From the NCBI RefSeq assembly GCF_000445185.1, contig NZ_AVAF01000004.1, positions 1 through 39,109 of the forward strand: DNA of 39,109 bases. The letters are read 5' to 3'. A program made the position numbers and the translations under genes. The stretch comes from Thermoanaerobacter sp. A7A. GTDB lineage: Bacteria > Bacillota > Thermoanaerobacteria > Thermoanaerobacterales > Thermoanaerobacteraceae. A model generated the notes under the pieces. That model had not been told where the DNA came from, did no database searches, and saw only the letters and a program-made list of their open reading frames with translations. Of the stretch, positions 1 to 39,109 are shown piece by piece (within the stretch, counting starts at the first letter, position 1; every line of letters starts with the position of its first letter).

Positions 1-1
1 A

Positions 2-406
2 AGACGGCAAGCAATATTTTGATGGTTTTATTAAGCAAAATTTGTTTGCAAGTTCTGCAATTCTATAGATGATTCTGCCTGCCCTGTTCAACATCCTAAA
101 TATTTTAATGGCAAAAAGCACAGAGGCTGTACTAAGTATGTTATTATATCTTCTGATTATAGGTCCTCTATTAATAGAGACTCCCTATATTTTAAGGCTG
201 TCTATAGATTGAGGATTGAATCAGAAAGATATAATTCTCGTTTTAAAGCTCTGGATTTTGAAAAAGCTTATGTCAGAAATATTAATTCTGTCAGCAACCT
301 TAATACTTTTGGCCATATTACTTTGCTTACTGTCGCTATTGTAGCTATTAAACTGGGTAAATTTGATGAGTTTAAGTCTCTTGTTGCTTTGATGCAATCG
401 GCTTAA
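2..406 (+). mobile_element. IS4-family transposase, C-terminal remnant cut by the window edge
   Basis: The frame open from about position 47 to the stop at 404-406 encodes the C-terminal end of a DDE transposase. It contains YRLRIESERYNSRFK, which fits the IS4-family Y-(2)-R-(3)-E-(6)-K signature exactly; its Glu would be the last catalytic acid. A Cys pair lies upstream in the same frame. The first 45 or so bases read better in another frame (DGKQYFDGFIKQN), so a frameshift is likely, but the rest of the gene lies outside the window. The TTG at 209 is internal to the domain and is probably not a real start. The AT-rich stretch after the stop may contain the right end of the element, perhaps near TTTTGCACATCCCTA at 595-609, but no partner repeat is visible. 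Probably a dead copy or fragment. Confidence 0.7.
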
Positions 407-832
407 CTTTTACTGAATTTAGTTCATGCCACTTTTTAACATTTGACTTCTAGAGGATATTTATGCCCTTTTTTAGTTCCTCTTTTTGTCTTTTCTTTTC
501 CTTTACCACTTCCTTTATGTTTTATTGCAAGTTTTGATTACTATATATTGTATGTCATACATATTTTGGTTTTTCACCATGATTATTTTTATTAATTTTG
601 CACATCCCTAATATAATTATAACAATATTCCTTACATAAATTTTACTATATAAATTACGCTTTGTCTATAGTTTAACAACGAAAACCTTATCTTATATTT
701 TTTAAAAAATTCATGGGGATATACCTTATCAAAAAAGCATACCCCCATACTGTATTTCCGCGATTTCGTTAAGTTTCCATAAGCAGAGTCATCGTTTTAA
801 AAATGCCTAAATTTAAATAAACAACGAACCGT
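407..832. other. AT-rich intergenic stretch without a gene
   Basis: No plausible coding frame was found between the transposase remnant and the ferritin stop codon. The left half is probably the non-coding tail of the insertion sequence. The right half holds a minus-strand hairpin (712-748) that could terminate ferritin transcription. A short inverted repeat AATAAAC/GTTTATT also overlaps the ferritin stop codon. Confidence 0.5.
703..748 (-). terminator. Possible rho-independent terminator of the ferritin gene
   Basis: Read on the minus strand, an ATGGGGGTAT arm pairs with ATATCCCCAT across a 15-base loop and is followed by GAATTTTTT. It lies about 85 bases past the ferritin stop codon. The long loop makes it only moderately convincing. 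Confidence 0.45.
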
Positions 833-1357
833 TTATTGCTGTCCTTGAGCAAGTGGAGCAGGTAATACAAACGTCCTTTGAGCCAATTCAGCATCAAGCA
901 TGAATATAGGCTGTATGTTGTCTCCTATAAGCTCTAACTTGTCAACAAGTCTCTGGAAGCTCTCTTCTTCTTCTACCTGCTCATTAACAAACCAATGCAA
1001 AAATGCATTTGTGGCATGGTCTTTATCCTCAATTGCTATATCAACAAGCTTATGAATCCTTTCAGTTACAGTCTTTTCATGACTCAAAGCCTTTTTAAAA
1101 AGGTCTAAAATACTTTCAAAGTTTTCCTCTGGTTTTTCTATCGGGTACAGAGTAACTTTCCCACCCATGCGATATATGTACTCGTAAAAAATTCTCGCAT
1201 GTGCAAGTTCTTCTTGTGTCTGGACCTTGAAGAAATTAGCAAAACCTTCTAAGTTTTTCTCTTGAAAATAATTTTCCATTGCAACATATAGATATGCAGA
1301 ATAAATTTCGTAATTCAACTGTTTATTTAATCCTTCTAACATCCTGTTACTCAACAT
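833..1357 (-). CDS. ftnA: Ferritin (non-haem iron storage protein)
   Basis: This 174-residue cytoplasmic protein is a bacterial ferritin, which oxidises Fe(II) and stores iron as a mineral inside a 24-subunit shell. The N-terminal helix carries NYEIYSAYLYVAMENYF. The EELAHARIFYEYIYRMGG motif (E-x2-H) and the later NEQVEEEESF supply the expected di-iron ferroxidase ligands, and the length matches the family. The open frame runs six codons further upstream, but the ATG at 1357 has AGAGGTG eight bases before it, whereas an upstream start would place the ribosome site inside the gene. It stands alone with its own promoter (TTGTTT/TACAAT). In an anaerobe a role in iron storage and oxidative stress defence is likely. 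No Fur box was recognised. Confidence 0.93.
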   Translation of the reverse strand: MLSNRMLEGLNKQLNYEIYSAYLYVAMENYFQEKNLEGFANFFKVQTQEELAHARIFYEYIYRMGGKVTLYPIEKPEENFESILDLFKKALSHEKTVTERIHKLVDIAIEDKDHATNAFLHWFVNEQVEEEESFQRLVDKLELIGDNIQPIFMLDAELAQRTFVLPAPLAQGQQ

Positions 1358-1407
1358 ACAAAACACACCTCTCATTCTATAGTATTATTGTACTTCCTTA
1401 TATTTCT

Positions 1408-1436
1408 ATTGTACACTTTTAGGAGCCAAAAAACAA
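1408..1436 (-). promoter_or_regulatory. Sigma-A type promoter of ferritin
   Basis: On the minus strand TTGTTT (1431-1436) and TACAAT (1408-1413) are separated by exactly 17 bases, about 50 bases before the chosen ferritin start. Confidence 0.55.
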
Positions 1437-1452
1437 GTAATAAGCCAGTATT

Positions 1453-2208
1453 TTAAGAATTTCCTTGAATCTTCCCTTGTTTAGCTACTAATTCTTTTTT
1501 CTCTTTTACTTTCTCTTCATCGGCAAGATAATAATGCCTTATAGGCTTTAAATCATCATCAAGCTCATAAACTAAGGGAATTCCTGTAGGGATGTTTAGC
1601 TCCATTATCTCCTCATTTGAAAGATTGTCAAGGTATTTTATCAGCCCTCTTAAACTGTTTCCATGGGCAACTATGAGGACTTTTTTACCGGATTTTATCG
1701 TCGGCGCAATTGTTGATTTCCAATACGGAATAACCCTATTAATTGTGTCAATCAAGTTTTCAGTGAGGGGAATTTCATCTTCAGAAAGGTCAGCATATCT
1801 GGGGTCAAAACCGGGGTATCTTGGGTCATCTTTTGTCAATGCAGGAGGCCTTACATCAGCAGACCTTCTCCATATTTTTACCTGCTGTTCTCCGTATTTC
1901 TTGGCAGTCTCAGCTTTATTGAGCCCTTGAAGTGCTCCGTAATGTCTTTCATTGAGCCTCCATGATTTGTAAACCGGTATCCACATCCTGTCCAATTCAT
2001 CAAGAACAATCCACAAAGTCCTTATAGCCCTTTTAAGTACAGAAGTAAAAGCACAATCAAAAGTGTATCCTTCTGCCTTTAAAGTCTTGCCACTCTCTCT
2101 TGCCTCTTCAATACCTCTCGGTGACAGATCCACATCCGTCCAGCCAGTAAATCTATTTTCCATATTCCACAGGCTTTCTCCATGCCGCAGTAAAACAACC
2201 TTATGCAT
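1453..2208 (-). CDS. gpmA: 2,3-bisphosphoglycerate-dependent phosphoglycerate mutase
   Basis: Interconverts 3- and 2-phosphoglycerate in glycolysis and gluconeogenesis through a phosphohistidine. The chosen product has 251 residues, matching the usual length of about 249. The catalytic motif LRHGESLWN is near residue 8, the catalytic-site [12 protein letters not shown] segment is in the middle, and the second catalytic His sits in [10 protein letters not shown]. The frame extends 15 codons upstream, but the ATG at 2208 opens directly onto the conserved beta strand ([12 protein letters not shown]) and has AAAGGTGG nine bases before it, so it is the likely start. The gene is monocistronic with a good promoter at 2292-2320. 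The conserved dPGM insert regions are present, which separates it from the broad-specificity phosphatase paralogues. Confidence 0.94.
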
Positions 2209-2291
2209 ACTTTTTCCCACCTTTCCCATATTATATATCAAAAATTTATACAAAGATTTTCTGTCTTTTCATACTCTATCCTGTTTTCTTA

Positions 2292-2320
2292 ATTATATCT
2301 CACTTAAAACTTAAATACAA
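2292..2320 (-). promoter_or_regulatory. Promoter of gpmA
   Basis: On the minus strand TTGTAT (2315-2320), a 17-base spacer, then TATAAT (2292-2297), about 85 bases before the gpmA start. Confidence 0.5.
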
Positions 2321-2497
2321 TAGTATTGATAATTATTCTTATTTAAGATTTATATGTATCCGAAAATCTATATTTATAAAATACTATTTATTTACGCAAT
2401 TTTTTGCAAAATAATGGGTATTGCCAGATTATTTTACTTTGACAATGCCATCTCCCGGTTTATCAACCATTATAACAAGCAAATAGATTTATTTAAA

Positions 2498-2974
2498 TTA
2501 TAGTTTTATTTCAAATACAATTTCATGCAATATCGGTATATTATCATATCCATATAAAGGAATCTCGGGTTTTATCTTTCGTGCTTCCTGAACTGCATTT
2601 ACATAAAGTGCAACCATATTGAATCCTCTTTTTTGGTAAAAACGAATCGCTCTTATATTATCATTGGTTGTAATAAGCCAAATTCTTTTACATCCTTGCT
2701 CCTTTGCCTTATGTATTACACACTCTAACAATTTACTACCGATACCTTGATTTTCAATTAAACTATCAAGGGATACTATTTCACATTCCTCATTATCAAT
2801 ATTATAGGTTATTAAGCCATTTATATCATTATTTACAATAGCCACATACCCTGGTAATTTGTCCATTAAATGAACTTTACCTTTTGAAACCATTATTGGC
2901 GAACCCCAATTGCGTATTATAAAATCTATTACTTTTTTCTTTAACTTTTCATCAATTGGCTTAATAACAAACAT
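2498..2974 (-). CDS. GNAT-family N-acetyltransferase
   Basis: A 158-residue GCN5-related acetyltransferase. Motif A, which binds the acetyl-CoA pyrophosphate, is visible as IENQGIGSKLLECVIHKAKEQGC (Q/R-x2-G-x-G/A pattern) around residues 73-95. It is followed by the typical strand and helix IWLITTNDNIRAIRFYQKRGFNMV of motif B. The substrate cannot be told from the sequence. The start has GAGGTG seven bases upstream, and that ribosome site abuts the stop codon (2990-2992) of the decayed gene before it, so the two were probably co-transcribed with the membrane-anchored protein at 3247-3909. Confidence 0.85.
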   Translation of the reverse strand: MFVIKPIDEKLKKKVIDFIIRNWGSPIMVSKGKVHLMDKLPGYVAIVNNDINGLITYNIDNEECEIVSLDSLIENQGIGSKLLECVIHKAKEQGCKRIWLITTNDNIRAIRFYQKRGFNMVALYVNAVQEARKIKPEIPLYGYDNIPILHEIVFEIKL

Positions 2975-2989
2975 GACATTTCACCTCTA

Positions 2990-3246
2990 CTATTTTTCAG
3001 ATTGAGTATTAGCACCTTCTAATTTTGCTTCTTTCAAAATTCTAATAAGCCATTCCTTCCTATCAGTATAATCCCCATCAGATATTAAACTTTTTGAATT
3101 TTTAACTTCAACTTTACTTGCATTAAACAAATACAAAAGATTATTTTCATCTTTAACTTTTTCAAACTTTTATACTGCTCTTAATGGTTAAAAATCTCTT
3201 TTATTATTTCCTCTATAGCTTCCTTATCATTTTTAGCTCTCAGCCG
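2990..3246 (-). pseudogene. Decayed small gene of unknown function
   Basis: Between two minus-strand genes there is coding-like sequence broken into frames. The first piece, AKNDKEAIEEIIKEIF, follows the stop of the 3247 gene in the same frame and ends at a stop. After a frameshift the reading continues as KFEKVKDENNLLYLFNASK and further to ANTQSEK, with a stop at 2990-2992. The segments look like one protein of about 80 residues, and the first helix resembles the start of NTF2/SnoaL-like folds, but this is a guess. At least two frame disruptions are needed to join the pieces. A natural remnant or sequencing errors could both explain it. Confidence 0.5.
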
Positions 3247-3909
3247 CTAATTGTTGTACATAAGCTCAGTAATTATCCAATTATCTTTTATTTTTTCTAC
3301 AAGCAATATTAATTTCTTGATATCCCCATAAGGGTCCGCTGGATTGACTTCATAGGAATCTGTAAAAAGATAAACATAGTAAAAATATCCTTTTTTATCC
3401 TTTAAAATGGTTTCCTGGGGATTAGCCGGTTCAATTTTATAATAATAAGTATATTCCTCTTCACTATAATTACTGTAAAGGATTGTCTTTACTTTATCAT
3501 TCACATAAGCATATACTGTCTTATCTTTAATTTCACCAGTTAAACTATAATAGTCGGCTTCCCTTAAAGCTTTTTGAATCATTTGATATTGTTTTTGCCT
3601 TTCTGATTTTACACTCTGTAAATCAGTATCAGTTGTAGAATTATTGATATCCCTTTCTTCCACAATAGGAATAACTCCTAATATGTCTTTCAAAAACTTC
3701 TTTTTGTTTTCTAATAGATATTTTCTATTATCGTACAACAGTTTTGAAAAATTTTCCTGTTCCTTTTTGTCATTACTCTGTTGTGCTGGATTTAACAAAT
3801 TCTCTTCTTTTGTAATTGTCGTTTCAGGACCTTTTAGGTTGAGAACTACAAATAGCACTGGTAAAGCTATTAAGAAAATAAAAATAATTATTAACACATT
3901 GCGCTTCAT
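3247..3909 (-). CDS. Membrane-anchored protein of unknown function
   Basis: A 220-residue protein with an N-terminal signal-anchor (about residues 4-24, MKRNVLIIIFIFLIALPVLFVVL). There is no lipobox Cys, so it is probably tethered by the helix with the rest outside the cell. A charged, Lys/Glu-rich linker (30-80) precedes a tyrosine-rich C-terminal domain (about 110-220) that alternates beta strands: TVYAYVNDKV, YTYYYKIEP and GYFYYVYLFTDSYEV. This resembles small envelope domains, but no family is recognised. It is preceded by a promoter segment with a WalR-type box that is nearly duplicated in front of the stalk-domain gene at 10061-10930. This links it by inference to the cell envelope. Confidence 0.7.
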   Translation of the reverse strand: MKRNVLIIIFIFLIALPVLFVVLNLKGPETTITKEENLLNPAQQSNDKKEQENFSKLLYDNRKYLLENKKKFLKDILGVIPIVEERDINNSTTDTDLQSVKSERQKQYQMIQKALREADYYSLTGEIKDKTVYAYVNDKVKTILYSNYSEEEYTYYYKIEPANPQETILKDKKGYFYYVYLFTDSYEVNPADPYGDIKKLILLVEKIKDNWIITELMYNN

Positions 3910-3954
3910 TAATTCTCTTCCTCCCTTTTCACATTCCTCTTTTCTTTCATTATA

Positions 3955-4015
3955 TCGCTTTAAATGTTAAAATTTATAAAAAAACTATTAAGTTTTGATT
4001 ACAAAATGGTTACAG
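3955..4015 (-). promoter_or_regulatory. Promoter with WalR/YycF-type box upstream of the 3247-3909 gene
   Basis: On the minus strand TGTAAC-CATTT-TGTAAT (3998-4014) fits the WalR consensus TGTWAH-N5-TGTWAH. A TATAAT hexamer follows about 40 bases downstream, before the gene. The stretch from the box to TATAAT is repeated nearly base for base at 10966-11030. The box position suits activation by a response regulator, since no good -35 hexamer is present. Confidence 0.55.
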
Positions 4016-4038
4016 TAATATAAAATTCCATTCTCCCT

Positions 4039-4070
4039 TGACTTAAAAGATTAAGTGTATTACAATACAC
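4039..4070 (+). promoter_or_regulatory. vapBC promoter with overlapping palindromic operator
   Basis: TTGACT (from 4038/4039), a 17-base spacer and TACAAT form a strong promoter. The -10 lies inside GTGTATT-AC-AATACAC (4055-4070), a perfect inverted repeat with 7-base arms. VapB-type antitoxins repress their own operon by binding such repeats, so this is the probable autoregulatory operator. Confidence 0.65.
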
Positions 4071-4087
4071 ATTAGGAGGTGTATGTG

Positions 4088-4288
4088 ATGAGAACAAATA
4101 TAGTCATAGATGAAAATCTCATCAAAGAAGCGTTAAAAATCTCAGGATTAAAAACTAAAAAAGAAGTTGTCAATTTGGCTTTAAAAGAATTTGTAGAAAA
4201 TCGCAGAAGAAAAAATTTAATGGAGATAAAAGGAAAAATACAGTTTGATGAAAATTATGATTACAAAAAAATGAGGGAAGGCAAATGA
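4088..4288 (+). CDS. vapB: VapB-type antitoxin
   Basis: A 66-residue antitoxin. The N-terminal half (MRTNIVIDENLIKEALKISGLKTKKEVVNLALKEFV) is the VapB/DUF2191-type ribbon-helix-helix DNA-binding domain, with the strand TNIVIDE and two helices. The C-terminal tail (KGKIQFDENYDYKKMREGK) is the usual segment that wraps the PIN toxin. The start at ATG 4088 has AGGAGGTG close upstream; the GTG three codons earlier overlaps that ribosome site and is rejected. The last four bases overlap the vapC start (ATGA), which indicates translational coupling. A palindrome over the promoter suggests autorepression. Confidence 0.9.
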   Translation: MRTNIVIDENLIKEALKISGLKTKKEVVNLALKEFVENRRRKNLMEIKGKIQFDENYDYKKMREGK

Positions 4289-4683
4289 TTTTGGTAGATA
4301 CATCTGTTCTAATATCTTTTCTGAAAGGCATAGAAAATAAAAAAGTAAAAAAATTTGAAGAAATAATACAGAATAATATCCCCTTTGGAATAAACAATTT
4401 TATCTATCAAGAATTATTACAAGGAGCAAAAACTGAAAATGAATTTAACTTAATTAAAGAATATTTAGGCACACAAAAATTCTATGACCTAAAATATGGC
4501 ACCAAATCTTATGAAAACGCTGCAAAATTGTATTTCAAGTGTAAGAAAAAAGGAATCACTATTCGCAGCACCATAGATTTACTCATAGCAGAAACAGCCA
4601 TTGAAAATAATTTATATTTGTTACACGATGATAAAGATTTTTCTTTAATTGCACAAGTTGATGAAAGATTAAAAGAGTATTGA
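4285..4683 (+). CDS. vapC: VapC-type PIN-domain ribonuclease toxin
   Basis: A 132-residue PIN-domain toxin; VapC enzymes are Mg-dependent RNases that usually cut tRNA or rRNA. The acidic active-site residues are in place: Asp in LVDTSVLISFLKG near residue 5, Glu in YQELLQG around residue 43, the later Asp in STIDLLIAETAI (with Glu nearby), and Asp in LLHDDKDFSLIA. It overlaps vapB by four bases and is followed by a strong terminator. A 3' fragment of a second copy lies at 9876-10016. It appears intact. Confidence 0.92.
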   Translation: MILVDTSVLISFLKGIENKKVKKFEEIIQNNIPFGINNFIYQELLQGAKTENEFNLIKEYLGTQKFYDLKYGTKSYENAAKLYFKCKKKGITIRSTIDLLIAETAIENNLYLLHDDKDFSLIAQVDERLKEY

Positions 4684-4687
4684 TTAA

Positions 4688-4718
4688 GGGCTGTCTTTTT
4701 TATTGACAGCCCATTTTT
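4688..4718 (+). terminator. Rho-independent terminator after vapC
   Basis: GGGCTGTC (4688-4695) pairs perfectly with GACAGCCC (4705-4712) and is followed by ATTTTT. It starts five bases past the vapC stop. Confidence 0.8.
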
Positions 4719-4813
4719 CTTCAAACTATTGTTTATTACACACCCAAGCATAAAAGCAAAAGACTTTAAATTACTCACAAAAAGGTTTGTCAACAACCTG
4801 TTCCTAAATAAAT

Positions 4814-6316
4814 TTAATAGCTTTCTCCAAAAATCTTTTTATACAAATCTTCACCATAGCTTGTTTGAAGTGGTTTGCCTTCGGTTATTTTAAAAGTACG
4901 TTTTCCGTCGTTTCGTCTTTCGGCTCGTAGAAAAATGACATTCTCCAGTTTTTTATTATAAAAACTATAGGCAAATTCAAACAAATGTGTCACAAAGAAA
5001 ACTTTGATGCGTTTTTCAATCAATGCAGTAATTATTTGCCTTGCAATTTCCGAACCTTCTCTTTCATTTGTCGCAGCAAATGATTCATTAAACAGTACCA
5101 TGGAATTTGGCTTTATATTGTCTACTATATCACTCATCCTGCTAAGCTCTTCATCAAGCTTTCCACTTTTCATGGTAGCATCTTCTTTCCGTTTATAGTG
5201 GGTAAAAATCCCATCACATATGTTAGCAGAAAAATACTCGGCTGGCACAAACATACCACATTGCATCATCAACTGAGCCAAACCTATGCTTCGCAAAAAG
5301 GTAGATTTACCCCCTTGGTTGGCACCTGTAATTATTGCCAGATCTTTATTATCAGCATTTAAATCGTTGCCCACGATTTTTTGTTTCATTGTCAAAGCCA
5401 AACAGACATCGTATAATCCTTTAAAAGAATGCCTACGTTCACTGGATGCTACCGGAATAGGAAAAGACACCGGCTCTCCAATTTGGGCAAGTTTCTCATA
5501 TAAATTCAAACAGCCAATGTAAAAAGCCAATTCAGTCCGCAATATGTTAAAAAAACTGAGAATATGATCAGCAGACTGAGCAAGTGCATTTGCCACGAGG
5601 TTGATTCCTCTGTCTTTTAAGTCAGATAAAGCTCTTGCCCCGCTTTCATCGCGCTCACTTATATAAAAAGTATAAGCATCCGGTCTTTTTGAAAAAATCC
5701 TGTCTATTAGACTTTGTTTTTTATCCTCCTGTTTGCGGAGGATATAATTGACGCCTTTATTGCCTTTACCCAACTCAGCACTGATCAAAATTCCATCGCG
5801 AAATTCCAGTTCTTTTAAATGATTTTGGATACTTTCAAAATATTCATCATCAAGTTCTTTTTTGAGCATTGCAAAAAACCTTTTAAAGCCCTCTGATTCG
5901 AATTTATCAGCATGTTGGTCGGCAATACTCTTTAGTTTTTTCAGCATTTCCATAAACATATGCAATACATCCATTGAGCTATGAAGTATAGCTGCAGGGT
6001 ACCTGGTGAAAATGCTAAAATAATACTTTTTCTCGTTTTCAATTGCTTCTACTGCTATATTATAGATATTCCTAACAATGGAAGAATTTTTTAGAGAATC
6101 TTTCAGAACATCTTGGCGATATAATATTGTAGCCAGATCACTATACACGCTGGATAAAACAGATTTTTTGGCTACTTCAAATAAAAAATTATCACCAAGG
6201 GACATAGCATTGAACAAAGTGTTTAATTCTAAATCCTGTATCAATGCTTCTTCGTTCGAGGGCAATTTTTGTTGCAGGTCAAAATCATGATCTCTATACA
6301 TAAGTAAAACTTTCAT
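4814..6316 (-). CDS. MutS-like ATPase, second gene of a tandem pair
   Basis: A 500-residue MutS-family ATPase lacking the N-terminal mismatch-binding domain. A helical core (about 1-300) leads to the ABC-type ATPase: Walker A ITGANQGGKSTF near residue 330, a Q-loop-like segment, and Walker B SMVLFNESFAATNE near 408. In Walker B the first acid is Asn, but the catalytic Glu is kept. The switch His follows in FFVTHLFEFAYSF. The Gln in GANQGGKS departs from canonical MutS (GPNMSGKST or similar). Its start overlaps the end of the upstream MutS-like gene by four bases (ATGA), so the two are translationally coupled and may form a heterodimer. It is not the housekeeping MutS. Its role is unknown; the operon leader reads as a fluoride riboswitch. 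Confidence 0.85.
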   Translation of the reverse strand: MKVLLMYRDHDFDLQQKLPSNEEALIQDLELNTLFNAMSLGDNFLFEVAKKSVLSSVYSDLATILYRQDVLKDSLKNSSIVRNIYNIAVEAIENEKKYYFSIFTRYPAAILHSSMDVLHMFMEMLKKLKSIADQHADKFESEGFKRFFAMLKKELDDEYFESIQNHLKELEFRDGILISAELGKGNKGVNYILRKQEDKKQSLIDRIFSKRPDAYTFYISERDESGARALSDLKDRGINLVANALAQSADHILSFFNILRTELAFYIGCLNLYEKLAQIGEPVSFPIPVASSERRHSFKGLYDVCLALTMKQKIVGNDLNADNKDLAIITGANQGGKSTFLRSIGLAQLMMQCGMFVPAEYFSANICDGIFTHYKRKEDATMKSGKLDEELSRMSDIVDNIKPNSMVLFNESFAATNEREGSEIARQIITALIEKRIKVFFVTHLFEFAYSFYNKKLENVIFLRAERRNDGKRTFKITEGKPLQTSYGEDLYKKIFGESY

Positions 6317-7848
6317 GATTTTATCCTCTCCTTTAAGCAGTTATACGTAAGCCTATATTTTTCAGCAATTGATATGGCGTATGAAAGCCCATCAGGAGGT
6401 CTTCTAACAATTTTATATGTGCGCAATGCCGGATTCTCAGGAACTACCGTACTGACCATACTTACAATTTTTTCGCTTAAGAATGCCAATTCATCTATAA
6501 ATGTTACCCAGACGCACAGCACATCTAATTGTATTATTTTTTCCATTATCTTCTTACTTAAAAATAATGCGTCTTTTGCTGTGGTAGATGTAAAAATTTC
6601 ATTCATTATTATAATACTGTTTGATGTGGCCTGGGCAAGAATATTGTAAATTCTAAGCAATTCATCTTCCAGTTTTCCACGAAGATCTTTAATATTTTCT
6701 TCCTTTTCAAAATGTGTAAATAGTTTATCAAAAAGAAAGAGTTGCGCTTCCTTTCCGGGAACAGGGCAGCCTATACTGGCCAAATAATGCAATTGTCCGA
6801 AAGTGCGTGCAAATGTTGTTTTGCCTCCCTGGTTCGGACCGGTAATTACAAATATACGCTCTTTACCTTTTAAATAAAAATCATTACAAACAACAGCCGA
6901 ATTTTCGTTGATGAGTTTATAAGCCAGAGCTAAATCAAATCCTTCGTAATTATAAACTTCCTTGCATTTACTAGATATTTGTGGATAACAAAATTTTAGT
7001 CCAGCGCGCTTGAATAGTGCCATATATTCCAAATAAGCAATATAAAATTGTACTTCCCTATCAAAAGTAGCTATTGTCTCATCTAAATAATCACTATTTT
7101 TCATACAATAATTATCAAGATTAGAAAATATATCAGGATATAACTGAGCTACTAAATCCAATATTTTTGCTTCGACATGGTTCATATCTGGCCAATCAGA
7201 AAATTTGACTTTATAATCCTTTGCTGCTTCCTGTTTGAATTTTTCAAACGTTTTTTCTACTTCTGTACTGTAATCAATTTCAGATTCATATTTACGAACC
7301 GTCACACGGTTACCTTTTATTAACAAGCAATATTTTACTGTAGACAAATCAGCTTTAAGTTTTTTCGTTTCACTCAGTAGCAGCTGAAAACGGTCAGAAT
7401 TAATATAATCTATCAAATATTGACGAAATGCTAAAAAACCACGAGATTTTAACTCTACAGAAGACAAGTCTTCTACTAAATCAGTAATTGCATCACAGTA
7501 GATTTCTACAGCATCCAAAAACCATCTTTCTTTCTGGTATTTGTAGTAAAGTTTGTCTGCTTGAGCAAGGTGTTTGCGCATTTCTTGCATTTTTTCCGCA
7601 AATGATTTTATATCCTCAAGCAAAACTTCATTTTCAAGATCTTGCATTATTTCATGGCGATACTTGATAGTATCAATATCGTTTAAAGGAGTGTAAAAAA
7701 ACAGTTTTAAATTATATTCTTCTTTGCCTCTTGTTATGACATCTATAATTTGATCAAGATTTAAGTCAACAAAAAAATCAGGCGCTTCGAATGTTTCTTT
7801 TTTTACTCCATCTTCGTTTTTTTCAAATAATATGCTATGGAAAGGCAT
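6313..7848 (-). CDS. MutS-like ATPase, first gene of a tandem pair
   Basis: A 511-residue MutS-family ATPase with the same layout as its neighbour: a long helical N-terminal region (rich in EKMQEMRKHLAQ-type heptads around residues 85-120) and a C-terminal ATPase. Walker A is ITGPNQGGKTTFAR near residue 335 and Walker B is SIIIMNEIFTSTTAKDA near 410, again with Asn in place of the first Asp. The switch His seen in the partner (VTHLFE) is replaced (VTFIDE), so this half may be catalytically weaker. The start at ATG 7848 has GGGAGGT eight bases upstream. The open frame reaches 7908, but that TTG lies within the terminator hairpin of the leader. Classified by motif only; no mismatch-recognition domain is present. 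Confidence 0.85.
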   Translation of the reverse strand: MPFHSILFEKNEDGVKKETFEAPDFFVDLNLDQIIDVITRGKEEYNLKLFFYTPLNDIDTIKYRHEIMQDLENEVLLEDIKSFAEKMQEMRKHLAQADKLYYKYQKERWFLDAVEIYCDAITDLVEDLSSVELKSRGFLAFRQYLIDYINSDRFQLLLSETKKLKADLSTVKYCLLIKGNRVTVRKYESEIDYSTEVEKTFEKFKQEAAKDYKVKFSDWPDMNHVEAKILDLVAQLYPDIFSNLDNYCMKNSDYLDETIATFDREVQFYIAYLEYMALFKRAGLKFCYPQISSKCKEVYNYEGFDLALAYKLINENSAVVCNDFYLKGKERIFVITGPNQGGKTTFARTFGQLHYLASIGCPVPGKEAQLFLFDKLFTHFEKEENIKDLRGKLEDELLRIYNILAQATSNSIIIMNEIFTSTTAKDALFLSKKIMEKIIQLDVLCVWVTFIDELAFLSEKIVSMVSTVVPENPALRTYKIVRRPPDGLSYAISIAEKYRLTYNCLKERIKS

Positions 7849-7893
7849 AAGAAAGTACCTCCCTTTCAAAGTTGTAGGCAAATGCACTAAATA

Positions 7894-7940
7894 TAAAAAA
7901 GCTGACAACCCCTACGTTTTTACCGTAGAAGCCATCAGCT
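7894..7940 (-). terminator. Riboswitch-controlled terminator in the leader of the MutS-like pair
   Basis: On the minus strand AGCTGATGGCTTCTACG folds with CGTAGGGGTTGTCAGCT, a 17-pair stem containing several G-U pairs, followed by TTTTTT. Its 5' arm is the same GCTGATGGCTTCTAC that forms the 3' part of the riboswitch aptamer, so aptamer and terminator exclude each other. Confidence 0.8.
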
Positions 7941-7986
7941 GTTTATCAGCAGTTCGGATTTTCCAAAAGGGGGCTTCATCCCTTTT
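7923..7986 (-). promoter_or_regulatory. Fluoride riboswitch (crcB motif) aptamer
   Basis: The minus-strand RNA reads AGGGATGAAGCCCCC near its 5' end, then GAACTGCTGATAAACAGC, then GCTGATGGCTTCTACGG. These are the conserved blocks of the crcB/fluoride aptamer: GRUGAnGnCCnCC, the AACUGC stem, and CUGAUGGCNNCUAC. The GAAGCC/GGCTTC complementarity supplies the expected pseudoknot. The aptamer starts about six bases past the -10 hexamer and shares its 3' strand with the terminator. Fluoride binding should therefore favour read-through, as in known ON switches. The gene controlled is the MutS-like pair, not the divergent CLC gene. Assigned from memory of the motif; a covariance search would be decisive. 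Confidence 0.85.
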
Positions 7987-7991
7987 TGAAT

Positions 7992-8020
7992 ATTATATCA
8001 CTTTTTTATGAAGCCTGCAA
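7992..8020 (-). promoter_or_regulatory. Promoter of the fluoride riboswitch / MutS-like operon
   Basis: On the minus strand TTGCAG (8015-8020), a 17-base spacer and TATAAT (7992-7997) place the transcript start just before the riboswitch aptamer. Confidence 0.65.
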
Positions 8021-8236
8021 GAATATGTGAAAATTTACTTCAAAGCATAATGTTTATGTTTATTTGTTTAAAATAAAAAGATTTTTGTATTGTTTTATAT
8101 CCAAATTTTGTAATACTGCTTATTATTCTATAAGTAAACTTAACAATATAAAATACTTGATATCATTATTTTGTAGTATAATGATAATATGAGAAAAATA
8201 AATATTCATTCATTTTATGTTTTGGGAGGGATCTTA

Positions 8237-9802
8237 TTGAATAAAGGTAAAAGTATAACATTCAATACTTTAATACATTGGGAAGAATTTCGCAAGCGTA
8301 TTATAGTTGAAGGCATTATAACAGGTTTCTTTGTTGGATTGATTATTGCTATTTTAAGATATATTCTTGAAAAAACAAATATTCTTGTAATAAGTGTATA
8401 CAAAATTCTTCATACAAATCCTTACTTGTTAATTGGCTGGATAATTTTCCTTTCTCTAATAGGCTTATTATTGGGTATAATAGTGAAAAAAGAACCTATG
8501 ATAAGCGGTAGCGGTATACCTCAAGTTGAAGGCATGATTATCGGTTATATAAAAGTTAATTGGTTACGAGTTTTATTGTTAAAGCTCATAGGTACTATTT
8601 TAGCGATAGGTGCAGGACTTTCTTTAGGACGCGAAGGTCCATGTGTGCAAATTGGTTCTTCAATCGGACAAGGAATAAGTAGGTTGTTTGGTAGATTTAG
8701 AGTTGAAGAAAAATACCTTCTTACATGCGGAGCTAGTGCAGGGCTTGCAGCAGCTTTTAATGCACCACTTGCAGGAGTTATTTTTGCTCTTGAAGAACTG
8801 CATAAAAATTTCTCACCATTGGTACTTGTATCTAGTATGGTTTCATCACTTACATCAACTTTTGTAGCTGGTGAACTATTAGGAATCAAACCTATTTTTA
8901 ATCTGAAAAATCTAGCAGTAATGCCGCTTAATAATTATCTTTATCTTATTTTACTTGGAATTATCGTTGGGTTATGTGGAATTGTATTTAATAAAACTCT
9001 TTTAAAAACTCAAGATATATACAACATGTTAAAAATAAAATCACATATGAAGCCAATAATACCTCTTATTATATCTGTTGCAGTTGGACTATGGATACCT
9101 ATGGCACTTGGCGGCGGTGAAAGTCTTGTCGATACATTAAGTAAAGATAGTTTTAGTTTAAAATTTTTAATTTTGCTATTGATTGTTAAATTTTTATTTA
9201 CTATGGTAAGCTATGGCTCAGGTGTACCAGGAGGTATTTTTATGCCCCTCCTTATAATAGGTTCACTGATTGGCAACATATACGGAACTGTAATAATTAA
9301 CATAATGCATATAAACCCTATTTATATCAAAAATTTTATTGTATTTGCTATGGCAGGATATTTTGCTGCTATAGTTAGGGCACCGATAACAGGTAGTTTG
9401 CTCGTAACTGAAATGACCGGTTCATTTTCTCATTTGTTGGCCCTAAGCACTGTCTCTATAACGGCATACCTTTCATCAGATTTGTTCTCAAATATGCCGA
9501 TTTATGAATCTTTGTTAGAACGTCTGCCGATAAAGAAAGAACAAAAATCTATAACTGCCAATAAAAAAAGAAAGACAATTTTTGAAATGCCTGTCGGTGT
9601 AGGCTCAAGTTTAGATGGCAAAAAATTAAAGGATATTAGCTTGCCCCAAAATTGCTTACTTGTTGGCATAAAGAGGGGAACGCATGAATTAATACCAAAG
9701 GGAAATACGAAAATTCTAGCCGGCGATTATCTAGTAGTCCTTGCAGATGAAGATAAAGCTACAGAAATTAGAGAAATTTTATTGAATATGACACAGAGGT
9801 AA
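8237..9802 (+). CDS. CLC-family chloride channel/transporter with C-terminal TrkA_C (RCK-C) domain
   Basis: A 521-residue polytopic membrane protein of the CLC family. The ion-pathway signatures are canonical for chloride: GSGIP near residue 90, GREGP near 131 with the gating Glu, and GIFMP near 333. FALEELHKNF around 190 supplies the second (internal) Glu typical of proton-coupled exchangers. About ten hydrophobic helices fill residues 25-430, and the last 80 form a TrkA_C-like domain (VGVGSSLDGKKLKDISLP), a possible ligand sensor. The ATG at 8189 lies only about eight bases from a TATAAT hexamer. The TTG at 8237 has GGGAGGG at good spacing and is preferred. It is divergent from the fluoride-riboswitch operon, but its filter is not that of the CLC-F fluoride exporters. 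Confidence 0.88.
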   Translation: MNKGKSITFNTLIHWEEFRKRIIVEGIITGFFVGLIIAILRYILEKTNILVISVYKILHTNPYLLIGWIIFLSLIGLLLGIIVKKEPMISGSGIPQVEGMIIGYIKVNWLRVLLLKLIGTILAIGAGLSLGREGPCVQIGSSIGQGISRLFGRFRVEEKYLLTCGASAGLAAAFNAPLAGVIFALEELHKNFSPLVLVSSMVSSLTSTFVAGELLGIKPIFNLKNLAVMPLNNYLYLILLGIIVGLCGIVFNKTLLKTQDIYNMLKIKSHMKPIIPLIISVAVGLWIPMALGGGESLVDTLSKDSFSLKFLILLLIVKFLFTMVSYGSGVPGGIFMPLLIIGSLIGNIYGTVIINIMHINPIYIKNFIVFAMAGYFAAIVRAPITGSLLVTEMTGSFSHLLALSTVSITAYLSSDLFSNMPIYESLLERLPIKKEQKSITANKKRKTIFEMPVGVGSSLDGKKLKDISLPQNCLLVGIKRGTHELIPKGNTKILAGDYLVVLADEDKATEIREILLNMTQR

Positions 9803-9812
9803 ACAAATCTTA

Positions 9813-9873
9813 AATAGACACGGGGAGAGTTCCTTTGTACGAGTCGGACAAATGAACCGTCCCCGTGTCTATT
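9813..9873. repeat. REP-like hairpin repeat, copy A
   Basis: Perfect 14-base inverted repeat AATAGACACGGGGA / TCCCCGTGTCTATT around an imperfect inner stem (GAGTTCCTTTGT / ACAAATGAACCG). It lies 10 bases behind the CLC stop, and its right end coincides with the truncation point of the vapC fragment. One of five related copies in the window. Confidence 0.75.
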
Positions 9874-9875
9874 GG

Positions 9876-10016
9876 GAAAAAGGGAATCACCATTCGCAGC
9901 ACTATATAGATTTACTCATAGCACAAACAGCCATTGAAAACAATTTATATTTGTTACACGATGATAAAGATTTTTCCTTAATTGCACAAGTTGATGAAAG
10001 ATTAAAAGAGTACTAA
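9876..10016 (+). pseudogene. Truncated second copy of vapC (3' fragment)
   Basis: About 140 bases match the 3' end of vapC (4544-4683) at very high identity, down to the KDFSLIAQVDERLKEY ending and stop. The fragment has no 5' part. It starts three bases after REP-like copy A and contains a two-base insertion (ACTATATAG against ACCATAG) that breaks the frame, plus a Glu to Gln change at the GCAGAAACA position. It is not functional and marks a past duplication with the intact vapBC locus 5 kb away. Confidence 0.85.
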
Positions 10017-10060
10017 AAAGAAGTCTGTATAAAAAAGTGGCAGCCTTTTTTATTATGTAT

Positions 10061-10930
10061 TTATTGCACTGGAAGAACTTCAGCAGCACGTTCCAGTTCG
10101 TAACCTTCCGGAGTAACCATTCGAAAAAGCATTATTCGGCTCTTTGTTTCTTTATCCACCATTATCCCAGCATCACTATAGTTTATCCTCACCGTTTGGT
10201 AACCTTGAAGTTGAGGTTCAACTACCACCAACCATTCATCATCCAATCGGTAGATTTCTTTAACCTTATGAGATAATAGCCATAGTTCAAAAGAATGTGA
10301 TGAATTAAAAGAACTGCCGACTGGTTTTTCCCAGTCTTCTGAAAATCCAATCATGTAATACAACCCTGCTCCTTCAGAAAGTCCTCCGGTATAAATGAAA
10401 AAGTTGCGTTGAGCACAACTAATAAGTTGTGTTATGTCACTATATTTTCCTCCCATAAAGGTACTATGCCAAGCTTTAGAGTAAATAGGTCGAATCCAGC
10501 TATCATCTTCGCTGGTAATTTCAAAAGGAACTTTACAACCAAGCGAACGGATATCTTGAATAGAATGAATCTTATTTTGTTCTAAGAACTGTTTAATTTG
10601 TTCTCTGTTCCAATCGTTCACTATTGTGTTAGGTTGTTCTGGCTCAATGGCATGTAACCTCTCCAACAGCTTTGAAGTTATTTTTACTGTATAACCTTCA
10701 CTGCTCTGTTCCAACTGGACATCAGCACCTAATGCTTTAGCAATCCACTTTACAGGGACCATAGTTCTTCCGTTAATAATTTGCGGTGGAACGTCTGGTT
10801 TGATTTCTTGGCCGTTAACAATGATCTTAATATGATTAGAAATCTTAATATGATTAGATGCGAAAACACCTGCAGCAAAGGCTAGTATTAACATGACAAC
10901 ACCTGTAACTACTGACCACTTCTTCATCAC
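10061..10930 (-). CDS. Secreted protein with copper-amine-oxidase-N-type stalk domain
   Basis: A 289-residue exported protein. Residues 1-25 (KKWSVVTGVVMLILAFAAGVFA) form a signal peptide. Residues 35-90 form a stalk domain of the copper amine oxidase N type (KIIVNGQEIKPDVPPQIINGRTMVPVKWIAKALGADV), a non-catalytic surface domain common in clostridial envelope proteins. The remaining 200 residues form a beta-rich domain (GYQTVRINYSDAGIMVDKETKSRIMLFRM near the end) with no family recognised. The start could be GTG 10930 (nine bases after GAGGGA) or the adjacent ATG; both lie in the same frame. A short in-frame duplication of 18 bases gives NHIKISNHIKI after the signal peptide. It shares its promoter segment with the 3247-3909 gene. 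Confidence 0.78.
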   Translation of the reverse strand: MMKKWSVVTGVVMLILAFAAGVFASNHIKISNHIKIIVNGQEIKPDVPPQIINGRTMVPVKWIAKALGADVQLEQSSEGYTVKITSKLLERLHAIEPEQPNTIVNDWNREQIKQFLEQNKIHSIQDIRSLGCKVPFEITSEDDSWIRPIYSKAWHSTFMGGKYSDITQLISCAQRNFFIYTGGLSEGAGLYYMIGFSEDWEKPVGSSFNSSHSFELWLLSHKVKEIYRLDDEWLVVVEPQLQGYQTVRINYSDAGIMVDKETKSRIMLFRMVTPEGYELERAAEVLPVQ

Positions 10931-10965
10931 TGGTAAAATCCCTCTGCTTGTATTTTTTATTTCAT

Positions 10966-11030
10966 TATACCACTTTAAATGTTAAAATTTATTAAAAAAT
11001 TATTAAGTTTTGGTTACAAAATGGTTACAG
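10966..11030 (-). promoter_or_regulatory. Promoter with WalR/YycF-type box upstream of the stalk-domain gene
   Basis: TGTAAC-CATTT-TGTAAC (11013-11029 on the minus strand) is a perfect match to TGTWAH-N5-TGTWAH. A TATAAT hexamer follows about 40 bases later in the transcription direction. The whole segment is a near copy of 3955-4015. Confidence 0.6.
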
Positions 11031-11171
11031 AGTAAATTGTTCCTTCCCTAGTATCCTTAGTATAAAGTACATAGGTATACTTGTATCCTTCTAAAAACAA
11101 TCACTTATCCAACAAGATATAATCTTATCCGAGAACCAAACTCCTTCCACAATCATCTATAAAGTGAGAAG

Positions 11172-11185
11172 GTCATCCGGATGAC
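11172..11185. promoter_or_regulatory. Perfect 14-base palindrome upstream of an ECF sigma gene
   Basis: GTCATCCGGATGAC is fully palindromic and lies 30 bases before the sigma factor start. It could be an operator or part of the 5' leader. The bound factor is unknown. Confidence 0.4.
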
Positions 11186-11215
11186 TCATCTCATCGCAAA
11201 ATAGGAGGTGTAAGA

Positions 11216-11749
11216 TTGGAAATCATACAAGAAGTAAAGAAAGCCAAGCAAGGAGACAAGTCTTCCTTTGCAAAACTCATATACCATTTTGAAAAAGACA
11301 TGTATATAGTGGCAAAAAGCATATTGCAGGACGAGAATGACTGTGCTGATGCCGTATCTGAAACTGTACTAAAAGCTTATGAGTCTATTTCTCAATTAAA
11401 ACATCCAAAGTATTTTAAAACATGGCTTATGAAAATTTTAGTAAACAATTGCTACCAAATAAAACGCCTCCAGAAAAGAGTAATAACAGTAGATGACTTC
11501 CCTGATATTCCTGTACCCCAGGAAGAATACAACAACACAGAATTGTATCAAGTGTTAAACAAATTAGAAGATGATTTAAAAGTAATAGTGGTAATGTATT
11601 ATTTACAAGACATGTCAGTTAAAGAAATTTCTAAAATATTGGATATTCCGGCGGGTACTGTAAAGTCACGACTTTCAAGGGCACGAAAGCGAATGAGAGA
11701 AATATTAAGTTTGGAGGGAGGTAATGTATCCTATGAACCGAAAATTTGA
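11216..11749 (+). CDS. ECF-type RNA polymerase sigma factor
   Basis: A 177-residue extracytoplasmic-function sigma factor. Region 2 covers about residues 15-85 (IYHFEKDMYIVAKSILQDENDCADAVSETVLKAYESI), including the D/E-rich core-binding segment. Region 4 covers about 115-170 with the helix-turn-helix MSVKEISKILDIPAGTVKSRLSRARKRM. It starts with TTG 11216, five bases after an AGGAGGTG site. Its 3' end overlaps the following gene by 17 to 26 bases, the usual arrangement of sigma and its membrane partner. By layout it resembles the SigV/SigX-like groups of low-GC Firmicutes, but the exact group cannot be fixed here. No clear ECF promoter was found upstream, only a palindrome at 11172. Confidence 0.92.
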   Translation: MEIIQEVKKAKQGDKSSFAKLIYHFEKDMYIVAKSILQDENDCADAVSETVLKAYESISQLKHPKYFKTWLMKILVNNCYQIKRLQKRVITVDDFPDIPVPQEEYNNTELYQVLNKLEDDLKVIVVMYYLQDMSVKEISKILDIPAGTVKSRLSRARKRMREILSLEGGNVSYEPKI

Positions 11750-12821
11750 CAGACAAATACGTGACCTTTTGCAAAAGAGCAATATTGAAGTGCCTGAAAA
11801 CTTTCATAAAAGAATAGAAAATACCTTAAATATGATAAAAGAAAGGAAAGGAGACAACAAAGTGCCAAAAAATACTACTTCTAAGAAAATCACCTTAGGA
11901 GCACTTTTAAAAGTAGCTTCACTGTTAATCGTAGCAATACTAACAATAGGAATAATAGACCCTGCTATAGGAAAAAACATACCTATAATCAATTCAGTAT
12001 TTGAATATCTTTCAAATAGAGGTATAGAAAAGACTGAATATCAAAAATATACTGTAGGAATAGGTGCTTCACAAATCTCTAAAGGCGTTGAAGTGACACT
12101 GAATGAAGCGGCTTTTGATGGATCCAGATTGGTGGTGGGATATATAATAAAAGATAACCATCTCCCAAAAAAAATAGAAAAAGATAAAATTTTTGTTGAT
12201 AGCAGTGCTGAAACAGCAATAAATAATGAAAATTTATCTGCTGGTAGTAACACTGTTTCAGGAATCTTAACTAATGACAATACTTTTATAGCATCGGCAA
12301 AATATGAACTTGTAAGAGGATATCTCGATAAAATCCCTTCTTCTATAGATGTAAAAATAAACATAAGAGAAATAACTTTTTATGAAGGAACAAATAGACA
12401 CACTATTAAAGGCAATTGGAATTTTAATTTTACAATTCCTGCCTCCAAAACTAAAGTAGATTTAAAAATACTCAAACCAAAAATTGTAATCAATGACAAG
12501 TTAGGTGAAATCAAATTTAATAAAATAATTCTTTCACCTTTCTCCACCAGCATAGAAATTGAAGCTCCACAAGACCCTGTAGTAGGTTGGTACGAATACA
12601 CAGACGAATATCAATATATGCAGCCAAGTCTATGGACTGTAACTGATGATAAAGGCAATATCCTAAAGTGGGAAGCAGAGTATAATCTTTTTGATATAAA
12701 TGGCAAAGTAGAAAAAGATAAAGCCTATCCCAGATTAATAAAATTCTCTCCTGTCAGCCCCGATACTGCATATATAAATATCAAATCCAGTAAATTTGAA
12801 GTAAAATTGCCTGTAAAATAA
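11733..12821 (+). CDS. DUF4179-type membrane protein, probable anti-sigma factor
   Basis: A 362-residue single-pass membrane protein. The N-terminal 55 residues are cytoplasmic and charged (FDRQIRDLLQKSNIEVPENFHKRIENTLNMIKERKG). One transmembrane helix follows at about 60-80 (LLKVASLLIVAILTIGIIDPAIG), then the external DUF4179 region (NSVFEYLSNRGIEKTEYQKYTVGIGASQISKGVEVTLNEAAFDG) and a beta-rich C-terminal domain. Such proteins commonly sit behind ECF sigma genes and hold the sigma factor inactive until an envelope signal arrives. ATG 11733 (11 bases after GGAGG) is chosen; ATG 11724 sits almost on the ribosome site. It overlaps the sigma gene end, so the two are coupled. The anti-sigma role is inferred from context. 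Confidence 0.82.
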   Translation: MNRKFDRQIRDLLQKSNIEVPENFHKRIENTLNMIKERKGDNKVPKNTTSKKITLGALLKVASLLIVAILTIGIIDPAIGKNIPIINSVFEYLSNRGIEKTEYQKYTVGIGASQISKGVEVTLNEAAFDGSRLVVGYIIKDNHLPKKIEKDKIFVDSSAETAINNENLSAGSNTVSGILTNDNTFIASAKYELVRGYLDKIPSSIDVKINIREITFYEGTNRHTIKGNWNFNFTIPASKTKVDLKILKPKIVINDKLGEIKFNKIILSPFSTSIEIEAPQDPVVGWYEYTDEYQYMQPSLWTVTDDKGNILKWEAEYNLFDINGKVEKDKAYPRLIKFSPVSPDTAYINIKSSKFEVKLPVK

Positions 12822-12827
12822 CACTTA

Positions 12828-12867
12828 AATAGGGGGCCGGTTCTTTTAACAAAGAACTGCCCCTATC
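12828..12867. repeat. REP-like hairpin repeat, copy B
   Basis: ATAGGGGGCCGGTTCTTT pairs with AAAGAACTGCCCCTAT around a TAAC loop, seven bases behind the DUF4179 gene and between convergent genes. It is the shortest of the five copies and may also act as a two-way terminator. Confidence 0.65.
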
Positions 12868-12874
12868 TATATTA

Positions 12875-13447
12875 TTAAAACTCCCTATTTTTATAAAACT
12901 TAACAGATAATAAACATGAAACCGTCAGTATAATAAGCGCTAAAGCAGTTATAAACAACATTTTCACTGTATCTGATTGATTCATTATAAAAGATACAAT
13001 ATTTTGAAACCAATCATAATTTACAAGTTTTTCAAAAAGTCTTATAACATAAGATATGCCATAAGAAAATCCAAAAATCAAAATAATGTACATAATCCCA
13101 GAAAAACCATGTCCAAATTTAAACATTAAAGGAAGGTATATGGCATTTAGAAAACTCACCGCCAGTATGCCGTAAATTACAGCTTTAAAATTGATAGGAT
13201 ATACATGAATAGGAAAGCCTAGTACTTTTGTAGCTGCTGCAACTAACAAATAAATAGCTATGCCTATTGCTGAATAGACAAATATAGACAGGTATTTTGC
13301 CAATACAATTTCATGCCTTTTTAGAGGCAAACTATTTACATCAGCTGAGCTTGCAATTATCATTCCCATGTATGTCATACAGACATCTTTTAATGTAAAC
13401 CCTCTAAAATTCTTCCTTAAATTCTTAACCTCCAAAATTGGCTCCAC
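12875..13447 (-). CDS. Deletion-fused ABC transporter remnant (ATPase N-terminus joined to permease C-terminus)
   Basis: The 190-residue frame is a chimera. Residues 1-22 (MEPILEVKNLRKNFRGFTLKDV) are the start of an ABC ATPase, ending just before where Walker A would come. From about residue 24 (MTYMGMIIASSADVNSLPLKRHEIVLAKYLS) it reads as the C-terminal two-thirds of an ABC-2 permease with five hydrophobic helices. Walker A, Walker B and the first permease helix or two are missing. An in-frame deletion of roughly 1 kb between two adjacent genes explains this. The GTG start has GGAGG eight bases upstream, inside the end of the GntR gene, so it is still translatable. A functional transporter is unlikely. 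Confidence 0.75.
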   Translation of the reverse strand: MEPILEVKNLRKNFRGFTLKDVCMTYMGMIIASSADVNSLPLKRHEIVLAKYLSIFVYSAIGIAIYLLVAAATKVLGFPIHVYPINFKAVIYGILAVSFLNAIYLPLMFKFGHGFSGIMYIILIFGFSYGISYVIRLFEKLVNYDWFQNIVSFIMNQSDTVKMLFITALALIILTVSCLLSVKFYKNREF

Positions 13448-13450
13448 CTT

Positions 13451-13825
13451 TTAGACCTCCTTATACAAAATCTCTAACATCTCTTTTATCTCTTCTAAGG
13501 ATAAGTTTACTGCTTTTGCAGCTATAATCGCTTCTACTAATTTTTCTTCTACAATTTTTAGCCGTTTCTCACGCATTAATTCCTTGTTTTGCGCTGCTAC
13601 GTAAGTACCCTTTCCCGGAATTGTAGTAATGAATCCTTCTTTTTCCAATTCGTCATAAGCCCTTTTTGCAGTAATCACGCTAATCTGCAACTCTTTTGCT
13701 AGGTTTCTAATAGAAGGAAGCAATTCCTCCTCTTCCAACTCCCCTTTCAAAATTGCTTCTTTGATTTGCCTGACAATTTGCTCATATATAGGCTCTTCCG
13801 CAGAATTTGAAATGATAATGTTCAT
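13451..13825 (-). CDS. GntR-family transcriptional regulator, YtrA type
   Basis: A 124-residue repressor. The winged helix-turn-helix spans residues 10-75: PIYEQIVRQIKEAILKGELEEEELLPSIRNLAKELQISVITAKRAYDELEKEGFI, then the wing TTIPGKGTYVA. The C-terminal tail is short and helical, as in the YtrA subgroup that controls ABC transporter operons and lacks a large ligand domain. It is first in an operon with the ABC transporter remnant. Its promoter contains a perfect 15-base inverted repeat, which fits autorepression. The start at 13825 has GGGGATGG nine bases upstream. Confidence 0.9.
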   Translation of the reverse strand: MNIIISNSAEEPIYEQIVRQIKEAILKGELEEEELLPSIRNLAKELQISVITAKRAYDELEKEGFITTIPGKGTYVAAQNKELMREKRLKIVEEKLVEAIIAAKAVNLSLEEIKEMLEILYKEV

Positions 13826-13847
13826 CTATTACAACCATCCCCTTTGT

Positions 13848-13895
13848 GTTATTACTGTATATTAACATTATATACAGTAATAACGGTTTTGTCAA
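13848..13895 (-). promoter_or_regulatory. Promoter and YtrA-type operator of the GntR operon
   Basis: On the minus strand TTGACA (13890-13895), a 17-base spacer and TATAAT (13867-13872) form a near-consensus promoter. GTTATTACTGTATAT (13848-13862) and its exact complement (13870-13884) form an inverted repeat with 15-base arms and a 7-base loop that covers the -10 and most of the spacer. Binding there would block the polymerase. Confidence 0.8.
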
Positions 13896-14037
13896 TACTT
13901 TATTGTGAAAATTTACCTCAGAGCGTGATACAGCAGCTATTAAAAATAAAATAGCATATTCTTTAAAAAGAGGAACATAATAAAACGCTCAAAAATCCTT
14001 AAAAAAGCAATATTGACCAGTTTGTTAATCTTACAAT

Positions 14038-14066
14038 TTGACTTCTTTTTTGAATTGGTTTACAAT
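14038..14066 (+). promoter_or_regulatory. Promoter of pepF
   Basis: TTGACT (14038-14043), a 17-base spacer and TACAAT (14061-14066). A CAATTTGA / TCAAATTG inverted repeat (about 14035-14042 and 14064-14073) flanks these elements and could be an operator. Confidence 0.6.
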
Positions 14067-14106
14067 CAAATTGATAAAAATTATATAAAAATGGGGGAAA
14101 AGTAAA

Positions 14107-15870
14107 ATGAGATGGTCGTTAGAAAAGCTTTATACCTCCTTTGACAGCGAAGAATTTAAAAAAGACAACGAAAAGATACTTTCATCAATTGAACACATAA
14201 AAAAGTGGTGCGAGAAAAACCTCCAAACAGATGAAAATGCAAAAGAAAAGCTTGAGTACTACATAAAGTTTAAAAATGAACTGGGAGACCTTTTAGTAAA
14301 AGTGAGGGGCTTTTCTTTGCTCTCTTTAAGTGTAGATGTTAAAAATGAAAAAGCCCTCAAAGCAGTTGAAACCCTTGAAAATGTTACAACAATGCTGGCA
14401 GAGCCTGAAACAAAATTCAAAAGGTGGCTTTTAAACCTCAAAAACGTAGATGAAATAATAGAATCCTCTTCATACCTCAAATCTCATGAGTTTTACGTAA
14501 AAGAAACAATAAAGGAAGCCGAACACCTCCTATCAGAAAAAGAAGAAATAATACTGGCAAAAATGAAAAACACGGGTTCAGAAGCATGGGCAAAGTTACA
14601 TGAGTTTTTAACCTCCACACTACTTGTAGATATAAACATAAATGGAGAAGAAAAAAAACTGCCTCTTTCAGTTGTCAGAAACATGGCTTATGACAAGGAC
14701 CCTTACATAAGGAAGACTGCCTACTTTGCAGAGTTAAATTCCTACAAAAAGATAGAAGAAGCCTCAGCCGCCTGTCTAAACGGAATAAAAGGTGAAGTCC
14801 TCACTGTAACAGAATTGAGAAAATACTCTTCTCCCCTCGAAATGACGTTACAGCGCTCTCGTATGAATTTTGAAACCTTTGATGCAATGTTAAAAGCCAT
14901 AGAAGAATATTTACCAGTATTTAGAAAGTATTTAAAAGAAAAAGCAAAGCTTTTAGGTCACAAAGAAGGACTTCCTTTCTATGACCTCTTTGCCCCTGTA
15001 GGAAAACTGGACAAAAAACTTACCTTTGAAGAGGCTAGAGAATTCATTGTAGAAAACTTCAAGTCTTTCAGTGAAGACCTGGCAGAATTTGCAGATAACG
15101 CTTTTAGAAATAATTGGATTGATGCAGAACCTAGAGAAGGCAAGAGAGGAGGAGCCTTTTGCTTTAACCTGCATCCAATAAAAGAAAGCAGAATTCTCGC
15201 AAACTTTGATGGAAATTTTTCTAATGTTTTGACATTAGCCCACGAATTAGGACATGGATACCACGGCCATCTACTGGCAGATGAAACATTAATCAACTCA
15301 AGGTACCCTATGCCCATAGCTGAAACTGCCTCTATCTTTAATGAGCACATAATAGTAAACTCCGCATTAAAAACGGCAACTAATGAAGAAAAACTGTCAA
15401 TTATAGAAAATTCTCTCCAGCGCTCCACTCAAACCATAGTCGATATTTACTCAAGATTTTTATTTGAAAATGAACTCCTAAAAAGGCGAAAAGACCATTC
15501 CTTATCTGTGGAAGAACTAAAACAAATGATGATAGATGCTCAGAAAAAAACTTATGGAGATGGACTTGACCAAAATTATATGCACCCTTACATGTGGATA
15601 AATAAACCCCACTATTACGATGCTGACTTAAACTATTACAATTTCCCTTACGCTTTTGGTGAACTATTTGTAAAAGGCCTAATTTGCAAGTACAATCAAG
15701 AAGGAGAAAAATTCGTAGAGGAGTACAAAGAACTTTTATCCCAAACAGGCAAGAAAAATCTTTACGAATTAGGAAAAATCGTGGGATTTGACATACATTC
15801 TATCGACTTCTGGAGAAAATCTCTCGATGTCATAAAAGAAGAAATAGAACAATTTATTTCACTGATATGA
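14107..15870 (+). CDS. pepF: Oligoendopeptidase F (M3 family zinc peptidase)
   Basis: A 587-residue cytoplasmic metallopeptidase that hydrolyses peptides of about 7-17 residues. The zinc motif HELGHGYHG lies near residues 379-387, with the third ligand Glu about 25-30 residues later in AETASIFNEH. An N-terminal oligopeptidase F domain (about 110-180) with many helices precedes it. The length fits the family (about 590-600). The ATG follows a GGGGGAAAAG ribosome site. It is monocistronic with its own promoter and is followed at once by a REP-like hairpin. Signature and length make the call firm; PepF and the related M3B enzymes differ only in substrate preference. Confidence 0.93.
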   Translation: MRWSLEKLYTSFDSEEFKKDNEKILSSIEHIKKWCEKNLQTDENAKEKLEYYIKFKNELGDLLVKVRGFSLLSLSVDVKNEKALKAVETLENVTTMLAEPETKFKRWLLNLKNVDEIIESSSYLKSHEFYVKETIKEAEHLLSEKEEIILAKMKNTGSEAWAKLHEFLTSTLLVDININGEEKKLPLSVVRNMAYDKDPYIRKTAYFAELNSYKKIEEASAACLNGIKGEVLTVTELRKYSSPLEMTLQRSRMNFETFDAMLKAIEEYLPVFRKYLKEKAKLLGHKEGLPFYDLFAPVGKLDKKLTFEEAREFIVENFKSFSEDLAEFADNAFRNNWIDAEPREGKRGGAFCFNLHPIKESRILANFDGNFSNVLTLAHELGHGYHGHLLADETLINSRYPMPIAETASIFNEHIIVNSALKTATNEEKLSIIENSLQRSTQTIVDIYSRFLFENELLKRRKDHSLSVEELKQMMIDAQKKTYGDGLDQNYMHPYMWINKPHYYDADLNYYNFPYAFGELFVKGLICKYNQEGEKFVEEYKELLSQTGKKNLYELGKIVGFDIHSIDFWRKSLDVIKEEIEQFISLI

Positions 15871-15877
15871 CCCCAAA

Positions 15878-15935
15878 CCCAAACAAAAGGGGTGGTTCCT
15901 TTTGTTTGGGTTCTGAACTGTCCCCTTTGTTTGGG
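15878..15935. repeat. REP-like hairpin repeat, copy C
   Basis: CCCAAACAAAAGGGGTGGTTC pairs with GAACTGTCCCCTTTGTTTGGG-type sequence, with a further TTTTGTTTGGG copy in the middle. It starts eight bases behind the pepF stop and lies between convergent pepF and argH, so it may serve as a terminator for both. Confidence 0.7.
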
Positions 15936-15947
15936 AGGGCTAAGTTT

Positions 15948-17264
15948 TTATATCTTTGGTGCACCTATAGTTTTTCTTTTCTTCAATATATTTTTAAGAT
16001 CTATCGCCTCATATACATCTTCATCTATCACATCGCTGAATTTTTTAAGTTCTTCAAGTGATAAATCTTCAATTGCTAAGTTTCGTTCTATTGCATATAA
16101 AACGACTTTACCTGCAATTTCATGAGCAATTCTGAAGGGAATGCCTTTTTCTACAAGATAGTCTGCAAAATCTGTAGCATTCATGTAACCATATTTTGCG
16201 GCTCTTTCCATGTTGTCAGTCTTTACTTTAATTGTCTTTATCATCTCAGTAAATACTTTCAAAGACATTTTTAAAGTGTCTATTCCGTCAAACAAAGCCT
16301 CTTTATCTTCCTGCATATCTTTGTTATATGCAAGAGGGAGTCCTTTCATTACAGTGAGTATTGTAATCAAATCACCGTAAACTCTCCCAGTTTTGCCCCT
16401 TATTAATTCTGCTGCATCAGGGTTTTTCTTTTGCGGCATCATACTGCTTCCTGTTGAGAATCTGTCGTCCATCTCAATAAAATCAAATTCTTTGGTGGAC
16501 CACAAAATTAATTCTTCTGAGAACCTACTTAAATGCATCATTGTTATAGAGGCAAAGCTTAAAAATTCTATTACAAAGTCTCTATCGCTTACACCATCCA
16601 TGCTGTTTAAAGTTATATCATCGAACCCTAAAAGAGATGCCACGTATTTTCTATCAATATCAAAGGTGGTACCCGCAAGTGCACCAGAGCCCAAAGGCAT
16701 TACGTTGACTCTTTTCACCATATCCTCAAGCCTTGATAAATCTCTTTTAAACATTTCAACATAGGCAAGAAGATGATGTCCAAAAGTCACAGGCTGTGCC
16801 CTTTGCAAATGCGTATATCCCGGCATAATCGCCTTTTTATAAGTTTCAGCCATTTCTTTTAAGGTATCTATAAGTTTTATTAAATCCTCTTTTATTTTGT
16901 CTATCTCATCTCTCAAATAAAGCCTTTCATCCGTTGCAACTTGGTCGTTTCGACTTCTTCCTGTGTGAAGTTTGCGCCCTGTATCGCCTATTTTCTCAGT
17001 TAAAAGCCTTTCAACATAAGAATGAACATCTTCATCATTTGGTATCTCTCCAACATTGGTTTCATCAAGAATTTCCTTTAACCCTTTTTCTATTAAATTG
17101 AGTTCATCTTCTGTCAGCACTCCAGCTTTATAAAGTCCTTTTGCATGGGCAATTGAGCCTAATATGTCATGCTTTAAAAGCCTTATATCAAAAGAAATGG
17201 AGGAATTAAACTCCTCCATTAGTTTGTCCGTCTCGCTTTTAAACCTACCTCCCCACAGCTTCAT
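15948..17264 (-). CDS. argH: Argininosuccinate lyase
   Basis: The last step of arginine synthesis: argininosuccinate to arginine and fumarate. 438 residues, a normal length. The fumarase-superfamily signature [20 protein letters not shown] is present around residue 278. The opening [20 protein letters not shown], the [18 protein letters not shown] segment and the [19 protein letters not shown] segment with the catalytic His are typical. It is last in the arginine operon and overlaps the end of argG by 20 bases. Its ribosome site (GAGAGGAAGG) is inside argG, so translation is probably coupled. Confidence 0.97.
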
Positions 17265-18477
17265 CCATATCCTTCCTCTCCATTTCCCTCAACGCCTTAA
17301 TTTTTAAAGAAAGTCCAAAGAGATTTATGAATCCTTCTGCATCTTTTTGATTATAAACCTCATCTTTACCAAAAGTTACAAATTCTTCATTGTAAAGAGA
17401 ATAAGGAGATTTTGCACCAGCGTTTATGACATTTCCTTTATAAAGCTTTAGCCTCACAACACCAGTTACATTTTTTTGGGTCTCCTCAACGAAGGCATCC
17501 AGAGCCGTTTTAAGTGGTGAAAACCACAAACCGTTGTAAACAAGGTCTGCATATTTTTGTGAAACCAAATCCTTAAACCTCATTGTTTCCTTATCAAGCA
17601 CAAGATATTCAAGTTCTTTGTGAGCAGCGTGAAGCAGTGTCCCTGCAGGAGTTTCATAAACACCGCGAGATTTCATCCCTACAAGCCTATTTTCAACAAT
17701 GTCGGCTATCCCCACACCGTTTCTTCCTGCAATTACGTTTAATTCTTCTATTAATTTGACAGGTTCTAAAGCTTTGCCGTTTACTTTCACAGGTATGCCC
17801 TTTTCAAATTCTATAACTACATATTCCGGCTTATCTGGGGCTTTGTCAGGTGGGGTGATTATATCGTAAAGGTCGCTTTTAGGCTCATTCCAGGGGTCTT
17901 CAAGGTCGCCACCTTCATGGCTTACATGCCACAAGTTATTATCGACACTGTATATTTTTTCTTTAGTAACAGGGATTGGAATCCCTTTCTTTTTTGCATA
18001 GTCTATTTCATCTTCCCTTGATTTTAAATCCCATATCCTCCATGGTGCTATGATTTTTATTGAGGGGTCAAGAGCATGTATTGATACTTCAAACCTCACC
18101 TGGTCATTGCCTTTGCCTGTCGCACCATGGGCTATTGCTTTTGCACCCTCTTTGTGGGCAATTTCCACAAGTTTTTTGGCAATTAAAGGCCTCGCCATAG
18201 AAGTGCCTAAAAGGTATTTCCCTTCGTAAACAGCACCAGCCTTTAAAGTAGGGAATATATAATCTTTTACAAATTCTTCTTTTACGTCTTCGATATATAC
18301 TTTGCTGGCACCACTTGCCAAGGCTTTATCTTTTATATATTTAAGTTCCTCTCCCTGTCCTACATCAATGCAAGCTGCTATTATCTCACATTCATAATTT
18401 TCTTTAAGCCATGGTATAATTACTGATGTGTCAAGTCCTCCTGAATAAGCAAGTACCACTTTTTCACCTTTTAACAT
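17245..18477 (-). CDS. argG: Argininosuccinate synthase
   Basis: Joins citrulline and aspartate with ATP to argininosuccinate. 410 residues. The N-terminal PP-loop [15 protein letters not shown] (residues 10-24) is the ATP pyrophosphatase motif. The [13 protein letters not shown] motif near residue 117 and [12 protein letters not shown] near 190 are family signatures. The start ATG follows AAGGGGTG. It lies 13 bases behind the carB stop and overlaps argH, as the seventh gene of the operon argC-J-B-D-carA-carB-argG-argH. Confidence 0.97.
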
Positions 18478-18490
18478 TTTTAAACACCCC

Positions 18491-19762
18491 TTATAAAACT
18501 AAATTTTTGACATTATCCTTTTGCATTTCTTGATATTCATTTACAGATAAAATGGACAAGCCGTTCACATTTACCTTTGACACAGCATTTAATGCCGCTT
18601 TTATAGTATCTATAGATGTAAAAAGAGGAATTCTGTATTCTACTGCTGTTCTTCTTAACTTAAATCCCGTATTATCAGGTTTTTTGCCTTTTGTCGGTGT
18701 ATTTACTACAGCGTCAAAATATCCATCCTTCAGCAATTTTATTGCATTGTCAAGAGACATAATATTTACATGAATACCCATCAAACTCAAATACTTACCT
18801 GTCCTGTATGTGGCATATATTTCATAACCTAAGCCCTGCAATTTTTCTACTAAAGATACTGCTTCTTGAAAATCTCTTTCCGCTATTGAAAGAAGAATCT
18901 TACCTTTTTTAGGTATTTTAAGGCCTGCTCCTTCTAAAGCTTTGTAAAGTGCTCCTTCATAAGTTAAATCTATACCCATTATTTCTCCAGTTGATTTCAT
19001 TTCAGGACTTAGTGAAACTTCAACATCTGTCAATTTTTCCATAGAAAATACGGGAGCTTTTACAACCGTATATGGGGTCTGCGGCCATAAACCGCCTTTA
19101 TAACCTAACTCTTTTAGCTTTTTGCCCAAGGCCACTTCCACTGCGAGTTTTACCATAGGTATACCCGTTGCTTTGCTCATAATAGGTACAGTACGTGAAG
19201 CTCTGGGATTTACTTCTAACACGTATACAGTGCCTTCTTTTACAGCAAATTGAATATTTATAAGTCCTTTTACATTTAAAGCTTTTGAAATCTTCTCTGT
19301 GTATTCGATAATAGTGTTTATCTCCCGTTCGGACAAATTTCTTGCAGGATATATTGAGAAACTATCTCCTGAATGCACTCCAGCTCTTTCTATGTGCTCC
19401 ATTATTCCGGGTATTAATACACACTCACCATCTGAAACTGCATCAACTTCTACTTCTCTTCCATCTATATATTTATCTATTAAGATAGGCCTGCCGGGAG
19501 ATACTTGGGTTGCATTTGAAACATAGTCGATTATCTCTTGAAGTGTGTTAACTTTTTCCATGGACTGACCGCCTATAACATAGGATGGCCTTACAAGAAG
19601 TGGAAATCCAAGCTTTAAGGCTATATCTTTTGCATCTCCTACTGTTAATGCATATTCGCCTTTAGGTTGATTGATGTTTAACTCTCTTAAAAGTTTTGAG
19701 AACTTTTCCCTGTCTTCACTTATGTCAATGCTTTCATAGGATGTGCCTAATATTTTTACTCC
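18491..19762 (-). pseudogene. carB: carB, C-terminal part downstream of a frameshift
   Basis: The remaining 420-odd codons of the carbamoyl-phosphate synthase large subunit. The frame opens as [13 protein letters not shown] right after the shift and continues through the second ATP-grasp domain (PLLVRPSYVIGGQSMEKVN, VLEVNPRASRTVPIMSKATG). It ends in the MGS-like allosteric domain (SIAERDFQEAVSLVEKLQGLGYEIYATYRTGKYL). No stop interrupts it. The ATG at 19561 is internal and not a genuine start. Joined to 19756-21708 by one restored base, the product would be about 1072 residues, the normal length. Whether the break is real or an assembly error cannot be told. As written, no intact synthetase is made from this gene. 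Confidence 0.9.
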
Positions 19763-21708
19763 GTTTTAACTAACCCTTCTGTAAGATTTATTGCTGTCTG
19801 GCCGCCAAACATTACCATTACGCCGAGTGGCTTTTCTTTCTCGTATATGTTTAAAACATCCTCCAATGTAATAGGCTCAAAGTACAACCTGTCTCCTGTG
19901 TCAAAGTCTGTGCTGACAGTTTCAGGATTGTTGTTTATTATGATAGATTTAATTCCAGCATCTCTTAAAGCCCACAAGGCTTTAACAGAACAGTAATCAA
20001 ACTCAATTCCCTGACCAATTCTTATAGGACCAGAGCCTATTACAATTACTTTTGGTATGTCATGGGTCTCAACTTCGTCTTCTTCGCCATAAGTTGAATA
20101 TATATATTGTGTAACTGATTCAAATTCCGCTGCACAGGTATCTACCATTTTATAGGAAGGATATATGCTATATTCTTTTCTTAATGCTCTAACATCTTCT
20201 TCTTTAATTCCCTTTATTGTTGCAATTTCTCTGTCTGAAAATCCCATTCTCTTTGCTTTTTTAAGAATCTCTTCCCTTAACTCATTTTTCTCTATTTCCC
20301 TTTCCATATTTATAATATTTAAAAGCTTATTTAAAAACCATTTGTCTATTTTTGTAACGTCATTTATATAATCAATGTCTATATCGCGGCGAAGAGCTTC
20401 TGCTATATAAAACAGCCTCATATCATTAGGCACTGAAATGCCCTCCAGTATTTCTTTTGTTCCCATGCCTCTTACACTATCTAACCTAAGACCATAAACT
20501 TTTATCTCTAATGACCTTACAGCCTTCAAAAGGGAGGCTTCAAAAGACCTTTCTATTGCCATTATTTCTCCTGTCGCCTTCATCTGTGTACCTATTCTTC
20601 TATCAGTAGTATAAAATTTGTCAAAAGGCCACCTCGGTATTTTTGTCACAACATAATCCAGTGCAGGTTCAAAAAATGCGGTTGTTTTACCCGTGACAGG
20701 ATTTTTTATTTCATCAAGCCTAAGTCCTATCGCAATTTTTGCAGCAACCTTTGCAATAGGATATCCTGTCGCTTTTGATGCCAGTGCGCTTGAACGACTA
20801 ACCCTTGGGTTTACTTCTATAACATAGTATTTGTGGCTTTGGGGGTCTAAAGCAAATTGGATATTACATCCTCCCTCAATTTTTAAAGCCCTGATTATTT
20901 TAATGCTTGCACTTCTTAACATTTGATATTCGTAATCTGACAAAGTCTGCACTGGCGCTACGACTATACTATCTCCAGTATGAACTCCTACAGGATCAAA
21001 ATTTTCCATGCTGCAGATGGTAATACAATTATCAGCGGCATCTCTCATTACCTCAAACTCTATTTCTTTCCATCCATACAGAGATTTTTCAACAAGTACT
21101 TCTTGAGCCATACTCTTTTTAAGACCTAAATCCACAATCGATATAAGTTCTTCGTCATTGTGAGCTATACCGCCACCTGTACCCCCAAGAGTATATGCAG
21201 GCCTTATTATCAAAGGATAACCGTAATTTTTAGCAAATTTAAGTGCATCCTCCACATTTGTGACTGTGACACTTTCAGCAACTGGCTCCCCTATTTCCTG
21301 CATTTTTCTTTTAAAAAGTTCTCTATCTTCTGCAGTTTTTATTGACTCGAAAGAAGTGCCTAAAAGTTTTACATTATATTTATCTAAAATTCCTTCTTCT
21401 TTAAGTTTGACAGCAAGATTAAGCCCTGTCTGTCCTCCTAAGGTAGCAAGAATTCCATCGGGCCTTTCTTTTGCTATTATTTTTTCAACTACTTCTACAG
21501 TAGGATTTTCAATATAAACAATATCTGCTATATCAGTGTCAGTCATTATGGTAGCTGGATTGTTATTTACAAGTACTACTTGTACTCCTTCTTCCTTTAA
21601 AGATTTGCAGGCTTGGGTTCCTGAATAATCAAACTCCGCTGCTTGCCCTATTATAATCGGGCCTGAGCCTATTACCAGAACCTTACTAATATCCTTATAT
21701 TTCGGCAA
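19756..21708 (-). pseudogene. carB: carB, N-terminal part (carbamoyl-phosphate synthase large subunit) ending at a frameshift
   Basis: Carbamoyl-phosphate synthase makes carbamoyl phosphate from bicarbonate, ATP and ammonia supplied by CarA, feeding arginine and pyrimidine synthesis. These 650 residues hold the first carboxyphosphate ATP-grasp half ([64 protein letters not shown]), the oligomerisation domain, and the start of the second half ([33 protein letters not shown]). The frame stops at 19756 (GLVKTE) where the family continues [13 protein letters not shown]. The TTG start has AAGGAGGT six bases upstream and overlaps carA by 14 bases. One missing A in the run at 19764-19767 restores the frame. 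Confidence 0.92.
19763..19767 (-). other. Single-base frameshift site within carB
   Basis: On the minus strand GTTAAAACGGAGTAA ends the first frame. With one extra A (GTT AAA AAC GGA GTA AAA) it would read VKNGVK and join the second frame exactly where conserved sequence resumes. A homopolymer loss is the simplest cause. Confidence 0.85.
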
Positions 21709-22765
21709 AATAAGACCTCCTTTTGTAAACCATGACTATATCCATGAATTTATCAAAAATATCTGTTGAATCACGAGGACCAGGACATGCCTCAGGATGA
21801 TACTGTACAGAAAAAACTGGCAGAAACTTATGCATAATGCCTTCTACTGTTCCATCGTTTAAGTTTATGTGGGTTATAGTTATCTTGTCTTTATCTATTG
21901 ACTCCTCTTCAACAGCGTATCCGTGGTTTTGAGAAGTTATATAGTCTTTATTTGTCAGTAAATCCTTAACAGGTTGATTTGCACCTCTGTGGCCAAATTT
22001 CATCTTTACTGTATTACATCCAAGGGCTAAGGCTATTATTTGATGCCCTAAGCATATCCCCAGCACAGGTTTCATACCTATAAATTGTTTAGTAAGTTCT
22101 ATTGCATCAACTGCATCCTTAGGGTCTCCTGGTCCATTTGAAAGAAATATTGCATCGGGATTTATTTGCATGACATCATCATAACTTGCATTGTAAGGAA
22201 ACACATAAATGTCAAATCCAACAGAATTTAGCATCTTTAAAATGCTTTTCTTGGTGCCAAGGTCAATAAATGCAAGTTTTGGACCAATACCTTCTATACG
22301 ATAGGGCTTTTTCGTAGAAACTTCTTCCAAAAGATTTGCCTGGTCAAATTCTATGTTGTCGTCAGGATTATGAGTTATAATTCCTCTCATAGTTCCATTT
22401 TCTCTAAGCTTTTTTGTCAAAGCCCTTGTATCAATTCCTGATAATACTGGTATGTTGTGCTTATCAAGATAGCTCAAAAGTGACTCCTCACTTTGAAAAT
22501 TGCTGGGCTTATCGCAATATTCCCGTACAACAAATCCCCTTATATGAGGCTTTTCTGATTGAAAGTCGTATTTGTTAATGCCGTAATTTCCTATTAAAGG
22601 GTATGTCATGACAACTATTTGGCCTGCATAGGAAGGGTCTGTTATGGCTTCTTGATAGCCTGTCATCCCTGTAGTAAAAACAACCTCTCCATATCCTTTT
22701 TTGTTTTTGCTTATTAACTCACCTTCAAATATGCTTCCATCCTCAAGTTTTAAATAACCTTTCAT
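21695..22765 (-). CDS. carA: Carbamoyl-phosphate synthase small subunit
   Basis: The glutaminase subunit that releases ammonia from glutamine for CarB. 356 residues from the chosen start. The N-terminal CPSase domain ([15 protein letters not shown]...[28 protein letters not shown]) is followed by a class I glutamine amidotransferase with the nucleophile Cys in [15 protein letters not shown] and the His-Glu pair in [12 protein letters not shown]. The frame continues nine codons upstream, but ATG 22765 starts the conserved domain and directly follows the argD stop, so it is preferred. Overlaps carB by 14 bases. Being inside the arginine operon, this copy is probably the arginine-dedicated one. 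Confidence 0.95.
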
Positions 22766-22766
22766 G

Positions 22767-23957
22767 CTAAAACCCCACTTCACAAAGTACATCCTCCAGT
22801 ATTATTAACGCCGTATCTATTTCCTCTTTTGTCACAGTAAGAGGAGGGACAAATCTTAAAACATTGTGACTGATACAATTTATAAGTAAGCCTTTTTCCA
22901 TTGCCTTTGTCACAATATCCGAAGCCTCTTCCATATCCATTTCGCAGCCTATCATAAGGCCTTTTCCTCTCACTTCTTTTATGACACTGTGTTTCTCCTT
23001 TAAACTTTCAAGGTTTCCCTTGAAATACTCGCCTTTTTGAGCCACATTATCTAAAAAGCCTTCCTTTGTTATTTCGTTCATCACTGCAATTCCCGCGGCG
23101 CAAGCAAGGGGATTTCCTCCAAATGTGGAGGCATGGTCTCCCGGTTGAAAAACAGCTTTATCCTCTTTTGCGACAATAGCTCCTATTGGAAAACCTCCTC
23201 CCAATCCCTTTGCCAAAGTCATGATGTCAGGAGTTATGCCATAATGTTCATATCCAAAAAGTTTTCCCGTCCTTCCTATACCTGTCTGAACTTCGTCTAT
23301 TATAAAGAGAATGTCATTTTCATCACATATCTCTCTTGCCGCCTTTATATACTCTGGTATAGCTTCATGGATACCGCCTTCACCTTGCACTACTTCAAGC
23401 ATAATCGCACACACTTCATCATCAATAGCTTCATAAAGAGCATCAATATCATTAAAAGGTACATATTTAAAACCAGAGAGAAGTGGGCCAAAACCTTTGT
23501 GATACTTCTCTTGACCTGTCGCAGTAAGTGCCCCAAAAGTTCTACCGTGAAAAGAATTTTTGGCAGATATAACTTTATACCTTTTATCACCGTATTTTAA
23601 TGAGGCATATTTTCTGGCAAGTTTTATTGCGCCTTCATTTGCTTCTGCACCACTATTTGCAAAAAATACCTTATTCCCAAAGGAGTTTTCCGCGATTATC
23701 TTTGCAAGTTGTATCTGATTCTCATTCCAATAAAGATTAGAACAGTGTATAAGTTTTTCGGATTGGTTCTTTATAGCATCAACTAATGCCGGATGACAAT
23801 GCCCCAATGAATTTACTGCAATGCCTGCAACAAAATCGAGATAAACATTCCCTTTGTCATCCCACACTTTTGTCCCTTTCCCCTCCACCAGGGTAATAGG
23901 GTATCTGCTGTAAGTATTCATTACATATTTCTTATCATCAACGCTTATCATCATCAA
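22767..23957 (-). CDS. argD: Acetylornithine aminotransferase
   Basis: A PLP enzyme that converts N-acetylglutamate semialdehyde to N-acetylornithine. 396 residues, class III aminotransferase. Visible motifs are FANSGAEANEGAIKLARKYA, FHGRTFGALTATGQ, FIIDEVQTGIGRTGKLFGYEHYG (PLP-binding Asp) and the Schiff-base Lys in IMTLAKGLGGGFPIGA. The start overlaps the argB end by 20 bases, with GGAAAGGAATG as ribosome site inside argB. The position in the operon supports ArgD rather than a catabolic ornithine or GABA aminotransferase. Confidence 0.96.
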   Translation of the reverse strand: MMMISVDDKKYVMNTYSRYPITLVEGKGTKVWDDKGNVYLDFVAGIAVNSLGHCHPALVDAIKNQSEKLIHCSNLYWNENQIQLAKIIAENSFGNKVFFANSGAEANEGAIKLARKYASLKYGDKRYKVISAKNSFHGRTFGALTATGQEKYHKGFGPLLSGFKYVPFNDIDALYEAIDDEVCAIMLEVVQGEGGIHEAIPEYIKAAREICDENDILFIIDEVQTGIGRTGKLFGYEHYGITPDIMTLAKGLGGGFPIGAIVAKEDKAVFQPGDHASTFGGNPLACAAGIAVMNEITKEGFLDNVAQKGEYFKGNLESLKEKHSVIKEVRGKGLMIGCEMDMEEASDIVTKAMEKGLLINCISHNVLRFVPPLTVTKEEIDTALIILEDVLCEVGF

Positions 23958-24837
23958 AACATTCCTTTCCTATCATAGTTCCTATTCCTTCATCAGTAAA
24001 AATTTCAAGAAGCAGTGAATGTGTAAGCCTTCCGTCAATGATGTGAGCTCTTTTTACTCCATTTTCAACAGCTTTTATGCAACATTCAAGTTTTGGTATC
24101 ATTCCACCGTTTATGCGTCCCGAATTCATAAATTCTTTTGCGTGCTCTAAGTCCATTCGGGATATTAGGCTACTTTTATCATTTATATTTGATAGAATTC
24201 CTTCGACATCTGTAAGTAAAATTAGTTTTTCAGCCTTTAATGCTTCTGCGATTTTTCCTGCTGCAGTATCCGCATTTACATTGTACGTTTTGCCGTCATC
24301 TCCGAAAGATGTCGGTGCAATAACAGGTATATAGCCTTTTTCCAGCATCATCGTTATTACATCTATGTTTACATCTACAATTTTTCCTACGTATCCTATG
24401 TCGCCATTCGATGTGTCCTTTTCCGCCTTTAAAAGTTTGCCATCTTTTCCACTTATGCCAATCGCCTGACCGCCTAATTCATTGATCATAGATACAATTT
24501 CCTTATTAATGCGCCCCACTAGTACCATTTCAACAACTTCCATAGTTACCTCGTCAGTAACCCGCAGTCCCTTCACAAACTTTGACTCTATGCCTAATCT
24601 TTTTAGCATGTTATTTATTTCTGGTCCACCGCCATGTACAACTACAGGATTTAATCCTACAAATTTCATCAATACAATGTCCTGCATTACCATTCTTTTT
24701 AAATTGCAGTCTAACATTGCACTTCCACCATATTTTATTACAACAGTCTTGCCAGAAAACTTCTTAATGTATGGGAGTGCTTCTATTAAAACATGGGCTT
24801 TTGCAATTTCATCGCCAAACTTCTCTTTTCTAATCAT
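23938..24837 (-). CDS. argB: Acetylglutamate kinase
   Basis: Phosphorylates N-acetylglutamate, the second step of arginine synthesis. 299 residues, amino acid kinase fold: VVIKYGGSAM (ATP phosphate-binding Lys and glycines), VVHGGGPEINNMLKRLGI (substrate site), NVNADTAAGKIAEALKAEKLILLTDVEGI, and GRINGGMIPKLECCIKAV. The N-terminal helix (residues 1-25) before the kinase core is of the kind found in arginine-inhibited hexameric kinases, so feedback inhibition is plausible. Its ATG overlaps the argJ stop by four bases (ATGA). Confidence 0.97.
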   Translation of the reverse strand: MIRKEKFGDEIAKAHVLIEALPYIKKFSGKTVVIKYGGSAMLDCNLKRMVMQDIVLMKFVGLNPVVVHGGGPEINNMLKRLGIESKFVKGLRVTDEVTMEVVEMVLVGRINKEIVSMINELGGQAIGISGKDGKLLKAEKDTSNGDIGYVGKIVDVNIDVITMMLEKGYIPVIAPTSFGDDGKTYNVNADTAAGKIAEALKAEKLILLTDVEGILSNINDKSSLISRMDLEHAKEFMNSGRINGGMIPKLECCIKAVENGVKRAHIIDGRLTHSLLLEIFTDEGIGTMIGKECFDDDKR

Positions 24838-26054
24838 GTCCTGTAACTCCCATTGATTTTCACATAGTCATAGCTTAAATCGCACCCCCAAGAAGTCGCA
24901 GTACATTCCCCGGCTTTCATATCTACAGTTAGAGTAATTTCTTTTTCTTTTAAAATTTCTTTGGCTAAAGCCTCATCAAAAAAGATGTATCCGCCGTTTT
25001 CACAAACTTTAACCTCTCCCTTCACGCTTTTTAAATATATGTCAACTCTACTTACGTCAAAATCTGCCCCTGAATACCCCACTGCCGCGAGAATCCTTCC
25101 CCAGTTGGCATCTTCACCGAATATAGCTGTCTTTACAAGATTTGAGTTTACGATAGACTTTGCAGCTAATCTTGCATCTTTTTCAGTTTTTGCATTTATT
25201 ACATTTACTTCCATGAATTTAGTTGCTCCTTCCCCATCCTTCACAATAAGTTTTGCAAGAGTTTTATTTACATACTCTAAGGCTTTATAAAACACATCAA
25301 ATTCATGAGTCCCTTCTTCTATTGTTTTGTTTTGCGCTTCCCCATTTGCAAGTATTATCGCTGTATCATTTGTGCTCATATCTCCATCAACAGAAATCAT
25401 GTTATAAGTTTTGTCTACAGTTTCTTTAAAAGCTTTATTTAATGCAACCTTAGTTATATTAGCATCTGTAAGTATAAAAGAAAGCATTGTGGCCATATTT
25501 GGATGTATCATACCTGACCCTTTCGCAAACCCTGTCATTGTAACAATTTTACCTTCTATTACAAACTTGGCTGTCACACCTTTTAAAAAGGTATCTGTTG
25601 TCATTATAGCTTCAGCCGCCTGGTACCCACCCTCTGTTGAAAGATTTTCTGCCGCAGCCTCAATCCCTTTTAAAACTTTTTCCATAGGAAGAGGTACTCC
25701 AATAACTCCTGTAGAACATACCAGCACATTTTCTTCATCTATTTTAAGAAGTTGTGACACTTTTTTTGCCATGTTAACCGCATCCTCAAAGCCTTTTTCT
25801 CCTGTGCAGGCATTGGCATTGCCACTGTTTATAATGATCGCCTGTGCTATACCTTTTTCTATTCTTTTCATATCAAGAAGGACTGGCGCCGCTTTAACCT
25901 TATTCGTTGTAAATACTGCTGCTGCATTTGCCACTTTTTCTGAATATATTAATGCAATATCCTTTTTACTTTTTTTTATCCCTGCAAAAATGCCTGAGGC
26001 TAAAAAGCCTTTTGGCAGTTCAATGCTTCCTTCTAAAATCTCCAACTCTTCCAT
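24834..26054 (-). CDS. argJ: Bifunctional glutamate N-acetyltransferase / ornithine acetyltransferase
   Basis: Transfers acetyl from N-acetylornithine to glutamate, recycling the acetyl group; bifunctional members also use acetyl-CoA. 406 residues. The autoproteolysis site, KGSGMIHPNMATMLSFILTDA, is intact and its Thr would become the nucleophile of the beta subunit. CSTGVIGVPLPMEK and GEDANWGRILAAVGYSG are further family motifs. ATG 26054 is chosen since GGAGG lies eight bases upstream; the annotated frame is five codons longer. No argA or argE is seen nearby, as expected for an ArgJ-based cyclic pathway. Overlaps argB by four bases. Confidence 0.96.
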   Translation of the reverse strand: MEELEILEGSIELPKGFLASGIFAGIKKSKKDIALIYSEKVANAAAVFTTNKVKAAPVLLDMKRIEKGIAQAIIINSGNANACTGEKGFEDAVNMAKKVSQLLKIDEENVLVCSTGVIGVPLPMEKVLKGIEAAAENLSTEGGYQAAEAIMTTDTFLKGVTAKFVIEGKIVTMTGFAKGSGMIHPNMATMLSFILTDANITKVALNKAFKETVDKTYNMISVDGDMSTNDTAIILANGEAQNKTIEEGTHEFDVFYKALEYVNKTLAKLIVKDGEGATKFMEVNVINAKTEKDARLAAKSIVNSNLVKTAIFGEDANWGRILAAVGYSGADFDVSRVDIYLKSVKGEVKVCENGGYIFFDEALAKEILKEKEITLTVDMKAGECTATSWGCDLSYDYVKINGSYRT

Positions 26055-26098
26055 TATCAAATCCTCCAAATCCCTTTATTTTTTGTTTGTGGTTTTAT

Positions 26099-27133
26099 CT
26101 AAGGATATATTGGAACTATATCAAGTCCAGTATTTTCATTTATTCCAAACATAATATTCATATTTTGCACTGCCTGGCCTGACGCTCCTTTGACAAGATT
26201 GTCAATAGCAGACATAACTATTAGAGTACTTGTATGTTTATCAATCTCAAACCCTATGTGGCAAAAGTTTGAACCATACACGTTTTTTGTTGCGGGGTAA
26301 TTACCAGGTTGTAACACTTTTACAAAATACTCATTTTTATAAAAATCGGTGTAAACATTATAAACAGTGTTTACATCCATATCTTTTTTTAGTTTGCAAT
26401 ACATAGTACTTAAAATTCCTCTTGTCATTGGCGTAAGGTGGGGAGTAAACACAACTGACACTTTTTCACCAAAAACTTTTGAAAGCTCTTGCTCAATCTC
26501 TGGGATATGTCTATGCTTTGCAACATTATACGCTTTTATGTTTTCATTGCATTCTGCATACATATTGTTATGGGAGAGATTGTGACCTGCACCTGATACA
26601 CCTGACTTTGAATCAACAATTACATTCCCCTCTATTATGCCATTTTTCAAAAGAGGCATAAGTCCTAATATAACGCTTGTAGGATAACATCCCGGATTTC
26701 CTACTACTTCAGCCTCTTTTATAGTTTCTCTGTAAACTTCCGGAAGACCATATACTCTTTTAATACCTTCATAATTTTCATAATCTCCACCATACCATTC
26801 TTTGTAGACGGAATAATCATCAAATCTAAAGTCAGCTCCTAAGTCAATCACCTTTACTCCTTTTTTTACAGCTTCTCTGGCGATTTTTGAAGCATGACCT
26901 GAAGGCAAAGCCGTAAATATGACATCGCATTCTGACATTGCCTTTTCTAGGCTTAACTCTTCCAACTCTTTGTCGCAAAAACCAATGAGGGATGAATAAA
27001 CATCCGAAATTGCTTTGGCATTATAACTTTGAGAAGAAAGATATTTTATTTCTACTTTTTCGTGCTTTGAAAGTATTCTTATAAGTTCGACCCCCGTATA
27101 ACCCGTTGCCCCAAATATTCCTACTCTCACCAT
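26099..27133 (-). CDS. argC: N-acetyl-gamma-glutamyl-phosphate reductase
   Basis: The NADPH-dependent third step of arginine synthesis. 344 residues. The Rossmann motif [17 protein letters not shown] opens the protein, the catalytic Cys lies in [15 protein letters not shown] near residue 148, and [11 protein letters not shown] is the conserved His region. It is the first gene of the eight-gene operon, with GGGAGG eight bases before the ATG and a 160-base leader behind a TTGAAA/TATAAT promoter. Genes from argC to argH are spaced by less than 45 bases or overlap. Confidence 0.97.
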
Positions 27134-27196
27134 TTAAAGTGCCTCCCTCTTTTACATCCCCTGTCATTTATTAATATATATACGCTTTGATTTATA

Positions 27197-27240
27197 TTTA
27201 TGCATAAAGTGTTAAAAAAATATTTTTTAATGCATAAATA
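27197..27240 (-). promoter_or_regulatory. Candidate ArgR operators of the arginine operon
   Basis: TTTATGCATAAA (27197-27208, a perfect palindrome) and a second ATGCATAAATA (27230-27240) lie exactly 30 bases apart, downstream of the promoter. They resemble ARG boxes (TGAATWWWWATTCA) only loosely. Position, pairing and operon identity support ArgR; the sequence match alone is weak. Confidence 0.35.
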
Positions 27241-27277
27241 CAATATTTAATTTATAATTATACAACTTTTATTTTAC

Positions 27278-27307
27278 ATTATACCACCATAAAAAATTTT
27301 TTCAAGA
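27278..27307 (-). promoter_or_regulatory. Promoter of the arginine operon
   Basis: On the minus strand TTGAAA, a 16-base spacer and TATAAT (in GGTATAATG), about 150 bases before argC. A second TATAAT further downstream lacks a good -35. Confidence 0.55.
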
Positions 27308-27359
27308 GTTTTTCATAAAAAATTTCGTTAAATTATTTCGCAAAAATAAAAAATAATGA

Positions 27360-27388
27360 TTGACAAATTCCTAACGATGTGTTATATT
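27360..27388 (+). promoter_or_regulatory. Promoter of adhB
   Basis: TTGACA (27360-27365), a 17-base spacer and TATATT (27383-27388), about 105 bases upstream of the gene. Confidence 0.7.
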
Positions 27389-27392
27389 ATAA

Positions 27393-27411
27393 ATTGTATA
27401 CTGTATACAAT
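27393..27411 (+). promoter_or_regulatory. Palindromic operator at the adhB transcription start
   Basis: ATTGTATAC-T-GTATACAAT is a perfect inverted repeat with 9-base arms, placed where transcription would begin. Such TTGTATAC-type sites are typical of GntR-family repressors in Firmicutes. The regulator is not encoded nearby. Confidence 0.6.
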
Positions 27412-27494
27412 TATAAAATAAATTATTAATAATTAACGGGTTAGCTAGTATTCACATTAATAACTTTCCCAGTATTTCAGGAGGTGTCTTAATA

Positions 27495-28553
27495 ATGAAA
27501 GGTTTTGCAATGCTCAGTATCGGTAAAGTCGGTTGGATTGAAAAAGAAAAGCCTACTCCCGGCCCTTTTGACGCTATCGTAAGACCTCTAGCTGTGGCCC
27601 CTTGCACTTCGGACGTTCATACCGTTTTTGAAGGTGCTATTGGCGAAAGACATAACATGATACTCGGTCACGAAGCTGTAGGTGAAGTAGTTGAAGTAGG
27701 TAGTGAGGTAAAAGATTTTAAACCTGGTGATCGCGTTGTTGTACCAGCTATTACCCCTGATTGGCGAACCTCTGAAGTACAAAGAGGATATCACCAACAC
27801 TCTGGTGGAATGCTGGCAGGCTGGAAATTTTCGAATATAAAAGATGGTGTTTTTGGTGAATTTTTTCATGTGAACGATGCTGATATGAATTTAGCACATC
27901 TGCCTAAGGAAATTCCATTGGAAGCTGCAGTTATGATTCCCGATATGATGACTACTGGTTTTCACGGAGCCGAACTGGCAGAAATAGAATTAGGTGCAAC
28001 GGTAGCGGTTTTGGGTATTGGTCCAGTAGGTCTTATGGCAGTCGCTGGTGCCAAATTGCGGGGTGCTGGAAGAATTATTGCAGTAGGCAGTAGACCTGTT
28101 TGTGTAGATGCTGCAAAATACTATGGAGCTACTGATATTGTAAACTATAAAAATGGTCCTATCGAAAGCCAGATTATGGATTTAACGGAAGGCAAAGGTG
28201 TTGATGCTGCCATCATCGCTGGAGGAAATGCTGACATTATGGCTACAGCAGTTAAGATTGTTAAACCAGGCGGCACCATCGCTAATGTAAATTATTTTGG
28301 CGAAGGAGATGTTCTGCCTGTTCCTCGTCTTGAATGGGGTTGCGGCATGGCTCATAAAGCTATAAAAGGCGGTTTATGCCCTGGTGGACGTCTAAGAATG
28401 GAAAGACTGATTGACCTTGTTTTTTATAAGCGTGTCGATCCTTCCAAACTCGTCACTCATGTTTTTCAAGGATTTGATAATATTGAAAAAGCTCTAATGC
28501 TGATGAAAGATAAACCAAAAGACCTAATCAAACCTGTTGTAATATTAACATAA
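27495..28553 (+). CDS. adhB: NADP-dependent secondary alcohol dehydrogenase
   Basis: Oxidises secondary alcohols and reduces ketones and acetaldehyde with NADP(H), the bifunctional AdhB-type enzyme of ethanol-forming Thermoanaerobacter. 352 residues, tetrameric in the family. Catalytic zinc ligands fall at Cys37 (VAPCTSD), His59 (GHEAVGE) and Asp150 (IPDMMTTGFHG). The nucleotide motif GIGPVGLMAVAGAKLRG is followed by VGSRPVC (Gly-Ser-Arg, NADP 2'-phosphate site) and YYGATD. From memory the sequence differs from the T. brockii enzyme at only about a dozen positions. Structural zinc ligands are absent, as expected in this subgroup. It starts after GGAGGTG, has its own promoter and operator, and ends in a strong terminator. 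Confidence 0.97.
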   Translation: MKGFAMLSIGKVGWIEKEKPTPGPFDAIVRPLAVAPCTSDVHTVFEGAIGERHNMILGHEAVGEVVEVGSEVKDFKPGDRVVVPAITPDWRTSEVQRGYHQHSGGMLAGWKFSNIKDGVFGEFFHVNDADMNLAHLPKEIPLEAAVMIPDMMTTGFHGAELAEIELGATVAVLGIGPVGLMAVAGAKLRGAGRIIAVGSRPVCVDAAKYYGATDIVNYKNGPIESQIMDLTEGKGVDAAIIAGGNADIMATAVKIVKPGGTIANVNYFGEGDVLPVPRLEWGCGMAHKAIKGGLCPGGRLRMERLIDLVFYKRVDPSKLVTHVFQGFDNIEKALMLMKDKPKDLIKPVVILT

Positions 28554-28583
28554 AAATGGGGACTTAAACCCCCATTTTTATGT
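28551..28583 (+). terminator. Rho-independent terminator of adhB
   Basis: TAAAAATGGGG (28551-28561, containing the stop codon) pairs with CCCCATTTTTA (28570-28580) around an eight-base loop, with T-rich sequence in the 3' arm. Confidence 0.8.
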
Positions 28584-28628
28584 TGATAAAGCTAAATACA
28601 ACGGTTTTTTTTGTGACACATCGGCCTT

Positions 28629-28663
28629 TTGTTAAAAAATAACAATAAATAGTTATTTTCGTA
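28629..28663 (+). promoter_or_regulatory. Candidate redox-regulator (Rex-like) site before nfnAB
   Basis: TTGTTAAAAAATAACAA is an inverted repeat and overlaps a second one, AATAAC-N8-GTTATT. It is one base shorter than the Rex consensus TTGTTAA-N4-TTAACAA, so the assignment is tentative. Confidence 0.3.
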
Positions 28664-28746
28664 ACATTTTTATTGTCATTAATACTAATAATATCTTCGA
28701 AAGTGATAAAATATTGCTAAAATCTTAATAGAAAAGGAGGATTATC

Positions 28747-31012
<2,266 letters not shown>

Positions 31013-31029
31013 ACATTTTTCGGTAAACT

Positions 31030-31088
31030 AAAGAGGCGATAGCAGTCGGTGCTGTGGAAGGATATACATCCAGCTATCGTCTCTTTTA
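31030..31088 (+). terminator. Terminator-like hairpin after nfnB
   Basis: AAAGAGGCGATAGC pairs with GCTATCGTCTCTTTT around a 31-base insert that contains a small GGAT/ATCC hairpin. It lies 18 bases past the nfnB stop. Confidence 0.65.
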
Positions 31089-31174
31089 TTTATGAATTTA
31101 TCTTTTGCCTGCTCATTTATTTCCTGTTCAGCAATCGTTTTTAAAATTTTGTTGCTTGCATCTATTAATAAAAG

Positions 31175-32905
31175 CTACCTCCTATTTTGCATCTTTTGAA
31201 AAAACAAAGAGCCACAGATTTCATGAACTTCATAAGTGTTTATTACGTCTTTTGCCTCCAACCAGCCTTTTCTGGCAATTCCTACCCCATACTTTACATC
31301 ATTTAAGCCTTCTATGCTGTGGGCATCAGGGCATATCGCAAGTTTTACCCCTTTTTCTTTTGCATGTTTTACATATCGCCAGTCTAAATCAAGCCTATAA
31401 GGGTTTGCGTTTATCTCAATTATCTTGCCATAATGGGCTGCTGCTTCTATAACTTCATATATATCTATTTCATAACTGTCTCTCGCTAAAAGAAGCCTCC
31501 CTGTAACATGCCCTATTATAGTTGTATATTTATTTTCTATGGCCTTTATCATTCTTTTTGTCATATCTTCTTTACTCATCCTGAAATGAGAATGGATGGA
31601 TGCAATCACAAATTCAAATTGCTTTAATATCTCCTCTCCATAATCTAAAGAACCGTCAGGCAGTATATCAGACTCTATCCCTTTGAAAATGACTATATCG
31701 TTATATTTTTTATTTAACTCCTCTATTTCCTCCCATTGCCTTACTAAGTCTTCTTCTTTAAGACCTCCTGCATAAAAAGCAGATTTGCTGTGGTCTGTGA
31801 TGCCTATATACTTATACCCCAATTTTCTCGCCGCCTCTACCATTTCTACCAGGGTATTAGCCCCATCACTGTAAGTCGTATGAACGTGGAAAACTCCTTT
31901 TATATCTTTTTCTTCTATTAATTTCGGAAGCTCACCTTTTTCTGCCGCTTCTATTTCTCCCATGTTTTCTCTTAATTCAGGAGGAATATATAAAAGTCCT
32001 AATTTATTAAATACCTCCTCTTCGCTTTTACATTCTATAAGTTTGTCTCCTTTAAAAAGGCCGTATTCGTTCATTTTGATACCCATTTGCTTCGCCCTAT
32101 GCCTCATTGCAGTATTGTGCTCTTTGCTGCCTGTAAAGTGGTGAAGTGCATAAGGAAATTCTTTTTCCGTTACAACTCTTAAATCTGTATTTATACCCGA
32201 CTTTAAAGTGACACTGGTTTTTGTATCTCCTTTTGCTATAACTTCCCTTACATCTTGGTAATTTACAAAGGCTTCCATAACTTTTGAGGAATCTGATGCC
32301 GCAGCCAAAATATCAATATCTTTTACTATCTCTTTTTTCCTTCGTAAACTACCTGCAATTTCCGTCACTAATGCAGTTTTAGTCATATCTAAATATTCCT
32401 TTAATTTAAGCGCTTCTGTGTAAGCTTCTGGATATAAATGCTGACCGCTGAATTGCTTTACAAACTGTATCCCTTCCAAAATTTTCTTTTGAGTTTTTTC
32501 CCCAAAACCCGCAAGGTCTATCAATCTATTTTCTATACAAGCATATTCCAACTCTCTAATTGTGGTAATATTCAATTTTTCGTATATAGTCTTTATCTTT
32601 TTTGGACCAAGACCGGGAATTTTAAGCATTTCAACAAGCCCTTCAGGAATAGAGGCTTTTAAATCCTCATAATATTTCATTTTACCTGTTAAAACTAGCT
32701 CCGTAATCTTTTTATTAATTGCCTCCCCTATCCCTTTTATGCCTTTTAATCTATCCTCTTTAACAAGGATTTCTATATCTTCATCTAATAATTCTATTGT
32801 CCTCGCAGCATTATAATAAGCTCTCGACTTAAAAGGATTTTCCCCTTTAAGCTCCAGCAATAACCCTATATTGTTTAAAACATTCGCAATCTCTTTTTTA
32901 TCCAT
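31175..32905 (-). CDS. polX: DNA polymerase X family protein with PHP domain
   Basis: A bacterial PolX, a gap-filling repair polymerase with 3'-5' exonuclease activity. 576 residues. The N-terminal 8-kDa helical part has helix-hairpin-helix motifs (LKGIKGIGEAINKKI, KIPGLGPKKIKTIY). The palm follows with AGSLRRKKEIVKDIDILAA (nucleotidyl transferase Asp pair) near residue 185, then FTGSKEHNTAMRHRA. The C-terminal PHP domain shows HVHTTYSDG, GITDHSKSAF, ASIHSHF and CPDAHS metal ligands. ATG 32905 with AAGGGGAAG upstream is preferred to the GTG seven codons earlier. The length fits the usual 570. It is monocistronic and convergent with nfnB. Confidence 0.94.
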   Translation of the reverse strand: MDKKEIANVLNNIGLLLELKGENPFKSRAYYNAARTIELLDEDIEILVKEDRLKGIKGIGEAINKKITELVLTGKMKYYEDLKASIPEGLVEMLKIPGLGPKKIKTIYEKLNITTIRELEYACIENRLIDLAGFGEKTQKKILEGIQFVKQFSGQHLYPEAYTEALKLKEYLDMTKTALVTEIAGSLRRKKEIVKDIDILAAASDSSKVMEAFVNYQDVREVIAKGDTKTSVTLKSGINTDLRVVTEKEFPYALHHFTGSKEHNTAMRHRAKQMGIKMNEYGLFKGDKLIECKSEEEVFNKLGLLYIPPELRENMGEIEAAEKGELPKLIEEKDIKGVFHVHTTYSDGANTLVEMVEAARKLGYKYIGITDHSKSAFYAGGLKEEDLVRQWEEIEELNKKYNDIVIFKGIESDILPDGSLDYGEEILKQFEFVIASIHSHFRMSKEDMTKRMIKAIENKYTTIIGHVTGRLLLARDSYEIDIYEVIEAAAHYGKIIEINANPYRLDLDWRYVKHAKEKGVKLAICPDAHSIEGLNDVKYGVGIARKGWLEAKDVINTYEVHEICGSLFFQKMQNRR

Positions 32906-32959
32906 TTTATACTTCCCCTTTAGCACACAAAATCTTTAGTACATTATACCACAGAAAAA

Positions 32960-32998
32960 ATAAAAAATAGAGGATTAAATATAGCCTCTCTTTATAAA
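32960..32998 (-). terminator. Weak terminator candidate after the sigY operon
   Basis: On the minus strand AGAGGC...TCCTCT is followed by ATTTTTTATTTTTT, downstream of REP-like copy D. The stem has only five good pairs. Confidence 0.3.
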
Positions 32999-33000
32999 AG

Positions 33001-33058
33001 ACAAGGGGACGGTTCTTTTGTCTTATTCCAATATGAAACAAAAAAACCGTCTCCTTGT
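33001..33058. repeat. REP-like hairpin repeat, copy D
   Basis: ACAAGGGGACGGTTCTTTTGT pairs with ACAAAAAAACCGTCTCCTTGT around a 16-base loop. It lies 12 bases behind the last gene of the sigY-type operon. Confidence 0.75.
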
Positions 33059-33069
33059 TCGGGAAGAAG

Positions 33070-33825
33070 TTATATTATTTCAATTTTGTTCATTATTTTC
33101 ATTGTAAATATGAACAATATTATGCAATATAGTATTGTCCATATAATTGTAGTTAAAATATTTTCTGTACTAAAGGAATTCGCAAGTGAGATTAAGTTGT
33201 AGGGAATAAATTTAGCTATTTTATCAATATTTACTAATATTGCTGAGACTATATGAAGTATTAATACTGATAATGCAGCTATTATACCTTTTTTCAAAAT
33301 GCTACTCAAAAATATAAGCAATGTTATTGTGAAAATATAATAAGTTGACATTAAGATAGATGATATTAATATTTTATTGAAAGCTATGACGTTGTTATGG
33401 AAAAGTGTTGTTGCGTAATAGTAGTTAATAGCAAATCCAGTTATTATGAAAATTGACAAAGTAACGGAATAATGAAGTATTTTTGATATGACAATAGCTG
33501 AAAGGTTAGCACCTTTAGAATAAGGGAATACTAATTTTTGTGAAGACACTTCTTCACTTAGGGTTCCCATGAGTGTTAAAAGCACTATCAGTAATGATAT
33601 TTGATTTAAATCCTTTATATAATTTTGTACTGCAGATTTCATATCAATTTGTATTAAAGAAGCTAAATCACCATTTATTTCATTTTTAAGCATTTCTGGA
33701 AGCAATTTAAGGATTATAGGATCAAGTATAGCAAATAGAACAATGCCAATTAGAAGTATTAGATATTTGTAATGCCTCCACGATTCTATTATTTCCTTTT
33801 TCAGATATGCTTTAAAGGTGTTCAT
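33070..33825 (-). CDS. yxlG: ABC-2 type transporter permease (YxlG-like)
   Basis: A 251-residue integral membrane protein with about six helices (for example ILLIGIVLFAILDPIIL, ISLLIVLLTLMGTL and ITLLIFLSSILKKGIIAAL). The opening MNTFKAYLKKEIIESWRHYKYLILL and the EEVSSQKLVFPYSKGANLSAIVISKILHY loop are typical of ABC-2 permeases. The start overlaps the ATPase gene by 14 bases. Gene order equals the Bacillus sigY-yxlCDEFG operon, which gives the symbol. The substrate is unknown; in Bacillus the transporter affects maintenance of the SP-beta prophage. Confidence 0.8.
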   Translation of the reverse strand: MNTFKAYLKKEIIESWRHYKYLILLIGIVLFAILDPIILKLLPEMLKNEINGDLASLIQIDMKSAVQNYIKDLNQISLLIVLLTLMGTLSEEVSSQKLVFPYSKGANLSAIVISKILHYSVTLSIFIITGFAINYYYATTLFHNNVIAFNKILISSILMSTYYIFTITLLIFLSSILKKGIIAALSVLILHIVSAILVNIDKIAKFIPYNLISLANSFSTENILTTIIWTILYCIILFIFTMKIMNKIEII

Positions 33826-34738
33826 TTTGCTTCACCATCCTTATAAATATGTCCTCTAGAGTATTTTCTCTTCTTTGCAGTGATATAACAGGTATACTAA
33901 GTTTTGATATTTCATTGAGGATATTCTTTTTTGCTGCTTCAATGTCATTTACGTAAATACTTATAATATCATTCTCTATTTTAATATCATCAATCCATTT
34001 TACATTATTAAGTTTTTCTTCAGCATTGGTAGGTAAATTTTCAAAGACAATATCATACACAGGCTGAATATATTTTTGCTTTAATTCTTTTAATCTTCCT
34101 GAAAAGATAATTTTACCTTTATCAAGTATGCCAACATAGTCGCAAACTCTCTCAGCATCACTTAATATATGGGTAGATAAGAATATGGTTTTTCCATTTT
34201 TCTTCATTTCCAAGATTTGATTAAGTATATCATATCTGCTTTCTGGATCTAAGGCAGATGTAGGTTCATCTAAAAAAATTATTTCAGGGTTATCTAAAAG
34301 AGCCACCGCCAGTCCTAATTTTTGCTTCATTCCTCTTGAATAACCTTGTATTTTTTTGTTGGCGGCTTCTTTTAATTTAACTGTATTAAGGAGTTCTTCC
34401 ACTTCTGTGCTAGCTTTTTGATGAGGAATACCTCTTATTTTGCTTATAAAATACAGGTATTCGCTGCCAGTCATGTAGTTATAAAAAGTAGGATTTTCAG
34501 GAAGGTATCCTATTTCGTCAATTAGTTTCCTATTATTTCTATTTAACATTTTACCATTTATATATATTTCTCCCTCATCATAATCAATAAGCCCTGTTAA
34601 AATGTTCATTGTGGTAGTTTTACCAGCACCATTTCGCCCTAATAAGCCGTAAATATTTCCTTTTTCAACTTCAAAACTTATCCCTTTTAAAACTTCATAT
34701 TTACCGTATTTTTTTGTTAGATTAAAAACTTTTATCAT
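33812..34738 (-). CDS. yxlF: ABC transporter ATP-binding protein (YxlF-like)
   Basis: A 308-residue ABC ATPase. Walker A GLLGRNGAGKTTTMN at about residues 33-47, Q-loop GYLPENPTFY near 83, signature YSRGMKQKLGLA near 138, Walker B PEIIFLDEPTSALDP, and switch His in TIFLSTHIL. The C-terminal 85 residues are an accessory domain typical of ABC-2 export ATPases. The ATG follows a weak ribosome site and lies one base past the preceding stop. Together with the permease behind it, it should form an exporter. Confidence 0.9.
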   Translation of the reverse strand: MIKVFNLTKKYGKYEVLKGISFEVEKGNIYGLLGRNGAGKTTTMNILTGLIDYDEGEIYINGKMLNRNNRKLIDEIGYLPENPTFYNYMTGSEYLYFISKIRGIPHQKASTEVEELLNTVKLKEAANKKIQGYSRGMKQKLGLAVALLDNPEIIFLDEPTSALDPESRYDILNQILEMKKNGKTIFLSTHILSDAERVCDYVGILDKGKIIFSGRLKELKQKYIQPVYDIVFENLPTNAEEKLNNVKWIDDIKIENDIISIYVNDIEAAKKNILNEISKLSIPVISLQRRENTLEDIFIRMVKQNEHL

Positions 34739-34739
34739 G

Positions 34740-34946
34740 TTATTCTCTCTCCCTGCCTATAGTTAAAAATATCAAGCAACCTAATATTTCTCCAAAGATT
34801 ATAATTAAAAACCATGCCCATTTTGGAAGATATTTAACTTTGTCTTTTGAAAGTCTGTAAATTGAAAATACAGTAAGTCCTAACTGGATTATAGCTAAAG
34901 GAAGAAGTAGTTTTATTAATTCAGGATTGCTTAATTTATCAATCAT
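34740..34946 (-). CDS. yxlE: Small membrane protein with PLDNc domain (YxlE-like)
   Basis: 68 residues with two transmembrane helices (IKLLLPLAIIQLGLTVFSIY and WAWFLIIIFGEILGCLIFLTIG). The loop YRLSKDKVKYLPKWAWFLI and the closing IGR are the PLDNc (phospholipase D nuclease N-terminal) pattern, found alone in small membrane proteins. YxlE in Bacillus has this place in the sigY operon and takes part in restraining SigY. AGGAGG lies about eight bases upstream of the ATG. Confidence 0.75.
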   Translation of the reverse strand: MIDKLSNPELIKLLLPLAIIQLGLTVFSIYRLSKDKVKYLPKWAWFLIIIFGEILGCLIFLTIGRERE

Positions 34947-34965
34947 TAATTTAGACCTCCTCAGA

Positions 34966-35298
34966 TTATTTTAATTTTGTTGAACATTCAGGACAGTATT
35001 TCCAATCATCTTTTATTTCGGCTCCACATTTTGGACATGTTTTCTTTAAAGAAGTACCACAATAAGGACAGAATTTGTAATCATTTCTTACTGTTTTTCC
35101 ACAATTAGGACATTTAAGATATCCATACCTTGTTACAAAAAGGTATATGATTAAAGATGTAGGTATATTTAGGAGTCCAAAAATCCCCCATGCCCAGTAG
35201 TATTTTTCACCACGTTTTTTTGCATCCATAAAAATCCATAAAGCTTGAAGAAATAATAGGGGTATTACAATTATTAAAATTAATGTGTTTTTGGACAT
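34966..35298 (-). CDS. Membrane protein with two C-terminal zinc ribbons
   Basis: 110 residues. Two helices (LILIIVIPLLFLQALWIFM and WAWGIFGLLNIPTSLIIYLFV) precede two CxxC pairs of zinc-ribbon type: CPNCGKTVRNDYKFCPYCG and CPKCGAEIKDDWKYCPEC. The membrane part DAKKRGEKYYWAWGIFGLLNIPTSLI resembles other PLDNc-like or DUF-type small proteins. It occupies the slot of yxlD in the Bacillus sigY operon, between the anti-sigma and yxlE, but I cannot say that it is orthologous. The ribbons face the cytoplasm or not, depending on topology; a regulatory contact with SigY is conceivable. Confidence 0.75.
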   Translation of the reverse strand: MSKNTLILIIVIPLLFLQALWIFMDAKKRGEKYYWAWGIFGLLNIPTSLIIYLFVTRYGYLKCPNCGKTVRNDYKFCPYCGTSLKKTCPKCGAEIKDDWKYCPECSTKLK

Positions 35299-35302
35299 TT
35301 TA

Positions 35303-35719
35303 TCATCTCCTTGAAGTCTTTAATTTGTAAAAGGGTATTAAGATTAATGGCAGATTGAAATAAAGGAAAATTTGCGTGTATAGGAGCAACCTAACATGCA
35401 AATTTGCCATAAATAATACTGATGATATTAAGAAAATTATTGATGTGGTTATAAAAATAAGCAATTCAAGCCTATCTTTTCGTTTATTTCTTATTTGCTC
35501 TGCCTTTTCTATAATTTCTGCGATATTTACTTGCAAGTCTGACATATCAATTTTAACATCTAAGGTATCCATGTAATTTAATGTTAGTTTTAAATTTTTT
35601 TTGAATGTATAACAGTCACTGCAATTTTCAATATGTGAAATTACTTCTGTATTGTCACTAAGTTCATTGTAGTGAATATCAATTATTTTGTCTTGTATTT
35701 TTTTACATTCTCTTTTCAC
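35303..35719 (-). CDS. yxlC: Anti-sigma factor with zinc motif (YxlC-like)
   Basis: 138 residues. The N-terminal part carries HIENCSDCYTFKKNL, the H-x3-C-x2-C zinc anti-sigma (ZAS) motif, preceded by another Cys (RECKKIQDKI) typical of zf-HC2. Two transmembrane helices follow at about 82-100 and 108-127. Such proteins sequester ECF sigma factors at the membrane. The start overlaps the sigma gene by four bases (ATGA), so the two are made together. The assignment to the YxlC position rests on gene order. Confidence 0.85.
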   Translation of the reverse strand: MKRECKKIQDKIIDIHYNELSDNTEVISHIENCSDCYTFKKNLKLTLNYMDTLDVKIDMSDLQVNIAEIIEKAEQIRNKRKDRLELLIFITTSIIFLISSVLFMANLHVRLLLYTQIFLYFNLPLILIPFYKLKTSRR

Positions 35720-36246
35720 AATATACCCCTTCTTCCTATTTCTGACATTATTTCTTTTATAGCATTGTGTAAACGTGACCGTACTGTGCCAACAGGGCAG
35801 TCCATTATTTTCGCAATTTCTTGGTATTTATATCCATAATAGTGTTTTAAAATGAATACTGCTCTTTTCTCATAAGGCAGTTTCATTAAAATATTCATTA
35901 GTTCGCTGTATTGAATATTTGTCATAGCGGTCTCTTCTACATCTTCTTCAGTATTTGAAAATATTTCTTCTACAAGTTCAATATTTTTGTGTTTTCTTAA
36001 ATAATCTTTAAATGTATTAGTTGCGATTTTTAAAAGCCATGTTGAGAACTTGACTTCAGGAGTAAAATTTTTAATATTTAAAATAGCTTTGAGCATTGTT
36101 TCCTGTACTATATCCTGGGCAAGCATCGGATTACCTGTCATTTTAATGCAATATCCTAATAAAGTATTATAGTTTTGGGAGAGTAACTCATTTAGAGCAT
36201 ATTTATTACCATTTTTTGCTTTATATATTAGTTCTTTCTCTTCCAT
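35716..36246 (-). CDS. sigY: ECF sigma factor of the SigY type
   Basis: 176 residues. Region 2: LGYCIKMTGNPMLAQDIVQETMLKAILNIKNFTPEVKFSTWLLKIATNTFKDYLRKH (residues 30-86). Region 4 with the helix-turn-helix: MKLPYEKRAVFILKHYYGYKYQEIAKIMDCPVGTVRSRLHNAIKEIM (120-166). The ATG at 36246 is preferred to the adjacent upstream GTG in view of AAGGGTGG spacing. The following genes repeat the Bacillus sigY operon order: anti-sigma, small membrane proteins, ABC ATPase, permease. A TGAAC-16-CGTTT promoter stands upstream, as expected for autoregulation. Confidence 0.88.
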   Translation of the reverse strand: MEEKELIYKAKNGNKYALNELLSQNYNTLLGYCIKMTGNPMLAQDIVQETMLKAILNIKNFTPEVKFSTWLLKIATNTFKDYLRKHKNIELVEEIFSNTEEDVEETAMTNIQYSELMNILMKLPYEKRAVFILKHYYGYKYQEIAKIMDCPVGTVRSRLHNAIKEIMSEIGRRGIL

Positions 36247-36270
36247 CACCTGCCCACCCTTCTACAAATT

Positions 36271-36296
36271 AAACGCGTGACTAAGTAAAAAGTTCA
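36271..36296 (-). promoter_or_regulatory. ECF-type promoter of the sigY operon
   Basis: On the minus strand TGAAC (36292-36296) and CGTTT (36271-36275) are separated by exactly 16 bases, the layout of ECF promoters (TGAAC-16-CGTC), about 25 bases before the sigY start. It implies that SigY drives its own operon. Confidence 0.65.
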
Positions 36297-36421
36297 TAAT
36301 TTTATTTTATCAAAAACTGGTTATTTATAAGTGTATTGTGAAGAATTGTTTTAGTAATAGGATATATGTTGTATAATGATATAAAGGGTTTTATTATAAT
36401 AATTTTCTGGAGGAAAGTTTA

Positions 36422-37000
36422 ATGAAATTATTATTGAGGTTTATAGGGATTTTAATAGTAATTTTTGTTACAGTGGTAATAACATTAGAATATCAGATAA
36501 TTTCTTTTGCACTTTATGAAAAACCAAAAAAATCTGATGTGATAATAGTTTTAGGCTGTGCAGTATATGGAAAGACGCCAAGTCCTTTTTTCAAAGAAAG
36601 GCTTGATGAGGCTTTGAGACTTTATAAAGAAGGGTATGGTAAGTATATAATAGTATCTGGAGGGAAAGGTCCTGGAGAGAATATTTCGGAAGCTGAGGCA
36701 GGGAAAGAATATCTTTTAAAAAATGGCATACTTCAAAAGATTATTTTAACTGATGATAAATCTTTTTCTACATATGAGAATTTACTTTTTTCCAAGGAAA
36801 TTATGGATAAAAATTCATTAAAAACAGCAATAATTATTTCAAATAAATTTCATTTAAAAAGGGCAAGTGTAATAGCAAAGCGTATTGATATAAATGCGAG
36901 TTTTTCAGGAGTTTTTATAAAAAGATATATGTTAAGTGATGAAGCTTATGGTTTTTTACGTGAAATACCTGCACTTTTATATACATATTTAAAGGAATGA
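36422..37000 (+). CDS. DUF218 family membrane protein (YdcF/SanA/ElyC-like)
   Basis: 192 residues: an N-terminal membrane helix (LRFIGILIVIFVTVVITLEY) and a DUF218 domain. Typical motifs are DVIIVLGCAVYGKTPSPFFKERLDEALRLY, KYIIVSGGKGPGENISEAEAGKEYLL, and FSTYENLLFSKEIM...IISNKFHLKRAS (the Asn/Glu and His positions). SanA and ElyC of this family affect cell-envelope integrity in enterobacteria. GGAGG lies eight bases before the ATG, behind a TATAAT-containing promoter. Divergent from the sigY operon. The biochemical role is not established. Confidence 0.85.
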   Translation: MKLLLRFIGILIVIFVTVVITLEYQIISFALYEKPKKSDVIIVLGCAVYGKTPSPFFKERLDEALRLYKEGYGKYIIVSGGKGPGENISEAEAGKEYLLKNGILQKIILTDDKSFSTYENLLFSKEIMDKNSLKTAIIISNKFHLKRASVIAKRIDINASFSGVFIKRYMLSDEAYGFLREIPALLYTYLKE

Positions 37001-37087
37001 GGAATATGGTTGTCTCTTATTGCAAATACTATGCAAGCAAAATTAACCGCAATAGCGGCGTAAAAACAGGGCTTTTTCATCAATTTC

Positions 37088-37123
37088 GGACGGTTCTTTT
37101 GTCTGCAGACAAAAGAACCGTCC
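37088..37123. repeat. REP-like hairpin repeat, copy E
   Basis: A perfect 36-base palindrome, GGACGGTTCTTTTGTC followed by TGCA and the exact complement, behind the DUF218 gene. It is followed by four near-tandem TTGTCTA units (37126-37154). The outer ACAAGG arm found in other copies is present only on the right side. Confidence 0.8.
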
Positions 37124-37162
37124 CCTTGTCTATTGTCTATTGTCTACTTGTCTATAACATTT

Positions 37163-37567
37163 TTATTCTTTCAACTCGACTATTGGAGGGAAAATATATG
37201 GCTTACCAAACATTTTATCAGTAATAAAACTAACAATAAAGCTCATTTCACTAGCCATAAAATTCAAAAGGTCTGAAATATTTTCTTTAATTTTGTCTTC
37301 TGTAATTACTTCACTAAAATGAAAAGTACCAATCAATTCGATCTTAATATTAAATATCTTTTGTGGATCAAATCCTATTTCTGCACTCAACTTGATTTCA
37401 GCTTCATTGTTGTTAATACCTATAATTTCATAATCAAATTTTTCTTTTAATTTTACGCCTTTTCCATCTGATATCATAGTATATGGCAGACTTTCAGCTA
37501 TAATTCTATTAAGTTTAATGTTGCTTTTTTCTATCTTTTTAATAATATTTGTTCTCTTTTTAGGCAT
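37163..37567 (-). CDS. SecB-like chaperone of a TAC (toxin-antitoxin-chaperone) operon
   Basis: 134 residues resembling small SecB-like chaperones. Alternating strands (KFDYEIIGINNNEAEIKLSAEIGFDPQKIFNIKIELIGTFHF) lead to a C-terminal helix, ISDLLNFMASEMSFIVSFITDKMFGKPYIFPPIVELKE. It ends in a P-rich turn like the conserved PPI/V segment of SecB. Canonical SecB is absent from most Firmicutes, whereas solitary SecB-like proteins behind toxin-antitoxin pairs are known as TAC chaperones that protect the antitoxin. It lies 16 bases behind hicB with AAGGTGG seven bases upstream of the ATG. The family assignment comes from pattern reading, so a profile search should confirm it. Confidence 0.7.
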   Translation of the reverse strand: MPKKRTNIIKKIEKSNIKLNRIIAESLPYTMISDGKGVKLKEKFDYEIIGINNNEAEIKLSAEIGFDPQKIFNIKIELIGTFHFSEVITEDKIKENISDLLNFMASEMSFIVSFITDKMFGKPYIFPPIVELKE

Positions 37568-37583
37568 GATACCACCTTCATTA

Positions 37584-38048
37584 TTAATTTACCAATTCTA
37601 CATTATCTACCTTTTTCCATTTTCCTATTAACGACTCAATTATTATGTCATTAAATACTGGTCTATAATCACTGCTTATATCTTTTTTTGCTCTTTTATA
37701 ACCAATGGCAAATGAGAGTAGATTTTGAATTAAATTATTTAAACTTACCCCTTCCTCTTCAGCCATTTCTGAAAGTGTTTTGTGCATGCTCTTAGGAATT
37801 CTTAAAAGAAGTTTACCACTATGTTCGCTTTCTTCCCTATACTCTTCTTCTGGAGGAATTTTCTTTCCCTTTTCTTTGGCTGTTTTAATCCAACATTTTA
37901 TTGCATCCTGAACATTTTTTAATGCGTCTTCTGGGGTTTCTCCATCACTTATACAACCATGCAATCTTGGTACAATAGCCAAATAACCACCTCCATCTTC
38001 TTCAGAAAGCTTAACAATTTCAACTCTGTAGTTTAACTCATTTGGCAT
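37584..38048 (-). CDS. hicB: HicB-type antitoxin with extended C-terminus
   Basis: 154 residues. The N-terminal half is a degenerate RNase H-like HicB domain (GGYLAIVPRLHGCISDGETPEDALKNVQDAIKCWIKTAKEKGKKIP). A ribbon-helix-helix DNA-binding domain (KLLLRIPKSMHKTLSEMAEEEGVSLNNLIQNLLSFAIGY, about 80-118) follows. The last 35 residues (SSDYRPVFNDIIIESLIGKWKKVDNVELVN) exceed a normal HicB and could be a chaperone-addiction segment like that of HigA1 in the mycobacterial TAC. The ATG follows AGGAGGAATAATA directly behind hicA. It should bind HicA and repress the operon. Confidence 0.88.
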   Translation of the reverse strand: MPNELNYRVEIVKLSEEDGGGYLAIVPRLHGCISDGETPEDALKNVQDAIKCWIKTAKEKGKKIPPEEEYREESEHSGKLLLRIPKSMHKTLSEMAEEEGVSLNNLIQNLLSFAIGYKRAKKDISSDYRPVFNDIIIESLIGKWKKVDNVELVN

Positions 38049-38050
38049 TA

Positions 38051-38317
38051 TTATTCCTCCTCATCTTCAAATTTAACATCAAGCAATTCAATAAGCTTCA
38101 AAGCCTTTTTTACATAAACCGCCTTAATGTGAGGCCTTCCTTTTGGAATAGTTAATATGTCTTCTAGGTCAGCATGAGAATAAGTTATATGACTTGAACC
38201 ACTTCCTGGCTCTCGAGCTTCAAATCCAAAATATTTTAAAATTTTATCTATTTCTTCGAATCTAACATTTTTAGGATTTTCTTTTATTTTTTTATACAGT
38301 TTTTTAATCTGGCTCAT
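38051..38317 (-). CDS. hicA: HicA-type mRNA interferase toxin
   Basis: 88 residues of the HicA double-stranded-RNA-binding-like fold. MSQIKKLYKKIKENPKNVRFEEIDKILKYFGFEAREPGSGSSHITYSH holds the catalytic His in SSHITY (about residue 43), followed by the strand LTIPKGRPHIKAVYVKKALKLIE. It is slightly longer than the most compact HicA proteins. GGAGG stands six bases before the ATG. It is first in the operon hicA-hicB-secB-like, the common toxin-first order of HicAB. Confidence 0.9.
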   Translation of the reverse strand: MSQIKKLYKKIKENPKNVRFEEIDKILKYFGFEAREPGSGSSHITYSHADLEDILTIPKGRPHIKAVYVKKALKLIELLDVKFEDEEE

Positions 38318-38374
38318 GAAAATCCTCCGTAATATTAAATATAGCCATAATAAATTGCTTTATTCATTTAGTAC

Positions 38375-38403
38375 TATATATGATATCATTTTTTATGTAT
38401 CAA
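38375..38403 (-). promoter_or_regulatory. Promoter and operator of hicA-hicB-secB-like
   Basis: On the minus strand TTGATA (38398-38403), a 17-base spacer and TATATA (38375-38380). The spacer includes ATGATATCAT (38380-38389), a perfect palindrome between the hexamers that could be bound by the HicB ribbon-helix-helix domain. Confidence 0.55.
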
Positions 38404-38457
38404 TTCAATAACCTTAAACACTTTTGGTAATATAAAGTTTTTGTAGCAGATATAGTT

Positions 38458-39058
38458 TTAGATAAATTTACCATTGAAAAATTTTAACATCATTTTCCTA
38501 ATGGTTAAGAGTTTCATTACCGAACGGTAAGCATCTAATATTTCCCCTTTTTTAATTTTATTGATAAGCTTTTGTTGAGTAGCATTGTCTATTCCTAATA
38601 GTGGCCAATATTTTTTTGCAAATTCCTCTGAGGGCTTTCTTTTATTAAAAAAGCCCTCACTTGTTCTATATACCACAATAGAATAGGGAGTAAAGTCATA
38701 TTTTTTAATACAAACTATAACGATACCCCAAATCAATATTTTTTCTTATAAATTCATAGTTTTTTTTCAAAAAAAGCGAATTTATATCTCTATATACCCT
38801 ATTTTTAACAATAGTAACTGTGCCACCCGTTTCTATTTCTGTAGTAGGAAAATTCCCCGTTGTAGAAATAGTAACTACATGCTGATTTCCTATATACCAA
38901 CCACTTCGCGACATTATATCCCAATACTTACCTACTACTTTGCCAATTTCTTTATTCCCATTTTCTTCTTGGGTTTCAAAAATTGTATACAATCGCAGAA
39001 TTCCAAAATCATTTTCTTTTTCACGATATACTATATATTGGCTCCTACCATTATCCAA
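38458..39058 (-). pseudogene. Probable frameshifted gene of unknown function, cut by window edge
   Basis: Two minus-strand frames overlap at 38705-38736. The first (38705-39058) ends ...NIDLGYRYSLY; the second (38458-38736) continues KKYDFTPYSIVVYRTSEGFFNKRKPSEEF to FFNGKFI. Removing one base in TATTAAAAAATAT would join SLY to KKYDF, giving one protein of about 210 residues. The upstream frame is closed by a stop at 39104-39106 next to a run of A, so another break or the window end hides the true start. No family is recognised; the protein is soluble-looking with aromatic-rich strands. Its start codon is not identifiable. Confidence 0.55.
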
Positions 39059-39109
39059 AGATTTGATTTCTTCACCATAGGCATCTAATAGCTTTCCTGT
39101 TTTTTATCT

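Follow-up and report, generated by a model that had tools for sequence, protein, structure and literature searches.

The window, the whole analysed stretch of 39,109 nucleotides from Thermoanaerobacter sp. A7A, carries three genes arranged head-to-tail on the minus strand. hicA (38051..38317) encodes a HicA-family toxin of 88 aa, a predicted mRNA interferase. hicB (37584..38048) encodes an antitoxin of 154 aa. The third gene, termed X below (37163..37567), encodes a predicted SecB-like chaperone of 134 aa. Gaps between the genes are 2 nt and 16 nt. Shine-Dalgarno-like sequences are GGAGG ahead of hicA and of hicB, and GGTGG ahead of X. A type II toxin-antitoxin pair and a SecB-like gene are thus joined in one operon, the layout of a toxin-antitoxin-chaperone (TAC) system. 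The original prediction had placed a co-directional hicA-hicB-SecB-like set of ORFs here, and its coordinates are exact. A near relative of the locus is found in the same genus, in Thermoanaerobacter thermocopriae JCM 7501.

HicA matches PF07927 in Pfam (E 1e-7, over the gathering score). Its G-S-S-H motif includes the presumed catalytic His43, and the S-H part is kept in homologues at loci L007, L011, L013, L017 and L019; RNase activity of HicA is presumed, the S-H motif being the one trace of it in the protein. HicB consists of an N-terminal HicB_lk_antitox domain (residues 15-77) and an RHH HicB domain (72-111), and matches PF15919 and PF05534, both over the curated cut-offs. The HicA (PF07927) and HicB (PF05534/PF15919) genes adjoin, as in HicAB-type type II pairs. 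In the AlphaFold model of HicB, residues 11-120 are mostly at pLDDT >80. Phage matches of HicB are plain HicB proteins, mostly of Paenibacillus phages, and span residues 5-112 alone.

X as a single sequence has no SecB match in Pfam, NCBIfam, PADLOC or PDB sequences (phmmer). It gives no hit above the gathering score of PF02556, the model of canonical SecB. Its single-sequence matches (designed repeat 8vd6, MRT4, protocadherin) are dismissed as chance. The SecB match rests on the family profile and the fold. Relatives of X were gathered from whole genomes and aligned, giving family profiles A1 and A2. A1, from the first search and without distant members, already found a PF02556 locus (G026, E 2e-6), the protein of which matches PF02556 with E 2e-11; in all, 2/25 members of the X family match PF02556. 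A2 was compared by hhalign with a SecB profile built of Firmicute PF02556 proteins and E. coli SecB, and aligned with it at 97.8%, E 7e-13, over 112 columns, a test not wholly independent because A2 holds two members that match PF02556 themselves. Of the SecB similarity proposed for 37163-37567, therefore, the profile-profile search finds what a plain Pfam search does not.

A PDB profile search with the X family gives SecB of H. influenzae (1FX3) as the top match (E 0.007). The AlphaFold model of X has pLDDT 91.7 and pTM 0.84. Foldseek places it closest in the PDB to 5MTW (E 1.3e-6), followed by SecB structures 1OZB, 1FX3 and 1QYN. 5MTW shows Rv1957, which serves as SecB-like chaperone in the TAC of M. 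tuberculosis, together with its chaperone-addiction (ChAD) peptide. VIA-align superposes the X model on 5MTW over 125 residues (Z 12.3), with about 13% structural sequence identity between X and Rv1957. The model also matches 2O2A and 2HNG, streptococcal proteins whose function is unknown (Z about 11); apart from these and SecB entries, all VIA-align matches (beta-lactamases, LptE, capping protein) are below Z 6 and are unrelated background. Because family profile, PDB profile search and fold comparison of the model agree, the predicted SecB-like nature of the third gene is borne out: by profile and model, X is a SecB-fold protein, structurally nearest to a TAC chaperone. A tetrameric state of X is presumed.

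With its SecB fold, and as the sole SecB-like candidate detected in the window's genome, where no PF02556 SecB occurs elsewhere, X might be taken for a SecB-type chaperone of general protein export whose place in the hicAB operon is incidental. This reading is highly improbable. Presence of X is patchy within the genus, yet X is tied to hicAB in distant lineages. L75 and E77 of E. coli SecB, known for SecA contact, correspond to N and K in X (by chained alignment only). X reaches barely beyond the core fold and lacks the C-terminal SecA-binding tail of SecB. These substitutions and the short C-terminus make an export role of X unlikely, as judged from sequence.

HicB continues for 37 residues beyond the RHH core. 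This C-terminal extension (residues 118-154; 37587..37697, minus strand) is a putative ChAD, as suggested by its association with the chaperone and its low pLDDT, and carries Trp144 in the context KWKKVDN. An extension of about 35 residues had been predicted. Residues 125-154 have pLDDT <50 and are predicted to be disordered, which would fit an unstructured tail held by a chaperone. The tail ends VELVN; an ssrA-like C-terminal degron was looked for in the window HicB and was not seen.

Tails were compared using one HicB per sequence cluster, 15 with X and 15 without. Where X follows hicB, tail length is 37-78 residues in 15/15 clusters. Without X they are 0-21 residues long, the single exception being L092 (45 residues). 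Tails of >=30 aa are thus found in 15/15 clusters with X vs 1/15 without (Fisher p 2e-7), and the extension is a feature missing from two-gene relatives. Plain two-gene HicAB shares the HicA and HicB core domains and a similar operator upstream of hicA, but its HicB stops shortly beyond the RHH domain (tails of 0-21 aa, one exception) and no SecB-like gene follows. This pattern is a signature of chaperone addiction, the dependence itself being putative. L092 (1032-2149), the long tail without X, was checked: behind hicAB with its 45-residue HicB tail lies a different third gene, overlapping and of 121 aa, which matches nothing in Pfam and does not resemble SecB. It is possibly another kind of antitoxin partner.

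A Trp is present in the tail in 13/15 clusters with X vs 0/15 without (Fisher p 2e-6), a comparison in which the short control tails leave little room for Trp and in which ~44% of TAC tails would be expected to hold one by chance at 1% Trp. Contexts include KWKKVDN, KWHERIN, LWPARNR, QWSRANK and QWRHFKS. The tail Trp is missing in L011 and L067, and the tails are otherwise not alignable. The chaperone-bound peptide of M. tuberculosis HigA1 is EVPTWHRLSSYRG, with main contacts W108, R110 and Y114 (PMC6377645). Likeness of the HicB tail Trp to the HigA1 ChAD is a lead, no proof.

The order hicA-hicB-X is found in 15 clusters of distinct sequence from many Firmicute families, including the window, same-genus, same-family and other-family genomes. 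hicB and X overlap in several clusters, which suggests translational coupling. Within the genus Thermoanaerobacter, X is matched in the window's genome and in three relatives only, of which L014 holds no more than a decayed remnant; such patchy presence of the module is usual for toxin-antitoxin modules. A plasmid search did not find X. The decayed copy (L014, 1516-1878), in a sibling species, consists of the C-terminal half of X and, fused to it, an HTH_40/transposase-like fragment; remnants of transposases lie nearby. X-family proteins without hicAB occur at L015 and L016, beside a gene the product of which resembles, by eye, class I glutamine amidotransferase/gamma-glutamyl hydrolase.

It may be asked whether HicAB is self-sufficient, HicB alone folding and neutralising HicA while X, as an accessory, only lengthens the half-life of HicB or delays toxin release. 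Many plain hicAB pairs exist without X (L080-L098), and hicA is intact in two relatives in which X is frameshifted (L006, L012). The broken frames, however, are single-base indels in otherwise almost identical sequence: L006 (T. thermocopriae) has three of them in the operon, its DNA being near-identical elsewhere, and L012 has lost one A from an 8-A run in X. They look like sequencing errors, could be real, and were rejected as natural knock-outs; if real, they would be evidence against strict chaperone dependence. Long HicB tails and X occur together, which would be expected if it is the tail that makes X necessary. A merely accessory X is given a low probability, though a higher one than an export chaperone.

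Very probably, the three genes form a type II TAC of HicAB type, in which the HicB tail would need the SecB-like X and HicA would otherwise be freed. The system appears genuine and probably functional, its chaperone dependence being putative. The TAC reading had been proposed earlier and holds up on the SecB fold, the conserved gene order, a long tail found nearly only beside the chaperone, and a genome free of PF02556 SecB elsewhere. HicA would act as a small RNase toxin that, once freed, cleaves RNA and halts growth. HicB would dimerise via its RHH domain, repress the operon at a palindrome over the promoter and neutralise HicA. Its tail, probably around Trp144, would make HicB fold or survive only when held by an X tetramer. 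By analogy with established TACs (PMC5105189, PMC6377645), X would bind the tail, enable folding of HicB and shield it from proteolysis. Diversion of X, by heat, by protein-folding stress or possibly by an infecting phage, would lead to loss of HicB and release of HicA. The contact role of the Trp, the trigger of HicA release and the chaperone dependence are proposals.

The predicted promoter of hicA has a -35 box TTGAAT (38408-38403) and an extended -10 box TATCAT (38385-38380); promoter-like matches upstream of hicA are no commoner than in shuffles. The near-palindrome TGATATCATATATAGTACTA (38369..38388, minus strand), upstream of hicA, overlaps the predicted extended -10 box and is a candidate HicB operator. 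Upstream of hicA, the sequence AAAATGATATnATATATAGTA stands unchanged in the genus of the window, in another genus of its family and at L011 in a different family, with flanks that diverge between these loci; it has one exact occurrence in the window's own genome. A looser version, TGRTAYCATATATRGTRYCA with at most 3 mismatches, occurs in 13/15 TAC loci, a count that is partly built in because some of those loci supplied the consensus. It also occurs at many plain hicAB pairs, a count that the consensus does not build in. It is hardly ever present in X/SecB loci without hicAB and is found in 1/300 shuffled loci. The near-palindrome is likely an autoregulatory HicB operator, and its distribution is most readily taken to mean that it belongs to HicAB generally and not to the chaperone.

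HicAB-type TACs as a kind of system are not new. They were predicted by genome surveys (PMC5105189), and Mmet-TAC (hicA-hicB-secB) of Methylomonas methanica MC09 is chaperone-controlled in E. coli, with residues 119-159 of HicB as the ChAD (Bordes et al. 2016, PMC5105189), so the type, which the original prediction called little-studied in a thermophile, is not unexplored. The supposed rarity of canonical SecB in Firmicutes is corrected too: SecB-like genes of this phylum have been described, as has the linkage of SecB to toxin-antitoxin pairs (PMC4257090), and in that work and in the genomes analysed here SecB-like proteins are not especially rare and are often in toxin-antitoxin-like modules. 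Mmet-TAC resembles the window system in its toxin and antitoxin families, in a C-terminal HicB extension of about 40 aa serving as ChAD, and in its SecB-like chaperone gene. It differs in its proteobacterial host, and the window chaperone is missed by PF02556; the two were compared by description. The M. tuberculosis TAC (HigB1-HigA1-Rv1957) shares the toxin-antitoxin-chaperone order, the SecB fold and a Trp in the antitoxin tail (ChAD W108), but is of HigBA and not HicAB type; the HicB tails are without the ssrA-like ...VEVA end implied for HigA1 by a primer sequence in PMC5105189. In CmdTAC / PD-T4-9 (ADP-ribosyltransferase-antitoxin-SecB) a SecB-like chaperone likewise holds the antitoxin, but toxin and antitoxin are unrelated to those of the window and the chaperone is of the Pfam-recognised SecB branch. 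The three window proteins give no PADLOC match, the PD-T4-9 profiles included.

The Firmicute HicAB-TAC branch seems widespread, and both branch and chaperone are apparently unannotated. New are the breadth of this branch, the blindness of PF02556 to its chaperone, the tail Trp and the operator. Only tentatively, and with rather more doubt than trust, is a wider proposition advanced: that an unannotated branch with PF02556-invisible chaperones is widespread in Firmicutes and that its tail Trp docks like W108 of HigA1. If true, one Trp-anchored rule would explain chaperone addiction across unrelated antitoxin families. TACs show how an ordinary antitoxin comes to depend on a dedicated chaperone. 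With tail-less plain HicAB as natural controls, the Firmicute set makes chaperone addiction comparable across many lineages and yields a concrete prediction, the tail Trp. Coming from a thermophile, the window system lends itself to structural studies. The X branch is overlooked when SecB-like chaperones are counted with PF02556.

Other chaperone-associated loci were observed. CmdTAC (PD-T4-9)-like loci are present in related Clostridia (L024, L026, L028, L029, L030, L068) and consist of an ADP-ribosyltransferase-like gene, a small gene and SecB; several of the small genes end -VA or -VAA, like an ssrA/ClpXP tag. At L061 (1480-3093) an X-family chaperone follows an MqsA antitoxin (PF15731) whose C-terminus is much extended; together with a putative MqsR-like toxin this suggests an MqsRA-type TAC that uses the X chaperone branch. 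At L032 (770-2507; also L034, L035 and L036, similar in L033 and L069), in the window's family, a PF02556-type SecB gene lies between two genes. One encodes a protein of about 200 aa with a RAMP/Csm3-like stretch (PF03787, E 8e-6) and an ssrA-like end, GSYAA or YNFAA. The other encodes a protein of about 230 aa with no Pfam match and an ECK motif like that of PD-(D/E)xK nucleases. Such loci may represent a toxin or defence module under chaperone control that has yet to be described. In the window itself, a perfect 36-bp palindrome (GGACGGTTCTTTTGTCTG/CAGACAAAAGAACCGTCC; 37088-37123), followed by TTGTCTA repeats, lies just behind X. A similar element is found at G000:C171:80174, with partial copies elsewhere in the genome; the palindrome is either a shared bidirectional terminator or a small mobile repeat.
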